Source of the DNA: Nocardioides sp. GY 10127
GTDB lineage: Bacteria > Actinomycetota > Actinomycetes > Propionibacteriales > Nocardioidaceae
Assembly (NCBI RefSeq): GCF_004919085.1
Contig: NZ_STGL01000005.1
Location: 496,001-560,000, forward strand
Reading direction: 5' to 3'
Length of the DNA: 64,000 bases
Shown here: positions 1-64,000 of the stretch, piece after piece
Numbering within the stretch: position 1 is the first letter of the stretch
How the letters are laid out: every line of letters starts with the position of its first letter
Program-made: the position numbers and the translations under genes
Notes under the pieces: model-generated
The model's input: the letters and a program-made list of their open reading frames with translations, nothing else
What the model was told of the DNA's origin: nothing
Database searches by the model: none

Positions 1-1455
1 CGACGAGGCGTGCGTGAACGTGCGCTTCCAGGGCCGGCGCCGCGTGTGGGTGACCGACGTGCGGTAGACCGCCGGGGTCGCCGGCACCGGTTCGGCCTCG
101 GCCGGGGCGCTCGGGACCGGCTCGGGCCAGGTGAGGCCGAGGCGGGTCGCGGCGGCCAGGCCGGAGCGCGCGCCGTCCTCGTGGAAGCCCCACCCGTGGT
201 AGGCGCCGGCGAAGGCCAGCCGGTCGGAGTCGAGCTCCGGGAGACGGCGCTGGGCCGCCACCGACTCCGGGGTGTAGAGCGGGTGCTCGTACTCCATCCG
301 GTCGATCACGCTCGCCGGGTCGACGAGGTGCTCGCCGCCGAGCGTCACGAGGTAGCGGGTGTCGGTGTCGAGGCGCTGGAGGCGGGTGAGGTCGTAGGTG
401 ACGACCACGCCCTCGCCGCCGTCGGTGCGGGCCTGGTCGGCGCTGGGGCGCAGGAAGTTCCAGGACGCCCGGGCGCCCTCGGCCGTCGGCAGCAGCGAGG
501 CGTCGGTGTGCAGCAGCGCGGTGTTCGGCGAGTACGGCATGGCCGCCAGCACCTCGCGCTGCGCGGGCGTCGGCTCGGTGAGCAGCGCCAGCGCCTGGTG
601 GGGGTGGACGGCCACGACGACCGCGTCGAAGGTCTCGGTGCGGCCGTTGCCGTCGGTGACCTGCACGCCGTCCGTGACCTCGCGCAGGCCCGTCACCTTG
701 GTGCCGGTGCGGACCTCGCCGCGCGGCCCGGTGAGCTCGGCGCCGATCCGCTCGACGTAGCTGCGCGAGCCGCCCGTGACGGTGCGCCAGGTGGGGCTGC
801 CGAACACCGACAGCATCCCGTGGTGGCGCAGGAACGCGAAGAGGTAGCGGGCCGGGTAGTCCAGCGCGACCGAGGGGTCGCACGACCAGACGGCCGCGAC
901 GAGCGGCTCCATGAACTGGCGCACGAAGAACGGGGAGAAACCGGCCTCGTCGAGGAAGGCGCGGAGGGTCTGGTCGGCCCCGGCCTGGTCACCGGCCTGG
1001 TCACCGGGCTGGTCGCCGGCCTCCAGCAGCGCGTGGGCGCGGCGGTGGAAGCGGGGGATCTCGGTCAGCATCCGCCAGAACCGCGGGTTGCGGGCGTTCG
1101 CGGACGTCGGGAACAGGCCGCTGCGGCCGAGCGCGCCGGCCCACTCCACGGCGGCCTCGTCGTCCCGGATCGACATGGACATCTCGGACGGCTGCGTGCC
1201 GACGCCGAGCTCGCGGAACATCCGCAGGAGCGTCGGGTAGGTGCGGCGGTTGTGGACGATGAACCCGGTGTCGATCCCGAGCTCGCGGTCGCCCTCGCGC
1301 ACCGTGTGGGTGTCGGCGTGGCCGCCGAGCCGGTCGTCGGCCTCGAACAGCGTGACGTGCGCGGTGCGGGAGGCCACGTAGGCGGCGGTGAGGCCGGCGA
1401 CGCCGGAGCCGACGACGGCCACGCGACGAGGAGCGGCCACGCGGGGAGCGGCCAT
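1..1455 (-). CDS. FAD-dependent oxidoreductase in frame with a DUF1365 start (partial, runs off the left edge)
   Basis: The N-terminus has the dinucleotide-binding signature VAVVGSGVAGLTAAYVA followed by the FEADDRLGGHADTH segment typical of the amine-oxidase-like FAD proteins that accompany cyclopropane-fatty-acid synthase (mycobacterial Rv0449c type). A 12-nt tandem repeat around 981-1016 encodes a GDQA repeat. Near residue 455 the oxidoreductase part seems complete, yet no stop follows: the frame continues through a Pro/Ala linker into YRTSVTHTRRRPWKRTF, which looks like the start of a DUF1365 protein. In mycobacteria these are separate neighbouring genes, so this is either a natural fusion or two genes with an unseen internal start. 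The start ATG overlaps the rskA stop (TGATG), implying coupled translation in the sigK operon. Probable role: modification of membrane lipid acyl chains; inferred from context. Confidence 0.75.
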   Translation of the reverse strand, partial: MAAPRVAAPRRVAVVGSGVAGLTAAYVASRTAHVTLFEADDRLGGHADTHTVREGDRELGIDTGFIVHNRRTYPTLLRMFRELGVGTQPSEMSMSIRDDEAAVEWAGALGRSGLFPTSANARNPRFWRMLTEIPRFHRRAHALLEAGDQPGDQAGDQAGADQTLRAFLDEAGFSPFFVRQFMEPLVAAVWSCDPSVALDYPARYLFAFLRHHGMLSVFGSPTWRTVTGGSRSYVERIGAELTGPRGEVRTGTKVTGLREVTDGVQVTDGNGRTETFDAVVVAVHPHQALALLTEPTPAQREVLAAMPYSPNTALLHTDASLLPTAEGARASWNFLRPSADQARTDGGEGVVVTYDLTRLQRLDTDTRYLVTLGGEHLVDPASVIDRMEYEHPLYTPESVAAQRRLPELDSDRLAFAGAYHGWGFHEDGARSGLAAATRLGLTWPEPVPSAPAEAEPVPATPAVYRTSVTHTRRRPWKRTFTHASS

Positions 1456-2261
1456 CAGGCGGCCTCGAAGGGGATCACGACGGCACCGTCCAGGGTGGGT
1501 TCGGGGGAGCCGCCCTGCGGCTCGACGCTGATGCCGACGCCGGACGCGGTGGCCGCGTCGCCGGAGAGCAGGACCTCGTTGTCCGAGCCGTCGGGCATGA
1601 ACCCGGCGGCGACCATGCCGGAGTCCTGGTTGAGCCAGAGCTCGTAGACGGAGCCGTCGGGGGCGGCGGGCATCCCCTGGGTGACCACGACGGCCTCCCC
1701 GAGGGCGACCGAGCGGACCACGGAGACGGACGCGCCGCCGTCCAGCTGCTGGGTGTAGGTCTCGGCGTCGTCGGCGCCGAGGACCGCGGCGACCCGGGAC
1801 TCGCCGGCGGTGACGGTCGTGGAGTCCTGCGACCACGGCTGGGTCACGGCGACGCCGCCCAGCGCGCCCAGGACCGCGACGGCCGCGGCGGCGGCCACGA
1901 ACGTGGGCCAGCGACGGCCGGAGCGGGTGCGGGCGGTGCGGCCGTGGAGCGGGGTCGGGAGGACGGCGTCCTGCTCGACGGGGGAGGCGGAGCCCGGGCC
2001 GACGGGCATGCCCGCGTCCGCGGGACGCTCCACCGGCGGCAGGGGCCGGACGGTGGCGGCCTCGGCGAGCACGCGGTCGCGCAGGCCGGCGGGCGGGGTC
2101 AGCGGCTCGAGCTCGGCCAGCAGGGCGCCGGCCTCGCGCAGCGAGTCGACCTCGGTGCGGCAGGTGCCGCACTCGGCCAGGTGCTGCTCGAAGCGGGCCC
2201 GCTCGAGCTCGTCGAGGGCGTCGATCGCGTAGGCCCCGGAGAGGGCGTGGACATCGCTCAT
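1455..2261 (-). CDS. rskA: Anti-sigma factor RskA (anti-SigK)
   Basis: This 268-residue protein has the order expected of an RskA-type regulator: a cytoplasmic zinc-binding anti-sigma domain with His27, Cys31 and Cys34 (HLAECGTC), a Pro-rich linker, one membrane segment at about residues 118-140 (WPTFVAAAAAVAVLGALGG) and an extracytoplasmic C-terminal RskA domain (VYELWLNQDSG). It should hold SigK inactive at the membrane until regulated proteolysis. Its start overlaps the sigK stop by 4 nt (ATGA), and its stop overlaps the next start, so sigma, anti-sigma and oxidoreductase are read as one unit. The family is well known; the stress signal cannot be seen here. Confidence 0.9.
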   Translation of the reverse strand: MSDVHALSGAYAIDALDELERARFEQHLAECGTCRTEVDSLREAGALLAELEPLTPPAGLRDRVLAEAATVRPLPPVERPADAGMPVGPGSASPVEQDAVLPTPLHGRTARTRSGRRWPTFVAAAAAVAVLGALGGVAVTQPWSQDSTTVTAGESRVAAVLGADDAETYTQQLDGGASVSVVRSVALGEAVVVTQGMPAAPDGSVYELWLNQDSGMVAAGFMPDGSDNEVLLSGDAATASGVGISVEPQGGSPEPTLDGAVVIPFEAA

Positions 2262-2896
2262 CGGGTCACCCCCAGTGCGTCACGGAGTCGGATCAGACCG
2301 TCGCGGATGCGGGTCTTGGCAGTGCCGAGGGGCAGGTCGAGCAGACCGGCGACCTCGGTGTGGGTGTAGCCGCCCAGGTAGGCGAGCTCCACGGCCTGGC
2401 GCTGCACCGGCGTGAGCGCCTCGAGGGCGCCCCGCACGCGGTGCGCCTCGAGCGAGGCGTGGGCGGCCTCGGCGGTGGTGTCGTGCTCCACCTGCTGGTT
2501 GCGCTGGTGGTAGGTGACGTCGCGGCGGCTGGCGGCCTCGGCCGAGCGGACCCGGTCGACGGCCTTGCGGTGGACGATCGTCATGACCCAGGAGAGGGCG
2601 CTGCCGCGCTCCGGGTCGAAGCGGGCGGCCGTCCGCCAGACCTCGAGGAAGGCCTCCTGCGTGACCTCCTCGGCCTGGGCCCGGTCGCGCACGACGCGGA
2701 CCGCGAGGCCGTAGGCGCGGGCGGAGCACGCGTCGTAGAGGGCGGCGAAGGAGTCGGAGTCGCCGCGGGCGCAGGAGCGCAGGCAGGCGGCGAGCCGGGC
2801 GCCGGCGTCCACCGCTCCGGCATCGCTGCCGACCGGGTCGCCTGCTCCGGGCGGTGCCCCGGTCTCACCGGGCATCGTGTCGCTCACGAGCCTCAT
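2258..2896 (-). CDS. sigK: ECF RNA polymerase sigma factor SigK
   Basis: A 212-residue group-IV sigma factor. Region 2 lies at about residues 40-115 (FAALYDACSARAYGLAVRVV, EEVTQEAFLEVW, GSALSWVMTIVHRKAVDRVR) and region 4 at about 150-205, with the HTH GGYTHTEVAGLLDLPLGTAK. It is translationally coupled to rskA. The neighbouring fasciclin lipoprotein and molybdoenzyme genes both carry promoter-like sites of the SigK form, so this factor probably drives them. ATG at 2875 (MPGETG) is a possible later start; the first ATG is kept since no ribosome site separates them clearly. Confidence 0.9.
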   Translation of the reverse strand: MRLVSDTMPGETGAPPGAGDPVGSDAGAVDAGARLAACLRSCARGDSDSFAALYDACSARAYGLAVRVVRDRAQAEEVTQEAFLEVWRTAARFDPERGSALSWVMTIVHRKAVDRVRSAEAASRRDVTYHQRNQQVEHDTTAEAAHASLEAHRVRGALEALTPVQRQAVELAYLGGYTHTEVAGLLDLPLGTAKTRIRDGLIRLRDALGVTR

Positions 2897-2920
2897 CGTT
2901 GCCTACTTCTCTCGCTGGGG

Positions 2921-2983
2921 CCCTCACCTCTGGGTGAGGGGTCCGGACCGGTCCGGGGCCGTGTGCGTACGGCCCCGGACCGG
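2921..2983 (-). terminator. Double hairpin downstream of the fasciclin gene
   Basis: A perfect 15-bp stem (CCGGTCCGGGGCCGT, 2948-2962, with 2969-2983) has a 6-nt loop, and beside it is an 8-bp hairpin (CCCTCACC/GGTGAGGG, 2921-2940). They fill the gap between the fasciclin stop and the sigK start, so they probably end the fasciclin transcript or reduce read-through into sigK. There is no U-tract, which is common in high-GC actinobacteria. Confidence 0.65.
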
Positions 2984-3007
2984 CGGTGGGGGGAGCTGGT
3001 GCCCCGA

Positions 3008-3661
3008 TCAGGGCATGAGCACCTGGTCGATCACGTAGACGGTCGCGTTGGCGGTGGGGATGTTGCCGCAGAGCACGTTCGCGCCGTCGACGGTCATGCC
3101 GTCGGTGTCGCCCTTGACCGTCACGGTGTCGCCGTTGAGGGTCTTCTGCTTGCCGACGACCTGGTCGGGGTCGAGCTGGCCGCCGACCACGTGGTGGGTG
3201 AGGATCGCGGTGAGCGTGTCCTTGTCCTTGAGGACGGCGTTGAGCGTCTTCTTCGGGATGGCGGCGAACGCGTCGTCGGTGGGAGCGAAGACCGTGAGCG
3301 CCTCGGCACCGTTGAGGGTGTCGACGAGCCCGGCGGCCTGGACGGCCGAGACCAGGGTGGTGAGCAGCGGGTTGTTGCTGGCGGCGGTCGCCACCGGGTC
3401 GCTCACCATGCCGTCGAAGGAGCCGGCGCCGGAGGTCGGGACGGCGGAGCAGGCCGGCCCGAACACCTGGTCGGCGGCGCTCGAGGTGGTGGACATGTCG
3501 TCCGTCGACTCGCTCTGGGTGGGGGTGGAGGACATCGAGGTCTCGGCGGCGGCGTCGCTGGAGGTGTCGCTGGTGCCGTCGGAGCCGCAGGCCGCGAGGC
3601 CGGAGACGGCGAGGGCAGCGGCGGCGAGAGCGCCGGAGAGGCGGAGCGTCGTCTTCTTCAT
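3008..3661 (-). CDS. Fasciclin (FAS1) domain lipoprotein, MPT70/MPT83-like
   Basis: The 217-residue product begins MKKTTLRLSGALAAAALAV and has a lipobox ending LAAC, so it should be a secreted lipoprotein. A Ser/Thr/Asp-rich linker follows. One FAS1 domain spans about residues 80-217 and shows the conserved blocks LTVFAPTDDAFAAIP and LTAILTHHVV. I chose the ATG at 3661 because AGGAAGG lies 7 nt upstream; an in-frame ATG 18 nt earlier would place that site inside the gene. MPT70 and MPT83 are classical SigK targets, and sigK-rskA lies directly downstream here. Probable surface adhesion or matrix role, from family knowledge. Confidence 0.9.
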   Translation of the reverse strand: MKKTTLRLSGALAAAALAVSGLAACGSDGTSDTSSDAAAETSMSSTPTQSESTDDMSTTSSAADQVFGPACSAVPTSGAGSFDGMVSDPVATAASNNPLLTTLVSAVQAAGLVDTLNGAEALTVFAPTDDAFAAIPKKTLNAVLKDKDTLTAILTHHVVGGQLDPDQVVGKQKTLNGDTVTVKGDTDGMTVDGANVLCGNIPTANATVYVIDQVLMP

Positions 3662-3765
3662 GGGAGTGCCTTCCTGCATGGGGGGTGTGCCTGGCCCCGG
3701 GTGGGGCCGGCGGTGCCTCCGGGCCGGCGGTGGTGGTCACCGTGGGCCCTGAGTGGCTGGACACG

Positions 3766-3796
3766 GGTAGTTCGGTGCGGTGGCCGCAGCGGTTGG
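3766..3796 (-). promoter_or_regulatory. Candidate SigK promoter of the fasciclin gene
   Basis: On the minus strand CCAACC (3796-3791) is followed after 15 nt by CCGAACTACC (3775-3766). This resembles the mycobacterial SigK consensus (CCATCC, then CCGAAT). It would give a leader of roughly 95 nt. The same pattern precedes the molybdoenzyme gene. Confidence 0.55.
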
Positions 3797-3876
3797 GTCC
3801 GCTGACAAGAAAATCTGAAGATTTCTTCTTCCTGCAGGTCAGGAGGCAGGTCAGGGCGCCTGCCCAGAACGACCGA

Positions 3877-3915
3877 AGACCCGGCGGAGGGCCCCATGGC
3901 CCCTCCGCCGGGTCT
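3877..3915 (-). terminator. 15-bp hairpin downstream of the molybdoenzyme gene
   Basis: A perfect inverted repeat (AGACCCGGCGGAGGG, 3877-3891, with 3901-3915) has a 9-nt loop. It lies about 70 nt after the molybdoenzyme stop and before the fasciclin promoter, so it likely separates the two transcripts. No T-rich tail. Confidence 0.65.
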
Positions 3916-3984
3916 CGGCTGCCGGCCTCTCGCCGGCCCAGGTGAGCGGACCGTCACGCCGCCCAGCCGTCGGTCCGCGTCGGC

Positions 3985-5610
3985 TCAGCCGACGCTCACC
4001 TGGAGCGTGTGGACGCCGGAGGCGCCGTCGGGGAACGGTTCGGCCCGGACGTTCTGCTGGACCGTCCCGCTGCCCGTGACCACGCGGGCGGCGACCGTGT
4101 GGGAGCCGGCCTCGGCGTCCCACGGCAGGTACCACTGGCGCCAGTAGTCGTTGCCCACGTCCGGCCCGGTCCGCGCGTCGGTCCACGGGCCGCCGTCGAT
4201 GCTGACCTGGACGCGGCCGACCCCGCCCGAGCCCTGGGCCCAGGCGACGCCGCCGATGTTCACGCGGCCCGCGTCGAGCTGCTCGAGCGCCCGCGGCGTG
4301 TCGATCCGGGCGGAGATCTTGATGGGGGCGTCGGTCGCCCACCCGCGCTCGGTCCAGTAGGCCTGCTGCGCGTCGTAGGTCGTGAGCGTCATCCGGGTGA
4401 TCCACTTGCACGCCGAGACGAACCCGTAGAGCCCCGGCACCACCATGCGGGCCGGGAAGCCGTGCTCGCGCGGCAGCGCCGCGCCGTCCATGCCGACCGC
4501 GATCATGGCGTCGCGGCCGTCGGTGGCCACCGCGAGCGGCGTGGAGATCGTCATGCCGTCGACGTCGGTGGAGAGGATCTGGTCGGCCGTGCTCCCGACC
4601 CCGGCCATCGCCAGCAGGTCGGTGAGCCGGACGCCGAGCCAGCGCGCGCCGCCGGCGTAGGGGCCGCCGACCGAGTTGGAGACGCAGGTGAGCGTGATGT
4701 CGCGCTCGACGAGGTCCATCGCCAGCAGGTCGTCGAACGTCAGCGTCACCTCGCGCTCGACGTCCCCGTCGATGGTGAGCGTCCAGGACTCGACGTCGAC
4801 CACCGGCACGTCGAGGCGGGTGTCGACGCGGTAGAAGTCGGCCAGCGGGGTGCGCAGCGGGGTGATGCCCGCGACCCGGTCGTCCAGGCCGCGCGGGAAG
4901 GCGCCCGTGGGGTGGAACAGGGCCGGGTCGGACGCCTCGGGCAGGACGACGTCCGCCGGTCCGCCCCGCAGCCGCTGGACCGCCCGCGCCGCACCGCCGG
5001 CCGCGGCCGCCAGCAGGGCGAGCGCCGCGCTGGCGAGCAGCACGCCTCGGCGGCTGGGGCCCGGCACGGCGGCCAGCTCGTCGTCCGTCTCCGCCTGGTC
5101 CGCCTGGTCACCCTCGTCCACGGGCGTGCCCGCGGCCTCGGGGCGGCGGCGCAGCGTGCCGGTGGTGGCGAGGCGGTGCAGCACGGCCAGCGCGCCGACG
5201 CCGGCCAGGCCGGTGGCGAGCCCGGGGACCGCGTCGAGGAAGCCGGCCTGGGGGCGGGTCACCGCGAGCACCGTGGCGACGAGCACCAGCAGCGCCTCCA
5301 CGCCCGCCCCGAGCACGAACCGGCGGCGGGCCAGGAGGCCCGCCACGGCCGCGAGCAGGAGGACGACGAGGAGCACGCTGCCCAGGAGGATCGTCTTGTC
5401 GAGGGTCCCGAAGTTCTCGATCGCCCAGTTCTTCACCGGGGTCGGGGTGAGGTCGATGACCGTGGAGCCGGTCGCCAGGACGGGCGAGGCGTCCGGCCGC
5501 ACCAGCGCGGCCACCAGCTGCCCGGTCCCGAGCCCGACCAGGGTCGACACCACCCCCAGCCACGCCCAAGTGGGTCGGCCGGGCGCGCGGGTCTGCTCGT
5601 CGTTCGTCAT
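3985..5610 (-). CDS. Membrane-anchored molybdopterin-dependent oxidoreductase (sulfite oxidase family)
   Basis: A 541-residue protein. The first 170 residues hold four or so hydrophobic segments (for example ILLGSVLLVVLLLAAVAGLL). A further segment at about 185-215 begins SRRGVLLASAALALLA and anchors the outward-facing enzyme. The C-terminal half is the sulfite-oxidase molybdopterin domain, with the Mo-coordinating cysteine in DITLTCVSNSVGG, the substrate-side segments REHGFPARMVVPGLYG and CKWITRMTL, then a Mo-co dimerisation domain (IGGVAWAQGSGG). The start ATG sits 4 nt after a SigK-like -10 element, suggesting an almost leaderless transcript. Electron partner and substrate are unknown. Similar genes often accompany sigK/fasciclin loci in actinobacteria. 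Confidence 0.85.
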   Translation of the reverse strand: MTNDEQTRAPGRPTWAWLGVVSTLVGLGTGQLVAALVRPDASPVLATGSTVIDLTPTPVKNWAIENFGTLDKTILLGSVLLVVLLLAAVAGLLARRRFVLGAGVEALLVLVATVLAVTRPQAGFLDAVPGLATGLAGVGALAVLHRLATTGTLRRRPEAAGTPVDEGDQADQAETDDELAAVPGPSRRGVLLASAALALLAAAAGGAARAVQRLRGGPADVVLPEASDPALFHPTGAFPRGLDDRVAGITPLRTPLADFYRVDTRLDVPVVDVESWTLTIDGDVEREVTLTFDDLLAMDLVERDITLTCVSNSVGGPYAGGARWLGVRLTDLLAMAGVGSTADQILSTDVDGMTISTPLAVATDGRDAMIAVGMDGAALPREHGFPARMVVPGLYGFVSACKWITRMTLTTYDAQQAYWTERGWATDAPIKISARIDTPRALEQLDAGRVNIGGVAWAQGSGGVGRVQVSIDGGPWTDARTGPDVGNDYWRQWYLPWDAEAGSHTVAARVVTGSGTVQQNVRAEPFPDGASGVHTLQVSVG

Positions 5611-5614
5611 GGCA

Positions 5615-5645
5615 GGTGTTCGGAGCCGCGGCCCCGATCGCTTGG
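5615..5645 (-). promoter_or_regulatory. Candidate SigK promoter of the molybdoenzyme gene
   Basis: Minus-strand CCAAGC (5645-5640), a 16-nt spacer, then CCGAACACC (5623-5615). It matches the element before the fasciclin gene in sequence and spacing. The start codon begins 4 nt later. Confidence 0.55.
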
Positions 5646-5688
5646 TGCGGTTCCGTCGAGGCCGGCACGGGTCGGGCCCGGGACGTCG

Positions 5689-5737
5689 TGATCGGGGTGG
5701 ATGCGGTGCGTCCGATGCACCGCACCCACCCCGATCA
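5689..5737. repeat. Dispersed 49-nt palindrome, copy 1
   Basis: Two 21-nt arms (TGATCGGGGTGGATGCGGTG+C and its complement) surround a 7-nt loop with one mismatch. A nearly identical palindrome occurs at 25602-25650. This copy lies between two divergent genes, so it is not simply a terminator. A second, outer complementarity (GTCGAGGCCGG near 5655 and its complement near 5770) could enclose it. Confidence 0.85.
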
Positions 5738-5809
5738 GGCCCCCTCGGCGAGGTCGCCCGAGCCGCACCGGCCTCGACCGGCGGCACCCGACGGGGCAGG
5801 ATGCGCCGC

Positions 5810-6580
5810 ATGAGCGAGGAGCCGCTGGTCCGCAGCCGGGTGGACGGGCCGGTCGCCACCGTCGAGCTGGACTCGCCGGGCAACCGCAACGCCCTGTCGC
5901 GCCGGCTGCTGGCCGAGCTCGACGAGGCCCTGCTGGCGGCCGCGGCCGACCCCGCCGTCCGGGTCGTCGTGCTCGGCGCGACGGGCCGCGTGTTCTGCGC
6001 CGGGGCCGACCTGTCCGAGGCGACCGGCGGCTCGATGGAGGCCACGACCGCGGCGATCGTCGCGATCCAGCGCCGCCTGCTCACGCTCCCCGTGCCGGTG
6101 CTCGCGCGGGTCCAGGGGCCGGTGCGCGCGGGCGGGCTCGGCCTGGTCGCGGCGTCCGACGTGGTGGTGGCCTCGCGCCGGGCGACGTTCGCCCTGACGG
6201 AGGTGCGGCTGGGGCTGGCGCCGCTGGCCGTGAGCCTCACCGTGCTCCCGCGCCTCACCGACCGCGCCGCCGCGTGGGCCGCGCTGGGCGGGGAGGTCTT
6301 CGACGCGGCCTCCGCGACGTCCTGGGGACTGGTGACGACCGTGGTGGACGGCGACGACCTCGACGAGGAGGTGGCGTGGCGCGCCGACGTGCTGGCGCAG
6401 GGCGACCCGCAGGGCCAGCGGGAGACGAAGGCCCTGCTCACCGCCCCGCTCGTGGCGCGCCTGGACGCCGAGGGCGCGGACGCGGCCCGTCGCTCGGCGG
6501 CCCTCTTCGGCTCCGAGGCGGCGCAGGCGGCGATGCAGGCGTTCCTGGCCGGGAGGAGCGGTGGGGGAAGAAATTCCTGA
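5810..6580 (+). CDS. Enoyl-CoA hydratase/isomerase family protein
   Basis: The 256-residue product has the crotonase fold signatures: NRNALSRRLLAEL near the N-terminus, the first oxyanion-hole loop FCAGADLSEA and the second at VQGPVRAGGLGLVAASD, followed by a glutamate in FALTEVRLGLAP at the usual catalytic position. It probably hydrates enoyl-CoA thioesters in fatty-acid or amino-acid breakdown; the exact substrate is not visible. The ATG at 5810 is chosen because GGGGCAGG lies 9 nt upstream; an in-frame ATG at 5801 is too close to it. The 3' end overlaps the following sigma-factor reading frame. Confidence 0.85.
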   Translation: MSEEPLVRSRVDGPVATVELDSPGNRNALSRRLLAELDEALLAAAADPAVRVVVLGATGRVFCAGADLSEATGGSMEATTAAIVAIQRRLLTLPVPVLARVQGPVRAGGLGLVAASDVVVASRRATFALTEVRLGLAPLAVSLTVLPRLTDRAAAWAALGGEVFDAASATSWGLVTTVVDGDDLDEEVAWRADVLAQGDPQGQRETKALLTAPLVARLDAEGADAARRSAALFGSEAAQAAMQAFLAGRSGGGRNS

Positions 6581-7322
6581 CGACCGGGCAACCTCGTCGG
6601 GCCCCCACCCGGTCCACCAGGACATGACCACCCGATCTCGGGACCGGGAAGCCACGTCCCCCGCCCACCCCGGCCCGCCCCCGGCCGACCGCCACGCGGC
6701 CGACCAGCAGGCCCCGGCGCGTCCCTCCGGCCGCCCGGCCACCGTGCCGTTCGAGGAGTTCGTCGCGGCCCGCTCCGGCGTCCTGCTGCGGACCGCCTAC
6801 CTGCTCACCCACGACCACGCACTGGCCGAGGACCTCCTCCAGACCGCGCTGGCCAAGGCCTGGCCCGCCTGGGGACGCATCGAGGAGCCGGAGGCCTACG
6901 TCCGCCGCGTCCTCGTCACGACGTTCTCGTCCTGGTGGCGGCGTCGGTGGAACGGCGAGACGCCCACCGAGGTGCTCCCCGAGACCCACGCGCCGGACGC
7001 CCACGCCGCCGCCGGCGCCCGGGAGGACCTGTGGTCGGCGATGGCCCGGCTGCCCCGCCGCCAGCGCGCGGTGGTCGTCCTGCGCTACCTCGAGGACCTC
7101 ACCGAGGCCCAGACCGCCGACGCGCTCGGCTGCTCGGTCGGCACGGTGAAGTCCCAGACGTCCAAGGCGTTCGCGAAGCTGCGGATCGACCCCTCCCTCA
7201 GCGGCCACGGCCCCCACGGCGCCCACGACCCCCACGACTCCGACGCCGCCACCCCACCCCCCACCCCGCCCGCCACCCCGCCGACCACCCGCACCCCCGA
7301 GCCCGGGGAGGAGCAGCGATGA
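6561..7322 (+). CDS. SigE-family ECF RNA polymerase sigma factor
   Basis: Region 2 begins VPFEEFVAARSGVLLRTAYL and continues through ALAEDLLQTALAKAW. Region 4 contains LPRRQRAVVVLRYLEDL and the HTH AQTADALGCSVGTVKSQTSK. This is the SigE-family type found in large numbers in actinobacteria. A GTG with GGAGG 4 nt upstream gives a 253-residue form overlapping the enoyl-CoA hydratase end; ATG at 6624 is an equally reasonable start, leaving a shorter disordered N-terminus. The C-terminal tail is a Pro/Thr/Ala-rich extension of about 40 residues. The stop overlaps the next start by ATGA, so the downstream membrane protein is its likely partner. Confidence 0.85.
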   Translation: MGEEIPDDRATSSGPHPVHQDMTTRSRDREATSPAHPGPPPADRHAADQQAPARPSGRPATVPFEEFVAARSGVLLRTAYLLTHDHALAEDLLQTALAKAWPAWGRIEEPEAYVRRVLVTTFSSWWRRRWNGETPTEVLPETHAPDAHAAAGAREDLWSAMARLPRRQRAVVVLRYLEDLTEAQTADALGCSVGTVKSQTSKAFAKLRIDPSLSGHGPHGAHDPHDSDAATPPPTPPATPPTTRTPEPGEEQR

Positions 7323-8698
7323 GCCCCACGATCGACGACCTGCGCCGCACGCTCGACGCCCACAGCCGCGACCTCGACGCCCACGGCGACGACGTCACCG
7401 CCCGGCTCTCCGGGGTCCGGCACCGCGTCGCGGCCGCACGCCGCCGCCGCGCCGCCGCCGGGGTCACGGCCGCCGCGGTCGTCCTGGCCGGCGTCGTGGG
7501 GCTCACCACGCTCCGCTCGCCCGCGCCGGACGACTCGACGCTGCCCGTGGCCGGGCAGGACGTCGCGACCAGCACCACGATGCCCGGCGGCGAGTACGCC
7601 TACGCGACCAGCGTCTCCGTGGACGACATGACCAGCTCGGGAGGTGGCCTGCTCGACCGCACCGCCGAGGTCGTCCGGGCGGAGACGGACCTGCCGCGGG
7701 CGTCCGCGGACCGCGCCGTCGCCCTGGTGGCCACCGGCCTGGACGGCGGGACGGTCACGGTCACGACCGGTGACCGTCCGGGCCTGCTGCGGCTCGTGGC
7801 GGACGGTGTCTCCCCGGTCGCCTCGATCGGGGACGTCCGCACGACCCTCCGGCTGGTGCTGCGCGACGTCCCCGCGGACGCCCAGGTCTCGGTCGTCGTC
7901 TACGACCGCACCGACGCCCGCGTCCCGGGCACCTACTCCGCCGACGGCACCGCCTGGTTCCGCGACGAGGCCGAGGGCCGGACGCTCGAGGCGGCCACGT
8001 TCTCGCCGGCGTCGGGCGAGGCCGTCGCCACGATCACCTACACGGGCTCCCTGTCCGGCTCGACCATCGCGGAGTACTGCCGCAGCGACGTGCCCCACGC
8101 CTGGGTCCGGGTCGAGGTCGACGGCGGGTACGCCATCGGCGGCGACTGCACCGACGAGGCCGGCGACGCCTTCGCGGGCGGGGTCTCGTACCCCGACAGG
8201 CGCGCGGACGTCGAGCACACCGTGACGATCCGGGTCACGGAGGGCCGCCGCGGCGACGTGCTCGGCGCCGACGAGGCGGTCGTGGGCGTCGCCGCCTACC
8301 GGGACGCCCCGGGCGCCGTCCGCGTCGGCGACGACGTGGCGACGGGCAGCATCGAGGTCGACGGCCGGGAGTGGACGCTGGAGCGGGTGCTCCCGGTGCG
8401 CGGCGGCGCCGCGGCCCGCACCGCCGTCGTCGACCTCGCGGACGCCACCTCGGCCCGCTTCGTCTCGGTCCTGCTGCCCGACGGCCGCTCCCGCTTCCGT
8501 GCGGTCGGCTCGGTCTCGGGCCGGGTCGCGTCCGGCCACGCGCGCACGGGGGACTGGGGCTACCAGTCGACCGGCGCGAGCACGTCCATGCTGCTCCCCG
8601 GGGAGACCTGGCGGGTCTCGCTCACCCACGAGGTCACCGCCCCTGGCGCTGGTGGGGGCACGGGCGGGGCGATCCTCGTCTACGCGCCGGTGGACTGA
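7319..8698 (+). CDS. Putative membrane-anchored anti-sigma or sensor protein coupled to the SigE-family factor
   Basis: The 459-residue product has a short cytoplasmic head (about 35 residues, IDDLRRTLDAHSRDLDAHG), an Arg-rich border and one membrane helix (AAAGVTAAAVVLAGVVGL). About 390 mostly polar, beta-rich residues follow, presumably outside the cell. No zinc-binding anti-sigma motif is seen. The ATGA overlap with the sigma gene and the topology suggest it controls that factor, which is a common arrangement for this sigma group. I do not recognise the large extracytoplasmic domain. Confidence 0.6.
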   Translation: MSPTIDDLRRTLDAHSRDLDAHGDDVTARLSGVRHRVAAARRRRAAAGVTAAAVVLAGVVGLTTLRSPAPDDSTLPVAGQDVATSTTMPGGEYAYATSVSVDDMTSSGGGLLDRTAEVVRAETDLPRASADRAVALVATGLDGGTVTVTTGDRPGLLRLVADGVSPVASIGDVRTTLRLVLRDVPADAQVSVVVYDRTDARVPGTYSADGTAWFRDEAEGRTLEAATFSPASGEAVATITYTGSLSGSTIAEYCRSDVPHAWVRVEVDGGYAIGGDCTDEAGDAFAGGVSYPDRRADVEHTVTIRVTEGRRGDVLGADEAVVGVAAYRDAPGAVRVGDDVATGSIEVDGREWTLERVLPVRGGAAARTAVVDLADATSARFVSVLLPDGRSRFRAVGSVSGRVASGHARTGDWGYQSTGASTSMLLPGETWRVSLTHEVTAPGAGGGTGGAILVYAPVD

Positions 8699-8701
8699 GC
8701 C

Positions 8702-8742
8702 GCACCCCGGCGACGGTCCGTACCGGGACCGTCGCTGCGGTG
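8702..8742 (+). terminator. Hairpin terminator after the sigma/sensor operon
   Basis: GCGACGGTCC (8710-8719) pairs with GGACCGTCGC (8726-8735) across a 6-nt loop directly after the stop codon. Flanking GCAC/GTGC bases may extend the stem. Confidence 0.65.
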
Positions 8743-8830
8743 CCCAGGGGCCCGGGCGAGTAACGTTGCTGTCTTGCCGCGCCCCGGTGTGGGAGGGCGC
8801 GGTGAGGCATCGACGTGACGAGGAGCAGCG

Positions 8831-11104
8831 TTGAGCGAGCCCACCAGCGGCGCGGGCCGGGGAGCGTCCCGGCCGGAGGCCGCGGAGGCCGTCCCTGCGG
8901 AGGACGTGGCAGCGGCCGAGACCGCCGCCGAGCAGGCGTACGTGGACACCGTCTTCGCCCAGCTCGCGGTCTCCGCGAAGGCGGCGCAGGACCTCGCGAA
9001 GGAGGGCCACAGCCGCGGCGCGCTCGGCCACGAGGGCGGCCTCGTGGAGCGCGACGCCATGGTCTTCCAGGCCGCCAAGCGGATCGCCCAGCTCGACGCC
9101 GCCCACGAGGGCCTCGTGTTCGGGCGGCTCGACCTCGACCCCTCGGTCGACGAGCGCCCGCGCTACATCGGCCGCATCGGCCTGCGCGACGGCGAGCGCG
9201 ACAGCCTGCTCATCGACTGGCGGGCGCCCGCGGCGTCCGTCTTCTACCAGGCGACCGCCGCCTCCCCGCAGAGCGTGCTGCGCCGCCGCGTGCTCCGCTC
9301 GAAGGGCCGCACGGTCGAGGGCGTCGAGGACGAGCTGCTGGACGGCGAGGCCATGGAGGCTGCGGGCCTCGACCTGCCGATCGTCGGCGAGGGCGCGCTC
9401 ATCGCGCAGCTCTCCCGGGCGCGCGACCGGTCGATGCACTCGATCGTCGCCACCATCCAGGCCGAGCAGGACCGCGCGATCCGCGCCCCCTCGAAGGGCG
9501 TCGTGGCGATCTCGGGCGGCCCGGGCGTCGGCAAGACGGTCGTGGCGCTGCACCGCGCCGCCTACCTGCTCTACACCGACCGCCGCCGCTACGAGTCGGG
9601 TGGCGTGCTCGTCGTCGGCCCGTCCGGCGTCTTCATGCGCTACATCGAGCGCGTCCTGCCCTCGCTGGGCGAGACCGCCGTCGCCCTGCGCTCCCTCGGC
9701 GAGGTCGTGGACGGCGTGCGCGCGACCCGGCAGGACGACCCGGCCGTCGCCGCGGTCAAGGGCTCGGCCCGCATGGCCGACGTGCTGCGCCGCCTCTCGC
9801 GCCAGCAGGCGCCCGACAGCCCCGCGACGTTCCGGTACTTCTACCGCGACGACGTGCTGACCCTCGACCGCGGGACGCTCGGCCGCATCCGTCGCACCCT
9901 GATGAACCAGGGCCGTCGCAACCGGCAGATGCCCCGCGTCCCGGGCGCCCTGCTGGACGCCCTGTGGCGCCAGGTGCGCGGCGAGCGCGGCCGCGAGCGG
10001 GGCCGCGAGGCCTTCAACGACGAGCTCAAGGGCGACCCGCGCTTCCTGGAGTTCGTCGCCGCGTGGTGGCCGCCGCTGGACGCCCGCGAGGTGCTCGGCT
10101 GGCTCCGCGAGCCCGAGATGCTCGGTCGGGTCGCCGGCGGCGACCTGTCGGCCGAGGAGCAGCAGCTGCTGCTGAAGTCGTGGGCGCAGGACGCCGGCCA
10201 GGGCTCGGGCCTGGACCTCTCCATCCAGGACGTCCCGCTGCTCGACGAGCTGCGCTACGCCATCGGCGACGTGCCGCAGAAGACCGACGACGAGGCGAGC
10301 CTCGACGACACCGGGCTGCTCGAGGGCGGCGTGGACGTGGCGGAGCTCTTCACCGCCGCCGACCGCGAGTTCGCCCCCGCCGGCCGCGCGTGGGCCCCGC
10401 CGGCGCACAAGATCGAGGACGACCCGTTCGCCCACGTCCTCATCGACGAGGCGCAGGACCTCACGCCCATGCAGTGGCGGATGGTCGGACGCCGCGGGCG
10501 CACCGCGACCTGGACGATCGTCGGCGACCCGGCGCAGTCCTCGTGGCCGGTGCCCGCCGAGGCCGCCGCCGCCCGCGCCGAGGCGCTGGAGAAGAAGGTC
10601 ACCCACGAGTTCCACCTCGGCACGAACTACCGGAACTCCTCGGAGATCTACGAGTTCGCCGCGGCCTACGCCGAGCGGGTGGGCCTGGACGCCGACCTGC
10701 CGACCGCCGTGCGGTCCACGGGCGAGCACCCGGTCGTCGTCGAGGACGCCCCCGACCTGGAGGCGGCCGTCCGCGCGGCGGTCGACGAGGTGGCGGGCCG
10801 CGTCGGCGGCACGGTGGGCATCGTCGTCCCGGTCGCGCGGCGCAGCGAGGTCAACGCCTGGCTGGCCGGCTGGCCCGAGCGCGCCGGGGACGCCCCGAAC
10901 GCGCGGGCCGCGGTCGACTCGTCGGTCTCGCCGTCGGGGGAGGACCGGGTCGTCGTGCTCACCGGCCTCGACACCAAGGGCCTGGAGTTCGACGCGATCG
11001 TCGTCGTCCGGCCCCAGGAGATCGAGGACGAGTCGCCGACCGGGCGGGCCACGCTGTACGTCGTCCTGACCCGCGCCACGCAGCTGCTGACGACCGTCAG
11101 CTGA
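8831..11104 (+). CDS. helR: RNA polymerase recycling motor ATPase HelR (HelD/UvrD-like)
   Basis: A 757-residue superfamily-1 helicase-like ATPase. Walker A is GGPGVGKTVVALHRAAYL (about residue 230), Walker B is LIDEAQDLTPMQW (about 538). Later motifs include GLDTKGLEFDAIVVV and TLYVVLTRAT, and the coiled N-terminal part starts AYVDTVFAQLAVSAKAAQDL. Length and layout fit actinobacterial HelD/HelR, which pull RNA polymerase off DNA; some members protect against rifampicin. The start is TTG, supported by GAGGAG 5 nt upstream. I saw no clear rifamycin-associated element in the roughly 130-nt upstream gap, so an antibiotic role is only a possibility. Confidence 0.85.
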   Translation: MSEPTSGAGRGASRPEAAEAVPAEDVAAAETAAEQAYVDTVFAQLAVSAKAAQDLAKEGHSRGALGHEGGLVERDAMVFQAAKRIAQLDAAHEGLVFGRLDLDPSVDERPRYIGRIGLRDGERDSLLIDWRAPAASVFYQATAASPQSVLRRRVLRSKGRTVEGVEDELLDGEAMEAAGLDLPIVGEGALIAQLSRARDRSMHSIVATIQAEQDRAIRAPSKGVVAISGGPGVGKTVVALHRAAYLLYTDRRRYESGGVLVVGPSGVFMRYIERVLPSLGETAVALRSLGEVVDGVRATRQDDPAVAAVKGSARMADVLRRLSRQQAPDSPATFRYFYRDDVLTLDRGTLGRIRRTLMNQGRRNRQMPRVPGALLDALWRQVRGERGRERGREAFNDELKGDPRFLEFVAAWWPPLDAREVLGWLREPEMLGRVAGGDLSAEEQQLLLKSWAQDAGQGSGLDLSIQDVPLLDELRYAIGDVPQKTDDEASLDDTGLLEGGVDVAELFTAADREFAPAGRAWAPPAHKIEDDPFAHVLIDEAQDLTPMQWRMVGRRGRTATWTIVGDPAQSSWPVPAEAAAARAEALEKKVTHEFHLGTNYRNSSEIYEFAAAYAERVGLDADLPTAVRSTGEHPVVVEDAPDLEAAVRAAVDEVAGRVGGTVGIVVPVARRSEVNAWLAGWPERAGDAPNARAAVDSSVSPSGEDRVVVLTGLDTKGLEFDAIVVVRPQEIEDESPTGRATLYVVLTRATQLLTTVS

Positions 11105-11134
11105 GCGGCGGCGCGGGTCGGTGAGGGCCCCGAC

Positions 11135-11140
11135 TACCCT
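11135..11140 (+). promoter_or_regulatory. -10 element of a probable leaderless promoter
   Basis: TACCCT lies 6 nt before the ATG of the PhzE-like gene, and no Shine-Dalgarno sequence is present. Confidence 0.5.
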
Positions 11141-11146
11141 GCACCC

Positions 11147-13078
11147 ATGACGAACCACGCCGCCACTGCCCGGGAAGCCATCGAGGCCATCCAGGGGCAC
11201 GAGGCGTGGGCCATCATCCGGCGCTCCACGCGGGCGGGCGACAACCCGACCGTCGGCGTGCTGGGCGGGCGCCGCTGGGTGGCGGAGTCGCTGCTCGACG
11301 TCCCGCTCGAGACCGGCGTGCCGGAGCCCGGCCGCCTGGCCGACCGGCTGCTGGCCGTGCCGTTCCGCCAGGTCGCCGAGCGCGGCTTCGAGGCGCACGA
11401 CGACGGCACCCCGCTCGTGGTCGTGGACGTCGAGGACGAGTTCGAGTTCTCCGTCGACGACGTGGTGGCGGCCATCGACGAGGTGCCCGTGGAGCTCGCC
11501 GACGCCGGCGGGTTCGACACCGACGACGAGGCCTACGCCGAGGTCGTGAAGCGGATCATCACCGACGAGATCGGTCAGGGCGAGGGCGCGAACCTCGTCG
11601 TCGGTCGGCCGTTCCACGCCACCCTGAAGGACTGGGACGCGGCCCGCGCGCTCACCGTCTTCAAGCGGCTCCTCGAGCGCGAGCGCGGCGCCTACTGGAC
11701 CTTCGTCTTCTTCACCGGCGACCGCTACCTCGTCGGCGCGACCCCCGAGCGGCACGTGTCGGTGCGCGACGGGAACGTCCGGATGAACCCCATCTCCGGC
11801 ACCTTCCGGCTGCCCCGCCCGGCCGCCGACGGCACCCCGGTCAGCCCCGCGGCGCTCAAGCGCGACCTCCTCGAGTTCCTCCAGGACGAGAAGGAGATCT
11901 ACGAGCTCTTCATGGTGGTCGACGAGGAGCTCAAGATGATGTGCGACATCTGCTCCGAGGGCGGCCAGGTGCTCGGCCCGTTCCTCAAGCCGATGAGCCA
12001 CCTCGTCCACACCGAGTACCTGCTCGCCGGCACCACGCACCGCGACGTCCGCGAGGTGCTGCGCGACACGATGTTCGCCGCCACGGTCACCGGCTCGCCG
12101 GTGGAGAACGCCTGCCGCCTCATCAAGGCCTACGAGCAGGACGGACGCGGGTACTACGGCGCCGCGCTGGCCGTGCTGGGCCGGGACGAGGAGGGCGGGC
12201 CCGTCCTCGACAGCCCCATCGTCATCCGCACCGCCGACGTCGACCTCGAGGGGAACCTCACCGTCACCGCCGGCGCCACGCTCGTGCGCGACTCCGACCC
12301 GCACTACGAGGTCGCCGAGACCCACGCCAAGGCCGGCGGCATCCTCTCCGCCTTCGGGCTCGTCCCCCCGGCGCCGCCGACCACGGTGGACGTGCCCGGG
12401 CTGGTCAACGACGAGGACGTCCTGCTCACGCTCAACCAGCGCAACCGCCGGCTCTCGCAGTTCTGGCTGACCGACCAGGGCGGCGAGGAGCCCGACCCGG
12501 CGCTGGCCGGCAAGAGCGTCGTCATCCTGGACGGCGAGGACGACTTCGTCCGGATGCTCCGCCACGTCCTCGCGACCCTCGGCCTCACCAGCTCGGTGGT
12601 CCGGCACGAGGACTACGTGCCCGGCTGCCTGGACGGGCACGACCTGGTGCTGATCGGGCCCGGCCCGGGCGACCCGCGCGACGGCGACGACCCGAAGATG
12701 GCCGCCCTGCGCGACGCCGTCTCCTCGGTGCTCGCCGCGGAGCAGCCGTTCCTCGCGGTGTGCCTGGGCCACCAGGCGCTGTGCCACACCCTCGGCCTGC
12801 CGCTGGGCTACAAGGACATCGTCTTCCAGGGCACCCAGTCGCCCGTGCCGTTCGGCGGCCGCACCGAGCGGGTCGGCTTCTACAACACGTTCGTGGCGCG
12901 CGTCGGCGACGGCACCGAGCTGCCGGCGGGCACCGTCGTGGACGCCGACCCCGTCAAGGGCGACGTCCACGCCATCCACGGGCCGCACTTCACCGGCATC
13001 CAGTTCCACGCCGAGTCGATCCTGACCCAGCACGGCGTGGACCTGCTGCACACGATCCTGCGGCGCCTGCTCGCCTGA
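11147..13078 (+). CDS. PhzE-like anthranilate/aminodeoxyisochorismate synthase (fused chorismate and glutamine-amidotransferase domains)
   Basis: The 643-residue protein joins a chorismate-binding domain (about 1-430) to a class-I glutamine amidotransferase (about 460-643; nucleophile in AVCLGHQAL, His/Glu in FHAES). In the lyase-discriminating motif, where TrpE has PIAGT and PabB has PIKGT, this one reads NPISGT, as in PhzE-type enzymes. Conserved catalytic-side segments are ERERGAYWTFVFF and TVTGSPVENACRLI. It should aminate chorismate (or make aminodeoxyisochorismate) with glutamine as nitrogen donor. No other phenazine gene is in the window, so the end product is unknown; an alternative is a divergent TrpEG. 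It lies close to a PabA/PabB pair. Confidence 0.75.
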   Translation: MTNHAATAREAIEAIQGHEAWAIIRRSTRAGDNPTVGVLGGRRWVAESLLDVPLETGVPEPGRLADRLLAVPFRQVAERGFEAHDDGTPLVVVDVEDEFEFSVDDVVAAIDEVPVELADAGGFDTDDEAYAEVVKRIITDEIGQGEGANLVVGRPFHATLKDWDAARALTVFKRLLERERGAYWTFVFFTGDRYLVGATPERHVSVRDGNVRMNPISGTFRLPRPAADGTPVSPAALKRDLLEFLQDEKEIYELFMVVDEELKMMCDICSEGGQVLGPFLKPMSHLVHTEYLLAGTTHRDVREVLRDTMFAATVTGSPVENACRLIKAYEQDGRGYYGAALAVLGRDEEGGPVLDSPIVIRTADVDLEGNLTVTAGATLVRDSDPHYEVAETHAKAGGILSAFGLVPPAPPTTVDVPGLVNDEDVLLTLNQRNRRLSQFWLTDQGGEEPDPALAGKSVVILDGEDDFVRMLRHVLATLGLTSSVVRHEDYVPGCLDGHDLVLIGPGPGDPRDGDDPKMAALRDAVSSVLAAEQPFLAVCLGHQALCHTLGLPLGYKDIVFQGTQSPVPFGGRTERVGFYNTFVARVGDGTELPAGTVVDADPVKGDVHAIHGPHFTGIQFHAESILTQHGVDLLHTILRRLLA

Positions 13079-13095
13079 GCGCGCCGACGGCCCGC

Positions 13096-13145
13096 CGTTC
13101 GGCCCGCCCGTTCGGCCCGCCCGTTCGGCCCGCCCGTTCGGGCGG
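13096..13145. repeat. 13-nt tandem repeat, nearly four copies
   Basis: CGTTCGGCCCGCC is repeated three times exactly from 13096, with a fourth copy ending CGTTCGGGCGG. The last copy folds back on the third (GGCCCGCCCG with CGGGCGGCC), which could also terminate the preceding PhzE-like gene. Confidence 0.85.
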
Positions 13146-13272
13146 CCCGGATGCTGCACGATCCGGCACGCAGCGGACACGCGTGTCCGACCTGAGGGAA
13201 AATCCTGACATCAACAGGTCACTCACAGGCTGGGGAAAGGGTGTTGCCAGCGCCCTTGAACCTCTACAGTCG

Positions 13273-13324
13273 TTCTTGCCCGGCCAGGACTGCCCCCCAG
13301 CCTTGCCGGGCACTTTCATTTTTT
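13273..13324 (+). ncRNA. Candidate small RNA with C-rich loop and intrinsic terminator (6C-like)
   Basis: TGCCCGGC (13277-13284) pairs with GCCGGGCA (13305-13312). An inner stem exposes a run of six C (13293-13298), and the hairpin is followed by CTTTCATTTTTT, a rare T-rich stretch in this genome. A TACAGT hexamer (13265-13270) lies just upstream, with TTGCCA (13244-13249) 15 nt before it as a possible -35. The ACAGT...GTTCTTGC start and CCGGGCACTT...TTTTT end recall actinobacterial 6C RNA, but only one C-loop is clear, so it may be a short variant or simply a terminator. Confidence 0.45.
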
Positions 13325-13336
13325 CCGGCCGGCTCG

Positions 13337-13502
13337 GCGGTCGAGGTGCGGCCCCGGTGGTCGAGGTGCGAGGCCCGGTGGTCGAGGTGCGAGGCCGGCT
13401 ACGGCCGAGCCTCGAGACCGGCTACGGCCGAGCCTCGAGACCGGCCGCGGCCGAGCCTCGAGACCGGCTGCGGCTGAGCCTCCAGACCCGCCGGTCGAGA
13501 CC
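13337..13502. repeat. Nested inverted-repeat cluster (GGTGGTCGAGGTGCG family)
   Basis: Three copies of GGTCGAGGTGCG(AGGCC) are followed by four of CCGAGCCTCGAGACCGGC in the opposite sense, so the left block can pair with the right one in several registers. A single simple copy of the same element lies at 44054-44098. It occupies the gap between the candidate small RNA and the secreted-protein gene. The remaining sequence to 13621 holds further small hairpins (GGGTGCC/GGCACCC at 13526-13541) but no gene that I can support. Confidence 0.85.
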
Positions 13503-13621
13503 GCTTGCTGTGAGTGCGGGCGTTCGGGTGCCTTGGCACCCAGCGGCGTGGCAGTCTGCCGCTGCTCTCGGACCAGTGCGGTCCGCAGCTTCTCGGTCCC
13601 CCGCTCGAAGGCAGGTCGCTC

Positions 13622-14992
13622 GTGCACGCCCCCGCTCCGTCCCGCTCGGCCCTCCCCCGCCTGGCCCTCGTGCCCCGTCTGGCCCTGGCGCTGAGCCTGC
13701 TGATCGCCGGCCTCGGTGTCCTCGCTGCGCCCGCGACGGCCGACGAGCCCTCGGCGAGGGCCACGAGCGCGGCCACGACCCAGTACGGGTACCTGAAGGT
13801 CACCAGCATCGAGTCCTACCTCCAGGTGGCCATCGCCTCGAAGGAGCAGGTTCTCTACGTCGACACCGCGCACGCGGACGACGACGGGTTCTGGTACGCC
13901 ATCTCCTTCGGGCTCTCCGACCGGGACAACGGTCTGATGTGGGAGTACCAGCCGTACGGCATGTACTGCTCGGGCTCAGGCCAGGAGGTCGTCTACAACG
14001 GGTGGCTGAACCGGTTCACCTGCCAGGTCAAGGCGGGTGCGTCCAGCATCTTCGACGCCAAGACCGCCGCGTGCCAGGAGTCCACCGGCTACCCGTGGAA
14101 GAACGGCTCGATCTTCAGTAGCGACGATGGCTGCTACGACTGGTACCTCGACCTCTCCTACACCCTGCCGAAGGTCGAGGACTCCTACGGCTACGAGTGC
14201 GCGCCGTGGGAGGACCAGACGCTGGACAGGAACGGCACCGCGGCCTGCCTGTCGCAGACCTACGCCTGGCAGGACGCCCAGACGTCGGTCTCCTTCTGGG
14301 CCCCCGCCCCCGACGCCTGCACCGGCATGCCCGCCGACACCAGCTCCGCCGGTGACTTCTACGACCCCGAGGACTACGCCCCCGTCACCGGCGGCGACGG
14401 GTCCTGCGACGGCTCGGACCCCACCCCGAACTGCACCGACGGCAACACCTCCTACTCGTGCACCGGCGTCATGGAGTCGACGCTGCCCCTGTCCTCGGTG
14501 ACCGTCACCCGCAAGGCCACGTCGACGAGGAGCGCCACCCGCAGCGCGACCGAGTCCGCCACCGCGACCCGCGCCTCGGTCCGCGTCACCGTCCACGGGC
14601 GTTCCCACGGCCGCCGCGTCAGCGCCTCGGCGGTGGTCAGGATCCGCAAGACCCGCTCGGCCGGCGCGTCCGCGACCGCGTCCGCGACCAAGGTGGCCCG
14701 CTGGACCGCCACCACCACCTGCCGGAGGCTGACGAGCGAGGAGGCCGACACCTGCGCCCGGGCCTCCGCCGTGGCCGAGGCCTCCGCCACCGCCCAGCAG
14801 AAGGCCGACACCGCGGCGAAGAAGGCCGCCCAGCGCGCTGCCGCTGACCAGGCCTCCGCCCAGGCGGTGCGCGAGGCGCGCGCCCGGGCCGCGGCCGCCC
14901 CCGTCTCCTCCGCCGAGCGGCGCGCCGCGCGGCAGCGGGCCCGCACGGTCGCGGAGCGACGCCTGGCCGCGAAGATCGCCCGGCTCGGCTGA
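13622..14992 (+). CDS. Secreted Cys-rich protein with Ala/Ser/Thr/Arg-rich coiled C-terminus, function unknown
   Basis: I do not recognise this 456-residue protein. A signal peptide (LALVPRLALALSLLIAGLGV, cleavage likely after APATA) is followed by a domain of about 250 residues with many cysteines and aromatic residues (for example DDGCYDWYLDLSY, GYECAPWEDQTLD). This suggests disulfide-bonded, exported structure. After about residue 290 composition changes to Ser/Thr/Ala/Arg repeats (RSATRSATESATATR) and then an Ala-rich helix (AQQKADTAAKKAAQRAAADQ) that may form a coiled coil or bind the wall. The GTG start at 13622 is picked because it places the hydrophobic core correctly and has AAGGCAGG upstream; an ATG 108 nt earlier is possible but lies within hairpins. 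Confidence 0.6.
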   Translation: MHAPAPSRSALPRLALVPRLALALSLLIAGLGVLAAPATADEPSARATSAATTQYGYLKVTSIESYLQVAIASKEQVLYVDTAHADDDGFWYAISFGLSDRDNGLMWEYQPYGMYCSGSGQEVVYNGWLNRFTCQVKAGASSIFDAKTAACQESTGYPWKNGSIFSSDDGCYDWYLDLSYTLPKVEDSYGYECAPWEDQTLDRNGTAACLSQTYAWQDAQTSVSFWAPAPDACTGMPADTSSAGDFYDPEDYAPVTGGDGSCDGSDPTPNCTDGNTSYSCTGVMESTLPLSSVTVTRKATSTRSATRSATESATATRASVRVTVHGRSHGRRVSASAVVRIRKTRSAGASATASATKVARWTATTTCRRLTSEEADTCARASAVAEASATAQQKADTAAKKAAQRAAADQASAQAVREARARAAAAPVSSAERRAARQRARTVAERRLAAKIARLG

Positions 14993-15017
14993 GGCGCCCC
15001 CGCACGCGGCCGGCGGG

Positions 15018-15023
15018 TACCGT
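15018..15023 (+). promoter_or_regulatory. -10 element of a probable leaderless promoter
   Basis: TACCGT ends 6 nt before the GTG start of the amidotransferase gene; no ribosome-binding sequence is visible. Confidence 0.5.
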
Positions 15024-15029
15024 CACCCG

Positions 15030-15638
15030 GTGCCCGCCCGGTCCGTCGTGGTCGTCGACCACCACGACTCCTACACCCAGAGCCTCGTCCACCTCGTGGC
15101 CGCGGTGACCGGGGTGCTGCCGACCGTCGTCCAGCACGACGAGACGGACCCCGACGCGGTGCTCGCCCACTCCCACGTGGTGCTCTCCCCGGGGCCGGGG
15201 CACCCGGACGACCCGCACGACTTCGCGGTCGGTCGCGAGGTGCTGCGCGCCGGGACGCGGCCGGTGCTCGGCGTCTGCCTGGGGCTCCAGGGCCTGGTGA
15301 CGACGTTCGGCGGACGGGTGGAGCGGGTGCGACCCGCACACGGCGAGGTGGCGATGATCGAGCACGACGGCCGCGGCGTCTTCGCCCGCGTGCCCGGGCC
15401 GTTCGCCGCCGTCCGCTACCACTCCCTGGCGGCCACCGTGGTGCCCGACTGCCTCGAGGTCACCGCCACCTGCGCGGACACCCTCACCCCCGAGTCGCCC
15501 ACCGCCGGCGCGGCCCGCACGGTCATGGGGGTCCGCCACCGCACGCTGCCCCTCGAGGCTGTCCAGTTCCACCCCGAGTCGGTGCTCTCCGAGCACGGCG
15601 CCGACCTCGTCGCCGGCTTCCTCGAGGCCCATCCGTGA
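15030..15638 (+). CDS. pabA: Aminodeoxychorismate synthase, glutamine amidotransferase subunit
   Basis: A 202-residue class-I amidotransferase. It opens with VVVVDHHDSYTQSLVHLV, carries the oxyanion loop LSPGPGHPDDP, the nucleophilic cysteine in VLGVCLGLQGL, and His/Glu of the triad in QFHPESVLSEHG. It should release ammonia from glutamine for its partner encoded immediately downstream (GTGA overlap). TrpG-type use cannot be excluded from this chain alone, but the partner has the PabB signature, so a role in p-aminobenzoate/folate synthesis is preferred. Confidence 0.85.
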   Translation: MPARSVVVVDHHDSYTQSLVHLVAAVTGVLPTVVQHDETDPDAVLAHSHVVLSPGPGHPDDPHDFAVGREVLRAGTRPVLGVCLGLQGLVTTFGGRVERVRPAHGEVAMIEHDGRGVFARVPGPFAAVRYHSLAATVVPDCLEVTATCADTLTPESPTAGAARTVMGVRHRTLPLEAVQFHPESVLSEHGADLVAGFLEAHP

Positions 15639-17077
15639 CGGCGCGGGACACCGAAGCCCGGGACGTCGAAGTCAGCGGCGCCGGGGCCGGGGAGGCCGAG
15701 GCGCGGGTCGCCGAGGTCGCGCGGACGACGGGCCGCTACGTCTGGCTGGACGACGCGGGCGCCCGTCCCTGGTCCGGCTCGGCCTCGGTGCTGGCGTGGT
15801 GCGACCCGGACGACGTCTCGCTCACCTACGACGCGGCCCGCCGGGAGGTGCGCCGGCACCGCGGGCGGCCCGCAGGCTCCGGTTCTTCGGGCGCGGCCGC
15901 CGGTCAGGCGGTCGGTGAGCTGGTCGGCGAGGTGGTCGGCGACGACGTCTTCACCGTGCTCCGGGCCGAGCTCGAGGCCGACCCGACCGCCCGCTGGTTC
16001 GGCTACCTCGGCTACGCCTCGCGCCCCGACCTCCCGTCGCTGACGGCCGCCCCGTCCGCCGGCCGGGTGCCGGACGCCGTGCTGCTGCGCCCCTCGCACG
16101 TGGAGCGACTCCCGCCCAGCAGGCGACCCAGCACCCACCCGCACCAGCCCGCGAGCCCCGACCCGCGCCCCGGTGGCGCGCCGGACCGTGCCGACGAGAG
16201 GGCCGACGAGAGGGCCGACGAGAGGGCCGTCGCCGCACCGCCCCCGGCGTCCTACCTGACCGCGTTCGCCCGTGTGCAGGAGGCGCTGCGGGCGGGGCAC
16301 TCCTACGAGGTGAACCTGACCCGCCGCGAGCGGCTGCGTGCCGAGGCCGACCCGCTGGCGGTCCACCTCGCGCTGCGCCGCGCCAACCCCGCGCCGTACG
16401 GGGGCCTGCTCGCCCACGACGTCGAGGGGGCGCGCGCGTGGCTGCTCTCCTCCAGCCCCGAGCGCTACGCCCGGGTCGAGGACGGGGTCCTGGAGGCCCG
16501 CCCGATCAAGGGGACGACCCCGCGCGGCGCCACCCCCGAGGAGGACGCGGCGGCGGCGGAGCGCCTGGCCACGGACCCCCGCTACCGGGCCGAGAACCTG
16601 ATGATCACCGACCTGCTGCGCCACGACGTCGCGGCGGTGAGCGAGCCGGGGACGGTGGAGGTGCCGCTGCTCATGGGGGTGGAGTCCTACCCCAGCGTCC
16701 ACCAGCTCGTGAGCACCGTCCGGGGGCGGCTGCGCGCCGGGACCGACCCGCTGGCCGCCGTCCACGCCCTCTTCCCTGCGGGCTCCATGACCGGCGCGCC
16801 CAAGCTCCGCACGATGGAGGTGATCGCGGCGGTGGAGGACTCCCCGCGCGGGGTCTACGCGGGCGCGTTCGGGTGGATCGACGCGGCGGGGGCCGACCTC
16901 GGGGTGGTGATCCGCTCGCTGGTCACCGCCGGTGACGGGACGTGGGAGCTCGGCACCGGCGGCGGGGTGACGGTGTACTCCGACGCCGCCTCGGAGCACG
17001 CCGAGACGGTGTGGAAGGCGGAGCGTCTTCGCGCCGTCCTCGCGGCGGTGGCATCCTCGTCACGTACGCCCGGGTGA
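15635..17077 (+). CDS. pabB: Aminodeoxychorismate synthase component I
   Basis: The 480-residue chain shows the chorismate-binding fold: YEVNLTRRERLRA, the PabB-type motif RPIKGTTPRGA whose lysine forms the covalent intermediate with chorismate, ENLMITDLLRHDV, and PAGSMTGAPKLRTMEVI. The final GGGVTVYSDAASEHAET block is also typical. An unusual low-complexity insertion near residues 180-205 includes three exact 12-nt repeats encoding ADER (16190-16225). The gene overlaps pabA and should form the two-subunit synthase with it. No aminodeoxychorismate lyase is seen nearby. Confidence 0.88.
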   Translation: MTARDTEARDVEVSGAGAGEAEARVAEVARTTGRYVWLDDAGARPWSGSASVLAWCDPDDVSLTYDAARREVRRHRGRPAGSGSSGAAAGQAVGELVGEVVGDDVFTVLRAELEADPTARWFGYLGYASRPDLPSLTAAPSAGRVPDAVLLRPSHVERLPPSRRPSTHPHQPASPDPRPGGAPDRADERADERADERAVAAPPPASYLTAFARVQEALRAGHSYEVNLTRRERLRAEADPLAVHLALRRANPAPYGGLLAHDVEGARAWLLSSSPERYARVEDGVLEARPIKGTTPRGATPEEDAAAAERLATDPRYRAENLMITDLLRHDVAAVSEPGTVEVPLLMGVESYPSVHQLVSTVRGRLRAGTDPLAAVHALFPAGSMTGAPKLRTMEVIAAVEDSPRGVYAGAFGWIDAAGADLGVVIRSLVTAGDGTWELGTGGGVTVYSDAASEHAETVWKAERLRAVLAAVASSSRTPG

Positions 17078-17151
17078 GGCACCTGGTGAGCACCGCCACC
17101 AGGATCGAGGGCGGTGACGTGCGACGTCACCCCCGCGCAACAGGAGGTGGT

Positions 17152-17157
17152 TAGGGT
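17152..17157 (+). promoter_or_regulatory. -10 element of a probable leaderless zwf promoter
   Basis: TAGGGT lies 7 nt before the ATG. This favours the ATG at 17165 over the GTG 51 nt upstream. Confidence 0.5.
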
Positions 17158-17164
17158 CGAGACC

Positions 17165-18610
17165 ATGGAGAAGCCCCACGTCATCGTGCTCTTCGGGGCG
17201 ACCGGCGACCTGGCACGGCGCAAGCTGCTGCCGGGCCTCATGCACCTCTTCCAGGCGGGTCTGCTCAAGGACGCCCGGATCGTCGGGACGTCTCTCGAGC
17301 CCTACTCGCACGACGAGTTCGTGAAGCTCGCCCGCGAGGCGTGCGAGGAGTTCGGCAAGGAGAAGTTCCGCGAGGACACCTGGAAGGTGTTCGCCGAGGT
17401 GCTGAGCTACGTGCCGCAGGGCGCGGGCCCCGAGCCGCTGGCCAACGAGGTCGGTCGCGTGATGGAGCTCCTCCCGGGCGAGGACAAGGACAAGCGCCTC
17501 CTGCACTACCTGTCGGTCCCGCCGAAGGCGGCCCTGGACGTGCTCCGCCAGCTCGACGAGGCCAACCTGGTCGACCGGGCGCGGATCATCATGGAGAAGC
17601 CGTTCGGCGTCGACCTGCCCTCGGCCAAGGCGCTGAACCGCCGCGTGCACCAGGTCTTCTCGGAGGACCAGGTCTTCCGCATCGACCACTTCCTCGGCAA
17701 GGAGGCGGCCCAGAACATCCTGGCGTTCCGCTTCGCCAACGGTCTGTTCGAGCCGATCTGGAACCGCAACTTCATCGACCACGTCCAGATCGACGTGCCC
17801 GAGACCCTCGGCCTCGAGGGGCGCACGAAGTTCTACGAGACCACCGGCGCGTTCAAGGACATGGTCGTCACCCACCTGATGCAGGTGCTGGCGTTCACGG
17901 CCATGGAGCCCCCGACGTCCCTGACCCCCGGCCCGATCAGCGAGGAGAAGCTCAAGGTCTTCCGCTCGATGCGGCCGCTGGAGCCCGCCAACGTCGTGCG
18001 CGGCCAGTACAACGGCTACCGCGGCAAGGAGGAGGTGGCGGACGACTCCGACACCGAGACCTTCGTGGCGCTCAAGGTCGAGATCGACAACTGGCGCTGG
18101 GCCGGCGTCCCCTTCTACCTGCGGACGGGCAAGAAGCTCGCCGAGGGCGCGCGGATCATCTCCATCGCGTTCAAGGAGCCCCCGCTCACGATGTTCCCGG
18201 CGGGCTCGAACGTGGGCACGCAGGGGCCGGACCACCTCACCTTCGACCTGGCCGACCAGTCGAAGATGTCGCTGTCGTTCTACGGCAAGCGGCCGGGCCC
18301 GGGCATGAAGCTGGACAAGATGTCCATGCAGTTCTCCACCCACGAGACCGCCGCCTCCGGCCTGGTGCTCGAGGCCTACGAGCGGCTCATCCACGACGCC
18401 ATGCGCGGCGACCACACGCTGTTCACCACCGCGGACGGCATCGAGGAGCTGTGGGCCAAGTCCACCCCGCTCCTCGAGAACCTGCCGCCCGTGCGGTCCT
18501 ACTCGCCCGGCTCGTGGGGCCCCAACGCCATCCACCAGCTCATCGCGCCGCACGCCTGGCGGCTGCCGTTCGAGCGCGCGTGGCGCGAGGCGTCCCCGAA
18601 CGAGTGGTGA
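17165..18610 (+). CDS. zwf: Glucose-6-phosphate 1-dehydrogenase
   Basis: A 481-residue enzyme for the first step of the oxidative pentose-phosphate pathway, giving NADPH. It has the coenzyme motif LFGATGDLARRKLLPGL, the substrate-binding segment IIMEKPFGVDL, and the active-site block FRIDHFLGKEAAQN with its catalytic histidine. It stands alone, without opcA, transaldolase or transketolase beside it, so it may be a second isoenzyme rather than the pentose-phosphate operon copy. It converges on the rhodanese gene with only 4 nt between stops. Confidence 0.93.
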   Translation: MEKPHVIVLFGATGDLARRKLLPGLMHLFQAGLLKDARIVGTSLEPYSHDEFVKLAREACEEFGKEKFREDTWKVFAEVLSYVPQGAGPEPLANEVGRVMELLPGEDKDKRLLHYLSVPPKAALDVLRQLDEANLVDRARIIMEKPFGVDLPSAKALNRRVHQVFSEDQVFRIDHFLGKEAAQNILAFRFANGLFEPIWNRNFIDHVQIDVPETLGLEGRTKFYETTGAFKDMVVTHLMQVLAFTAMEPPTSLTPGPISEEKLKVFRSMRPLEPANVVRGQYNGYRGKEEVADDSDTETFVALKVEIDNWRWAGVPFYLRTGKKLAEGARIISIAFKEPPLTMFPAGSNVGTQGPDHLTFDLADQSKMSLSFYGKRPGPGMKLDKMSMQFSTHETAASGLVLEAYERLIHDAMRGDHTLFTTADGIEELWAKSTPLLENLPPVRSYSPGSWGPNAIHQLIAPHAWRLPFERAWREASPNEW

Positions 18611-18614
18611 GGGG

Positions 18615-18989
18615 TCAGGACGTCGCGGGGTAGCCCGCGTCCTCCATGTCGGTGAGCCCACCGCCGTTGAGGACGTCGGTGAACCCGGCGGCCTCCATGG
18701 CCTCCTGGGCGGCCGCGGCCCGGCTGCCGGAGCGGCAGTAGACGACGTAGGCAGCCTCCGGGTCGAGCGCCGCGATCGCGTCGGAGAAGGTCGAGGCGCT
18801 CACGTCGATGTTCACCGCGCCCTCGACGTGGCCGGCGGCGTACTCCTCGGGCGTGCGGACGTCGACCACCGTCGCCCCGCCCTCGATCGCGTCGGCGACG
18901 GCCGCACCGTCGGACCCGCCGCACGCCGTGAGCCCGCCGACGAGCAGGGCGGCGAGGAGCAGGGGCAGGAGCGTGCGGAGGAGGCGCAT
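18615..18989 (-). CDS. Rhodanese-domain lipoprotein
   Basis: A 124-residue precursor with a hydrophobic leader (LLRTLLPLLLAALLVGGL) and lipobox ending LTAC, then one rhodanese domain with DVRTPEEYAAGHVEGAVNI and the active-site loop VYCRSGSRA, whose cysteine carries sulfane sulfur. It should sit on the outer face of the membrane and handle sulfur transfer or persulfide. The ATG at 18989 is preferred to a GTG two codons earlier because a TAGCCT -10 lies 7 nt upstream, as in leaderless genes here. A CsoR/CstR-like operator overlaps its promoter. Confidence 0.88.
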   Translation of the reverse strand: MRLLRTLLPLLLAALLVGGLTACGGSDGAAVADAIEGGATVVDVRTPEEYAAGHVEGAVNIDVSASTFSDAIAALDPEAAYVVYCRSGSRAAAAQEAMEAAGFTDVLNGGGLTDMEDAGYPATS

Positions 18990-18996
18990 GGCCACG

Positions 18997-19024
18997 AGGC
19001 TAGCAGGTAACCCCCTGGGGGGAT
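18997..19024 (-). promoter_or_regulatory. Leaderless promoter with CsoR/CstR-like operator
   Basis: The G/C-tract palindrome TAACCCCCTGGGGGGAT (19008-19024) resembles operators of CsoR-family copper or persulfide sensors. It lies 6-22 nt upstream of the -10 hexamer TAGCCT (minus strand, 19002-18997) of the rhodanese gene. No CsoR-family gene is in the window. Confidence 0.45.
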
Positions 19025-19043
19025 GCCAGCCTTCCTCTGTGCG

Positions 19044-19442
19044 TCAGTAGCCGGCGGGGCCCGCGGACCCCGGGCCCGCGCCCTTCGGGCTGGGACCGTA
19101 GGCGTTGTCCGGCTGGGAGTCCTGGGCGAAGAACACGATGAGCACGATGGTGCCGAAGCAGGGGATCAGCCCGAGGAGCTGCCACCAGCCGCTGCGGCCG
19201 GTGTCGTGCAGCCGCCGGGCGCCCACCGCGAGCGAGGGGCACAGCAGCGCGAGCCCGACCAGCGACGAGACGACGCCGAAGAGCACCTCGCCGGGGCGGC
19301 CGGTGAGGTTGCCCAGCAGGTTGAGCACGATCGAGAGCAGCACGTAGGCCAGCACGTAGTACCAGAACTCCGAGCGGCGGGCGCGGCCGGTGAAGTCGGC
19401 GTAGTGCGTGAGCACGCGAGTGACGGCGTCGGTGATGGTCAT
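19044..19442 (-). CDS. DUF805 family membrane protein
   Basis: 132 residues. The family start motif DFTGRARRSEFWYYVLAYV is followed by three or four membrane helices and the signature VGARRLHDTGRSGWW. The C-terminal tail is short, Gly/Pro-rich and hydrophilic. GGGGGAG lies 4 nt before the ATG. Function of DUF805 is not established; it is an inner-membrane protein. The neighbours give no further clue. Confidence 0.88.
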   Translation of the reverse strand: MTITDAVTRVLTHYADFTGRARRSEFWYYVLAYVLLSIVLNLLGNLTGRPGEVLFGVVSSLVGLALLCPSLAVGARRLHDTGRSGWWQLLGLIPCFGTIVLIVFFAQDSQPDNAYGPSPKGAGPGSAGPAGY

Positions 19443-19502
19443 GGTTCTCCCCCAGGGACGGCGCCGGCGGCGGCGCGGCGACGGGTGTCGTCGCCGGCGA
19501 CG

Positions 19503-20954
19503 CTAACCGAGGAGGGCGTCGTCCGGGGAGGACGTCCCGGAGGGCTCCTCGGGCTGGCCGGGGAGTTGCAGGACGAGCCGGGCACCGCCCATCGGCGAGC
19601 GCTCGGCGTGCACGGCGCCGGCGTGGCGCTCGGCGGCCTGGGCGACGATCGAGAGCCCGAGGCCGGAGCCGGGCATGGTGCGGGACTCGTCGGCGCGGTA
19701 GAAGCGCTCGAACACGTGCGGCAGGTCGGCGTCCGGGATGCCGGGGCCCTCGTCGTCGACGACGAGGACGCCGTCGGCCAGGGTCACCACGATCCGCCCC
19801 TCGGCGGGGCTCCACTTGGCCGCGTTGTCGAGCAGGTTGGTGACGGCCCGCTCCAGCGTGCCGGGCTCGCCGCGCATCCACCACGACGCCAGGTGGGTCT
19901 CGAACACGGCGCCGGGGGCACGCCGGCGCACGCGGCCGAGCGCGTGCTCGACGACCTCGGCCACGTCCACGAGCTCCATGACGCTGCCGAGCTCCTCGTC
20001 GCGGGCGAGCTCCACCAGGTCGCCGACCAGGGTGGAGAGCTCCTCGACCTGGGCGCGGACGTCGTCGAAGACCTCCTGGACGGCCTCGGGCGGCAGGGCG
20101 ACCTCGTCGCTGCGGGCCTGGGCCAGCAGCTCGATGTTGGTGCGCAGGCTGGTGAGGGGGGTGCGCAGCTCGTGCCCGGCGTCCGCGACGAGGCGCTTCT
20201 GGCGCTCTCGGGAGGAGGAGAGCGCGCCCAGCATCTGGTTGAAGGAGACGCCCAGGCGGGCGATCTCGTCGTCGCCCTCGATGTCGAGCGGCTCGAGCCG
20301 CTGGGTGCGTCCGATCTCCTCGACGCCGGCGGTGAAGCGCCGCACCGGACGCAGGCCGCTGCGGGCCACGCCGAAGCCGGCCAGCGCGGCGACGAGGACG
20401 CCGGCCAGGCCGAGCACCAGCGTCACCACGCCCAGGTTGGCCAGCACCGTCTCCTGGGAGGAGAGCGACTGCGCGAGCACCAGCGCCTCGCCGTCCTGGT
20501 TGGGCACGGGCACCGCGACGACGCGGTAGTGTTCCCCGTCCTCGGAGGTGATGCTGCGCAGCGACTCGGTGGAGTCGCCGGTGGCGACCGCGTACTCGGG
20601 GTCGCCGATGACGATGTCGCCGCTGCCGCCGTCGCTGCCGGCGGCGCGCACCTGGATGCCCGAGGCGGTCACCTTGAGGACGGCGATGCGGATGTCGCCG
20701 GCGCCCAGGGCGAAGGAGGAGATGTTGACGACGCTGTTGTCCAGGCCCTCGATCTGCGCGCCCGTCCGGGCCCGCTCGATCAGCGAGGAGTCGAGGGTGT
20801 CGCGCAGCTGGGCCCGGGTCACGACGAACGCGCCGAGCGCGACCGCCGCCACCGAGAGCGCCACCACGAACGTGGTGAGCACCGTGATCCGGCTGGCCAG
20901 CGAGCGTCGGTAGTGCCACCGGTGCCCGAAGCGGGCAGGCCAGTGCAGGCTCAT
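19503..20954 (-). CDS. Sensor histidine kinase, MprB-like
   Basis: A 483-residue membrane kinase: a first helix at about 25-48 ([20 protein letters not shown]), an extracytoplasmic sensor loop of about 120 residues, a second helix around 180-205 ([20 protein letters not shown]), HAMP, then the H-box [15 protein letters not shown] with the phospho-accepting histidine. The ATPase follows with N-box [13 protein letters not shown] and G-box DDEGPGIPD. Its start overlaps the response-regulator stop (ATGA), so the pair is one operon. The organisation recalls MprAB, an envelope-stress system, but the sensor loop is too variable to name the signal. Confidence 0.88.
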
Positions 20955-21673
20955 GACTCCTTCAGGACGTACCCGACGCCGCGGACGGTGTGGATGAGCC
21001 GGGACTCGCCCTCGGCCTCGGTCTTGCGGCGCAGGTAGCCCACGTAGACCTCGAGGGAGTTGGCGGTCGTGGGGAAGTCGTAGCCCCAGACCTCCTCGAG
21101 GATGAACGAGCGCTCCAGGACGCGGCGGGGCCGGCGCAGGAACATCTCCAGCAGCGAGAACTCGGTGCGGGTCAGCTCGATCTGGCGTCCGGCCCGGCGC
21201 ACCTCGCGGGTGGCGGTGTCCATGGTCAGGTCGGCGAACGAGAGCTGTTCGGTCTCGTCCTCGCCGGCGGGCGTGACGGCGCGGCGCAGGAGCGCGCGCA
21301 GGCGGGCCAGCAGCTCCGCGAGGGCGAAGGGCTTGGTCAGGTAGTCGTCGGCCCCGGCGTCCAGGCCCTCGACCCGCTCGCCGACGGCGTCGCGGGCGGT
21401 GAGGACGAGCACGGGGACGTCGTTGCCGGCGCTGCGCAGCGCGCGGGTCGACTCCAGGCCGTCGAGGCGGGGCATCATCACGTCCATGACCACCACGTCG
21501 GGGCGGGCCTGGGCGATGGACGCCAGCGCCTGGGCGCCGTCGTCGGCGGTGCTCACCTCGTAGCCGTTGAACTCCAGGGAGCGGCGCAGCGAGTCACGGA
21601 CGGCGCGGTCGTCGTCGACCACGAGGACGCGGGGACGCGGTTGCGTCGCGTCCGGGGCAGCGGGGGCAGGCAC
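20951..21673 (-). CDS. OmpR-family response regulator, MprA-like
   Basis: A 240-residue two-domain regulator. The receiver has the acidic pair in [14 protein letters not shown], the phosphorylated Asp in [14 protein letters not shown] and the conserved lysine in [20 protein letters not shown]. The winged-helix domain contains [20 protein letters not shown] and [18 protein letters not shown] start is used because no in-frame ATG lies close to the receiver. It is the first gene of the pair with the histidine kinase and probably regulates its own operon. Confidence 0.9.
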
Positions 21674-21740
21674 GGGCCCACTGTGGCAGAGGCTGCTGAG
21701 TGCTGGCTGAGAGCCTCCAGTGAGGCCCCGGCCGGGCGGC

Positions 21741-22622
21741 TCAGACGTACCGCGCCGCGACCTGGGCGGCGCGCGGGCCGTAGCCCCCACCGAACAGGCA
21801 GGCGTGCAGCAGCAGCGGGAACAGCTGGTGGACGCCCTGGCGCTCCTCCCAGCCGTCCGCCAGGGGCGAGACCTCCTGGTAGGCCTCCATCACCTGCGGC
21901 AGCAGCGGCAGGCCGAAGAGCGCGAGCAGGGCGAGGTCGGTCTCGCGGTGGCCGCCGTGGGCGGCGGGGTCGATGAGGTGCGGCACGGTCTGGCCACCGG
22001 GGGGCGCGCCGGCGGGCAGGCCCCACAGCACGTTGCCGTTCCACAGGTCCCCGTGCAGGCGGGCCGGGGGCTCGTCCGGGACGAGCTCGGGCAGGCGTCC
22101 GACCAGGCGCTCGACCACCCGCGCGTCGTCGGCCTCGATGGCGCCGCGGTCGCCGGCGAGCTTGAGGTAGGGGAGCACGCGGCGGACGGCGTAGAACTCC
22201 GCCCAGGTGGGGGCGGGACGGTTGGGCAGCGGCAGCCGGCCGGCGTAGCCGTCCTTCTCGGCGCCGAACGTGGGCGCCCCGGCGGCGTGGGTGCGGGCCA
22301 GCCCGCGGCCCAGCTCGGCGGCCGACTCGGCGGAGACCCGGCCGGGCTCGACCCAGGACAGGACGAGGCACTCGGCGTCCACCGCCAGCACCTCGGGGAC
22401 CGCGACGCCGCCCGCCTCCGCCAGCCAGCGCAGGCCGGCCGCCTCGGTGGGGAAGAGGTCGGCCGGGGCGCCGGGGAGCGTCTTCATCAGCGCCGTCCGG
22501 CCGTCCGAGAGCCGCAGCTTGGTGGCGTGGGCGACGTCGCCCCCGGCGACCTGCGAGGTCGCGGAGACGGCCGCGCCGAGCAGCCGCTCGGCCCGGCGGA
22601 CGACGCCGGACGCCCGGGTCAC
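21741..22622 (-). CDS. Fructosamine kinase family protein
   Basis: A 293-residue kinase of the fructosamine-3-kinase/aminoglycoside-phosphotransferase fold. It shows an ATP-site lysine in ALMKTLPG, the hinge [10 protein letters not shown], the catalytic loop [13 protein letters not shown] and the metal-binding Asp in [12 protein letters not shown]. It should phosphorylate ketoamine (glycated) lysines or sugars so that they can be removed. A GTG start overlaps the stop of the LMW phosphatase gene (GTGA). Pairing of this kinase with a low-molecular-weight phosphatase is often seen and suggests joint protein-deglycation or phosphate chemistry. Confidence 0.88.
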
Positions 22623-23140
22623 GGCAGGCCCGTGGGGCCCGTGACCCCGGGGGTGCGCTGGAGGGTGGCGACGAGGCCGGCGGCCACCCGCTCGACCATG
22701 TGCAGCACGTCGTTGAAGCCCTGCTCGCCGCCGTAGTACGGGTCGGGCACGTCGGCGCCGGGGGCGACCGGGTCGTGGTCGCGGAACAGGTGCACCCGCT
22801 CGCTGCGCCCGCCCATCTCGGCCAGGTTGGCGGCGTCCATCGCCAGCAGCAGGTCGTGCTCGGCGAACCAGTGCGGGGCGAGCTGCTGGGCGCGGTGCTC
22901 GCTCGGGTCGTACCCCCAGGAGAGCAGGGCGGACGCCGCGCGGTGGTCCATCGCGTTCCCCACGTGCCAGCCGCCGGTGCCGCAGGAGGCGACGCGGACG
23001 TGCCGGGACAGCCCGGCCTCGTCCACCCGCTCGCGGAGCACGATCTCGCCCATGGGGGAGCGGCAGATGTTGCCGAGGCAGACGATGCCGACCGAGTAGG
23101 AGCCGGCGGTGCGCGGGGCGGGGATGGTCGCGGTGCGCAC
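22619..23140 (-). CDS. Low-molecular-weight protein-tyrosine phosphatase
   Basis: 173 residues from GTG at 23140, which lies 5 nt after the previous gene's stop. The P-loop is VCLGNICRSPMGE (C-x5-R-S), and the general acid sits in DVPDPYYGGEQGF close to the C-terminus. Both match active LMW-PTPs. The upstream in-frame region to 23209 overlaps the preceding gene and is not used. It probably dephosphorylates phosphotyrosine or phosphoarginine proteins and is coupled to the fructosamine kinase. Confidence 0.9.
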   Translation of the reverse strand: MRTATIPAPRTAGSYSVGIVCLGNICRSPMGEIVLRERVDEAGLSRHVRVASCGTGGWHVGNAMDHRAASALLSWGYDPSEHRAQQLAPHWFAEHDLLLAMDAANLAEMGGRSERVHLFRDHDPVAPGADVPDPYYGGEQGFNDVLHMVERVAAGLVATLQRTPGVTGPTGLP

Positions 23141-23145
23141 GGCGC

Positions 23146-23523
23146 TCAGTCCTCGCCCAGGACGCCGTCGACGACCCAGGTCACGACGGTGATGATGAGG
23201 GAGCCCCACAGCGCCGGCCAGAACCCGCTCACCCGGAAGCCGACGCCGAGCTGCTGGGCGAGCCAGCCGGCGAGCATGAGCATGGCGGCATTGATGACCA
23301 GCAGGAACAGGCCCAGGGTGAGGATGATGAAGGGCAGCGAGAGCAGCTGGAGCACGGGCTTCACGAACGAGCTGATCGCGCCGAGGATCACCGCCGTGAT
23401 CAGCAGCGGGACGATCTTCTCGCTCCAGTCGCCCTGCCGGGGCAGGAACCAGATGCCCCCGATCAGCCAGGCGGCGACGGCGAGGGCGACGGCGTAGGAG
23501 ACGAGCCAGCTCACGAAGCGCAC
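23146..23523 (-). CDS. Phage-holin-family IV (mycobacterial 4-TM) membrane protein
   Basis: A 125-residue, highly hydrophobic protein with four predicted helices (including [40 protein letters not shown] and [20 protein letters not shown]). The [14 protein letters not shown] segment between helices is characteristic of the family. The holin name comes from similarity only: there is no prophage here, and this is a widespread housekeeping protein. GTG start at 23523. It heads the three-gene operon with the phosphatase and kinase. Confidence 0.8.
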
Positions 23524-23668
23524 GGCTCGATCATGGCAGGTGCCGGGTGGGCGTCCCCACCTCTTCCCGCGGGTGAGGGGGCGCCTGGACGCATGTCGGG
23601 GAGCACCGGTCGGGGCCACCGGACCAGTCCACTCCCGGCCCCACCGGCTCCCACCTGCGGGAAAGCGC

Positions 23669-23695
23669 TTGAGTCACCCGTGGGGCTGCCGATGG
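23669..23695 (+). promoter_or_regulatory. Sigma-28 (FliA/WhiG-type) promoter of the chemoreceptor gene
   Basis: TTGAGTCA (23669-23676), an exact 11-nt spacer, then GCCGATGG (23688-23695). The GCCGATAA-type -10 and the spacing are those of motility sigma factors. It lies about 75 nt before the chemoreceptor start. Confidence 0.5.
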
Positions 23696-23770
23696 CTCAC
23701 TCGTCCCGGGCGAGGAGCCCGGCACGACTCGTCCCGTGCGCCGATCGCACGGTCGCCCCAGGAGACCCTC

Positions 23771-25459
23771 GTGACCCTCGCCCCCGAACGACCCCCGGCA
23801 CCCTCCCCGATCTTCGGTGCGCCGGCGCCCGCCGCGGACCCGGCCCCCGTCATCGAGCCCGCCCCCGACCGCGCGCCCGGCCCCTGGTCGCGCGTGGCGC
23901 TGCGGTGGAAGATCCTCACCCCCGTCGTCGTCGCCGGGGCGGTGGCCGCCGGCGTCGCCGTGGTCGGCGCCAACGGCATGGCGGCCGGCGTGGAGGACAC
24001 CCGCACCATCTACGCCGACCAGCAGACCGTCGAGCACCTCGCCGACCTGCGCGCCATGCGCCGCGCCCTGGGCGTCGACGCCCGCGACCTGGTGCTGTCC
24101 GACGACGCCCAGTACGCCGACGTGAAGGCGCAGTGGGCGCAGGACCAGGCGGACTTCACCGACGCCTTGGACGCGCTGGCCGCCACCGAGATCGGGAAGT
24201 CCGAGCCGGAGACCGTCGACCAGCTGGCCGGTCAGCTCACCGAGTACGTCGCCTCGGTCGAGGCGGACGTCGCTGAGCACCGCGAGTCCGGCGACCTCAG
24301 CGAGTGGCTCGCCCACTACGACGAGGAGTCGCTGCCCATCGCCACCGCGATGAGCGACTCCCTCGTGGCGCTCCAGGAGGCGGAGGACGCCCGGTCGGCC
24401 GACGTCGTGGCCGACGCCGAGGCGTCCTTCAAGCAGCGGCTCCTCACCTTCCTCGGCCTGCTCGGGCTCGGGATGCTCGTCTGCGTCGCTGTCGCGGTGG
24501 TCGTGAGCAACGGGATCGTCCGGGCCGTCGGTCGCCTCCAGGTCGCGCTGGGCGCGATGGCGGGCGGCGACCTCACCGTCGCCGCCGGCGTCCACGGCGG
24601 GGACGAGGTCGGCCGGATGGCCGCCGACTTCGACGCCGCCCGGGAGGCCCTGCGCGCCTCGCTCGGCGGCGTCACCGACCACACCGTCGTCCTCGCCGCC
24701 TCGGCCGAGGAGATGGCCGCCGTGGCGATCGAGCTCGGCGGCGTCGCCGAGGAGTCGGCCGTCCAGGCGTCCTCGGTCACCACCGCCGCCGAGGAGGTCT
24801 CGGTGAGCGTCCAGGTCGTCGCGTCCTCCAGCGACGAGATGGGCATCAGCATCCGCGAGATCGCCGAGTCCGCGACCGACGCCGCCCGCGTGGCCGCCGA
24901 GGCCGTGGTCAACGCCGAGCGCACCACCGAGACGGTCACCCGGCTCGGCGAGTCCTCCGCCGAGATCGGCAGCGTCATCAAGACGATCACCGCGATCGCC
25001 GAGCAGACCAACCTCCTGGCCCTCAACGCGACCATCGAGGCCGCCCGCGCCGGTGCCGCCGGCAAGGGGTTCGCGGTCGTCGCGAACGAGGTCAAGGAGC
25101 TCGCGGTGGAGACCTCGAGGGCCACCGACGACATCGCCCGCCGGGTCGAGGCCATCCAGGCCGACACCAGCGGCGCGGTCACCGCGATCGAGCAGATCGT
25201 GGGCGTCATCGGGCGGATCGCGGACTACCAGACGACCATCGCCGCGGCGGTGGAGGAGCAGACCGCGACGACCGGCGAGATCAGCCGCAACATCGGCGGC
25301 GCCGCGAGCGGCTCCACGGACATCGCCCGCAACATGGAGATGGTCAGCCGCTCCTCGGAGCACACCGCCGCAGCCGCGTCCATGACGCAGGAGGCCGCCG
25401 GCGAGCTCTCGAAGGTCGCCCAGGAGATGCGGGACCTGGTCGGACGCTTCCGCTGCTGA
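23771..25459 (+). CDS. Methyl-accepting chemotaxis protein
   Basis: 562 residues from GTG, with AGGAGA 5 nt before it. The layout is a Pro-rich cytoplasmic tail, a first helix ([20 protein letters not shown]), a four-helix-bundle sensor of about 160 residues, a second helix ([20 protein letters not shown]), HAMP, and a long signalling coil. The hairpin tip [20 protein letters not shown] contacts CheA/CheW. It likely senses a small molecule outside the cell and feeds a flagellar chemotaxis system encoded elsewhere. The sigma-28-type promoter supports motility control. Confidence 0.93.
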
Positions 25460-25557
25460 TCCCGTCCCGCCTCCTCACGAGCTCCTCGCGCCGGGCGGCA
25501 GCCGGCGCGAGGTGGGCGGACCCTCCGGGCCGGGAGCCCCGGACGGTGCCGCACCCC

Positions 25558-25595
25558 AGCCCCCGCACCGGCGCACGCCGTCCGGTGCGGGGGCT
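25558..25595 (+). terminator. 14-bp hairpin after the chemoreceptor gene
   Basis: AGCCCCCGCACCGG (25558-25571) pairs perfectly with CCGGTGCGGGGGCT (25582-25595), loop 10 nt, about 100 nt after the stop. The 49-nt dispersed palindrome follows at once; the pair may act in both directions between convergent genes. Confidence 0.7.
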
Positions 25596-25601
25596 CGTGC
25601 G

Positions 25602-25650
25602 TGATCGGGGTGGACGCGGTGCACGAGAGGCACCGCATCCACCCCGATCA
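25602..25650. repeat. Dispersed 49-nt palindrome, copy 2
   Basis: Arms of 21 nt (TGATCGGGGTGGACGCGGTG+C) with one mismatch and a 7-nt loop. The right arm here is the exact complement of the left arm at 5689-5709; the loops differ. Here it lies between convergent genes. Confidence 0.85.
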
Positions 25651-25687
25651 GCCGGTTCAGCCCGATCAGCCCCCCTCGGGCCGGGTG

Positions 25688-26377
25688 TCAGCCGACCTGG
25701 TCGAGCCCGAGGGCGTCGAGGATGTCGTCCTCGGCGTCGATGAGGTGCTGGCGCAGGAAGGCGTCGGCACCCTGCACGTCGCCGGACTCCAGCAGGACGA
25801 CGAGGGCGGTGTGGTTCTCCGCCTCGTCGTGGGCGTTGCGCCGGATGCGCTCGACCTGCGCGAGGGCGAGCTTGAGCTCCACCACCAGCGCCTCGGCCAT
25901 CGCCTGGAGGCGCGGCGAGCCGGTGAGGCCCACCAGGGAGAGGTGGAAGGCCAGGTGCCGCTCGTTGAGCTCCTGGTAGGACGCCCCGGCGGCGACGGCG
26001 CCCGTGTACGCCTCGAGGGTCTGGCGGACGCGGCGGCGCTGCGCGTCCGTGGCGAGCTCCCACCGGCGCACCCCGGCCCCCTCCAGCACCCAGCGGGCGC
26101 GGCAGACGTCGCGCACCGAGTCGGCCTCGGGCGTCGTCACGCTCACGCCGCGGTTCGGCTCGCGCGTGGCCAGGCCCTCGGCCACCAGCATGGTGAGCGC
26201 CTCGCGCACGGTGGGCCGGGAGACCCCCAGCGAGCCGGCCAGCGCGACCTCGCGCAGCGGGGTGCCGGACTCCAGCTCGCCGTCGAAGATCGCGCGGCGC
26301 AGCTCCGCGGCGACGCGGTCGACGGTGGAGGAGTGCTCCAGCCGCAGGGTGGCGAACTGCTCGGACACGGGGCTCAT
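25688..26377 (-). CDS. GntR/FadR-family (FCD domain) transcriptional regulator
   Basis: A 229-residue regulator with a winged-helix N-terminus (VAAELRRAIFDGELESGTPL, GVSRPTVREALTMLVAEGL) and an all-helical FCD ligand domain whose histidines (ELNERHLAFH, ENHTALV) usually bind a metal and a carboxylic acid. It diverges from the DDAH-type gene, with a strong palindrome between them, so it probably controls that gene and itself. ATG at 26377 abuts an AGGAAG sequence directly; GTG three codons later (26368) has better spacing and may be the true start. Confidence 0.88.
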   Translation of the reverse strand: MSPVSEQFATLRLEHSSTVDRVAAELRRAIFDGELESGTPLREVALAGSLGVSRPTVREALTMLVAEGLATREPNRGVSVTTPEADSVRDVCRARWVLEGAGVRRWELATDAQRRRVRQTLEAYTGAVAAGASYQELNERHLAFHLSLVGLTGSPRLQAMAEALVVELKLALAQVERIRRNAHDEAENHTALVVLLESGDVQGADAFLRQHLIDAEDDILDALGLDQVG

Positions 26378-26488
26378 CTTCCTACGAGGCGTCGCCGCCC
26401 CGGCGCGGGACGTGCGGGGGCGGACGGGTGGGTGCGGGTGCGGGTGTCGGGACTTGCAGGGACCAGGGTCCTGCCTCACACTGGCCGA

Positions 26489-26513
26489 TGTCAGATTGTC
26501 TGACAATCTGACA
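26489..26513. promoter_or_regulatory. 25-bp palindromic operator
   Basis: The element starts TGTCAGATTGTC and ends with its exact complement around a single central base, with the core TTGTCTGACAA typical of FCD-type GntR sites. It lies between the divergent regulator and DDAH genes, about 75 nt before the latter's start. Confidence 0.75.
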
Positions 26514-26585
26514 GATGTGACCGGCGTCATCCCGACGGCCGCCCCGACCCCCGATGTGCCCCCGACGCTCCCCAGGAGGACAGCC

Positions 26586-27575
26586 GTGAGCTCTGCCCGG
26601 AACCACCCCGCCCGCACCGCCGACCTGCACGCCGTCCCCGCGGCCGCGCCGCTCGCCGCGCAGCAGCCCGCCCAGCTGGCCTGGGGCCGGCACTACGCGG
26701 CCGTCCGGCCGGACCACTTCCGGGTCGAGTACGCCATCAACCCGTTCATGCACCTCGACGACCAGCCCGACCCGGCGCTCGCCCTCGAGCAGTGGGAGCG
26801 GATGGTGGCGACCCTGCGCGGCCTCGGCGCGCAGGTCGACGTCCTCGACCAGCGGCCGGACTCCCCGGACATGGTCTACGCGATGAACCTCGGGCTCGGC
26901 TACGTCGACGCCCGCGGCCACGACGCCATGGTGATGAGCCACATGCGCTACGCCGAGCGTCGGCACGAGACCCGGTCGGCGGAGCCGTTCTTCGCCGCGG
27001 CCGGCCGGGCCACCTCGTTCGTCGGCGCCGACGGCGTCGGCCCGCACCTGGAGGCCGGCGACGCGTTCGCGTTCGGCGACGCCCTCGTGGTCGGCTACGG
27101 CCCCCGGACCGAGGAGGACGCCCTGGCGCACCTCGCCCGCACCCTCGAGGTCCGCGTGCGCGGCCTGCGGATCACGCACCCCGGGATGTACCACCTCGAC
27201 CTGGCCTTCTGCCCGCTCGACGAGCGCCGCGCCCTGGTCTGCCCCTCCGCCCTCGACGGCCCGTCCGCCGACGCGCTGCTCGACCTCGTGCCCGAGCCGC
27301 TCGTGCTCACCGAGGCCGAGGCGCTGAGCACCTTCGCCGCCAACTCGGTGGTGGTCGGCCGCACGGTCGTCATGCCCGCCTGCCCGCCGCGCGTGCGCAC
27401 CCGCCTGGAGGAGTGGGGCTTCGAGGTCGTCATCGTCGAGGTCGGCGAGTTCCACAAGGGCGGTGGCTCCATCCGCTGCCTCACCAACCCGCTCGACGTC
27501 ACCGTCGGCCGCGACCTGCCGCGCGTCGAGGGCGGGGACGTCGTGCTGCCCGGTGCGGTGGAGGGCGTCGCCTGA
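26586..27575 (+). CDS. Dimethylarginine dimethylaminohydrolase/amidinotransferase-family protein
   Basis: A 329-residue guanidino-group-modifying enzyme. The catalytic His is in THPGMYHLDLAFCPLD and the nucleophilic Cys near the C-terminus in FHKGGGSIRCLTNPLD; the substrate-side NPFMHLDDQPD lies near the start. It should hydrolyse methylated arginine or arginine to citrulline, or transfer an amidino group. AGGAGG 8 nt before GTG fixes the start. The FCD-GntR regulator is encoded divergently, suggesting substrate-induced expression. Which guanidino compound it uses cannot be told from the sequence. Confidence 0.85.
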   Translation: MSSARNHPARTADLHAVPAAAPLAAQQPAQLAWGRHYAAVRPDHFRVEYAINPFMHLDDQPDPALALEQWERMVATLRGLGAQVDVLDQRPDSPDMVYAMNLGLGYVDARGHDAMVMSHMRYAERRHETRSAEPFFAAAGRATSFVGADGVGPHLEAGDAFAFGDALVVGYGPRTEEDALAHLARTLEVRVRGLRITHPGMYHLDLAFCPLDERRALVCPSALDGPSADALLDLVPEPLVLTEAEALSTFAANSVVVGRTVVMPACPPRVRTRLEEWGFEVVIVEVGEFHKGGGSIRCLTNPLDVTVGRDLPRVEGGDVVLPGAVEGVA

Positions 27576-27654
27576 CCCGCTGCTGACCCGCTGACCGGGC
27601 GCTCCTCACAGGCAGGCACAGCACCGGGCGAGGCGGTTCCTGGCCCCGTCTGCC

Positions 27655-27660
27655 TAGGGT
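27655..27660 (+). promoter_or_regulatory. -10 element of a probable leaderless promoter
   Basis: TAGGGT lies 7 nt before the GTG at 27668. This favours that start over an overlapping GTG at 27659. Confidence 0.45.
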
Positions 27661-27667
27661 GCCTGGC

Positions 27668-28264
27668 GTGTTCGGCAGCGAGTTCCCCGTCGGCGGCATC
27701 CCGGTGATGCTCGCCGGCATCGCCCTGACCGGGCTGCTGTGCCTGCTCGTGCGCCGGGCGCTGCGCGGCCGCGGGGAGGTCTTCTCCTGGTCGGTGGCGC
27801 TGCTGCTCTGGGCGATCGCCGTCATCGGGTTCGTGACCCTGCTGCCGACCAGCAGCGACACCGGCGTCGTCTACGCGGACGAGCGGCTGGCCGGCTGCTC
27901 GTGGGACATCGGCGGCCCGGCCCCCGACGGGTTCTGGATCTTCTCCGGCGGGCAGCGCCTGCTCAACACGGTGATCTTCGTGCCGGCCGGCGCGCTGTGG
28001 GCGCTGGCCGCGTGCCGCTGGCGGGCCGGCCGTGTCCTGGTCCCGCTCGGCCTGCTCGTGCTCGCCGGCTACTCGGCGCTCATCGAGTGGACCCAGCTCG
28101 AGGTCGCGAGCCTCAACCGGGCGTGCGACGTCACGGACGTCGTGGACAACAGCACGGGCGCGGCGATCGGGCTGGCGGCCGGCGTCCTGCTCGCCCTCCT
28201 GCTGCGACCGTGGCGCGAGCGCCCCGGGTGGGTGCCCGCCCACGGGGTCTCCCGCGCCGCCTGA
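27668..28264 (+). CDS. VanZ-like family membrane protein
   Basis: About 198 residues with four or five membrane helices. The family core is present: LLNTVIFVPAGALWALAA, YSALIEWTQLEVASLNRACD and TDVVDNSTGAAIGL, where the acidic residues facing the membrane are conserved. VanZ-like proteins are linked to low-level teicoplanin resistance and cell-wall physiology, but most chromosomal members have no assigned role. It stands alone between the DDAH and HisC-like genes. Confidence 0.8.
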   Translation: MFGSEFPVGGIPVMLAGIALTGLLCLLVRRALRGRGEVFSWSVALLLWAIAVIGFVTLLPTSSDTGVVYADERLAGCSWDIGGPAPDGFWIFSGGQRLLNTVIFVPAGALWALAACRWRAGRVLVPLGLLVLAGYSALIEWTQLEVASLNRACDVTDVVDNSTGAAIGLAAGVLLALLLRPWRERPGWVPAHGVSRAA

Positions 28265-28354
28265 CGGCCCCGCCTGATTGCCCCGCCTGAGAGCGGCGCC
28301 ACCCGGACGGGGCGACCGCCGGGCGAGGGCTTCGGCCGCGGGCCGAGTGCCTCC

Positions 28355-28360
28355 TATCCT
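28355..28360 (+). promoter_or_regulatory. -10 element of a probable leaderless promoter
   Basis: TATCCT ends 7 nt before the ATG of the aminotransferase gene. Confidence 0.5.
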
Positions 28361-28367
28361 GCGGCCC

Positions 28368-29459
28368 ATGAGCGACGAGGCCCGCCCCGCCACCCCGACC
28401 CCGCGCCCGCACCTGGCGCGCGTGCCCGCCTACGTGCCCGGCAAGCCGCCGGCCCCGCGGGAGGACCTGGTGACCTACAAGCTCTCCAGCAACGAGAACC
28501 CCTACCCGCCGCTGCCCGGCGTGATCGCCGCGGCGCACGAGGCGGTCGACACCATGAACCGGTACCCCGACATGGGCAACGGCGTGCTCTACGCCGGGCT
28601 CGCGGAGAAGCTGGGCGTGCCGGCGAGCCACCTGGCCGCGGGCACGGGCTCGGTGGCGCTGATCTACCAGCTCCTCACGGCGTTCTGCGAGCCCGGCGAC
28701 GAGGTCGTCTACCCGTGGCGCAGCTTCGAGGCCTACCCGATCGCGGTCTCCACGTGCGGCGCGGTCTCGGTGCAGGTGCCGCTCACCGCCGACGGCCGCC
28801 ACGACCTCGAGGCGATGCTCGCCGCCATCACGGACCGCACCCGGATCGTCATGGTCTGCACCCCGAACAACCCCACCGGCCCCTCGCTCACGCAGACCGA
28901 GCTCGACGCCTTCCTCGCCCGCGTGCCCTCGCACGTGGTGGCGGTCGTCGACGAGGCGTACCTGGAGTTCGTCCGGATGGACGACGCCGTGGACGGCATC
29001 GCCACCTACGCGCGGCACGAGAACGTCGTGCTCTTCCGCACCTTCTCGAAGGCCTACGGGCTGGCCGGCTTCCGGGTCGGCTACGCCGTGGCCCCCGAGC
29101 CGATCGCGGCCGCGCTGCGCAAGGTCTCGCTCCCCTTCGGCGTGAGCTCGGTGGCCCAGGTGGCCGCGGTCGCGTCGCTGGGTGCGGAGGAGGCGCTGCT
29201 CGAGCGCGTCGACGCCCTGGTGGCCGAGCGCGACCGTGTCGGCGACGCCCTCAAGGCGCAGGGCTGGGCGATCCCGGACGCCCAGGGCAACTTCGTGTGG
29301 TTCGGCCTCGGCGAGCGGACGCTGGAGCTCGCCGCGGCCTGCGAGGAGGCAGGCATCGTCGTGCGGCCGTTCGCGGGCGAGGGCTGCCGGGTGTCCATCG
29401 GCGAGCCCGAGGCCAACGACCGGCTGATCGAGGTCGCCGCGCGGTTCGTCCGCGGCTGA
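28368..29459 (+). CDS. Histidinol-phosphate/aromatic aminotransferase
   Basis: A 363-residue fold-type I PLP enzyme. It shows [15 protein letters not shown] near the start, the cofactor-side CTPNNPTGP, the Asp/Tyr pair in [10 protein letters not shown], and the Schiff-base lysine in [16 protein letters not shown]. The arginine in [13 protein letters not shown] binds the substrate carboxylate or phosphate. Because it lies outside any his operon, it may be the aromatic amino-acid aminotransferase (Pat/HisC2 type) rather than the histidine-pathway enzyme. It appears to be a leaderless, single-gene transcript. Confidence 0.85.
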
Positions 29460-29487
29460 CGGCGGCTGACGGCGTCGCCGGGCGCGG

Positions 29488-29620
29488 TCAGAGCCGGCCG
29501 GCGACCGCGAGGGCGACGACCCCGAACCGGACGGTGCGCCCGACGAGGCACAGGACGGCGAACAGCGACCGTCGCCGGCCCCGCGGCCCTGGACACCCCA
29601 CGGCAGCGCAGGCCTCGGGG
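29488..29620 (-). pseudogene. Possible C-terminal remnant of a membrane protein
   Basis: The minus strand can encode RRRSLFAVLCLVGRTVRFGV+VALAVAGRL and then stop, which resembles the last helix of SNARE-associated/DedA-like membrane proteins. Upstream of it the frame is proline/arginine-rich and not protein-like, so any gene here would be a decayed fragment. The rest of the roughly 300-nt gap between the aminotransferase and the amidoligase gene shows nothing else. Confidence 0.2.
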
Positions 29621-29755
29621 GGCCCGTGAGAGGCCGGCCGGAGGGGCCGGGAACGCACCCGAGACCCCGCCGGACCCGGGCACGCAGCGAGAATCACCGG
29701 GCAATTCGGTGAGATGGTGATGCCCTCGTAACGGTGACCGGGCAGTCTTGCCCCC

Positions 29756-32700
29756 ATGTCGATCAAGGTCGCCCTGGAGCACCGGACCACCTACGACTTC
29801 GCCGAGCCGGTGGGGGTGGGCCCGCACGTCGTCCGGCTGCGGCCCGCGCCGCACACCCGCACGCCGATCGACGCGTACTCGCTCAAGGTCGAGCCGGCCA
29901 ACCACTTCATCAACTGGCAGCAGGACGCGTTCGGCAACTGGCTGGCGCGGCTGGTCTTCCCGGAGAAGGTGAAGAAGCTCGACATCACGGTCGGCGTGGT
30001 CGCCGACATGATCACCATCAACCCCTTCGACTTCTTCGTCGAGGAGTACGCCGAGCACTTCCCGTTCGACTACACCGAGGAGCTCCGCAGCGACCTCGCC
30101 CCCTACCTGCGCCCCGTCGAGGACGCGGAGAAGGTGGACGCCTGGCGCGAGGCGCTGGACCTGCCCTCCGAGGGCGTGCGGACCGTCGACTTCCTGGCGC
30201 AGCTCAACGCCGCCGTGCAGGGCGAGATCGCCTACTCGGTGCGGATGGAGCCCGGCGTCCAGACCCCGGACCACACGCTGGCCAGCGCCATCGGCTCCTG
30301 CCGCGACTCCGCGTGGATGCTGGTGAGCCTGCTGCGCCAGTACGGCCTGGCGGCGCGGTTCGTCTCCGGCTACCTCGTCCAGCTGGCCGCCGACCAGGAG
30401 AGCCTGGACGGCCCGAGCGGCCCGGCCGAGGACTTCACCGACCTGCACGCGTGGACCGAGGTGTTCGTGCCGGGCGCCGGCTGGATCGGGCTGGACCCGA
30501 CGTCCGCCCTCTTCGCCGGCGAGGGCCACATCCCGCTCTCCGCCACCCCGCACCCGTCCTCGGCCGCGCCCATCGACGGCGCCACCGACAAGGTCGAGGT
30601 CGAGTTCTCCTACTCCAACACCGTCACCCGCGTCCACGAGGACCCGCGCGTCACCAAGCCCTACACCGACGAGGCGTGGGCCCGGGTGGACGCCGTGGGC
30701 CGGGCTGTGGACGCGCGCCTGGAGGCCGGCGACGTGCGCCTCACGATGGGCGGCGAGCCGACCTTCGTGGCGCTGGACGACCAGATCTCGGACGAGTGGA
30801 ACACCGACGCCGACGGCCCGCACAAGCGCGAGCTGGCCCGCACCCTGGCCGAGCGCCTGCGGAAGACGTACGCGGTGGGCGGGGTCGTCCACCGCGGCCA
30901 GGGCAAGTGGTACCCGGGCGAGCCGCTGCCCCGCTGGAACATCGCGCTCCAGTGGCGCACCGACGGCAAGCCGCTGTGGGGCGACCCCGCGCTGCTGGCC
31001 GAGCCGTGGGACACCTCCGGCGCCTTCGAGGACGCCCACGAGCGGGCCGAGAAGCTCGCGCAGCGGGTGACGCGGACGCTCGGCCTGCCGATCGAGCAGC
31101 TGCGGCCCGCCTACGAGGACCCGTTCCTCGCGCTGGCCGAGTCCGTGGCCCGCCCGCACGGCGAGCGGCCCGAGGTGGACCTGCTCGACCCCGAGCACGT
31201 CGACGCGCTGGTGGCCGCCGGCGAGGAGCTCCCGGCCCCGCACGTCCCGGTGGCCGACGCCCGCACCGCCCGCGAGCACCACGGGGTCGAGACCGACCCG
31301 GTGCGCGACTCCGACGCCGAGCCCGGCGCCAAGGGCCTGCGCGACCCCTCCGACCCCACCGACCCGCGGGCCCGCGCGGCCCGCGAGCGCGACGAGGAGC
31401 ACCCGGAGGAGCACCCGGACGAGGCCGCCGAGGCCGCCGAGGCCCCCGTGTCGATGGTCGACCGGCTCGACGCCGCCGGCCTCGAGCTCATCCAGCGCCT
31501 GGACGAGGCGGTGACCGAGCCGTCCGGCTGGGTCCTGCCCCTGACCCCGGGCGAGGAGTGGACCTCCCCGCAGTGGCGCCTGCGCCGCGGGCGCCTGGTG
31601 CTCACCCCGGGCACGAGCGCGGTCGGCCTGCGGCTGCCGCTGGACTCGGTCTCGTGGGTCGACCCCGAGCCCGACGACCAGCCGTCCTACCTCGAGGCCG
31701 GGGCGCCGCTGGAGCCCTCGGTCCCGGTCGTCCGCGTCTGCGCCCCGGACGGCGCGGCCACCACCGCCGTCGCCTTCGAGGCCCGCGACGGCCACGTGCA
31801 CGTCTTCCTCCCGCCGACCCAGCGGCTGGAGGAGTACGCCGACCTGCTGAAGATCATCGAGGTCGCGGCCCGCCGGCTGCGCCAGCCCGTCGTCCTCGAG
31901 GGCTACGGCCCGCCGCCGGACCCGCGCCTGACCAGCCTCACCGTCACCCCGGACCCGGGCGTCATCGAGGTCAACGTGCAGCCCACCCGCACCTGGGGCG
32001 AGCTGCGCGACCTCACCGAGACGCTCTACGACGAGGCCCGCCGCTCGCGGCTGACCACGGAGAAGTTCGACCTCGACGGGCTGCACACCGGCACCGGCGG
32101 CGGCAACCACCTCACGCTCGGCGGCCACCAGCCGGTGGACTCCCCGATGCTGCGCCGCCCCGACCTGCTGGTGAGCCTGCTGCGCTACTGGCAGCGGCAC
32201 CCCTCGCTGTCCTACCTGTTCAGCGGACGCTTCATCGGCCCGACCAGCCAGGCGCCGCGCTTCGACGAGGCGCGCCCGGAGGCCGTCTACGAGATGGAGA
32301 TCGCCTTCGCGGAGATCTCCCGGATCACCGACTCCCTGGCCTGGCAGGGCCTGGAGCCGCGCCCGTGGCTCGTCGACCGCGCCCTGCGGCACCTGCTCGT
32401 CGACCTCACCGGCAACACCCACCGCGCCGAGTTCTGCATCGACAAGATGTACAGCCCGGACTCCTCCCGCGGCCGCCTCGGCCTGCTGGAGCTGCGCGGG
32501 TTCGAGATGCCCCCGCACGCCCAGATGGCGCTGGTCCAGGCGCTGCTGGTGCGCAGCCTCGTGGCGATGTTCTGGGAGCGGCCGAACACCGACCCGCTGG
32601 TGCGCTGGGGCACGGGCCTGCACGAGCGGTTCCTGCTGCCGCAGGGCTGCATCGCCGACATCGCCGAGGTGGCGGCCGACCTGCGCGGCGCCGGCATCGC

Positions 32701-33352
32701 GTTCGAGGAGTCCTGGCTCGACCCGTTCACGGAGTTCCGCTTCCCGCGGATCGGCGTGGTCCGGGTGCCCACGACCCCGGGGCTGCGGCCCGAGCAGGGC
32801 GGCAACGCAGTGGAGCTGGAGCTGCGCCAGGCCATCGAGCCGTGGACCGTCCTGGGCGAGGAGGCGACCTCCGGCGGCACGAGCCGCTACGTCGACTCCT
32901 CGGTCGAGCGCGTCCAGGTCACCGTCCGCGACGCCGACCCCTCGCGCCACCTCGTCACGGTCAACGGCGTCCCCGTGCCGCTGGCGCCCACCGGCCGACC
33001 CGGCGAGTACTACGCCGGCGTCCGCTACCGGGCGTGGCAGCCGTGGTCCGCGCTGCACCCCTCGATCGGGGTGCACGCGCCGCTGCACGTCGACGTCGTC
33101 GACGCGTTCTCGCAGGTCAGCCTCGGTGGGGCGACCTACCACGTGGCGCACCCGGGCGGTCGCAACTATGACGTCCCGCCGGTCAACGCCAACGAGGCCG
33201 AGGCCCGTCGCCTCACCCGGTTCGCCCCGCGCGGGCACACCCCGGGCCTGCTGGACGTCGCGGCCATGCGCGAGACCGGCCGCCGCGCGGCGTCCGCCGA
33301 GACCCCGCACACGCTGGACCTGCGGCGCGTGCCGGGACCGCTCCTCACCTGA
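29756..33352 (+). CDS. Transglutaminase-like protein fused to DUF2126 (predicted amidoligase)
   Basis: A 1198-residue protein. The first 80 residues are the bacterial transglutaminase N-domain (LEHRTTYDFAEPVGVGPHVV). The papain-like transglutaminase core follows, with Cys at about 182 (GSCRDSAWMLV), His at about 232 (DLHAWTEVFVPG) and Asp in IGLDPTSALFAG. From about residue 310 the DUF2126 region begins (RLTMGGEPTFVALDD, GKWYPGEPLPRWNIALQWR) and fills the rest, interrupted by an acidic, disordered stretch around 520-560. DUF2126 has been predicted to be an amidoligase (Iyer and colleagues). So one chain could both form and break amide bonds. A CAGTCT hexamer lies 7 nt before the ATG. It heads the ATP-grasp/alpha-E/transglutaminase cluster. 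Confidence 0.9.
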   Translation: MSIKVALEHRTTYDFAEPVGVGPHVVRLRPAPHTRTPIDAYSLKVEPANHFINWQQDAFGNWLARLVFPEKVKKLDITVGVVADMITINPFDFFVEEYAEHFPFDYTEELRSDLAPYLRPVEDAEKVDAWREALDLPSEGVRTVDFLAQLNAAVQGEIAYSVRMEPGVQTPDHTLASAIGSCRDSAWMLVSLLRQYGLAARFVSGYLVQLAADQESLDGPSGPAEDFTDLHAWTEVFVPGAGWIGLDPTSALFAGEGHIPLSATPHPSSAAPIDGATDKVEVEFSYSNTVTRVHEDPRVTKPYTDEAWARVDAVGRAVDARLEAGDVRLTMGGEPTFVALDDQISDEWNTDADGPHKRELARTLAERLRKTYAVGGVVHRGQGKWYPGEPLPRWNIALQWRTDGKPLWGDPALLAEPWDTSGAFEDAHERAEKLAQRVTRTLGLPIEQLRPAYEDPFLALAESVARPHGERPEVDLLDPEHVDALVAAGEELPAPHVPVADARTAREHHGVETDPVRDSDAEPGAKGLRDPSDPTDPRARAARERDEEHPEEHPDEAAEAAEAPVSMVDRLDAAGLELIQRLDEAVTEPSGWVLPLTPGEEWTSPQWRLRRGRLVLTPGTSAVGLRLPLDSVSWVDPEPDDQPSYLEAGAPLEPSVPVVRVCAPDGAATTAVAFEARDGHVHVFLPPTQRLEEYADLLKIIEVAARRLRQPVVLEGYGPPPDPRLTSLTVTPDPGVIEVNVQPTRTWGELRDLTETLYDEARRSRLTTEKFDLDGLHTGTGGGNHLTLGGHQPVDSPMLRRPDLLVSLLRYWQRHPSLSYLFSGRFIGPTSQAPRFDEARPEAVYEMEIAFAEISRITDSLAWQGLEPRPWLVDRALRHLLVDLTGNTHRAEFCIDKMYSPDSSRGRLGLLELRGFEMPPHAQMALVQALLVRSLVAMFWERPNTDPLVRWGTGLHERFLLPQGCIADIAEVAADLRGAGIAFEESWLDPFTEFRFPRIGVVRVPTTPGLRPEQGGNAVELELRQAIEPWTVLGEEATSGGTSRYVDSSVERVQVTVRDADPSRHLVTVNGVPVPLAPTGRPGEYYAGVRYRAWQPWSALHPSIGVHAPLHVDVVDAFSQVSLGGATYHVAHPGGRNYDVPPVNANEAEARRLTRFAPRGHTPGLLDVAAMRETGRRAASAETPHTLDLRRVPGPLLT

Positions 33353-33449
33353 GGAGGGTGGCGGTGACTGCGGACGTGGGGTGCGTCGGCCGCGACCCGG
33401 CGGCGACGCCGACGGGCGTCGGAGGGCCGGGTCGGGTGAGAATGGCGCC

Positions 33450-36050
33450 GTGACGGTCCTGCGCGACTACGCGGCCACGGTCTCCCAGCCGCCTCTGGAC
33501 GACACCGTCCGGCCCCGCCGCTTCGACGAGATGGTGGGCCCGGACGGCTCGCTGCGACCCGCGTGGAAGCCGCTGGCGGAGCTGGCGGTGGGCCTCACCG
33601 CCCATGACCTCTACCGCGTCGACGGCGACATCGTCCGGATGCTCGCGGACGAGGGCGTCACCTACGGCCGCCCCGGCGAGCGGCCCGGTCCGTGGCGCCT
33701 CGACCCCGTGCCGCTGCTCGTCGACGCCCCGACCTGGGCGCCGCTCGAGGTCGGCCTGGCCCAGCGCACCGAGCTGCTCAACGCCCTGCTCGTGGACCTC
33801 TACGGCGAGCAGCGGGTGCTGCGGGAGCGGGTCGTGCCCGCGCCGGTCGTGCTCGGCCACCCCGGCTTCGTCCGGGCGATGGCCGGGGCGCGGATGGCGG
33901 ACAGCCACCCCCTGATCTTCTCCGCCACGGACGTCGGGCGCGACGGCGAGGGCGGCTGGCGCGCGGTGGCCGACCGCACCCAGGCGCCCTCGGGCATCGG
34001 GTACGCGATGGAGAACCGCCGCGTCCTCTCCCGCGTGCTGCCGGAGCTCTACCGCGAGTCCGGCCTGCACCGGATGGAGCCGTACTTCTGGGCGCTGCGC
34101 AGCGCCCTGATGCAGGCCGCGCCCACCGACACCGCCGACCCGCGCGTCGTCGTCCTCACCCCCGGAACCCACTCCGAGACGGCCTACGACCAGGCGTTCG
34201 TCGCCTCGACGCTCGGCTTCCCCCTCGTCGAGGGCAGCGACCTCGTCGTCCGCGACGGCTGGGTCTACCTGCGGCAGGCCCGCGGCCGGTTGGAGCGGGT
34301 GGACGTCATCCTCCGCCGCGTCGACGCCGCGTGGTCGGACCCGCTGGAGCTGCGCGGGGAGTCCCAGCTCGGCGTCGTCGGGCTCACCGAGGCGGCCCGG
34401 CGCGGCCGGGTGCGCGTGGTGAACCCCATCGGCGCCGGCGTCCTGGAGAACCCGGCGCTCATGCCCTACCTGCCCGCGGCCTGCGAGCTGCTGCTGGGCG
34501 AGCCGCTGCTGCTGGACTCGGCCGAGACCTGGTGGTGCGGCGAGGCCGCCGGCCTCGAGGCCGTCCTCGACGCGTTCGCGAGCGACCCCGAGCTGCGCCT
34601 CACCGGCATCGACGGGGAGGACGCCGGCCTGGCCGGCCTGCCGCGCAGCGAGGTCGTCCAGCGGCTGCTGGCGACGCCGCACCGCTACGTCGGGCAGCGC
34701 ACCCCCGTGCTCTCCCAGGTGCCGACCTGGCGCGCGGGCTCGGCCCGCCCGCGGCCGGTCACGCTGCGGACCTTCACCGTGCGCTACGGCTCCGCGTACC
34801 GGCCGCTGGTCGGCGGCATGGCGAACGTGCTGGACGAGCTCACCGGCCGCTCCTCGGCGAGCAAGGACGTCTGGGTGCTCAAGGCCGACCCGGCCGACAT
34901 CGACCAGGGGCTCTCCGGCGTCCTGGCCGCCACGCCCGGGCGGGCGGCGCCGGTGGCCGCGCCCCGCGTGCTCGAGGACCTGTTCTGGACGGGCCGCTAC
35001 GCGGAGCGCGCGGAGGACCTGCTGCGGGTCCTGCTGGTCACGCACGCGGTGGCCGAGGACTACCGCACCCGCCCCCGCACCGCCGGCGGCACGAGCCTGG
35101 AGGTGCTCCTCGCGTCCCAGGCGCGGCTGGCCGGCCGGGTGCACGCCGACCTCGACGAGGAGTTCCGCTCCGTCCTGCTCGACGCCGACCGCGTCGGCGG
35201 CGTCGGGCACAGCATCGCCTCGCTGCGCGACGCCCTGGCCGGCGTCCGCGACCAGCTCTCGACCGACACCTGGCGCGCCTTCGGCGTCATCGACCGGGCC
35301 GTGGAGCTCCTCGAGGGCACGCGGTACAGCCACCAGATCGCCGAGTCGGCCGGGCGCCACCTGACCGGCCTGCTCTCCCTCCAGGGGAGCACCGCGAACA
35401 TGATGCAGGACGAGGGCTGGCGGCTGCTCTCGGCCGGCCGGCTGCTCGAGCGCGCGCTGCAGCTGTGCCACCTGCTCGTGGGCACCACCACCGAGCGCCG
35501 AGGGCTGGACGTCGACCGGGCCGTGCTCGGCGCGGTGCTCGAGGCCGCCGAGTCCGGGGTCACCCACCGCCGGCGCTTCCGCGGCTACGTCCGGCCCGCC
35601 GGCGTCCTGGACCTGCTGCTGCTCGACCCCGACAACCCGCGGTCCCTGCTCCACTGCCTGGTGCAGCTGCGCGGGCACCTCGCGCACCTCCCCGGCTCGA
35701 CCGGCTCCACGCGGCCGGAGCGGCTGCTGGAGAACCTGCTCTCCGAGGTCGAGGCGCAGGAGGTCTCCTCGCTGGTGGCCATCGGCGGGGCCGACCGCCC
35801 CCTGCTCACCGAGTTCCTGGAGACGATGCTCGACCGCCTCACGACGCTGGCCGACGCCATCGCCGACCACTACCTGGCCGTCGGCCCGCCGCCGCGCCCG
35901 CTCAACAGCCTCGCGGTGCTGGAGTCGCTGCCGCTGGAGCCGGTCACCGGCACCATCCCGATCATCACCGACGACATGGAGCGACCGCCCGGCATCCCCC
36001 CGCGCACGCCCCGGGGCGGCTCGCGCCCGGGCGGGGGTGAGCGGCCGTGA
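33450..36050 (+). CDS. Circularly permuted ATP-grasp protein fused to an alpha-E domain
   Basis: 866 residues from GTG. Residues up to about 480 are the circularly permuted ATP-grasp type 2 domain (KPLAELAVGLTAHDLYRVDG, GIGYAMENRRVLSRVLPELY, VVLTPGTHSETAYDQAFVA, RVVNPIGAGVLENPALMPYL). From about 510 the helical alpha-E domain begins (EDLFWTGRYAERAEDLLRVL, ESAGRHLTGLLSLQGSTANM). In many bacteria these are two genes; here they are fused. The ATP-grasp part is predicted to ligate amino acids or peptides using ATP. The function of alpha-E is unknown, but it always travels with this enzyme. The stop overlaps the next transglutaminase start (GTGA). Confidence 0.9.
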   Translation: MTVLRDYAATVSQPPLDDTVRPRRFDEMVGPDGSLRPAWKPLAELAVGLTAHDLYRVDGDIVRMLADEGVTYGRPGERPGPWRLDPVPLLVDAPTWAPLEVGLAQRTELLNALLVDLYGEQRVLRERVVPAPVVLGHPGFVRAMAGARMADSHPLIFSATDVGRDGEGGWRAVADRTQAPSGIGYAMENRRVLSRVLPELYRESGLHRMEPYFWALRSALMQAAPTDTADPRVVVLTPGTHSETAYDQAFVASTLGFPLVEGSDLVVRDGWVYLRQARGRLERVDVILRRVDAAWSDPLELRGESQLGVVGLTEAARRGRVRVVNPIGAGVLENPALMPYLPAACELLLGEPLLLDSAETWWCGEAAGLEAVLDAFASDPELRLTGIDGEDAGLAGLPRSEVVQRLLATPHRYVGQRTPVLSQVPTWRAGSARPRPVTLRTFTVRYGSAYRPLVGGMANVLDELTGRSSASKDVWVLKADPADIDQGLSGVLAATPGRAAPVAAPRVLEDLFWTGRYAERAEDLLRVLLVTHAVAEDYRTRPRTAGGTSLEVLLASQARLAGRVHADLDEEFRSVLLDADRVGGVGHSIASLRDALAGVRDQLSTDTWRAFGVIDRAVELLEGTRYSHQIAESAGRHLTGLLSLQGSTANMMQDEGWRLLSAGRLLERALQLCHLLVGTTTERRGLDVDRAVLGAVLEAAESGVTHRRRFRGYVRPAGVLDLLLLDPDNPRSLLHCLVQLRGHLAHLPGSTGSTRPERLLENLLSEVEAQEVSSLVAIGGADRPLLTEFLETMLDRLTTLADAIADHYLAVGPPPRPLNSLAVLESLPLEPVTGTIPIITDDMERPPGIPPRTPRGGSRPGGGERP

Positions 36051-37054
36051 GGTACCGCGTCACCCACCGCACCACCTACACCTACGACAAGCCGGTCACC
36101 GACTCCTACGGCCTGGCCTACGTGACGCCGCGGACGCTACCGTCGCAGGAGGTCGAGCAGTGCGAGGTGATGGTCAGCCCCGCGCCGTCCGACCTCACCA
36201 CCCGCGAGGACTACCTCGGCAACCTCGTCACCTATTTCCAGGTCACCGAGCCCCACCGCCGGCTGGAGGTGGAGGCCGTCTCGACGATCCGCACCGCCGA
36301 GCCGACCCACCCGGAGGCCTCGCTGGCCCAGCCGTGGGAGCGGGCGCGGCCGCTGGAGCACCCCGACCTGCCCGGTTCCCGCGACGCCACCGACCTGGCG
36401 CTGCCCTCGGCGCTGGTCGAGCAGACCGAGCAGGCCGCCGCGTACGGCGCGGCGTCGCTCACGCCCGGCCGCCCCCTCGGCGAGGCGGTGATCGACCTCA
36501 TGCGCCGCGTCCACCGGGACTTCACCTACGACAAGACCGCCACCACGGTCACCTCGACCATCCCGGACGTGTTCGAGAGCCGCGCCGGCGTGTGCCAGGA
36601 CTTCGCCCACCTCATGCTGGCCTGCCTGCGCAGCCACGGCCTGGCCGTCCGCTACGTCTCGGGCTACCTGGCCACCGACCCGCCGCCGGGCAAGCCGCGG
36701 ATCGTGGGGGCGGACGCCTCGCACGCCTGGGTCGCGGTGTGGCTGCCCGGCGTCGACGGCGCCGAGGACGCCTGGCTCGCGGTCGACCCGACGAACGACC
36801 AGACGGCCAACGAGCGGTACGTGACCGTGGCCTGGGGCCGCGACTACGCCGACGTGCCGCCGGTCAAGGGCGTCATCTTCACCGAGGCGAAGCGGTCCAC
36901 GCTCAAGGTCTCCGTGGACGTGGCGCCGCTGGACGAGGACGGCAACCTGATCGAGGTCGTGGGCGCGCTGCCGGCGGCGGCGTCCGCCGCCTCGTCCGCC
37001 GCCGCCTCCTCCGCGGCCGGCACCCCGGTCGACCCCGCGGCGTCCGAGGACTGA
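36047..37054 (+). CDS. Transglutaminase family protein (cysteine protease-like)
   Basis: A 335-residue protein with the same N-domain as the first gene of the cluster (YRVTHRTTYTYDKPVTDSYG) and a transglutaminase core with Cys in SRAGVCQDFAHLM, His in ADASHAWVAVWLP and Asp in AVDPTNDQT. These residues suggest an active peptidase or amide-transfer enzyme, probably acting on the product of the neighbouring ATP-grasp protein. An Ala/Ser-rich tail of about 30 residues (ASAASSAAASSAAG) is likely disordered. Translation is coupled to the upstream gene. Confidence 0.9.
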   Translation: MRYRVTHRTTYTYDKPVTDSYGLAYVTPRTLPSQEVEQCEVMVSPAPSDLTTREDYLGNLVTYFQVTEPHRRLEVEAVSTIRTAEPTHPEASLAQPWERARPLEHPDLPGSRDATDLALPSALVEQTEQAAAYGAASLTPGRPLGEAVIDLMRRVHRDFTYDKTATTVTSTIPDVFESRAGVCQDFAHLMLACLRSHGLAVRYVSGYLATDPPPGKPRIVGADASHAWVAVWLPGVDGAEDAWLAVDPTNDQTANERYVTVAWGRDYADVPPVKGVIFTEAKRSTLKVSVDVAPLDEDGNLIEVVGALPAAASAASSAAASSAAGTPVDPAASED

Positions 37055-37129
37055 CACGGCGCCACCGGCTCCGGCGCGTCCCCGGGCGGGTGGTGCCCCC
37101 GCGGCGCCCGGATGCGTCATCCTTCCGCG

Positions 37130-38170
37130 GTGAAGGCGTACCGCTGCCGGGTCTGTGCGAACCCGCTCTACTTCGAGAACTCCGTCTGCGTGTCCTGCGG
37201 GACCAACCTGGGCTGGTCGCGCGCCGAGCGCGACATCGTGCCGGTGGACGCCAAGGGCACCTACACCGACGCCGCCGGCGAGGTCTGGTACGTCTGTAAG
37301 AACCTCAACCTCTCGGGCTGCACGTGGCTGACCCGCGACGAGGGCGGCTGGTGCTTCTCGTGCCACCTCACCCGCACCCGGCCCAACGACGCCGACCTCG
37401 AGGGCATCTCGAACTACCCCGTCGCCGAGCAGGCCAAGCGCGCGCTCATCACCGAGCTCGAGGGCCTGGGCCTGCCGATCCTCTCCAAGCAGGGCGAGGA
37501 CGGCGCGGGGACCGGGGCCGACGAGGTCGAGGGGCTGGCCTTCGACCTGCTCTCCTCGGTGGCCGAGAACGTGGTGATCGGGCACGCGGACGGCGTCATC
37601 ACCATCGACCTGGCGGAGTCCGACACGGTCTACCGCGAGAAGGTCCGCGACCAGATGGGCGAGCCGTACCGCACGATGCTCGGCCACTTCCGCCACGAGA
37701 TCGGGCACTACTACCAGTGGCAGCTCGTGCGCGACGACGAGACGCACGCGCGGTACGTGGAGCTGTTCGGCGACGACACGGTGAGCTACCAGGACGCCAT
37801 CGACCGGCACTACGCCGAGGGCGCGCCGGCGGACTGGGCCGACCACTTCATCTCGACCTACGCCACGATGCACCCGTTCGAGGACTTCGCCGAGACCTGG
37901 GCGCACTACCTGCACATCGTCGACACCATCGAGACGGCGCGCTCCTACGGCCTGGCCGGGCCGATGGCCGTCGAGCCGGCGTTCCGCGACGTCGTCCAGC
38001 ACACCTGGATACCGCTCTCGACGGCGCTCAACATGGTCAACCGGTCGATGGGCAAGGAGGACCTCTACCCCTTCGTCATCCCGGAGGCGGTCGTGGACAA
38101 GCTCGAGTTCGTGGACGGGCTCGTGCGCGCCAGGTCCGGCAACGTGACGGGCACGCGGCCGCTGGGCTGA
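37130..38170 (+). CDS. Zinc-ribbon putative metallopeptidase (Peptidase_Mx type)
   Basis: A 346-residue protein. An N-terminal zinc ribbon has paired cysteines (YRCRVCANPLYF, SVCVSCGTNLGW) and further Cys at GGWCFSCHLTR. The peptidase core shows HFRHEIGHYYQW, a gluzincin-like HExxH, and a later Glu in PFEDFAETWAHYLHI as third ligand. It is annotated in many genomes as a putative zinc-binding metallopeptidase and often neighbours the transglutaminase/ATP-grasp genes. It is likely cytoplasmic, with no signal peptide. GTG at 37130 follows CATCCT by 6 nt, a leaderless pattern; an ATG 18 nt upstream is less likely. Confidence 0.85.
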   Translation: MKAYRCRVCANPLYFENSVCVSCGTNLGWSRAERDIVPVDAKGTYTDAAGEVWYVCKNLNLSGCTWLTRDEGGWCFSCHLTRTRPNDADLEGISNYPVAEQAKRALITELEGLGLPILSKQGEDGAGTGADEVEGLAFDLLSSVAENVVIGHADGVITIDLAESDTVYREKVRDQMGEPYRTMLGHFRHEIGHYYQWQLVRDDETHARYVELFGDDTVSYQDAIDRHYAEGAPADWADHFISTYATMHPFEDFAETWAHYLHIVDTIETARSYGLAGPMAVEPAFRDVVQHTWIPLSTALNMVNRSMGKEDLYPFVIPEAVVDKLEFVDGLVRARSGNVTGTRPLG

Positions 38171-38198
38171 GCGGGGGCGACCCCGAGGGGTGGGCAGA

Positions 38199-38220
38199 TA
38201 GTTCAGATATCAACTACTAT
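38199..38220 (+). promoter_or_regulatory. Leaderless promoter overlapped by a palindromic operator
   Basis: TAGTT and AACTA (38199-38216), separated by CAGATATC, form an inverted repeat of the MarR/HxlR operator kind. The repeat overlaps the -10 hexamer TACTAT (38215-38220), which is 6 nt from the ATG of the next gene. A bound repressor would block transcription. Confidence 0.5.
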
Positions 38221-38226
38221 CGGCCC

Positions 38227-39204
38227 ATGGCGACGACGACCGAGCACACCCCGTCCTACGTGGAGAAGGGGAAGGGCTACGACCGGGACATGACCTACGT
38301 GCCGGACCGGATCACCGCCGGCGCCCGGACCCCGGAGCACGGCCCGGTCAACGGCGAGCTCTGGCCGGTCGAGCCCGGCCGGTACCGCCTCGTCGCGGCG
38401 CGCGCCTGCCCGTGGGCCAACCGGGCGATCATCGTCCGCGAGCTCCTGGGCCTCCAGGACGTCATCTCCCTCGGCCTGCCCGGGCCCACGCACGACCAGC
38501 GCTCCTGGACGTTCGACCTCGACGAGGGCGGCGTGGACCCGGTCCTCGGCATCCACTTCCTCAAGGACGCCTACGAGAAGCGCTTCCCCGGCTACCCGCG
38601 CGGCATCACGGTGCCGACTGTCGTGGACGAGCGCACCGGCGAGATCGTCACGAACGACTTCCCGTGGATCACCCACGACTTCTTCCACGAGTGGAAGGAG
38701 TTCCACAAGCCCGACGCGCCCGACCTGTGGCCCGCGGACCTGCGCGAGGAGATGGACGCGGTCAACAAGCGCGTCTTCACCGAGGTCAACAACGGCGTCT
38801 ACCGCTGCGGGTTCGCCGGCTCCCAGGAGGCCTACGAGGCCGCCTACGACCGGCTCTTCACCGCCCTGGACTGGCTCGAGGAGCGGCTCGCCGACCGCCG
38901 CTACCTCATGGGCGACCGGCTCACCGAGGCCGACGTCCGCCTCTTCACCACCCTCGTCCGGTTCGACGCGGTCTACCACGGGCACTTCAAGTGCAACCGG
39001 AACAAGCTCACCGAGATGCCCAACCTCTGGGGCTACGCCCGTGACCTGTTCCAGACCCCCGGCTTCGGTGAGACGGTGGACTTCGACCAGATCAAGGCGC
39101 ACTACTACGTCGTGCACACCGACATCAACCCCACCGGCATCGTCCCGAAGGGTCCGGACGCGTCGGTCTGGCTCACGCCGCACGGGCGTGAGTCGCTGGG
39201 CTGA
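38227..39204 (+). CDS. Glutathionyl-hydroquinone reductase-like (Xi-class GST) protein
   Basis: A 325-residue Xi-class glutathione-transferase-like protein. The thioredoxin-fold part carries the catalytic cysteine in AARACPWANRAIIVREL, and the helical part contains YLMGDRLTEADVRLFTTLVR and VYHGHFKCNRNKLTEMPNLW, both typical of YqjG/EcmB-type enzymes. Such enzymes reduce glutathionyl-hydroquinones. Actinobacteria normally use mycothiol, so the thiol partner is probably different. Its promoter carries an operator-like palindrome, suggesting induction by quinone or oxidant stress; inferred. Confidence 0.85.
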   Translation: MATTTEHTPSYVEKGKGYDRDMTYVPDRITAGARTPEHGPVNGELWPVEPGRYRLVAARACPWANRAIIVRELLGLQDVISLGLPGPTHDQRSWTFDLDEGGVDPVLGIHFLKDAYEKRFPGYPRGITVPTVVDERTGEIVTNDFPWITHDFFHEWKEFHKPDAPDLWPADLREEMDAVNKRVFTEVNNGVYRCGFAGSQEAYEAAYDRLFTALDWLEERLADRRYLMGDRLTEADVRLFTTLVRFDAVYHGHFKCNRNKLTEMPNLWGYARDLFQTPGFGETVDFDQIKAHYYVVHTDINPTGIVPKGPDASVWLTPHGRESLG

Positions 39205-39234
39205 GGCTCTGCTTGACGGGGTGCGCTGACGGGC

Positions 39235-39831
39235 TCAGCCGACGGGCTGGGCCGCCCAGACGGTCCACCACTGCGGCAGCAGCCGCTCGAACAGGCTCAT
39301 GAAGGCGTCGACGTCCTGCTCGGGGGCCTGGATCCAGACGGCGATGACGCCGACGGTGGCGTCGGCCAGGAACCGCTCGGCGGCCCGGGCGGCGAGGTCG
39401 TCGTCGATCCCGGGGGCGTGGACGTCGAGGTCGATCCGCCCGGCGCGGACGAGCTCGCGCGTCGAGCCGGCGAAGTGGCGCGCCAGCATCGCGTGCAGCG
39501 AGCTGGGCCCGGCGTCGTCGGCGAGACCCTGGCGGTAGACGGCCAGGTGGTCGCGCACGTGCACGAGTACGCTCCGGGTGGTGTGCGAGACGGCCTGCTC
39601 CACCGGCGTGTCCTGGTCGAGGAGCCCGGTGCGGAACGCGTCGAGCTGCTCGACGAGCGCCTGCTCGAGCAGGGCGAAGGGGGAGGTCGCGTGCTCGTAG
39701 AACGTGGTGCGGTGGACGCCGGCCTCGGCCGCCACCTCGGTCACGCTGAGCGAGGCCACCGGACGCTCCTGCGCCAGCGCCAGCACCGCCCGGTGCAGTC
39801 GTTCCCGGCTGCGTCGCTGTCGTGCGTCCAT
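39235..39831 (-). CDS. TetR/AcrR-family transcriptional regulator
   Basis: 198 residues. The N-terminal HTH reads ASLSVTEVAAEAGVHRTTFY, followed by an all-helical ligand domain ending LPQWWTVWAAQPVG. It diverges from the SDR gene with a 14-nt palindrome in the shared region, so it likely represses that gene and itself. Its 3' end lies 30 nt from the stop of the convergent glutathione-transferase-like gene. Confidence 0.88.
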   Translation of the reverse strand: MDARQRRSRERLHRAVLALAQERPVASLSVTEVAAEAGVHRTTFYEHATSPFALLEQALVEQLDAFRTGLLDQDTPVEQAVSHTTRSVLVHVRDHLAVYRQGLADDAGPSSLHAMLARHFAGSTRELVRAGRIDLDVHAPGIDDDLAARAAERFLADATVGVIAVWIQAPEQDVDAFMSLFERLLPQWWTVWAAQPVG

Positions 39832-39943
39832 CGGTCCCCTCGCTGTCCCTCGCCGCTCGCCGGGGCTCCGTCGCCCCGACTGAGGATGTGACCCACGTCT
39901 CAGGAATGGATCACGTTGCGAGCAGGTTACTCCTCCACAGAGT

Positions 39944-39957
39944 CCGACACATGTCGG
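39944..39957. promoter_or_regulatory. Palindromic operator candidate between tetR-type and SDR genes
   Basis: CCGACA and TGTCGG separated by CA, about 47 nt upstream of the SDR start. It is the clearest inverted repeat in the divergent intergenic region and a probable TetR site. Confidence 0.45.
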
Positions 39958-40003
39958 TTAAGAGAATCTCCGGCCGTACGACCGGACACTGAGGAGGATC
40001 ATC

Positions 40004-40759
40004 ATGGCCACTTACGACGTAGCGAACCGCTCCGCCATCGTCACCGGAGCGGGCAACGGCATCGGCCGCTCGGTCGCCCTCACCCTCGCCGCCAGCGGCG
40101 CCTCCGTCCTCGTGTGGGACCTCGTCGAGGACGCCGCGGAGAAGGTCGTCGCCGAGATCGAGGAGGCCGGCGGCATCGCCCAGGCCTTCGTCGGCGACGC
40201 CTCCGACCCCGAGACCCACGCCAAGGCCGTCGAGGCCGCCAACGCCATGGCGCCGCTCAAGATCGCCGTGAACAACGCCGGCATCGGTGGTGCCTCCGCC
40301 CCGCTGGGCGAGTACCCGCTCGACTCCTGGCGCAAGGTCATCGAGGTCAACCTCAACGGCGTCTTCTACGGCGTCCAGGCCCAGGTCAACGCCATGAAGG
40401 CCAACGGTGGCGGCGCCATCGTGAACATGGCCTCCGTGCTCGGCTCCGTGGGCATCGAGAACTCCGGCGCCTACGTCACCGCCAAGCACGGCCTGCTCGG
40501 CATGACCAAGAACGCCGCGCTCGAGTACGGCACCGACGGCGTCCGCGTCACCGCGGTCGGCCCGGGCTTCATCAAGACCCCGCTGCTCGAGGCGAACCTC
40601 GACCAGGCCACCCAGGACTTCCTGGCCTCCAAGCACGCCCAGAAGCGCATGGGCCAGCCGGAGGAGGTCGCCTCGCTCGTGGCGTTCCTGGTCTCGGACG
40701 CCGCGTCGTTCATCACCGGCTCCTACCACCTGGTCGACGGCGGCTACGCCGCCAGCTGA
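40004..40759 (+). CDS. Short-chain dehydrogenase/reductase
   Basis: A 251-residue classical SDR. The NAD(P) motif is VTGAGNGIGRS, the structural motif is VNNAGIGG, and the catalytic Ser/Tyr/Lys are present in VNMASVLGSVGIENSGAYVT+AKHG. An acidic Asp at the end of the second beta strand (VLVWDL) suggests preference for NAD. GAGGAGG 9 nt before the ATG gives a strong ribosome site, and codon use is strongly biased, suggesting high expression. Substrate unknown; the neighbouring TetR-type protein probably controls it. Confidence 0.9.
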   Translation: MATYDVANRSAIVTGAGNGIGRSVALTLAASGASVLVWDLVEDAAEKVVAEIEEAGGIAQAFVGDASDPETHAKAVEAANAMAPLKIAVNNAGIGGASAPLGEYPLDSWRKVIEVNLNGVFYGVQAQVNAMKANGGGAIVNMASVLGSVGIENSGAYVTAKHGLLGMTKNAALEYGTDGVRVTAVGPGFIKTPLLEANLDQATQDFLASKHAQKRMGQPEEVASLVAFLVSDAASFITGSYHLVDGGYAAS

Positions 40760-40797
40760 CCCACGCCTCGCGCCCCTCGCGGGCGCCGGCTCGTCCC

Positions 40798-40824
40798 GGC
40801 CCGTCCACGTCCCGTGGGCGGGCC
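40798..40824 (+). terminator. Hairpin terminator after the SDR gene
   Basis: GGCCCGTCCAC pairs with GTGGGCGGGCC (one G-T pair) around a 5-nt loop, between convergent genes. Confidence 0.65.
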
Positions 40825-40878
40825 GGTCTGCGTGGCGGGCCTGCCACGGGCCGCGATTGGGGGCCGGGTCCGGGTGCC

Positions 40879-41091
40879 TCAGCCCGCCCGCTCGACCTCC
40901 GAGGCGAGCTTGAGGACGCGGGAGCCCGAGTCGGTCGCGATGACGTACGCGGGGTCGTCCTCGCTCCCGTGCCGGGTGATGTCCTCGCCCTTGATGGTGC
41001 GGCGCACCGTGTCGCGGTGCACCTCCTCGACCGTGCCGGTGGCCCGGCCGGACCCCCAGGCCCAGCTGACCTGCGTGCCGGTGCGGATCAT
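40879..41091 (-). CDS. DUF2945 (hypervirulence-associated TUDOR domain) small protein
   Basis: A 70-residue protein matching the DUF2945/HVA TUDOR pattern: GTQVSWAWGSGRATGTVEEV, then the KGEDITRHGSEDDPAYVI segment and a final KLASEVE. Such small beta-barrel proteins are common in bacteria and fungi; the molecular role is not established. The start overlaps the preceding gene's stop (ATGA). Confidence 0.8.
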   Translation of the reverse strand: MIRTGTQVSWAWGSGRATGTVEEVHRDTVRRTIKGEDITRHGSEDDPAYVIATDSGSRVLKLASEVERAG

Positions 41092-41579
41092 GCGTCCTCC
41101 TCGCCTCGTCGTGCGTCCTGCTCGGCCGCGTCGCGCAGGCGCCGGAGCGTCTCCTCGATCGCGCGCAGGTTCTTGGAGGGGTACCCCAGGAGGCGCAGTG
41201 CGAGCCGCCCGGCGGCGGGGTAGCGGGAGTCGTCCCACGTCTCGGTGACGCGGCAGCGGGGCCCGCCGGCGTCCTGGGCGTCGTGGGCGTCCTCGGCGGG
41301 GAGCTCCTCGAGCTCGTAGCGCCACCGGTGCAGGCCGACGTGGCGCCAGGCGATGAGCCGGTCCGGCTCGTGCTCGACGACGGTGTTGCGGGTCCGGTAG
41401 CCGACGCCGAGCCGCATCCCCATGCCGAAGGTGTCGCCGAGGGCGAGCCGGTCCGGCCCGTCGGCGTCCCCGAGCACGGTGCCGGAGCCGTCGATCCGGG
41501 CGTGCTGGCGGGGGTCGGCGACGATGTCGAAGACGACGGACGCGGGGGCCTGGACCACGATCGAGGACTGCACGCTCAT
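41088..41579 (-). CDS. SRPBCC-family (polyketide cyclase/dehydrase-like) protein
   Basis: 163 residues with the START/SRPBCC hydrophobic-pocket fold: it opens SIVVQAPASVVFDIVADPRQHARIDGS (read as two segments) and continues GMRLGVGYRTRNTVVEHEPD and LIAWRHVGLHRWRYELEEL. It likely binds a lipid or other hydrophobic ligand; no catalytic residue can be assigned. It is translationally coupled to the DUF2945 gene. ATG at 41579 begins the fold directly; no good ribosome site is seen. Confidence 0.75.
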   Translation of the reverse strand: MSVQSSIVVQAPASVVFDIVADPRQHARIDGSGTVLGDADGPDRLALGDTFGMGMRLGVGYRTRNTVVEHEPDRLIAWRHVGLHRWRYELEELPAEDAHDAQDAGGPRCRVTETWDDSRYPAAGRLALRLLGYPSKNLRAIEETLRRLRDAAEQDARRGEEDA

Positions 41580-41728
41580 GCGCCGACCGTAGACGCGTCC
41601 CCCACGTCCGGTACCACCCCGTGGGACCCGCGCGCCGCCTCCGACCTGCGACGGGAGAGGATGTCGCCCCCGCGCGAGGCCACCTGGCGTGGTGCTCGGG
41701 GCGGTGGGGCGGTAGCGTGGACACACGA

Positions 41729-41744
41729 TGTGGTCTGCGTCACA
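41729..41744. promoter_or_regulatory. CRP/GlxR-like binding site upstream of the 2-oxoacid dehydrogenase operon
   Basis: TGTGGTCTGCGTCACA fits the TGTGA-N6-TCACA pattern with one change. It lies about 120 nt before the E1-alpha start, in the divergent gap with the SRPBCC gene. A TAGCGT hexamer is just upstream (41713-41718). Confidence 0.45.
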
Positions 41745-41864
41745 TGACACCCGTGTGGCGCGGAATCCGGCAGGATGAGGCGCACCACCCCCGCGCCGAG
41801 CCCGCTCGGAGCGACAGAGCAGGACCACCCGGCGGAGAACCCCGGCGGGCGAGAGGAGTGGACG

Positions 41865-43025
41865 GTGCCCAGCATGCCCTCAGGCAGCACGCAGACAGAC
41901 CCGAGCGACGCCTTCGCGGGTGCCTACGCCCAGGGCTCGCCGGAGCCGGTGCAGCTCCTCACGCCGGAGGGCGAGCGCGTCGAGCACCCGCTCTTCTCCT
42001 CCGACCTCACCCCGGAGCAGCTGCGCGGCCTGCACCGCGACATGGTGCTGACCCGGCGGCTCGACACCGAGGCCACCGCGCTCCAGCGCCACGGCGAGCT
42101 CGGGCTGTGGGCGCAGTCGCTCGGCCAGGAGGCCGCCCAGGTCGGCGCCGCCCGGGCCACCCGGCCGCAGGACTTCGTCTTCCCCACCTACCGCGAGCAC
42201 GGCGTCGCGTGGTGCATGGGCGTCGACCCCGTCGAGCTCCTCGGTCTCTTCCGCGGCACCGACCACGGCTCGTGGGACACGGAGCGCACGCGGATGGCGC
42301 TCTACACGATCATCATCGGCGCGCAGACCCTGCACGCCGTCGGCTACGGCATGGGCCTGCAGCGCGACGGGGTCGTCGGGACGGGCGACCCGGACCGGGA
42401 CGCCGCCGTCCTCGCCCACTTCGGCGACGGCGCCTCCAGCCAGGGCGACGTCAACGAGGCGCTCGTCTTCGCGGCCAGCTACCACGCCCCCGTGGTCTTC
42501 CTCTGCACCAACAACCAGTGGGCGATCTCCGAGCCGACCGAGCGGCAGAGCCGCGTCCCGCTCTACCAGCGCGCGTGGGGCTTCGGCCTGCCCGGCGTCC
42601 GCGTCGACGGCAACGACGTGGTGGCGGTGCACGCCGTCGTCTCCGCCGCGCTCCAGCGGGCCCGCGAGGGCCAGGGGCCCGTCCTGGTGGAGGCGTTCAC
42701 CTACCGGATGGGGGCCCACACCACCACCGACGACCCCACCCGCTACCGGCTCTCGGCCGACCTGGAGTCGTGGAAGCTCAAGGACCCGATCCTGCGGCTG
42801 GAGGCGTTCCTGCGCCGCAACGGGCACGTGGACGAGGCCTACCTGACCGCCCTCACCCAGGAGGCGGACGCGTTGGGCGAGCGGCTCCGGGAGGGCTGCC
42901 GCTCCCTGCCCGACCCCGACCCGCTGTCGATGTTCGACCACGTCTACGCCGAGCAGACGCCCGAGCTCGCCGCCCAGCGAGCCGCGTACGCGGCCTACGC
43001 CGGCGGCTTCGAGGAGGAGCAGTGA
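41865..43025 (+). CDS. 2-oxoacid (pyruvate or branched-chain) dehydrogenase E1 component, alpha subunit
   Basis: A 386-residue thiamine-diphosphate enzyme subunit. The ThDP motif runs from HFGDGASSQGDVNEAL to VVFLCTNNQWAIS, and the phosphorylation-loop-like region YRMGAHTTTDDPTRYR is present. It decarboxylates a 2-oxoacid and passes the acyl group to the E2 lipoyl arm. AGGAG 6 nt before GTG selects this start. It is coupled to the beta subunit by a GTGA overlap. Sequence alone does not settle whether pyruvate or branched-chain oxoacids are used; the branched-chain type seems likely given separate E1 subunits in an actinobacterium. Confidence 0.88.
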   Translation: MPSMPSGSTQTDPSDAFAGAYAQGSPEPVQLLTPEGERVEHPLFSSDLTPEQLRGLHRDMVLTRRLDTEATALQRHGELGLWAQSLGQEAAQVGAARATRPQDFVFPTYREHGVAWCMGVDPVELLGLFRGTDHGSWDTERTRMALYTIIIGAQTLHAVGYGMGLQRDGVVGTGDPDRDAAVLAHFGDGASSQGDVNEALVFAASYHAPVVFLCTNNQWAISEPTERQSRVPLYQRAWGFGLPGVRVDGNDVVAVHAVVSAALQRAREGQGPVLVEAFTYRMGAHTTTDDPTRYRLSADLESWKLKDPILRLEAFLRRNGHVDEAYLTALTQEADALGERLREGCRSLPDPDPLSMFDHVYAEQTPELAAQRAAYAAYAGGFEEEQ

Positions 43026-44032
43026 GCAGCGCGAGCACCGGGACCGCGGGGGGCTCCTCGCGGATCACCCTGGCCAAGGCCCTCAACCTCGGCCTGCGCC
43101 GGGCCATGGAGGCCGACGACAAGGTCCTGGTGATGGGCGAGGACGTCGGCCGCCTCGGCGGCGTCTTCCGCATCACCGACGGCCTGCAGAAGGACTTCGG
43201 CGAGGACAGGGTGATCGACACCCCGCTGGCCGAGTCCGGCATCCTCGGCACCGCCGTCGGCCTGGCGATGCGCGGCTACCGCCCCGTGGTGGAGATCCAG
43301 TTCGACGGGTTCGTCTACCCGGCCTACGACCAGATCGTCTCCCAGGTGGCGAAGATGCGCGCCCGCACCAACGGCCGCACCGCGATGCCGCTGGTCATCC
43401 GCATCCCGTTCGGCGGCGGCATCGGCGCGGTGGAGCACCACTCGGAGTCGCCCGAGGCGCAGTTCGTGCACACCCCGGGCCTCAAGGTCGTCGCCTGCTC
43501 CAACCCGGTGGACGGCTTCACGATGATCCAGCAGGCCGTCGCCTGCGACGACCCGGTCGTCTTCCTCGAGCCGAAGCGGCAGTACCACTCCGACAAGGCC
43601 GAGGTGGACCTCGCCGCCCCGGCGCACCCGCTGTTCGCCTCGCGGGTGCTGCGCCGGGGCACCGACGTCACCGTCGCGGCCTACGGGCCCACCGTGCGCA
43701 CCGCCATGCGGGCCGCCGAGGCCGCGGCCGTCGAGGGCACCTCGATCGAGGTGGTCGACCTGCGGACGCTGTCGCCGCTGGACCTCGGCCCGGTGGCCGA
43801 GTCCGTGCGCCGGACCGGGCGGCTGGTCGTCGTCCACGAGGCCCACGTGACGCTGGGGGTCGGCACCGAGGTCGCGGCGCGGATCACCGAGGAGTGCTTC
43901 TACTCCCTGGAGGCGCCCGTGCTGCGCGTGGGCGGCTTCGACGTGCCCTACCCCGCGGCCCGGATCGAGGAGGCGTTCCTCCCCGACCTGGACCGGCTGC
44001 TGGACGCCGTCGACCGCTCGCTCGCCTTCTGA
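43022..44032 (+). CDS. 2-oxoacid dehydrogenase E1 component, beta subunit
   Basis: 336 residues. Typical beta-subunit blocks are VLVMGEDVGRLGGVFRITDG, DTPLAESGILGTAVGLAMRG, EIQFDGFVYPAYDQIVSQVA and the C-terminal transketolase-like domain (VEVVDLRTLSPLD-type, here IEVVDLRTLSPLDLGPV). The glutamate in the PLAESG motif activates thiamine diphosphate. It pairs with the alpha subunit as a heterotetramer. Confidence 0.9.
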   Translation: MSSASTGTAGGSSRITLAKALNLGLRRAMEADDKVLVMGEDVGRLGGVFRITDGLQKDFGEDRVIDTPLAESGILGTAVGLAMRGYRPVVEIQFDGFVYPAYDQIVSQVAKMRARTNGRTAMPLVIRIPFGGGIGAVEHHSESPEAQFVHTPGLKVVACSNPVDGFTMIQQAVACDDPVVFLEPKRQYHSDKAEVDLAAPAHPLFASRVLRRGTDVTVAAYGPTVRTAMRAAEAAAVEGTSIEVVDLRTLSPLDLGPVAESVRRTGRLVVVHEAHVTLGVGTEVAARITEECFYSLEAPVLRVGGFDVPYPAARIEEAFLPDLDRLLDAVDRSLAF

Positions 44033-44053
44033 CCGCCCCGCTGTGAGAGTCCT

Positions 44054-44098
44054 GGTGGTCGAGGTGCGAGGGCGGCCACGCCCGAGCCTCGAGACCGC
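44054..44098. repeat. GGTGGTCGAGGTGCGAG-type palindromic element inside the dehydrogenase operon
   Basis: GGTGGTCGAGGTGCGAG and CCGAGCCTCGAGACCGCC lie head to head around a short G/C spacer. The element is of the same family as the cluster at 13337-13502. It is inserted in the 84-nt gap between E1-beta and E2, and may fold in the mRNA and adjust E2 expression. Confidence 0.75.
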
Positions 44099-44116
44099 CG
44101 CCCGTGAGAGGAACCC

Positions 44117-45454
44117 ATGCCCGAGTACAAGCTGCCCGACGTCGGCGAGGGCCTGACCGAGGCCGACATCGTCGCCTGGCGGGTCAAGGTCGGCGACACG
44201 GTGAAGGTCAACGACGTCGTCGTCGAGATCGAGACGGCGAAGTCGGTCGTCGAGCTGCCCTCGCCCTACGCCGGCGAGGTCACCGCGCTGATGGTCTCCG
44301 AGGGCGAGACCGTGGCGGTCGGGACGCCGATCATCCGCATCGGGCTGCCGGACCTCGCGCCCGCTCCCGCCGCACCCGCCGCGCCCCCGGCACCCTCAGC
44401 GCTCGAGATCGACCCCTCCAACCCGGCCGCCACCGGCGGCGGCGAGGGGGAGTCGCTGGTCGGCCGGGCCAAGGCCGAGGGCGGCACGACGCGGCGCCGC
44501 CGCAAGGCGGTGGAGGCGGCCGAGCCCGCCGCGGAGCCGGCCGCCCGCGACGTCCGCGCCCTCGCGAAGCCGCCCGTGCGCAAGCTCGCGAAGGACCTCG
44601 GTGTCGACCTCGCCGCCCTCGCGCCGTCGGGTGCCGACGGCGTCGTCACCCGGGAGGACGTGCTGGCGGCCGCCGGGTCGTCGCCCGCGTCGTCCGCGTC
44701 GCCGACGGCGAGCCCCGCGACGCCCCGTCTCGCCCCCGGCGAGCGCGAGACCCGCGAGCCGATCAAGGGCGTGCGCCGGGCGATGGGCCAGGCGATGGTC
44801 GAGTCGGCGTTCACGGCCCCGCACGTGAGCGTGTGGAAGACCCTCGACGTGACCCGGGCGATGGAGCTCGTCGAGCGGCTGCGCGGCCACCGCGAGCTGC
44901 GCGACGTGAAGGTCACCCCGCTGCTCGTGGTCGCCCGCGCCGTCCTGCTGGCGCTGAAGCGGCAGCCGCTGCTCAACTCCACCTGGGACGACGCGGCCGG
45001 CGAGATCGTCCTCAAGCACTACGTGAACCTCGGCATCGCGGCCGCCACGCCCCGCGGGCTGGTCGTGCCCAACATCAAGGACGCCGACGCCCTCGGCCTG
45101 CGCGACCTCGCGCTCGCCCTCGGGGTGCTCACCGCGACCGCGCGCGAGGGCCGCACCAGCCCCGCCGACATGGCCGGCGGCACGTTCACGATCACCAACG
45201 TGGGCGTGTTCGGCATGGACGCCGGCACCCCGATCCTCAACCCGGGGGAGTCGGGCATCCTCGCGGTCGGCGCGATCGAGCGGCGGCCGTGGGTGGTCGG
45301 CTCCGGGGCGGACGAGCGGATCGAGCCGCGCCACGTCACGACCCTCGCGCTGTCCTTCGACCACCGGCACGTCGACGGCGAGACCGGGTCCCGGTTCCTG
45401 GCCGACGTCGCCGCCGTCCTGGAGGACCCGGCCCTCGCGCTGCTGCTGGGATAG
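44117..45454 (+). CDS. 2-oxoacid dehydrogenase E2 component (dihydrolipoamide acyltransferase)
   Basis: A 445-residue protein with one lipoyl domain at the N-terminus (lysine in EIETAKSVVELPSPY), an Ala/Pro linker, a peripheral-subunit-binding domain (RKLAKDLGVDLAALAPSG) and the catalytic domain. That domain contains KGVRRAMGQAMVESAFTAPH and the active-site block SFDHRHVDGETGSRFL with the catalytic histidine. It receives the acyl group from E1 and transfers it to CoA. No E3 gene follows, so dihydrolipoamide dehydrogenase must come from elsewhere. GAGAGGAA precedes the ATG. Confidence 0.9.
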   Translation: MPEYKLPDVGEGLTEADIVAWRVKVGDTVKVNDVVVEIETAKSVVELPSPYAGEVTALMVSEGETVAVGTPIIRIGLPDLAPAPAAPAAPPAPSALEIDPSNPAATGGGEGESLVGRAKAEGGTTRRRRKAVEAAEPAAEPAARDVRALAKPPVRKLAKDLGVDLAALAPSGADGVVTREDVLAAAGSSPASSASPTASPATPRLAPGERETREPIKGVRRAMGQAMVESAFTAPHVSVWKTLDVTRAMELVERLRGHRELRDVKVTPLLVVARAVLLALKRQPLLNSTWDDAAGEIVLKHYVNLGIAAATPRGLVVPNIKDADALGLRDLALALGVLTATAREGRTSPADMAGGTFTITNVGVFGMDAGTPILNPGESGILAVGAIERRPWVVGSGADERIEPRHVTTLALSFDHRHVDGETGSRFLADVAAVLEDPALALLLG

Positions 45455-45456
45455 AT

Positions 45457-47037
45457 CTATCCCCGTGCCGGGGACGTCTCCGAGTAGAGCCAGGAGCGGA
45501 AGAAGGACGCCGGGACGCCGCTGCGGCGCGACCACCAGGCGATCATCTGCGCCGAGGTGGCGTTGCCGTCGGCGTGCTGCTGCGGCCAGGCCCGGACCAG
45601 CGCCCGGAACCGGGCGTCGCCGATCCGCTCCCGCAGGCGGTGCCACATGAGCGCCGGGGAGTAGTAGACGTTCGAGGCGCCGAAGGACTCGGGGTCCGGC
45701 GCGCCGGGCGGGCCGTAGCGGCGGCGCAGCGCCTGGTCCTGGGCCGCCCAGGTGGCGGCCACCTGCCGCATCGTCACGCTCGAGCCGTGCTCGACCTGCC
45801 ACACGACCTGCAGGTACATCGCCATGCCCTCGTTCATCCACAGGCCGCGCCAGTCGGTCGGCGTGACGAGGTCGCCGTACCACTGGTGGACGATCTCGTG
45901 GACCAGCACGGCCTGCGAGGTCGCGTACTCGGTGTCGCCGAGGGTCAGCATGGTCTGGGTCTCCATGCCGGAGTCGGAGTCGACCACCAGGACGCCCAGG
46001 GAGTCGTAGGGGTAGGCGCCGAGCCAGCCGGTGACCCAGTTGAGAGCGTCCGGCGCGGCCGCCACCGCCACGGCCCGCGAGGAGCCCTGGGGCACGTAGG
46101 TCGTGACCGGGGTGTCGCCCTGCACGAGCGCGGTCGTCTCGTACTCGCCGGTGGCGAGGGTGACCAGGTAGGACGCGGCGGGCGAGCCCAGCTGCCAGTG
46201 GGTGGTGCGGACGCCGTCGGTCGTGTCGTCCCCGACCACCCGACCGTTGGCCACGGCCGTCCAGCCCTCCGGCACGGAGACGGTGATGTCGTAGAACGCC
46301 TTGTCGGCCGGCTGGTCGTCGACCGCGTACCACGTGAAGGCGCCGTACGGCTCCTGCATCGTCCAGGTGGAGCCGTCGGTGCCGGTGGTCCAGCCGGTGG
46401 TGGAGAAGTCGCTGCGGGTGGTGGGGGCGGCCACCGGCTCGGGGGTGCCCTCGTAGTCCAGCTCCAGGACGTACCGCTCGTTGCGCACGACGCCGGCCTT
46501 GATCGTCACGTCGTCGCGGGCGTGGGTGACGGCGGTGGGGTCCAGTGCCTCGCCGTCGAGCGCGACGGCGGTGACGTCGAGGGAGTCGGAGAGGTCGAGG
46601 ACGAGGCGGGGCGCGGTGCGTGCCGCCCGCAGCACGAGCGTCTCGTGGCCGGTGAGGAGGCGGGCGTCCGGGTCCCACGCCAGCTGCAGGTCGTAGTGCA
46701 GCGCGTCGACGACCGGGTTGCCGACCACCGGGTAGACGGGGTCGGTGCGCGGGGTGCTGAGCGCCTCGTCGTACACCGGGTCGTCGGGGTCGGGGAGGTC
46801 CGCGTCGCCGCGGCCCACGGCGGTGTCCAGCGTGACGGTGGGCGAGGTGTCGGTCGGCTGGACGCCGTCCTGCTGGCCGGGTGCCGGCGAGCACCCGGTC
46901 GCGAGGAGCGTCCCCGCCACCGTGGCCGCCACCCACGCCACGGCGCGCGTGCGGCGGGTCCGGGCGGAGGGCGTGTGGGTCCGGGCGGCGGGCCTGCCGC
47001 CCCGGGCGGCGGGCGCGGGCGCCCGACGTGGCCTCAC
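45457..47037 (-). CDS. M1-family metallopeptidase lipoprotein
   Basis: A 526-residue gluzincin peptidase. The zinc site is complete: HEIVHQW followed 18 residues later by the Glu in LWMNEGMAMYLQ. An M1-type beta domain precedes it (VDALHYDLQLAWDPDARLL). An Arg-rich N-terminus, a hydrophobic stretch and a lipobox ending LATGC predict an exported lipoprotein. The aminopeptidase exopeptidase motif is not evident. The GTG start overlaps the stop of the ECF sigma gene by 4 nt, which is an unusual coupling. It is convergent with and nearly touches the E2 gene. Confidence 0.85.
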   Translation of the reverse strand: MRPRRAPAPAARGGRPAARTHTPSARTRRTRAVAWVAATVAGTLLATGCSPAPGQQDGVQPTDTSPTVTLDTAVGRGDADLPDPDDPVYDEALSTPRTDPVYPVVGNPVVDALHYDLQLAWDPDARLLTGHETLVLRAARTAPRLVLDLSDSLDVTAVALDGEALDPTAVTHARDDVTIKAGVVRNERYVLELDYEGTPEPVAAPTTRSDFSTTGWTTGTDGSTWTMQEPYGAFTWYAVDDQPADKAFYDITVSVPEGWTAVANGRVVGDDTTDGVRTTHWQLGSPAASYLVTLATGEYETTALVQGDTPVTTYVPQGSSRAVAVAAAPDALNWVTGWLGAYPYDSLGVLVVDSDSGMETQTMLTLGDTEYATSQAVLVHEIVHQWYGDLVTPTDWRGLWMNEGMAMYLQVVWQVEHGSSVTMRQVAATWAAQDQALRRRYGPPGAPDPESFGASNVYYSPALMWHRLRERIGDARFRALVRAWPQQHADGNATSAQMIAWWSRRSGVPASFFRSWLYSETSPARG

Positions 47038-47597
47038 GCGAGGTCCCGCAGGAGCGGGCGGGTGAGGCGGCGGCCGGTGTGGATCTGCGCCTTGACCGTG
47101 CCGAGCGGCAGGTCGAGGAGGGCGGCGATCTCGTCGTAGGGCAGGTCGTAGACGTCGCGGAGCAGCAGCGGCTGGACGAGCTGCGGGTGCTCGCGCTCGA
47201 GGGTCTCCATCGCGTCGAGCAGGTCGAGGCGGGTGCCGGCGACGACGGAGGTGGTGCGCGGGTCGGGCCGGTCGCTGCTCGCGTGGTCGTGCGGGTCGAC
47301 CGGCCGCGCCTGCCGCGAGAGCCGCCGGTAGGTGGAGCGGGCGCTGTTGACGCAGACGGCGTGCATCCAGGTGGTGAAGCGCCCGTTCCCGCGCCACTGA
47401 CCGAGCCGGGTGGCGACGTTGAGCAGCGCGTCCTGGCAGGCGTCCTCGGCGTCGGCGGGGTGCGGCAGCACGCCGCGGCACGCCGCCATCGCCCGCGGCC
47501 GGACCGCCGCCAGCAGCTCCTCCAGCGCCGCCGCGTCCCCGCCCGCCGCGCGGCGGGCCAGCTCGTCCACCTCGTCGGGCGTGGGTGCGTCGGTCAC
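47034..47597 (-). CDS. ECF RNA polymerase sigma factor
   Basis: 187 residues with region 2 (ALEELLAAVRPRAMAACRGV, DAEDACQDALLNVATRL, GRFTTWMHAVCVNSARSTYR) and region 4 (HPQLVQPLLLRDVYDLPYDE, IAALLDLPLGTVKAQIHTGR). GTG start. No anti-sigma gene with a zinc motif is next to it; the coupled downstream gene encodes an exported M1 peptidase. The upstream intergenic region holds the hairpin repeat array. Confidence 0.88.
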   Translation of the reverse strand: MTDAPTPDEVDELARRAAGGDAAALEELLAAVRPRAMAACRGVLPHPADAEDACQDALLNVATRLGQWRGNGRFTTWMHAVCVNSARSTYRRLSRQARPVDPHDHASSDRPDPRTTSVVAGTRLDLLDAMETLEREHPQLVQPLLLRDVYDLPYDEIAALLDLPLGTVKAQIHTGRRLTRPLLRDLA

Positions 47598-47742
47598 GAG
47601 CCGTTCCTACCCCGACCGCCCCTCCTGTGGCGAGGGTGTGCACCGACCTGGGACCTGATCGTTGCGGAGGTCGCTGGTGGGGGCTGGCGCTGGCTGGGGC
47701 TGTCTTGTGGCTGGTGGTGACTGGGGCTGCGGCCGGCCGGGG

Positions 47743-47993
47743 GCGTTCGGTCCTCGTGGGCGCGAGGACCGAACGCGGGCGGTGGGCTGGAGACGGCCGT
47801 CTGACCTGGGGAGATGCGGGGGCGGTGGGGTGTGGCGGGGTGTTCGGTCCTGCTGGGGGACGGTGCGGGGTGGTGTGGCCGGCGGTGTGGCGGGTGGCGT
47901 GGGGTCGGTGGTGGGGCTGGGTCGGTGGTGGCAGCTGGTGCGGGTGGCGGCCGGCGGGGGCGTTCGGTCCTCGTGGGCGCGAGGACCGAACGC
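47743..47993. repeat. Hairpin repeat array 1 (GCGTTCGGTCCTCG palindromes)
   Basis: Two perfect 14-bp palindromes (47743-47776 and 47960-47993), each GCGTTCGGTCCTCG, loop TGGGCG and its complement, lie 217 nt apart. Each is followed by similar flanks (GGGCGGTGGGCTGG, CTGACCTG, GGGGGCGGTGGGGTG), so the repeating unit is longer than the hairpin. Degenerate hairpin copies (TTCGGTCCTGCTGGGGGACG; TGGGTCCTCGTGGGGAACGG) occur about 85 nt after each. The array fills most of the 527-nt divergent gap between the ECF sigma and kinase genes. I see no gene in it. Confidence 0.9.
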
Positions 47994-48124
47994 GGGCGGT
48001 GGGCTGGGGGCGGCCTTCTGACCTGCGGAGACGCGGGGGCGGTGGGGTGCGGGGCGTGGTTGGGTCCTCGTGGGGAACGGTCTGACTAGGCTGACCCGGC
48101 CTGACGCGACCCGGAGGGAGGCAC

Positions 48125-49903
48125 GTGGACGAGCCGACGCAGCCGGCCCCCGGCACGCCCCGCCCGGACACACCCGCGGACGCACCGACCCCGGGCACCC
48201 CCACCGCCGGCACACCCACCCAGAACCCACCCCCACCAGGACCCCTGCGCCTCGGCCGCTACGCAGTCCGCCGCCGGCTGGGCGCCGGGGCGTTCGCGAC
48301 GGTCTGGCTGGCGTACGACGAGCAGCTGGACAGCCCGGTCGCGGTCAAGGTGCTGGCGGACAACTGGGCCGGCGAGCCCACGGTCCGCCGCCGGTTCACC
48401 GAGGAGGGGCGCTGGATGCGCCGGGTGGAGTCGCTGCACGTCGTCCCCGTCTACGACGCCGGCGAGCTCGACGACGGCCGCCCGTTCCTCGTCATGGCGT
48501 TCGCCGACCAGGGCACGCTCGCCGACCGCCTCGACGTCGTCGGCCTCACGCCCGCGCAGTCCCTGGAGGTGCTGCGCCAGGTGTCCCTCGGCCTGGCGGC
48601 GCTCCACGAGCGCGACCTCGTCCACCGCGACGTCAAGCCCGCCAACGTCCTCTTCCGCACCCGCGACGGCTCGGTGGTGGCGATGCTCGCCGACCTCGGG
48701 CTCGGCAAGGCGCTGGACGTCTCGAGCCGGCTCAGCCTCGTCGGCGGCACCCCCACCTACACCGCGCCCGAGCAGGCGCGCGGGGACGCGGTGGACGGCC
48801 GCGCCGACCAGTACTCCCTGGGCGCCCTGGCCTACCTGCTGCTCTCCGGCCGCCCGGCCTTCCGGCACGCCGACCTCCGCGCGGCCGCGGCCCCGACGGC
48901 ACCCCCGCCCCTCGACGGCACCGCCCGCGGTCTGCCCGAGGAGGCGGCGCGGCGGGCGGACGCCGTCGTGCGGCGCGCCCTCGAGCCCGACCCCGCGGAC
49001 CGCTGGCCCGACGTGGGCGCGTTCGTCGCCGCCCTGGAGCAGGCCCTGGAGCAGGCCCTGGAGCAGGCCCTCGAGCACGCGCAGACTCAGGGAGAAGAAG
49101 GGGCACACGGCGGGACGTTGCCCCCGACCGGCCCGGGCGGCCACCGCGGTTCCCAGCTCTCCGCGGCGCTCTCCGTGGCGGTGCCCTGGCTGCCGCTCGA
49201 CCCCGAGCTGACCCAGCCGGGGGCGCGCCCCTCGGCGGTCGCGCCGTCGGGGGAGCTGCCGCCGCCGGTCGCCCCGAGCACGGCACCGGTCTCACGGCGC
49301 CGTCGGCTGCTCGGCGTCCTGGCGGTGGCGCTGGCGTGCCTGCTGGCCGCGCTCGGAGCGGGCCTGGCGGCCGACGCGGCGCTCACCCCGGACCCCCCGA
49401 CCGAGGTCACCGTCGACGACGCCACCGGCACCCTCTCGGCGCTGGTCCCGGCAGCGTGGGACGTGGCGGTGGCGGACGAGCCGTGGAGCTCGCCCGCGGA
49501 CGACGGCACCTACCCGGCGCTGTCGGTGGGCACGTCGGCGGCGTGGCAGTCCGCGGCCGGTGGCCAGGGAGTCTTCCTGGGGCTGATGAGCGGCAACGCG
49601 CTCCCGGACCGGATGCCCGGGCACCCCGAGTGCGACCGGGTCCAGGCGCGCTACACCGACGACGGCAGCGAGCCGGCGCGCACGGTCGTGCACGCCGGCT
49701 GCCCCGACGCGTCCAGCACCACCAGCAGCACCACCAGCAGCACCACGAGCAGCAGCACCACCGGCAGCAGCACCAGCACGGCCGTGATCGTCGAGCGCGT
49801 GGTCCGCGTGACGGCCGACCGCCTCCTGTGGGTCCAGGTCCGCGCCGCCGACTCGGCCACGGCCAACCGCGTGCTGGACGGCATCGCCACGCACGGCATG
49901 TGA
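48125..49903 (+). CDS. Membrane serine/threonine protein kinase (PknB-like)
   Basis: 592 residues from GTG, with GGAGGGAGG upstream. A Pro/Thr-rich head precedes the kinase domain (about 40-310): P-loop RLGAGAFATVWLAYD, lysine in VAVKVLAD, catalytic loop LVHRDVKPANVLFR, metal site as ADLGLGKAL (DLG, not DFG) and GGTPTYTAPEQARG. A 12-nt repeat (49031-49078) encodes ALEQ units in the juxtamembrane part. One helix follows (LLGVLAVALACLLAALGAGL), then an extracytoplasmic domain split by a Ser/Thr run (SSTTSSTTSSTTSSS). It presumably senses an external signal and phosphorylates cytoplasmic proteins. Confidence 0.9.
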   Translation: MDEPTQPAPGTPRPDTPADAPTPGTPTAGTPTQNPPPPGPLRLGRYAVRRRLGAGAFATVWLAYDEQLDSPVAVKVLADNWAGEPTVRRRFTEEGRWMRRVESLHVVPVYDAGELDDGRPFLVMAFADQGTLADRLDVVGLTPAQSLEVLRQVSLGLAALHERDLVHRDVKPANVLFRTRDGSVVAMLADLGLGKALDVSSRLSLVGGTPTYTAPEQARGDAVDGRADQYSLGALAYLLLSGRPAFRHADLRAAAAPTAPPPLDGTARGLPEEAARRADAVVRRALEPDPADRWPDVGAFVAALEQALEQALEQALEHAQTQGEEGAHGGTLPPTGPGGHRGSQLSAALSVAVPWLPLDPELTQPGARPSAVAPSGELPPPVAPSTAPVSRRRRLLGVLAVALACLLAALGAGLAADAALTPDPPTEVTVDDATGTLSALVPAAWDVAVADEPWSSPADDGTYPALSVGTSAAWQSAAGGQGVFLGLMSGNALPDRMPGHPECDRVQARYTDDGSEPARTVVHAGCPDASSTTSSTTSSTTSSSTTGSSTSTAVIVERVVRVTADRLLWVQVRAADSATANRVLDGIATHGM

Positions 49904-49910
49904 GGCCGGC

Positions 49911-50567
49911 TCAGAACCGGAGGCTGTCCGCCGCGACGTCCAGCAGCGAGGCGAGGCCCTCGCGGTCGACCTCGCGCCCCACGACCCCGACCCACACGAA
50001 CGCCACGTCCTCGCCCGGGCGGGCCACGTAGGTGTCCATCTCGACGCGGCGGTGCTCGTCGACGACGTAGGTGGTCAGCAGCGAGTCGTCGGTGCGCTGC
50101 TCCACCTGCAGGTCGAGCACGTCGGAGGCGGCCTCGAGGTTGGCGACCCGGTCCTCCAGCGCCGCCGCCACCGTCTGCTGCTGGTTGGCCACGAGCCGCA
50201 GCCGCAGGAAGTAGGTGTTCGCCGAGTCCGGGTAGGCGTAGGGGTAGAACTGGACGCCGCCGAAGGTCGAGTCCGAGCGCACCCAGCCCTGGGGCACCCG
50301 CAGGCTGACCGGGAACTCGGTGCTGCCCACCTGCACCCGGTGCGAGGGCAGGTCGGGCGCGAGGGCCGGGTCGTCGGGGTCGTCCACGACGCGCACGGTG
50401 CGCTCGCGCGGGTAGGCGGGTCCGGAGGCCGCGACGGGGCTGGGGACGCCGGCCGCGACCGGCCCCGCGTCGTCCTCGCTCCCCGCCAGGCGCGCACCCA
50501 CGACCCCGCCGACGGCGGCGGAGACCAGCACCGCGCCGACCGCTGCCCCGAGCACCCGCGTCCGCAC
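49911..50567 (-). CDS. Membrane-anchored protein of unknown function
   Basis: A 218-residue protein with an N-terminal helix (VLGAAVGAVLVSAAVGGVVG), a disordered stretch to about residue 75 and a mixed alpha/beta outer domain (FPVSLRVPQGWVRSDSTFGG, AFVWVGVVGREVD). The domain begins like those found on actinobacterial lipoproteins and on the outer part of the convergent kinase (VPAAWDVAV against VPQGWVRSD), so the two may share a fold; this is weak evidence. GTG at 50567 is 7 nt behind a TACGGT hexamer, a leaderless start. Confidence 0.6.
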   Translation of the reverse strand: MRTRVLGAAVGAVLVSAAVGGVVGARLAGSEDDAGPVAAGVPSPVAASGPAYPRERTVRVVDDPDDPALAPDLPSHRVQVGSTEFPVSLRVPQGWVRSDSTFGGVQFYPYAYPDSANTYFLRLRLVANQQQTVAAALEDRVANLEAASDVLDLQVEQRTDDSLLTTYVVDEHRRVEMDTYVARPGEDVAFVWVGVVGREVDREGLASLLDVAADSLRF

Positions 50568-50574
50568 GTGGCAC

Positions 50575-50580
50575 ACCGTA
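50575..50580 (-). promoter_or_regulatory. -10 element of a probable leaderless promoter
   Basis: Minus-strand TACGGT, 7 nt before the GTG start of the membrane-anchored protein. It sits in the 80-nt gap with the divergent amidohydrolase. Confidence 0.45.
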
Positions 50581-50647
50581 CGGCCACCCGGCCCGGGGGC
50601 GTGCCCGGTTCGTGCCCGTGCACGGGCGTCTGCCATCGTCGGCAGGC

Positions 50648-52183
50648 ATGAGCGACCTCCTCCTGCGCCGTGCACGCGTGGTGCCCCTGCGGCCGGGCGA
50701 CGGCCCCGGCCCGGAGCCCGTCGACGTCCTCGTCCGCGACGGACGGGTGGTGGAGGTCAGCCAGGGGATCGCGCCGACGGACGCCGTCGAGACCGTCGAC
50801 GCCGCCGGACGCTGGCTGGTGCCGGGCCTGTGGGACGCCCACGTCCACCTCGCGCAGTGGACCCTCACGTCCGGACGGCTGGACCTCTCGAGGGCCCGCT
50901 CGCCGGAGGACGCGACGCGGCTGGTGGCCGAGCGCGTCGCCGAGTACCCCGACCTGCCCGTCATCGGCTTCGGCCACCGCTCGGCCGGCTGGCACCGCGA
51001 GGTGACCGTCTCCGAGCTCGACGCCGTCTCCGGCGACACCGCCGTCGTCCTCATCTCCGGCGACGCCCACCACGCCTGGCTCAACACGGTCGCGCTCATG
51101 CACCTGGCGCTGCCGGTGCGCGACTCGGTGGTCCGCGAGGCGGAGTGGTTCCGCGCCTACGCCCGGCTCTCCACGCTGGTCGGCGACGACGGCACCAGCC
51201 CCGAGGCCTACCGCCGCACGATGGACGCCGCGGCCGCCTCCGGCGTCGTCGGGCTCACCGACTTCGAGTTCTCCGGCGGGGCGCGGGAGTGGGCCGAGCG
51301 CTGGGTCAGCGGCGCCGACGTCCTGCGGGTGCGCATGAGCACCTACGCCGAGAACCTGGACGACGTCCTGCGCCGTGGCCTCGCCACCGGTGACCCGCTC
51401 GTGCCGCAGCTCCCGGACGCCCACCGCCTCACGATGGGCCCCCTCAAGATCATCAGCGACGGCTCGCTCAATACCCGCACCGCGTGGTGCTGCGAGCCGT
51501 ACGGCGACGCCCACCGCCTCGAGTACCCCGCCGGCCAGGCGAACCTCTCCGGTGCCGAGCTGCGCGACCTGCTGCGCACCGCCCACGCCCACGGCCTCGA
51601 GGTGGCCACGCACGCCATCGGCGACGCCGCGGTGGCCGAGGCGCTGGCCGCCTACCGCGAGGTGGGCGCGCGCGGCTCGATCGAGCACGCGCAGATGGTG
51701 AATCGCGCCGACGTGGCCGAGATGGCCCGGCTGGGCCTGCGCGCCAGCGTCCAGCCGGCGCACCTGCTCGACGACCGCGACCTCACCGAGGCGATCTGGG
51801 GCACGCGCTCGGAGCGCTGCTTCGCGTTCCGGTGGATGCTGGACGACGGCGTCGAGCTGGCCCTGGGCTCCGACGCGCCCGTCTCCCCGCTGGACCCGTG
51901 GCTGGCGATGGCCGCGGCGGTGCACCGCTCCGCCGACGAGCGCGCCGCCTGGCACGGCGAGCAGGCGCTCACGCCCCGCGAGGTGCTGGCCGCCTCCGTG
52001 GACGGTGCCCCGACGGTCGGGGTCGGCTCGCTGGGCGACCTCGTCCTGCTGGACGCCGACCCGCTGGCGTCCGTCGACGCCGAGGACCCGGCCGAGGCCG
52101 CCGCCCTGCACGCAGCCCGGCTGCGGTCGATGTCCGTCGCGCTCACGGTCGTCGACGGACGGGTCGCGCACCGCGACCTCTGA
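50648..52183 (+). CDS. Amidohydrolase family protein (YtcJ-like)
   Basis: A 511-residue metal-dependent hydrolase. It begins with the small beta domain (ARVVPLRPGDGPGPEPVDVL), then the metal-binding VPGLWDAHVHLAQW (HxH). Later metal and catalytic residues are in EVATHAIGDAAVAEAL, GSIEHAQMV and LALGSDAPVSPLDPW. YtcJ-type amidohydrolases act on N-acyl or N-formyl groups; the substrate is not known. The C-terminus returns to the beta domain (GSLGDLVLLDADPLASVDAE). It stands alone. Confidence 0.88.
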   Translation: MSDLLLRRARVVPLRPGDGPGPEPVDVLVRDGRVVEVSQGIAPTDAVETVDAAGRWLVPGLWDAHVHLAQWTLTSGRLDLSRARSPEDATRLVAERVAEYPDLPVIGFGHRSAGWHREVTVSELDAVSGDTAVVLISGDAHHAWLNTVALMHLALPVRDSVVREAEWFRAYARLSTLVGDDGTSPEAYRRTMDAAAASGVVGLTDFEFSGGAREWAERWVSGADVLRVRMSTYAENLDDVLRRGLATGDPLVPQLPDAHRLTMGPLKIISDGSLNTRTAWCCEPYGDAHRLEYPAGQANLSGAELRDLLRTAHAHGLEVATHAIGDAAVAEALAAYREVGARGSIEHAQMVNRADVAEMARLGLRASVQPAHLLDDRDLTEAIWGTRSERCFAFRWMLDDGVELALGSDAPVSPLDPWLAMAAAVHRSADERAAWHGEQALTPREVLAASVDGAPTVGVGSLGDLVLLDADPLASVDAEDPAEAAALHAARLRSMSVALTVVDGRVAHRDL

Positions 52184-52189
52184 GGGCGC

Positions 52190-53179
52190 TCAGCCCTGGA
52201 GCACCGCCAGCACCGCGTCGGCGACGGCCTGCTGCTCGGCGGCGAACGGGTGGAAGGAGAGCGCGGCGGACGTGTCGGTGCGCTGGCCCTGGATCCACGG
52301 ATCGTCGGCGCAGATGTCGTGCCCGGCCGTGGCCGCCCAGACGTCCACGTACTCGACCCCGGCCCGCTTCGCCGCCTCCTCGACCGCGTCGGTCAGGCCC
52401 CGGTTCACCGAGCGGATGAACGGCAGGTCGCCGCTCGCCACCGGGAGCAGCCGGGGGCAGGAGCCGGAGGCGGGCACGATCTGCGGGTAGCCGACGGCCA
52501 GGACGCGGGCGTCGGGGCTGCGGTCGGCCACCCCCTCGAGGGCGGCGCGGACGTGGCTGCGGATCGTGGCCAGGGTCTTCTCGACCTCGGCCTCGGAGGT
52601 CGCGTCGGCGCACGGCGTCCGGCCCTGACCGCTCGTGGCCAGCTGCACGCAGCCGCCGAGCATGGAGCTGAACAGGTCCTGGTCGTTGCCGCCGATCGAG
52701 ACCGTCACGAGGGTGGTGTCGGCCGTGAGCGCGTCGAACTGCGCCGGGTGGGCGACCCCGTCCATCGTCGTCTGCACCCCCACCAGGGACGACGTGGTGG
52801 CCCCCGAGCAGGAGACGTCGGTGAGGCTCGCGCCCAGCGCCGCGGCCACCAGGTGCGGGTAGTTGCCGTCGGACTGGAGGCAGCCGTCGTTCAGGTCCGT
52901 GGTCGGGACGAGCGGGGCGGCCGTGTAGGAGTCGCCGATCGCCACGTAGACCGGGCCGTCGCCGGTGGCGGTGGACGTGCTCGTGGACGTGCTCGTGGAC
53001 GTGCTCGTGGACGCCGACGGGGAGCCGGTGTCGGCGCTGCTCGTGGTGTCCGTGGACGCCTGCGCACCGCCGTCCTCCGACGAGCAGGCGACGAGCCCCA
53101 GGGCGGGCAGCAGCCCGACGAGGGCGAGGGCGGCGAGGGCGCGGCGGGGGGCCCGACGCCGGGGGGTGCGCGTGGTCAC
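52190..53179 (-). CDS. SGNH/GDSL-type esterase lipoprotein
   Basis: A 329-residue precursor. An Arg-rich start, hydrophobic core and lipobox ending LVAC predict a lipoprotein. A Ser/Thr linker is encoded by a 12-nt tandem repeat (52971-53012). The SGNH hydrolase domain has block I VYVAIGDSYTAAPLV (nucleophile Ser), a Gly in block II (DVSCSGATTSSL), VSIGGNDQDLF with Gly/Asn of block III, and the His in LSFHPFAAEQQAVAD. Cysteines in the domain suggest disulfides, as in Streptomyces secreted lipases. GTG at 53179 lies 7 nt behind a TAGCGT -10. Confidence 0.88.
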   Translation of the reverse strand: MTTRTPRRRAPRRALAALALVGLLPALGLVACSSEDGGAQASTDTTSSADTGSPSASTSTSTSTSTSTSTATGDGPVYVAIGDSYTAAPLVPTTDLNDGCLQSDGNYPHLVAAALGASLTDVSCSGATTSSLVGVQTTMDGVAHPAQFDALTADTTLVTVSIGGNDQDLFSSMLGGCVQLATSGQGRTPCADATSEAEVEKTLATIRSHVRAALEGVADRSPDARVLAVGYPQIVPASGSCPRLLPVASGDLPFIRSVNRGLTDAVEEAAKRAGVEYVDVWAATAGHDICADDPWIQGQRTDTSAALSFHPFAAEQQAVADAVLAVLQG

Positions 53180-53186
53180 GCTCACG

Positions 53187-53192
53187 ACGCTA
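53187..53192 (-). promoter_or_regulatory. -10 element of a probable leaderless promoter
   Basis: Minus-strand TAGCGT ends 7 nt before the GTG start of the esterase gene. Confidence 0.45.
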
Positions 53193-53254
53193 CCGGGGGC
53201 GCGGTACCTCCGCGGGTGAGCGCCGGCGCGGCGTCCCCGCGCTACACAGGGAGC

Positions 53255-54265
53255 ATGACGAGCGACGCCGTGCCCGAGCGGGAGGTCCGAGAGGCCCAGC
53301 CGCTCGACCCCGACGTCTCCGACTCCGACGACGGCGGCGGGGAGTCCCTGCTCACCGTGGTCGTGGCGCTCACCGCGAACGCCCTGCTCGCGGTGGGCAA
53401 GACGGTGGCCGCGGTGATCAGCGGCTCGGCCTCGATGCTCGCCGAGGCGGCGCACTCGTGGTCCGACACCGGCAACGAGGTCTTCCTGCTCATCGCGGAG
53501 AAGAAGGGCGCGCGCCCGCGCGACGAGGAGCACCCGCGCGGCTACGGCCGCGCCACCTACATCTGGTCGCTGGTGGCCGCGTTCGGCCTGTTCACGGTCG
53601 GCGCGCTGGTCTCCATCTGGACCGGCATCAGCGACCTGCTCGAGCCCGAGTCCGGCGACTCCGGCGGGTTCACCCTCAACTACGTCGTCCTCGCCATCGC
53701 GTTCGTGCTCGAGGGGACGTCGTTCGTGCAGGCCGCCCGGCAGGTCCGCGGCTCGTCGAAGAAGTGGGGCCTGCACCCGCTGCGCTACGTCAGCGACACC
53801 TCGAACCCGACCCTGCGCGCCGTCGTCCTCGAGGACGCCTCGGCCCTGGTCGGCATCGTGCTCGCCGCGCTCGGCATCGGCCTGCACCAGGCCACCGGCA
53901 ACGCCCGCTGGGACGCCGTCGGCTCGATCGGCATCGGCCTCCTGCTGGCCGTCGTGGCGATCTTCCTGATCCGCCGCAACATGGAGTACCTGCTCGGCGA
54001 GGGGATCGCGCCGGCCATGCGCTCGCGGGTGCTGGCCCGGCTCCTCGAGCACCCGGACATCGAGCGGATCACCTACCTGCACGTCGAGTACGTCGGCCCG
54101 CAGCGGCTCTTCATCGTGGCGGCCGTGGACCTCGTCGGCGACGACGCCGAGCACGACCTCGCCCGACGCCTGCGCCGCGTGGAGCTCGACATCGAGACCG
54201 AGCCGATCATCATGGACGCCGTCCTCACCCTCGCCCCGCCCGAGGACCCTTCGCTGCTGCCGTGA
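53255..54265 (+). CDS. Cation diffusion facilitator family transporter
   Basis: A 336-residue membrane protein with six predicted helices. The metal-site helix reads AEAAHSWSDTGNEVFLL (His and Asp), and the second site helix RAVVLEDASALVGIV. The cytoplasmic C-terminal domain is ferredoxin-like (ERITYLHVEYVGPQRLFIVA, VELDIETEPIIMDAVLTL). It should export a divalent metal such as zinc, manganese or iron in exchange for protons. The acidic N-terminal tail of about 30 residues is not conserved in the family. Confidence 0.88.
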   Translation: MTSDAVPEREVREAQPLDPDVSDSDDGGGESLLTVVVALTANALLAVGKTVAAVISGSASMLAEAAHSWSDTGNEVFLLIAEKKGARPRDEEHPRGYGRATYIWSLVAAFGLFTVGALVSIWTGISDLLEPESGDSGGFTLNYVVLAIAFVLEGTSFVQAARQVRGSSKKWGLHPLRYVSDTSNPTLRAVVLEDASALVGIVLAALGIGLHQATGNARWDAVGSIGIGLLLAVVAIFLIRRNMEYLLGEGIAPAMRSRVLARLLEHPDIERITYLHVEYVGPQRLFIVAAVDLVGDDAEHDLARRLRRVELDIETEPIIMDAVLTLAPPEDPSLLP

Positions 54266-54291
54266 CCGCCCGCCCGGTGCCCCGGTGGCTG

Positions 54292-54350
54292 GTGGGCGGT
54301 GTCTGAGCAACCGTTGGGTGGCCGGGTTGGGTTGGTGGGGCACCGCCCAC
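54292..54350. terminator. Inverted repeat between convergent genes
   Basis: GTGGGCGGTG (54292-54301) pairs with CACCGCCCAC (54341-54350) over a 39-nt G/T-rich loop. Position between two converging stop codons suggests a bidirectional terminator. Confidence 0.4.
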
Positions 54351-54378
54351 GGCAGCCCAGCGGCCAGCCGGCCCGACC

Positions 54379-55548
54379 TCACGCCAGCGCGACGGTCAGC
54401 GCCAGGACGGTCTCGGGGTCGTCGAGGGAGTCGCCGAACAGCTCGCGCAGCTGACCCATCCGGTAGCGGACGGTCTGCGGGTGGACGAACAGGGCGGCGG
54501 CCACGTCGTCGCGGCGGCCGTGGTGCAGCAGCCACGCCCGCAGGGTCTCGCTCAGCTTCTCGGCGGTGGCGGGGCGCAGGTCGGCGAGGGGGGCGAGCAC
54601 CTGGGCGCGCAGGTCGGCGCGGGCCTCGGGGTCGGCGTCGAGCACGAGCTGGGCGAGGAACCGGTCGGCGTCGGGGCCGAGCCCGGCCGTGCGGGCACGC
54701 AGGGCGCGGTCGTAGGAGGACCGGACGGCCAGCCAGTCGCGCGCCGGGCCGGCGGTCACGTCGCGCTCGTCGACGCCGGCCAGGAACCGGGTACGCGCGG
54801 GCCCGGTGAGGTCCGGGACGAGCAGGAGGCCGTCGTCCTCGCGCCCGGGAGCCTCGGGGAGCGCGATCGTGGCGGCGGGCAGCCGCCCGAGGACCGGCCG
54901 CACCTGCGGCTGCGCCACGAGGACGGCGGTGAGGGTGGACGGCGGGGCCCACTCGGCCTTCGCCGCGGCCTCCAGCACCCGCTCGGCCGGGGCACCGGCG
55001 AGCAGCTGCGCGGCCAGCCGCTCCAGGAGCCGCTGCCGCACGCGGCCGGTGGTGGCGAGCTCGTCGGTGTGCCCGGCGACCGACGCCGCGGAGAGCTCGT
55101 CGATGTAGGCGAACACCAGCCCCGCGAACTGCCCGACCGTCTCGGCGTCCATCCCGCCCTCGACCGCGAGGGAGGACAGCTGCCGCCAGGACTCGCGGGC
55201 CCCGATCCGGTAGGCGGAGAGGAGCGCGTCGGTGCTGCGCCCGGAGCGCGCCTCGCCGCGGCCGAGCTGGTAGGCGCCCTCGACAGCGGGGCCGGTGGGG
55301 GTGCGCGGGTCGACCCCTCGGCGTCCGGAGGCCAGCGAGAGGAAGCCGCCGAGCGCGAGCTGCACCGCGTTGCGGATGTTCTCGCCCATCCGGCCCGCGA
55401 AGGTGTCCGCGTAGGAGGGCACCTCGCGGGTGATGGTGGTGACGACGTGGTCGGCGACGGCGGGCAGCTCGGCGCGCATGAGCGCCACCGCCTCGGCGGG
55501 CAGCCGGACGCCGTGGCCGGCGGTGCGACGGGTGAGCGGTCGGGCCAC
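54379..55548 (-). CDS. PucR/CdaR-type transcriptional regulator
   Basis: A 389-residue regulator. The N-terminal two thirds are a helical sensory region (AVALMRAELPAVADHVVTTI, LLSAYRIGARESWRQLSSLA). The C-terminus has the PucR HTH (LLHHGRRDDVAAALFVHPQT, VRYRMGQLRELFG). GTG at 55548 has GGAGG 7 nt upstream, better than GTG at 55554, which is too close. It diverges from the ferredoxin-reductase/desaturase operon and probably controls it. Confidence 0.85.
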   Translation of the reverse strand: MARPLTRRTAGHGVRLPAEAVALMRAELPAVADHVVTTITREVPSYADTFAGRMGENIRNAVQLALGGFLSLASGRRGVDPRTPTGPAVEGAYQLGRGEARSGRSTDALLSAYRIGARESWRQLSSLAVEGGMDAETVGQFAGLVFAYIDELSAASVAGHTDELATTGRVRQRLLERLAAQLLAGAPAERVLEAAAKAEWAPPSTLTAVLVAQPQVRPVLGRLPAATIALPEAPGREDDGLLLVPDLTGPARTRFLAGVDERDVTAGPARDWLAVRSSYDRALRARTAGLGPDADRFLAQLVLDADPEARADLRAQVLAPLADLRPATAEKLSETLRAWLLHHGRRDDVAAALFVHPQTVRYRMGQLRELFGDSLDDPETVLALTVALA

Positions 55549-55675
55549 GTTCACGCCTCCTTCACGCGGAGTTGCTGAGAATCTGCGCCTTCGGGAACTT
55601 CTGTACCGAGCGAACAAAACTCGCGCGTAGGTTCACGTTCGCATGACAGGACTTTAACCCCATCGCAGCGTCACC

Positions 55676-56839
55676 ATGGAGCCCATGACCAGCACCACCC
55701 TGCCCGGCGCCCGATCGGCGGCCGGGGGAGGACGGCCCGGGCCGCTGCGCCGGACCCTGCGCGACACCATCGCGCCCAAGGTCCGCCAGGTGGCCGACGC
55801 CGCCGTGACGCCCCTGTCGATCGACGACGTCCTCGACCACTTCCACCCGCTGCGCGGCGGCTCCGAGCTGCGTGGACGGGTCGTGCAGGTGACCCCCGAG
55901 ACCCCCCGCTCCGCCACCGTGCTGATCAAGCCCGGCCGCGGCTGGCACGGTCACGTGCCCGGCCAGTTCGTCCGCCTCGGCGTCGACGTGGACGGCGTCC
56001 GCCTGTGGCGCTCCTACTCGCTCACCCACGGCCCGCGCCCCGACGGCCTCATCTCGATCACGGTCAAGATGGTCCCCGGCGGCGCCGTCTCCACGCACCT
56101 GGTGCGTCGGGTCAAGCCCGGCACCCTCGTGCACCTGGCCCCCGCCGAGGGCGACTTCGTCCTCCCGCAGCCGATGCCGCGCAAGCTCCTGCTCGTCACC
56201 GCCGGCTCCGGCATCACGCCGGTCATCGGCATGCTGCGCAACCTCTTCCACAAGGCGGAGGCGCCGGACGTCGACATCGTCCTCATCCACTCCGCGCTCG
56301 CCCGCGCCGAGGTCATCTTCGGCCGCGAGATCCGCGGCTACGCCGAGGCCGGCCTGCTCCGCCTCGTCGAGCTGCACACCGACACCCGCGGTCGCCTCGA
56401 CGTCGACGAGCTCGACCAGCTGGTGCCCGACCTCGCCGAGCGCCCCACCTACGCCTGCGGACCCGTCGGCCTCCTCGACAGCCTCGAGGAGCACCACGCC
56501 GCCCGCGGCCTGGAGCTGTTCGTCGAGCGGTTCCGCCCCGTCCTCCTCGCCGAGCCCGGCGAGGGCGGCACGGTCACGTTCGCGGCCACCGGCACGGACG
56601 TCGAGGTCGCCGGCGACACGGCGATCCTGGACGCCGCGGAGGACGCCGGCGTCCTCATGCCCAGCGGCTGCCGCATGGGCATCTGCATGTCCTGCGTCCT
56701 GCCGCTGAAGGAGGGGACGGTGCGCGACCTGCGCAACGGCGAGCTGACCCACGCCGTCCCCGGCGAGACCCACCCCGACGGCGTGATGGTGCAGACCTGC
56801 ATCACCTCCGCCGCCGGCCCCTGCACGTTCAGCCACTAG
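55676..56839 (+). CDS. Ferredoxin reductase partner of stearoyl-CoA desaturase (Rv3230c-like)
   Basis: 387 residues: an FAD-binding barrel (GHVPGQFVRLGVDVDGVRLW with the RSYSLTH flavin motif), an NAD(P)-binding domain (LLLVTAGSGITPVIGMLRNL, ACGPVGLLDSLEEH) and a C-terminal plant-type 2Fe-2S domain with CRMGICMSCVLPL and VQTCI supplying four cysteines. It passes electrons from NAD(P)H to the desaturase encoded next. This gene pair matches mycobacterial Rv3230c/DesA3. The start could also be the ATG three codons later. Confidence 0.9.
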   Translation: MEPMTSTTLPGARSAAGGGRPGPLRRTLRDTIAPKVRQVADAAVTPLSIDDVLDHFHPLRGGSELRGRVVQVTPETPRSATVLIKPGRGWHGHVPGQFVRLGVDVDGVRLWRSYSLTHGPRPDGLISITVKMVPGGAVSTHLVRRVKPGTLVHLAPAEGDFVLPQPMPRKLLLVTAGSGITPVIGMLRNLFHKAEAPDVDIVLIHSALARAEVIFGREIRGYAEAGLLRLVELHTDTRGRLDVDELDQLVPDLAERPTYACGPVGLLDSLEEHHAARGLELFVERFRPVLLAEPGEGGTVTFAATGTDVEVAGDTAILDAAEDAGVLMPSGCRMGICMSCVLPLKEGTVRDLRNGELTHAVPGETHPDGVMVQTCITSAAGPCTFSH

Positions 56840-56948
56840 CCGCCAGGCACCGGCCACCCGGCACCACCCGCCGCCACCCGCACGGCGGCCCACCAGCACC
56901 CCGCCAGCACCCCGCCAGCCCGCCCCACCACCACGAGGGAGCACCGCG

Positions 56949-58235
56949 ATGACCAGCATCACGAACAAGGACGTCAACCCCGTCGCCCACCTGAGCCCGG
57001 AGGACATCGAGCAGATCGGCCTCGAGCTCGACGCCATCCGCCAGGACATCCTCGACATCCGGGGCGAGAGCGACGCCAAGTACATCCGCCGGGTCGTCAA
57101 GGTCCAGCGCAACCTCGAGCTCGGCTCCCGCGCCGTCCTGCTCGGCTCCGCGCTGCCTCCGCTGTGGGTGCTCGGCACCGTCGGCCTCTCCGTGGCCAAG
57201 ATCCTCGAGAACATGGAGATCGGCCACAACGTCATGCACGGCCAGTGGGACTGGATGCGCGACCCGAAGATCCACTCCTCCACGTGGGAGTGGGACAACG
57301 CCTCGACGGCGGAGGGCTGGAAGCACAGCCACAACGAGATCCACCACACGTACACGAACATCATCGGCAAGGACAACGACCTCGGCTACGGCATCATGCG
57401 CGTGGACGAGGAGCAGAAGTGGGTCCCGATGTACCTGGCCCAGCCGCTGTGGAACGCCATCAACGCCTGCTTCTTCGAGTACGGCATCGCCGCCTACGAC
57501 CTCGAGCTCGGCCGCAACCTGCGCCTGCCCGAGGAGCGCCGCACGCCCGGCTTCAAGGAGCGCGCCGCCGCCACCGTGAAGAAGATCCGCAAGCAGGCGA
57601 CCAAGGACTACGTGGTCAACCCGCTCATCGCGCTGCCCTTCGGCTCCGCGCTGCCGGCCCTGGCCGCCAACTTCACCGCCAACGTCGTGCGCAACGTCTG
57701 GTCGCACTCCGTCATCATGTGCGGCCACTTCCCCGAGGGCGTCGAGACGTTCGAGCTCAACAAGATCCCGGAGAAGGAGACCCGCGGCGAGTGGTACGTG
57801 CGCCAGATGATCGGCTCCGCCAACATCTCCGGCAGCAAGCTCACGCACATCATGACGGGCAACCTGTCCCACCAGATCGAGCACCACCTGTTCCCCGACC
57901 TGCCGAGCAGCCGGTACGCCGAGATCGCCCCGCGGGTGAAGGCGCTCTTCGAGAAGTACGAGCTCAACTACCACGAGGCGCCCCTGCCGCAGCAGGTCGG
58001 CTCGGCCTGGCACAAGGTCGTGCGGCTCTCGCTGCCGAACCACTGGCTGGAGACCACCAACCGCTCCAACGTCGTCGAGCAGAGCAAGCTGCTCTACGCG
58101 ATGGTCACCAAGGGCCCGAAGATCCGCCGGCTCGCCCAGCGCCGCCTCGACCAGATGGCGCGCAAGCAGGCCGAGCAGAAGGCCGCGGCCGACGCCGGCA
58201 CCCCGCTCACCGTGGTGGAGTCCGTCCCCGCCTGA
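56949..58235 (+). CDS. Acyl-CoA Delta9-desaturase (DesA3-like)
   Basis: A 428-residue membrane di-iron desaturase. All three histidine boxes are seen: IGHNVMHGQWD, KHSHNEIHHTYTN and SHQIEHHLFPD, with a further His (ITHIMTGN-type, here LTHIMTGN). Hydrophobic pairs near residues 60-85 and 220-250 are membrane segments. It introduces a cis double bond into stearoyl- or palmitoyl-CoA using electrons from the upstream reductase. GAGGGAG before the ATG is a good ribosome site. It sets membrane fluidity and is likely regulated by the divergent PucR-type protein. Confidence 0.9.
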   Translation: MTSITNKDVNPVAHLSPEDIEQIGLELDAIRQDILDIRGESDAKYIRRVVKVQRNLELGSRAVLLGSALPPLWVLGTVGLSVAKILENMEIGHNVMHGQWDWMRDPKIHSSTWEWDNASTAEGWKHSHNEIHHTYTNIIGKDNDLGYGIMRVDEEQKWVPMYLAQPLWNAINACFFEYGIAAYDLELGRNLRLPEERRTPGFKERAAATVKKIRKQATKDYVVNPLIALPFGSALPALAANFTANVVRNVWSHSVIMCGHFPEGVETFELNKIPEKETRGEWYVRQMIGSANISGSKLTHIMTGNLSHQIEHHLFPDLPSSRYAEIAPRVKALFEKYELNYHEAPLPQQVGSAWHKVVRLSLPNHWLETTNRSNVVEQSKLLYAMVTKGPKIRRLAQRRLDQMARKQAEQKAAADAGTPLTVVESVPA

Positions 58236-58262
58236 TCCGCCACTCCGCTCAGCACGGCCACT

Positions 58263-58292
58263 CGTGCCCGGTCCGACCTCGGACCGGGCACG
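58263..58292 (+). terminator. 14-bp hairpin terminator after the desaturase gene
   Basis: CGTGCCCGGTCCGA and TCGGACCGGGCACG form a perfect stem with a 2-nt loop, 27 nt after the stop and immediately before the next gene. Confidence 0.75.
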
Positions 58293-58300
58293 ATGTGCGT

Positions 58301-59062
58301 GTGAGCGGTCTGTGGGAGGACTGGCTGCGGTTCGTCCTCGGCCTGGCGGTGCTCGCGCTGGTCACCGTCGGGGTGGCCGCGTGGGCGGGGGTCGGCCTCG
58401 GCTGGCTGCCGGTCCGGGCGCTGGTGCGTGCCGCCGTCCAGCTCACGGCGGTGGCGCTGCTGCTGGCGGGGGTCCTGGCGACGCCGTGGACGGTGGTGGC
58501 GTTCGTCGCCCTCATGCTGGCCACGGCGTCCTGGACGTCGGCCGGCCGACTGCGCTCGCTGCACCGGGGGCGCCGCACGGCGGTGGTCGGGGTGCTGGTG
58601 GGCGCGTCCGTGTCCGTCGGCACCGTCCTGCTGCTCGGCGAGACGCTGGGGCTGGTGCCCTCGGGCGTGCGCTACGTGGTGGCCGTGGCGGGCATCCTGG
58701 TCGGCAACGCCATGACCGCCGCGACGCTGTCGGGCCGCGGCTTCCTGCGCTCGGCGCGCGTGCGGGCCGGCGAGGTCGAGGGCTGGCTGGCCCTGGGGGC
58801 GACCCCGTCCCAGGCGCACGCGGCGATCGGCCGGGAGGCGGCGCGGGAGTCGCTGCTGCCGACCCTCGACCAGACGCGCGCCACCGGCCTGGTGACCCTT
58901 CCGGGGGCGTTCGTCGGGGCGCTGTTCGGCGGGGCGAGCCCGGCCGACGCGGCACGGTTCCAGCTCGTCGTCCTGGCGGGCATCGCGCTCACCGGGGTGG
59001 TGACGGCCGTGGTGGTGACCCGGCTGGCGGGGCGGAGCCAGTTCGTGGCCGTGGAGGAGTGA
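58301..59062 (+). CDS. FetB/YbbM-type ABC transporter permease (UPF0014)
   Basis: A 253-residue protein with six or seven membrane helices. The family core is VAVAGILVGNAMTAATLSGR, the cytoplasmic loop VEGWLALGATPSQAHAAIGR, and TRATGLVTLPGAFVGALFGG. FetB works with the ATPase FetA and has been linked to iron export and oxidative stress. No ATPase gene is adjacent, so the partner must be elsewhere, or this is an orphan. GTG at 58301, with GTG at 58295 as an alternative. Confidence 0.85.
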   Translation: MSGLWEDWLRFVLGLAVLALVTVGVAAWAGVGLGWLPVRALVRAAVQLTAVALLLAGVLATPWTVVAFVALMLATASWTSAGRLRSLHRGRRTAVVGVLVGASVSVGTVLLLGETLGLVPSGVRYVVAVAGILVGNAMTAATLSGRGFLRSARVRAGEVEGWLALGATPSQAHAAIGREAARESLLPTLDQTRATGLVTLPGAFVGALFGGASPADAARFQLVVLAGIALTGVVTAVVVTRLAGRSQFVAVEE

Positions 59063-59073
59063 GCGGTCGCGCG

Positions 59074-59121
59074 GGTCGTGTGCCTGGACGGGCCGCCTGG
59101 GGCCGATCGGGGCACACGACC
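59074..59121. terminator. Inverted repeat between convergent permease and MerR genes
   Basis: GGTCGTGTGCC (59074-59084) pairs exactly with GGCACACGACC (59111-59121). It lies between the two stop codons and probably terminates both transcripts. Confidence 0.6.
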
Positions 59122-59125
59122 TGCG

Positions 59126-59494
59126 TCAGCCGGCGACGATCTGTGCCCGGCAGCTCTCGGAGGCCTCGATGAGGCGGTCGAGGGCGTCGCGGGTGCGCAG
59201 CAGCTCGGCGATGTGCGCGTCGAGCCGGTCGCGCTCGCCGCGCAGGGTCGCGAGGGCGGCGTCCGAGGTCTCCGGTCCGGGGCTCTCGACGCACGGCATG
59301 ACCTCGGCGACCGTGCGGCTGGAGAGCCCGGCGGCGTAGAGGCGCTGGATGAAGGCGACGCGCTCGACGTCGTGCTCGGTGTACTGGCGCTGACCGCCGC
59401 TGCTGCGCTCGGAGCTGAGGAGCCCCTGCTCCTCGTAGTACCGCACGGAGCGGGCGCTCACCCCGCCGCGTCGTGCCAGCTCGCCGATGCGCAC
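59126..59494 (-). CDS. MerR-family transcriptional regulator
   Basis: 122 residues. The winged HTH reads MRIGELARRGGVSARSVRYY+EEQGLL, then RQYTEHDVERVAFIQRLYAA and a coiled dimerisation helix. Two cysteines (VMPCVESPG and ESCRAQIVAG near the C-terminus) could sense electrophiles or oxidants, but the pattern is not the metal-binding one of MerR or CueR. It diverges from the old-yellow-enzyme gene, whose promoter has the MerR-type long spacer. Confidence 0.88.
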   Translation of the reverse strand: MRIGELARRGGVSARSVRYYEEQGLLSSERSSGGQRQYTEHDVERVAFIQRLYAAGLSSRTVAEVMPCVESPGPETSDAALATLRGERDRLDAHIAELLRTRDALDRLIEASESCRAQIVAG

Positions 59495-59526
59495 GTGTGA
59501 CCTCGCAGACGTTCGGTGTCCAGGAC

Positions 59527-59558
59527 TTGACCCTGACGTCAGTGTCAGGTTCTAACGT
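59527..59558 (+). promoter_or_regulatory. MerR-type promoter with operator in a 20-bp spacer; leaderless start
   Basis: TTGACC (59527-59532) and TAACGT (59553-59558) are 20 bp apart, longer than normal, as in MerR-activated promoters. The spacer contains the inverted repeat CCTGAC-N6-GTCAGG (59532-59549). The ATG follows the -10 by 7 nt, so the mRNA is probably leaderless. Confidence 0.65.
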
Positions 59559-59565
59559 CGACAGC

Positions 59566-60636
59566 ATGACACAGCTCCACGACTCCTACGACCTCGCCGG
59601 CCTGACCCTGCCCAACCGCGTGGTGATGGCACCGATGACGCGCGTCCGCTCGAACCCCGAGGGGCTCGCGACGGCGTCGACCGCGACCTACTACGCGCAG
59701 CGCGCCTCGGCCGGCCTCATCGTCTCCGAGGGCGTCCACCCGCACGTCGAGGGCCAGTCGAACCCGCTCACGCCGGGCCTGGCGACCGACGAGCAGGCGG
59801 CGTCCTGGGTGCAGGTGACCGACGCCGTGCACAACCACGGCGGCCGGATCTTCGCCCAGCTCATGCACGGCGGCCGGGTCGGCCACCCCGACAACACCGG
59901 CGGCCTCCAGCCCGTCGGGCCCTCCGCCGTCGCCGCGCCCGGCCGCGGCTTCACCCCGAAGGGCCCGCAGGACTTCCCGACCCCGCGCGCGCTGAGCGGC
60001 GACGAGGTCGTCGAGCACGCCGCGTCCTACGGCGAGGCCGCCGCCCGCGGCATCGGTGCCGGCTTCGACGGCGTCGAGCTGCACGGCGCGAACGGCTACC
60101 TCATCGCGCAGTTCCTCTCCAGCAACGCCAACCTGCGCACCGACTCCTACGGCGGCTCGATCGAGAACCGCGTCCGGTTCGCCGTCGAGGCCACCGCCGG
60201 CGCCGTGGAGAAGGTCGGCGGGCACCGGGTCGGCATCCGGCTCTCGCCCGACTCCGGCATCTGGGGCGTCGAGGAGACCGAGTCCCGCGAGCTCTACCTC
60301 GCCCTCCTCGAGCAGCTGAGCCCCCTCGGGCTCGCCTACGTGCACCTCGAGGCCACGACGGACGACGACACGCTGCTCGCCCTGCGCAAGGCGTGGGACG
60401 GCACGCTGATCATGAACCCGGCCCGCCCCGGTGGCCCGACCCCCGCCGGCCCCGAGGACGCCCGGCGGTGGCTCGACAACGGCGCGGACCTCATCTCCTT
60501 CGGCCGCGCGTTCATCGCCAACCCGGACCTCGTCGAGCGCCTGCGCGACGGCCTGCCCCTGGCCGAGGCCGACCCCGCGACCTTCTACGCGGGCGGGGAC
60601 CGCGGGTACATCGACTACCCGACCTACCGGGCCTGA
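59566..60636 (+). CDS. Old yellow enzyme family alkene reductase
   Basis: 356 residues of FMN-binding barrel. Typical blocks are NRVVMAPMTRVRSNPEGL, IFAQLMHGGRVGHPDN, GFDGVELHGANGYLIAQF, LRTDSYGGSIENR and the phosphate-binding end DLISFGRAFIANPDLVERL. Such enzymes reduce activated C=C bonds (for example N-ethylmaleimide or enones) with NADPH. The divergent MerR-type regulator and its operator suggest induction by reactive electrophiles. ATG chosen from the leaderless promoter spacing. Confidence 0.9.
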   Translation: MTQLHDSYDLAGLTLPNRVVMAPMTRVRSNPEGLATASTATYYAQRASAGLIVSEGVHPHVEGQSNPLTPGLATDEQAASWVQVTDAVHNHGGRIFAQLMHGGRVGHPDNTGGLQPVGPSAVAAPGRGFTPKGPQDFPTPRALSGDEVVEHAASYGEAAARGIGAGFDGVELHGANGYLIAQFLSSNANLRTDSYGGSIENRVRFAVEATAGAVEKVGGHRVGIRLSPDSGIWGVEETESRELYLALLEQLSPLGLAYVHLEATTDDDTLLALRKAWDGTLIMNPARPGGPTPAGPEDARRWLDNGADLISFGRAFIANPDLVERLRDGLPLAEADPATFYAGGDRGYIDYPTYRA

Positions 60637-60644
60637 GGAGCACT

Positions 60645-60735
60645 CTCAGGGGCTCCTGTCCAGTGGTGCGGACCGGTCGTCCAGCCCGCCGCGGCGGCGA
60701 GGCGATCAGCGTTTGCACAGGTGGGAGCCCCTGAG
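60645..60735. repeat. 12-bp inverted repeat spanning the OYE-HtrA gap
   Basis: CTCAGGGGCTCC (60645-60656) and GGAGCCCCTGAG (60724-60735) are exact complements 67 nt apart. They lie just after the OYE stop and just before the protease gene, so they may be a protein-binding pair or an mRNA structure. Confidence 0.6.
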
Positions 60736-60782
60736 CAGCATCGAGGGGTGAGCGAGCGATCCGCCGCGGGCCGGCGGTCCCG

Positions 60783-60798
60783 CCTCCGTGCCTCCGTG
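60783..60798. repeat. 8-bp tandem duplication that breaks the protease frame
   Basis: CCTCCGTG occurs twice in direct succession. Removing one copy joins a GTG start at 60748 (SERSAAGRRSRLRA) to the membrane segment WAPAVGALLAAGVVGG and the rest of the HtrA gene in one frame. Confidence 0.85.
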
Positions 60799-60836
60799 CC
60801 TGGGCCCCGGCCGTCGGCGCGCTGCTGGCCGCAGGG

Positions 60837-61850
60837 GTGGTCGGCGGCGTCCTGGGCGGGGCGATCGTCCACGTGACGACGGGTTCGTCGCGGGCGACGT
60901 CGGTCTCGCGGGCCGTCTCCGACCTGGTCTGCGACGCGACCAGCGTCGCGGACACCGTGCTGCCGTCGGTGGTCACCATCTCCGCGGAGGGCGCCGACGG
61001 GTCGGCCGGCACCGGGACCGGCGAGATCTTCGCCGAGGGCGGGTACGTGCTCACCAACCAGCACGTCATCGCCGACGCCGGTGACGGTGGGCGCATCGTC
61101 CTCGTCTACACGGACGGGACGCGCACCACCGCGACCCTCGTCGGGGAGGACGTGGCGACCGACCTCGCCGTCCTGCGCGCCGACGACGGGGCCGAGGGGC
61201 GTCCCGTCATCGCGCTGGGCTCCTCCGCCGACCTCGAGGTCGGCCGCCCGGTCGTCGCCCTCGGCGCCCCGATGGGCCTGTCCAGCACCGTCACCACCGG
61301 CGTGGTGAGCGCGCTGGGGCGCTACGTCCCGGTGCCGAACGGCTCGGTGGTGCATCACCTCGTCGACGCCATCCAGACGGACGCCGCGGTGAACCCGGGC
61401 AACAGCGGCGGCCCCCTCGTCGACTGCGACGGCGCCCTCATCGGCGTCAACGCGGCGATCGCCACGGTGCCCAACGCCGACGGCGTGAGCGGCGGCGGCA
61501 GCGTCGGCCTCGGGTTCGCGATCCCGGTCGGCGTGGCCGAGCCCGTGGCCGAGCAGCTCATGACCACCGGCAGCGCGAACCACCCCGTCGTCGGCCTGGC
61601 CGCCCATGCGGTCACCGCCGCGGACGGCTCGCCCGCGGGGCTGCTGGTCAGCCGCGTCGCCTCCGGCGGGCCGGCGGACGCGGCCGGGCTGCGCGTCGGC
61701 GACGTCATCACGGCGGTGGACGGCGCGGTCGCCACCACCGCCGACCAGCTCGTCGTCGCCACCCTCACGCGGTCCGCCGGCGACGTCCTCCCCCTCACCG
61801 TCGAGCGCGACGGGGCGAGCCAGGACGTCGACCTCGTGCTCGCGCGGTAG
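60837..61850 (+). CDS. HtrA/DegP-like trypsin-type serine protease with PDZ domain (5' end frameshifted)
   Basis: The intact catalytic part codes for about 337 residues: His in VLTNQHVIADA, Asp in VATDLAVLRAD, Ser in NPGNSGGPLVD, then a PDZ domain (GLLVSRVASGGPADAAGLRV, GDVITAVDGAV). The chain before it is a membrane helix (AVGALLAAGVVGGVLGGAIV) whose frame has no start upstream. A GTG at 60748 begins SERSAAGRRSRLRA in another frame and would connect perfectly without the 8-bp duplication at 60783-60798. As given, only the GTG at 60837, cutting the helix, can start it. So this is a recent frameshift, a phase-variable switch, or a sequence error. Normal role: envelope protein quality control. 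Confidence 0.85.
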   Translation: MVGGVLGGAIVHVTTGSSRATSVSRAVSDLVCDATSVADTVLPSVVTISAEGADGSAGTGTGEIFAEGGYVLTNQHVIADAGDGGRIVLVYTDGTRTTATLVGEDVATDLAVLRADDGAEGRPVIALGSSADLEVGRPVVALGAPMGLSSTVTTGVVSALGRYVPVPNGSVVHHLVDAIQTDAAVNPGNSGGPLVDCDGALIGVNAAIATVPNADGVSGGGSVGLGFAIPVGVAEPVAEQLMTTGSANHPVVGLAAHAVTAADGSPAGLLVSRVASGGPADAAGLRVGDVITAVDGAVATTADQLVVATLTRSAGDVLPLTVERDGASQDVDLVLAR

Positions 61851-61873
61851 GCGCTGGCTCGTCCGCGGCCGTC

Positions 61874-61879
61874 TAGGGT
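61874..61879 (+). promoter_or_regulatory. -10 element of a probable leaderless promoter
   Basis: TAGGGT is 6 nt before the GTG start of the MOSC-domain gene. Confidence 0.45.
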
Positions 61880-61885
61880 CGGCCC

Positions 61886-62617
61886 GTGGAACGTGTCCGG
61901 CAGGTAGGCGCCGTCGCCCTCGCCGGGTTCGCCGCGGTGAAGGGCACCGCCTGGCGCCCGCGCGCCTCCCTGCGACTCACAGGGGCCGGGGTGGAGGGCG
62001 ACCGCCGCTGGTGCTTCGTGGACGTCGAGGCCCGGCAGGTGCTGCGCACGGTCTCGCACCCCGGGTTGCTGGAGCTCGAGGTGCGCGACGAGGACGCCGG
62101 CCTGCCCGTCGTCCACGTGCCCACCGGTGAGCGGGCCGAGGGCGGGCCCGTGCCCACCGGGGAGACGCTGACCTGCGACTACTGGGGGCGCGCGGTGCCC
62201 CTGGCCCTCCACGACGGCGCGCAGGCGGCGCTGGCCTCCCTGGTCCTGGGCCGCGACGTGGTGCTGGCGCAGGCGCCCCCGTCGGCGATCGTCTACGCGG
62301 GCGGGGTGAGCCTGGTGAGCACGGCGTCGTGCCGGGCCGTGGGCGTCGACCCCGTGAGTGTCCGCGCCTCGCTCGTCCTCGACCTCGGCGACGAGCCCTT
62401 CACCGAGGCCGCGCTCGTCGGACGGGAGGTGAGGCTGGGCTCGGGGGCCGTCGTGCGGCCCACCGCCGAGACCACCCGCTGCGCGGTGCTGGGCGCCGAC
62501 GCCCTGCGGCGGCTCACGGCGCTGCGGGGGGCGCTCCTGCTGGGGGTCGACGGGGACGTGCTGGCACCCGGGGAGGTCCGTCCGGGAGACCCCGTGACGG
62601 TGGACGGAGGTCCTTGA
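61886..62617 (+). CDS. MOSC-domain protein (predicted molybdenum-cofactor-dependent)
   Basis: 243 residues: an N-terminal MOSC beta-barrel half (SLRLTGAGVEGDRRWCFVDV) and the MOSC core with TASCRAVGVDPVS, VRASLVLDLGDEPFTEAALV, GREVRLGSGAVV and the conserved Cys in AETTRCAVLGAD, which in mARC/YiiM-type proteins ligates Mo. Probable activity: reduction of N-hydroxylated compounds or sulfur transfer. Its link with the Mo enzyme at the left of the window is only functional. GTG start follows a TAGGGT -10 by 6 nt. Confidence 0.85.
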   Translation: MERVRQVGAVALAGFAAVKGTAWRPRASLRLTGAGVEGDRRWCFVDVEARQVLRTVSHPGLLELEVRDEDAGLPVVHVPTGERAEGGPVPTGETLTCDYWGRAVPLALHDGAQAALASLVLGRDVVLAQAPPSAIVYAGGVSLVSTASCRAVGVDPVSVRASLVLDLGDEPFTEAALVGREVRLGSGAVVRPTAETTRCAVLGADALRRLTALRGALLLGVDGDVLAPGEVRPGDPVTVDGGP

Positions 62618-62649
62618 TCCCCGACCCGCGCGCTGCGTTGGATGGAGGC

Positions 62650-63111
62650 ATGGCCTCCCGCAACCCCGTCGCCCGGCTCCTGCGCACCCGGTGGGCGGTG
62701 CGGGCGCCGATCCCGCTGTTCCAGCACGGGCTCGGGTTCCTCCTCGGCCCGCGGATGCTGCTGCTCGAGCACGTCGGCCGCACGTCGGGCGAGCCGCGCT
62801 ACGCCGTCCTCGAGGTCGTGGAGCGCGAGGACGACGACCACCTGCTCGTCGCCTCCGGACTGGGTCGGCGGTCCCAGTGGTTCCGCAACCTGGCCGCCAC
62901 GCCGGCCTGCCACGTCTCGACCGGCAGGCGGCGTCGCGTGCCCGCCGAGGCGGCCGAGCTGCCGCCCACCGAGCGGGACGCCGCGCTGGCCGGCTACGCA
63001 GTCCGCAACCCCCGTGCCTGGCACGCGTTGGAGAAGGGCATGCAGCAGCTGGCCGACGAGCGCGGTGAGGCGCTCGACATCCCGCTCGTGCGGCTGAGCC
63101 TGCGGGTGTAG
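62650..63111 (+). CDS. Nitroreductase family deazaflavin (F420)-dependent oxidoreductase, Ddn-like
   Basis: A 153-residue protein of the split-barrel FDOR family. The segment LLLEHVGRTSGEPRYAVLEV and the later LGRRSQWFRNLAATPACHVS are characteristic of Ddn-like proteins, where the Arg/Ser/Trp region binds F420 or a related flavin. The C-terminal YAVRNPRAWHALEKGMQQLA is also typical. It probably reduces quinones or enones with F420H2. Presence of F420 enzymes fits an actinobacterium. A GGAGG stretch sits one base before the ATG, so an upstream TTG at 62638 is also possible. Confidence 0.82.
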   Translation: MASRNPVARLLRTRWAVRAPIPLFQHGLGFLLGPRMLLLEHVGRTSGEPRYAVLEVVEREDDDHLLVASGLGRRSQWFRNLAATPACHVSTGRRRRVPAEAAELPPTERDAALAGYAVRNPRAWHALEKGMQQLADERGEALDIPLVRLSLRV

Positions 63112-63221
63112 GTGTGGGTGTGCCGCGGCCGGCTGTGGCCTGCGGCCTGCGGCCTGCGGCCTGCGGCCAGCTGTGGCCGGCTGTGGCTGGTGGCCGGCTG
63201 TGGGCGGCGGCCGGCTGTGGA

Positions 63222-63720
63222 CGTTCGGTCCTCGTCGTCACGAGGACCGAACGCGGCGGCTGGGGTGAGGGCAGCTGCCTGACCAGGGCGGATGCGACGT
63301 GGCAGGCGGGTGGGGTGGGGTTCGGTCCTCATGGAGGACGTTCGGCGTCACAGGCAGCCCGTCGGCGGCCCCGGCTCGCCCGGTGGGCGCCGGCGGCCGG
63401 CTGTGGGCGTTAGGTCCTCGTCGCCACGAGGACCGAACGCAGGAGCCGCCCCGGGGCCAGCCGCCTGACCAGGGCAGATGCGACGCGGCAGGCGGGTGGG
63501 GTGGGGTTCGGTCCTCACGGAGCACGCTCGGCGTCACCGACAGCCCGTTGGCAGCCCCGGCTCGCCCGGTGGGCGCCGGCGGCCGGCTCTGGGCGTTAGG
63601 TCCTCGTCGCCACGAGGACCGAACGCAGCAGCCGCCCTGAGGACAGCCGCCTGACCAGGGCAAACGCGGAGCGACAGGCGGCTGCGGGGCGTTGGGTCCT
63701 CGTCGCCGCGAGGACCGAAC
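63222..63720. repeat. Hairpin repeat array 2 (GCGTTCGGTCCTCG palindromes)
   Basis: Four hairpins of the same family as array 1, at 63222-63253, 63407-63440, 63593-63626 and 63689-63720. The second and third lie in a clear tandem unit of 186 nt (shared GGCAGGCGGGTGGGGTGGGG, CGGCTCGCCCGGTGGGCGCC, CCGCCTGACCAGGGC). The loops are TCGTCA, TCGCCA, TCGCCA and TCGCCG. The array fills the 672-nt gap between convergent genes; no gene is supported in it. The 5' part (63115-63215) is a looser tract of CGGCTGTGG and GCGGCCTGCG repeats. Confidence 0.9.
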
Positions 63721-63723
63721 GGG

Positions 63724-63783
63724 GCAGCGGCAGCCGCAGCCGCAGCCCCAGTCGCAGCCCCAGCCGCAGCCCCAGCCGCAGCC
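63724..63783. repeat. CAGCCG/CAGCCC short tandem repeat next to pgm
   Basis: About ten 6-nt units (GCAGCC with G/C variants) run up to the pgm stop codon. It is a simple repeat in noncoding DNA and could change length easily. Confidence 0.75.

Positions 63784-64000
<217 letters not shown>

Follow-up and report, generated by a model that had tools for sequence, protein, structure and literature searches.

What do the four collinear genes at positions 29756-38170 of the 64,000-nucleotide stretch of Nocardioides sp. GY 10127 analysed here (the window) make or break, and under which growth condition? Operonic amidoligase/ATP-grasp/alpha-E/transglutaminase sets were predicted by Iyer et al. 2009 (Mol BioSyst 5:1636), and no product has been found since then in the literature searched (here and below, statements on published work refer to the portions of each source available to us). 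The first gene, P0001 (29756..33352, + strand), is assigned from Pfam and the predicted fold to a transglutaminase-like region (residues ~1-250; Bact_transglu_N 90 bits, Transglut_core 56) followed by a putative DUF2126 amidoligase (~278-1190; 1133 bits, cut-off 27). The second (33450..36050, +) encodes a circularly permuted ATP-grasp of the glutathione/glutathionylspermidine synthetase type joined to an alpha-E helical domain, as indicated by Pfam (CP_ATPgrasp_2 402 bits, Alpha-E 208 bits), by comparison with the PDB (3n6x, E 4.8e-64) and by the predicted fold; its frame is open from 33126, and codon use marks the GTG at 33450 as the most likely start. P0003 (36047..37054, +) is a stand-alone transglutaminase-like cysteine enzyme with no fusion (Bact_transglu_N 88 bits, Transglut_core 69 bits; 6g49 in the PDB, E 6.9e-10; catalytic triad), and P0004 (37112..38170, +) combines a zinc ribbon (Zn_ribbon_DZR_6, 59 bits) with a putative HExxH metallopeptidase (Peptidase_Mx, 310 bits), judged by Pfam and conserved residues. 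All named domains score over their Pfam cut-offs, which bears out the gene order and domain content given in the initial annotation. The first two genes are 97 nt apart, the second and third overlap, and 57 nt separate the third from the fourth; the gene downstream of the cluster begins 56 nt later. With gaps of at most 97 nt, a precursor gene of ordinary size cannot fit inside the operon, in line with the earlier remark that none was visible. Long antisense frames (e.g. 29081-33310, minus strand) were interpreted as shadow frames arising from high-GC coding sequence. The domain families are those of the sets of Iyer et al., with DUF2126, ATP-grasp plus alpha-E and Cys-His-Asp transglutaminases all present; the window form, which is the actinobacterial one, may differ from them in its Peptidase_Mx and GlnR-type site.

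Loss of catalytic residues had been named beforehand as a result that would count against the initial annotation, and the triads of both transglutaminases and the HExxH motif of the peptidase are intact. In alignments that excluded sequences with too short a match, and with the window counted, C182/H231/D247 of P0001 are kept in 79/79 sequences, C183/H226 of P0003 in 67/67 and its D247 in 66/67, and H195/E196/H199 of P0004 in 16/16, as are eight cysteines of the zinc-ribbon region. The DUF2126 alignment of 51 sequences has more than 100 invariant columns; E63, E467, TGGGNH (509-514; T509 and N513 at least 90%, the other positions invariant) and E641-x-R643 (A1 numbering) are conserved, a pattern of conservation that stops short of active-site identity. 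The order of these motifs along the sequence resembles that of the glutamine synthetase motifs.

By its model (pLDDT 78.9), DUF2126 has the glutamine synthetase/GCS2 catalytic fold: all 50 VIA-align matches listed are of the glutamine-synthetase or GCS2 type, including 8oox (Z 16.1, 274 aligned, 3.8 A), GmaS 7cqn (Z 14.7) and YbdK 1r8g (Z 14.0). Foldseek with the same model gave no match at E <= 0.001 (best E 2.6e-3, with antibodies crowding the list from rank 8), and a DUF2126 profile run against PDB sequences gave no meaningful match and found no glutamine synthetase. DUF2126 thus shares its predicted fold with GmaS, PuuA and GCS2/YbdK (Z 14.0 to 16.1) but differs from them in its large extra regions, its fused transglutaminase and the absence of a PDB profile match. 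The ATP-grasp model (pLDDT 89.4) groups with the glutathione/glutathionylspermidine synthetases, with Z 41.9 to 3n6x, 23.9 to human glutathione synthetase 2hgs and 20.8 to GspS 2iob. GspS is related by predicted structure in that half only, and the partner enzymes here are transglutaminase-like. The predicted structures therefore agree with the earlier proposal of two amide-forming activities, as two amide-ligase folds. The alpha-E helices resemble cytochrome bd subunits (Z up to 10.7), a score within the cautioned range for helical proteins that was left unused.

Related loci were the best 80 of at least 569 matches to the fused transglutaminase-DUF2126 protein, so the sample leans towards fusion. 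Among the matches listed the gene set is present in many phyla, as the initial annotation had stated. Transglutaminase and DUF2126 lie in one unbroken frame in 78 of the 80 loci (exceptions L019 and L025), and ATP-grasp is fused to alpha-E in 67 frames among them. Both fusions had been described for the window and taken to support direct coupling of the steps; the fusions stand, and the argument for coupling is weak because they occur in several phyla. Among these best 80 of at least 569, Peptidase_Mx lies near the cluster in 15 loci, all of them actinobacterial records.

The same genome carries a second, unlinked ATP-grasp/alpha-E/transglutaminase trio, here called module B, the four genes of the window being module A. 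Among 37 congeners DUF2126 was detected in 10, all of which have an unlinked module B. Module B was found in 13 genomes, and Fisher's test gives p 8e-7 on genomes and loci that are not mutually independent. Single absences are soft, since some of the 37 assemblies are incomplete (three at 84-87%). A divergent ATP-grasp match in G227 (E 2.1e-90) was excluded from the module B counts, and in G212 and G218 an ATP-grasp resembling that of module A comes with no DUF2126 match. Across 198 genomes of the phylum, two or more alpha-E matches occur in 8/8 with DUF2126, compared with 2/23 of the others with alpha-E. Association of DUF2126 with Peptidase_Mx or with alpha-E is largely expected because the genes are neighbours. 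Three genomes have Peptidase_Mx and no DUF2126, and in all three alpha-E is present on other contigs.

A GlnR-box-like site, GTGATGCCCTCGTAAC (29717..29732, +), lies 39 nt upstream of the DUF2126 gene start, with one mismatch to GTNAC-n6-GNAAC (consensus as given in PMC10704036). CAGTCT at 29743..29748 (+) may be a weak -10 element of a leaderless promoter; a sigma-70 consensus scan found nothing in that region. In actinobacterial relatives exact boxes lie at -38 to -50 upstream of the DUF2126 gene. Between -60 and -33, the strict pattern GTnAC-n6-GnAAC (either order) was found in 10/25 module-A upstreams, in 8/10 further congeners and in 8/20 module-B upstreams, five of the 20 being scored as misses (L133-L136, for which no start codon was found, and L129, whose start is apparently misplaced). 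In 500 first-order Markov resamples the means were at most 0.018, with never more than one box per set, and three control bands farther upstream held none. The window box and the module-B box of the same genome have one mismatch each; such boxes also arise in resampled sequences (~1.36 of 25 for A, ~0.96 of 20 for B), and the window box is therefore weak evidence when taken alone. A looser motif at -42..-36 was seen in 5/10 congeners; in three others an exact box sits a further helical turn upstream. The boxes of L157 and L013 are identical, and the two may represent one species.

Within the Nocardioides sp. GY 10127 genome, the exact GlnR-type pattern occurs 34 times, compared with 7 for the backwards control. 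The sites precede genes for glutamine synthetase, an ammonium transporter, nitrite/sulphite reductase and OHCU decarboxylase, among others (loci were obtained for 30 of the 34, about ten being intragenic, and ten downstream proteins, chosen by eye, were scanned). Taken together, the upstream sequences suggest that a nitrogen regulator may control the cluster. No published GlnR link to these genes was found in the literature searched, and the available portion of the M. smegmatis nitrogen transcriptome does not mention them.

In proteobacterial loci a different class of nitrogen-associated promoter marks these genes. At 74 operon heads from 41 loci there are 21 sigma-54 sites, compared with 0.99 expected; the reversed motif gave 1 (0.46 expected), and resampled heads had a mean of 1.3 and a maximum of 5. 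Fifteen of the 41 loci have such a site at a head, and betaproteobacterial records account for 13 of the 21; the heads of six Bacteroidota loci had none. Exact NtrC pairs numbered 12 (resample mean 1.65, maximum 5), representing 8 distinct sites, of which Pseudomonas records contribute three, and at one mismatch the 39 NtrC sites fall inside the resample range (mean 25.7, maximum 41). Distances for both motifs were measured from the first matched residue rather than the start codon, and the controls were first-order Markov resamples. The proteobacterial group was defined by record titles and takes in Campylobacterota and Desulfuromonas/Deltaproteobacteria; eight of the 80 loci (Poribacteria, Verrucomicrobia, Kapaibacterium) fall outside every promoter-test group.

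Published data on nitrogen limitation in Burkholderia and Pseudomonas agree with this nitrogen link. In a Burkholderia ntrC mutant the listed changes for the DUF404/407, the DUF403 and two transglutaminase genes range from -6.0 to -9.4 (PMC5491218), in P. putida the Anbu and ATP-grasp genes have log2 values of 4.44 and 3.99 for nitrate vs ammonium (PMC8050072), and a CP_ATPgrasp gene of Bradyrhizobium is preceded by a predicted RpoN site (PMC13207237). For proteobacteria, then, a nitrogen response of these genes has been published before. The Anbu operon (Yersinia, Pseudomonas, Hyphomicrobium), nitrogen-responsive in P. putida, resembles module B in its ATP-grasp, alpha-E and transglutaminase; module A differs from it in DUF2126, the fused ATP-grasp-alpha-E and a putative metallopeptidase as the peptidase. 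A search of the Nocardioides sp. GY 10127 genome with an Anbu protein gave no match, in a run that had no positive control genome.

Our main reading, to which we assign a probability of roughly 0.55, is that the genes form an amide conjugation and deconjugation pathway, induced by nitrogen limitation, that captures or recycles nitrogen. Modules A and B would together constitute one intracellular pathway, both switched on by nitrogen shortage. The ligases with glutamine-synthetase fold and with glutathione-synthetase-type ATP-grasp would form an amide between a carboxylate and an amine at the expense of ATP; the cysteine transglutaminase-like enzymes and the metallopeptidase would cut or rearrange the amide, freeing nitrogen for use, and in a number of proteobacteria Anbu would take the metallopeptidase's place. 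Domains, predicted folds, conserved residues, the enrichment of regulator sites and joint occurrence were computed directly, and we infer that the sites are functional and, likewise, every reaction, the substrate, the cell compartment and the outcome for nitrogen. The one enzyme activity found in the literature searched belongs to the ATP-grasp of the Yersinia Anbu operon, which releases phosphate from ATP (PMC6376114). Two unrelated regulator systems and the co-occurrence of two modules narrow the question from a peptide or protein tag to which amide is made and broken at low nitrogen. Neither the regulator sites nor the second trio and its joint occurrence with the cluster figured in the initial annotation. 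This signature names a growth condition for study and argues for deleting both modules together.

Amines are gamma-glutamylated by PuuA and GmaS, and in glutathionylspermidine synthetase/amidase a ligase and a cysteine amidase work together. By analogy with both, the second being a make-and-break pair, we tentatively favour a small-molecule substrate, at less than even odds, over a protein tag, which seems somewhat less likely still. A broader version of the main reading, which we regard as speculative, is that modules A and B represent an unrecognised cross-phylum nitrogen-starvation conjugation pathway, under GlnR or NtrC/sigma-54, with two amide ligases and with Anbu and the zinc-ribbon metallopeptidase as interchangeable releasing enzymes. 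In this pathway an amino acid or peptide would be attached, possibly to proteins as a second Pup-like route, and nitrogen would be returned on release.

The Pup ligase PafA and the depupylase Dop are kin of glutamine synthetase-type enzymes, and the ligases here could similarly add an amino-acid or peptide tag that marks proteins for degradation in nitrogen starvation, with Anbu or Peptidase_Mx removing the tag or degrading the conjugates as in the Pup-proteasome system. Tagging was proposed by Iyer et al. 2009, and pupylation, tied to nitrogen starvation, aids M. smegmatis under that condition (PMC8223512). An Anbu-like gene occurs in 10 of the 80 loci (at E <= 0.01 the Proteasome profile recognises nine of the ten, and four score over its cut-off), solved Anbu chains were the PDB matches of the one Anbu-like protein compared, and the three genomes with Peptidase_Mx and unlinked alpha-E but no DUF2126 also fit. 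Against this, Anbu had no peptidase activity, stable partner complex or operon AAA+ ATPase (PMC6376114), and Dop structures appear only among the weak Foldseek rows for DUF2126 (E 0.27 and above), no better than the adjoining antibody rows. The operon here differs from PafA/Dop in having no Pup-like tag, for which its gaps leave no room, and a search for small conserved ORFs near homologous clusters, as the initial annotation had recommended, brought none to the fore in the 45 widest families built from frames of at least 50 aa. That search compared 8,780 remaining frames near the 80 loci all against all (E <= 1e-8, low-complexity filter on); the widest families were one mixed (15 loci), Anbu (10) and two of 8 loci each, which are shadow frames at the same places, the rest reaching at most 7. 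On balance we consider tagging unlikely.

Two further explanations appear to us highly improbable. Module A, with two ligase-type and three hydrolase-type domains, could build and dismantle a non-ribosomal product resembling cyanophycin, either an amide polymer or a storage peptide, and nitrogen-regulator sites would suit such a role; induction by nitrogen shortage, however, would suit use more than storage, and cyanophycin synthetase is absent from the structure matches listed, which does not exclude it. We know of no such polymer. Global nitrogen regulators also govern genes outside assimilation, and the set could be incidentally under them while serving envelope cross-linking, a redox thiol or a polyamine conjugate; among solved ATP-grasp relatives, the closest ones whose product is known make glutathione or glutathionylspermidine. 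It is difficult to reconcile an incidental link with two unrelated regulator types marking the same genes in two phyla, or with published expression alongside urea, urease and nitrate genes (PMC5491218, PMC8050072). No known anti-phage defence system was recognised, PADLOC models matching the four proteins in 0 families at E <= 0.001.

Among the 25 commonest of 145 Pfam families in the flanks, none was a nitrogen-assimilation family (145 proteins from 30 of the 80 loci were picked and 139 scanned, six long ones being excluded; the commonest family reached 4/139). Aminotransferase, VanZ, DDAH-like and glutathione S-transferase neighbours were rejected as parts of the system, being present in 3 to 5 of the 80 loci, all Nocardioides. 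The methionine aminopeptidase that adjoins module B was likewise set aside, as it occurs in 3/19 relatives' loci.

All the domains named in the initial annotation were recovered above their Pfam cut-offs in four genes on the plus strand (29756-38170), in the order transglutaminase-DUF2126, permuted ATP-grasp-alpha-E, transglutaminase and zinc ribbon-Peptidase_Mx. For the ATP-grasp gene the probable start is 33450. Because the genes nearly touch (spacings of 97 nt, an overlap and 57 nt), they are likely to form one operon, and the narrow gaps are too small to house an ordinary precursor gene inside it, in line with the earlier failure to see one. Antisense to DUF2126 runs an open frame of 1409 codons (29081-33310, minus strand), probably a high-GC coding shadow and not a gene. 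The window covers 64 kb of contig 12, in a genome of 4.40 Mb, and the most similar DUF2126 genes (80% identity) are from Nocardioides records. The gene set was reportedly predicted already by Iyer et al. in 2009, and the cluster is an ordinary actinobacterial member of it.

With the transglutaminase-DUF2126 protein (P0001) as query, at least 569 relatives were found in genomes; the analysis kept the best 80 loci, which span many phyla. Among these best 80, the transglutaminase-DUF2126 fusion is a single unbroken frame in 78 and the ATP-grasp-alpha-E fusion accounts for 67 frames, counts that lean towards fusion because the sample was drawn with a fused protein. Beside the cluster, a number of the proteobacterial loci have another ATP-grasp and alpha-E pair, this one unfused. 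In 15 of the 80, all actinobacterial by title, Peptidase_Mx lies close to the cluster, with some loci ending too early to show it. A glutathione S-transferase-like gene (38227-39204) starts 56 nt past the window's cluster; copies 83-84% identical occur in three Nocardioides loci and in none of the others. Upstream lies a frame (26004-27575; 3/80 loci) resembling dimethylarginine dimethylaminohydrolase/arginine deiminase, a nitrogen-releasing enzyme family.

Catalytic residues are conserved in alignments that include the window: Cys-His-Asp in 79/79 fused transglutaminases, Cys and His in 67/67 and Asp in 66/67 separate ones, and HExxH in 16/16 Peptidase_Mx sequences. The 51-sequence DUF2126 alignment has more than 100 invariant columns, and its distant rows are still 50-60% identical to the window copy. 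From this alignment an AlphaFold2 model was built (pLDDT 78.9), for which Foldseek ranked YbdK (GCS2 type) at the top with E 2.6e-3, glutamine synthetases next and antibodies taking up many places from rank 8 onwards, with no match reaching E 0.001; in VIA-align all 50 rows shown were glutamine synthetase or GCS2-type (Z 14.0 to 16.1). The label 'amidoligase' is thereby borne out at the level of the predicted fold, whereas the DUF2126 sequence profile picked up no glutamine synthetase and no GCS2-type protein. For the ATP-grasp-alpha-E protein, the model (pLDDT 89.4) matched 3n6x (Z 41.9), eukaryotic glutathione synthetases (Z about 24), YgiC (Z 22.8) and GspS (Z 20.8); for alpha-E, searched as part of this fused model, no trustworthy structural match was found.

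Upstream regions in actinobacteria point to GlnR, the nitrogen regulator, whose consensus is gTnAc-n6-GaAAc and variants in the portion of PMC10704036 consulted. The exact consensus stands at -38 or -39 from the DUF2126 start codon in 10 of 25 upstreams (24 loci and the window), at -38 to -50 in eight of ten additional congeners (a box already counted recurs in one of the eight), and in 8/20 upstreams of module B, an unlinked trio of unfused ATP-grasp, alpha-E and transglutaminase genes. Markov resampling never yielded more than one in any set, and in three control bands lying farther upstream no set had any. The looser GNNAC-n6-GNNAC at -42 to -36 occurs in 13/25 DUF2126 upstreams (resample mean 0.1), 10/20 module B upstreams (0.08) and 5/10 further congeners. 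The window's DUF2126 gene has a one-mismatch site, GTGATGCCCTCGTAAC (29717-29732), and its genome's own module B another, CTTACGTCGAGGAAAC, at -40, followed by TAGGGT and ATG. Since such sites arise by chance in about 5% of comparable sequences, the window's case rests on its relatives. Boxes this close to the ATG suggest leaderless transcription, and a simple consensus scan of the cluster's upstream region found no sigma-70 promoter. As a control, the whole genome was scanned: it has 34 copies of the exact pattern and 7 of the pattern read backwards, and about ten of the 34 fall within genes. Ten downstream proteins, chosen by eye, were scanned; they include glutamine synthetase, an ammonium transporter, nitrite/sulphite reductase, OHCU decarboxylase and class V aminotransferase, as well as IclR, TetR, ABC and electron-transfer proteins. 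As far as literature searches could show, GlnR boxes at these genes are new. Another exact box (39915-39930, minus strand), 1.7 kb past the cluster, falls between the genes of a TetR-family regulator (39235-39831, minus) and a short-chain dehydrogenase (40004-40759, plus).

Proteobacterial loci carry the signature of a different nitrogen control system. The 74 operon heads of 41 loci have 21 sigma-54-type sites 10-260 nt upstream, a distance taken to the first matched residue, where their density predicts 0.99; the reversed motif gave 1 against 0.46. Resampled heads averaged 1.3 such sites and never exceeded 5, where the real ones had 20. The 21 sites are spread over 15 of the 41 loci, 13 coming from betaproteobacterial records, and none was seen at heads in 25 actinobacterial and 6 Bacteroidota loci. 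Exact NtrC half-site pairs numbered 12 (8 distinct sites) against 1.65 in 40 resamples (maximum 5); at one mismatch there was no enrichment. Judged by its annotation name, the 'large protein containing transglutaminase-like domain' of Burkholderia is presumably the DUF2126 gene. Excerpts of published work agree with the nitrogen signature: Burkholderia cenocepacia ntrC mutant data (PMC5491218), P. putida on nitrate (PMC8050072) and a predicted RpoN site in Bradyrhizobium (PMC13207237); in a marine metagenome, likewise from an excerpt, these domains correlate with urea metabolism (PMC3597751).

Module B lies on contig 9 of the window's genome (locus L087, 8509-11950), and its three genes stay together in 19/19 loci of relatives. 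Of 37 congeners, 10 have DUF2126, 13 module B and 12 Peptidase_Mx. Module B is present in each of the 10 with DUF2126 (Fisher p 8e-7, shared ancestry ignored), and linkage does not explain this, as DUF2126 and module B sit on separate contigs or at a great distance wherever their places are readable. All 10 also have Peptidase_Mx (p 2e-7, shared ancestry ignored), which is less telling because the genes are neighbours. Across the phylum (198 genomes), all 8 DUF2126 genomes and all 11 with Peptidase_Mx above cut-off fall within the 31 with alpha-E. Gene neighbourhood accounts for much of this overlap; beyond its effect, at least two alpha-E matches occur in 8/8 DUF2126 genomes against 2/23 other alpha-E genomes, and G108, G189 and G194 have Peptidase_Mx without DUF2126, with alpha-E on other contigs.

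The best-supported statement on the pathway is functional, not chemical: it would be switched on in nitrogen shortage, with two dissimilar amide ligases that depend on ATP working jointly with several enzymes that cut amides. PuuA and GmaS, ligases of the glutamine-synthetase fold, join glutamate to amines and so bring amine nitrogen into metabolism, and the closest ATP-grasp relatives with a characterised role are synthetases of glutathione-type amides, an activity that a cysteine amidase accompanies in GspS; by analogy, these precedents favour a small-molecule conjugate as the product. The reading as a protein tag is kept alive by Anbu, a proteasome relative with a like gene in 10 of the best 80 of at least 569 loci, of which Peptidase_Mx may be the actinobacterial counterpart.

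Exceptions to joint occurrence are G198 (Peptidase_Mx without module B), G216 and G218 (module B without Peptidase_Mx) and G234, from another family (DUF2126 without Peptidase_Mx). The congeners with partial sets (G212, G218, G216 and G198), which include an ATP-grasp paralogue without DUF2126, offer natural tests of how the parts depend on one another. In G224 (contig 1, 965579-966961) there is a divergent third copy of ATP-grasp, possibly a decaying paralogue, with one in-frame TGA within the matched stretch.
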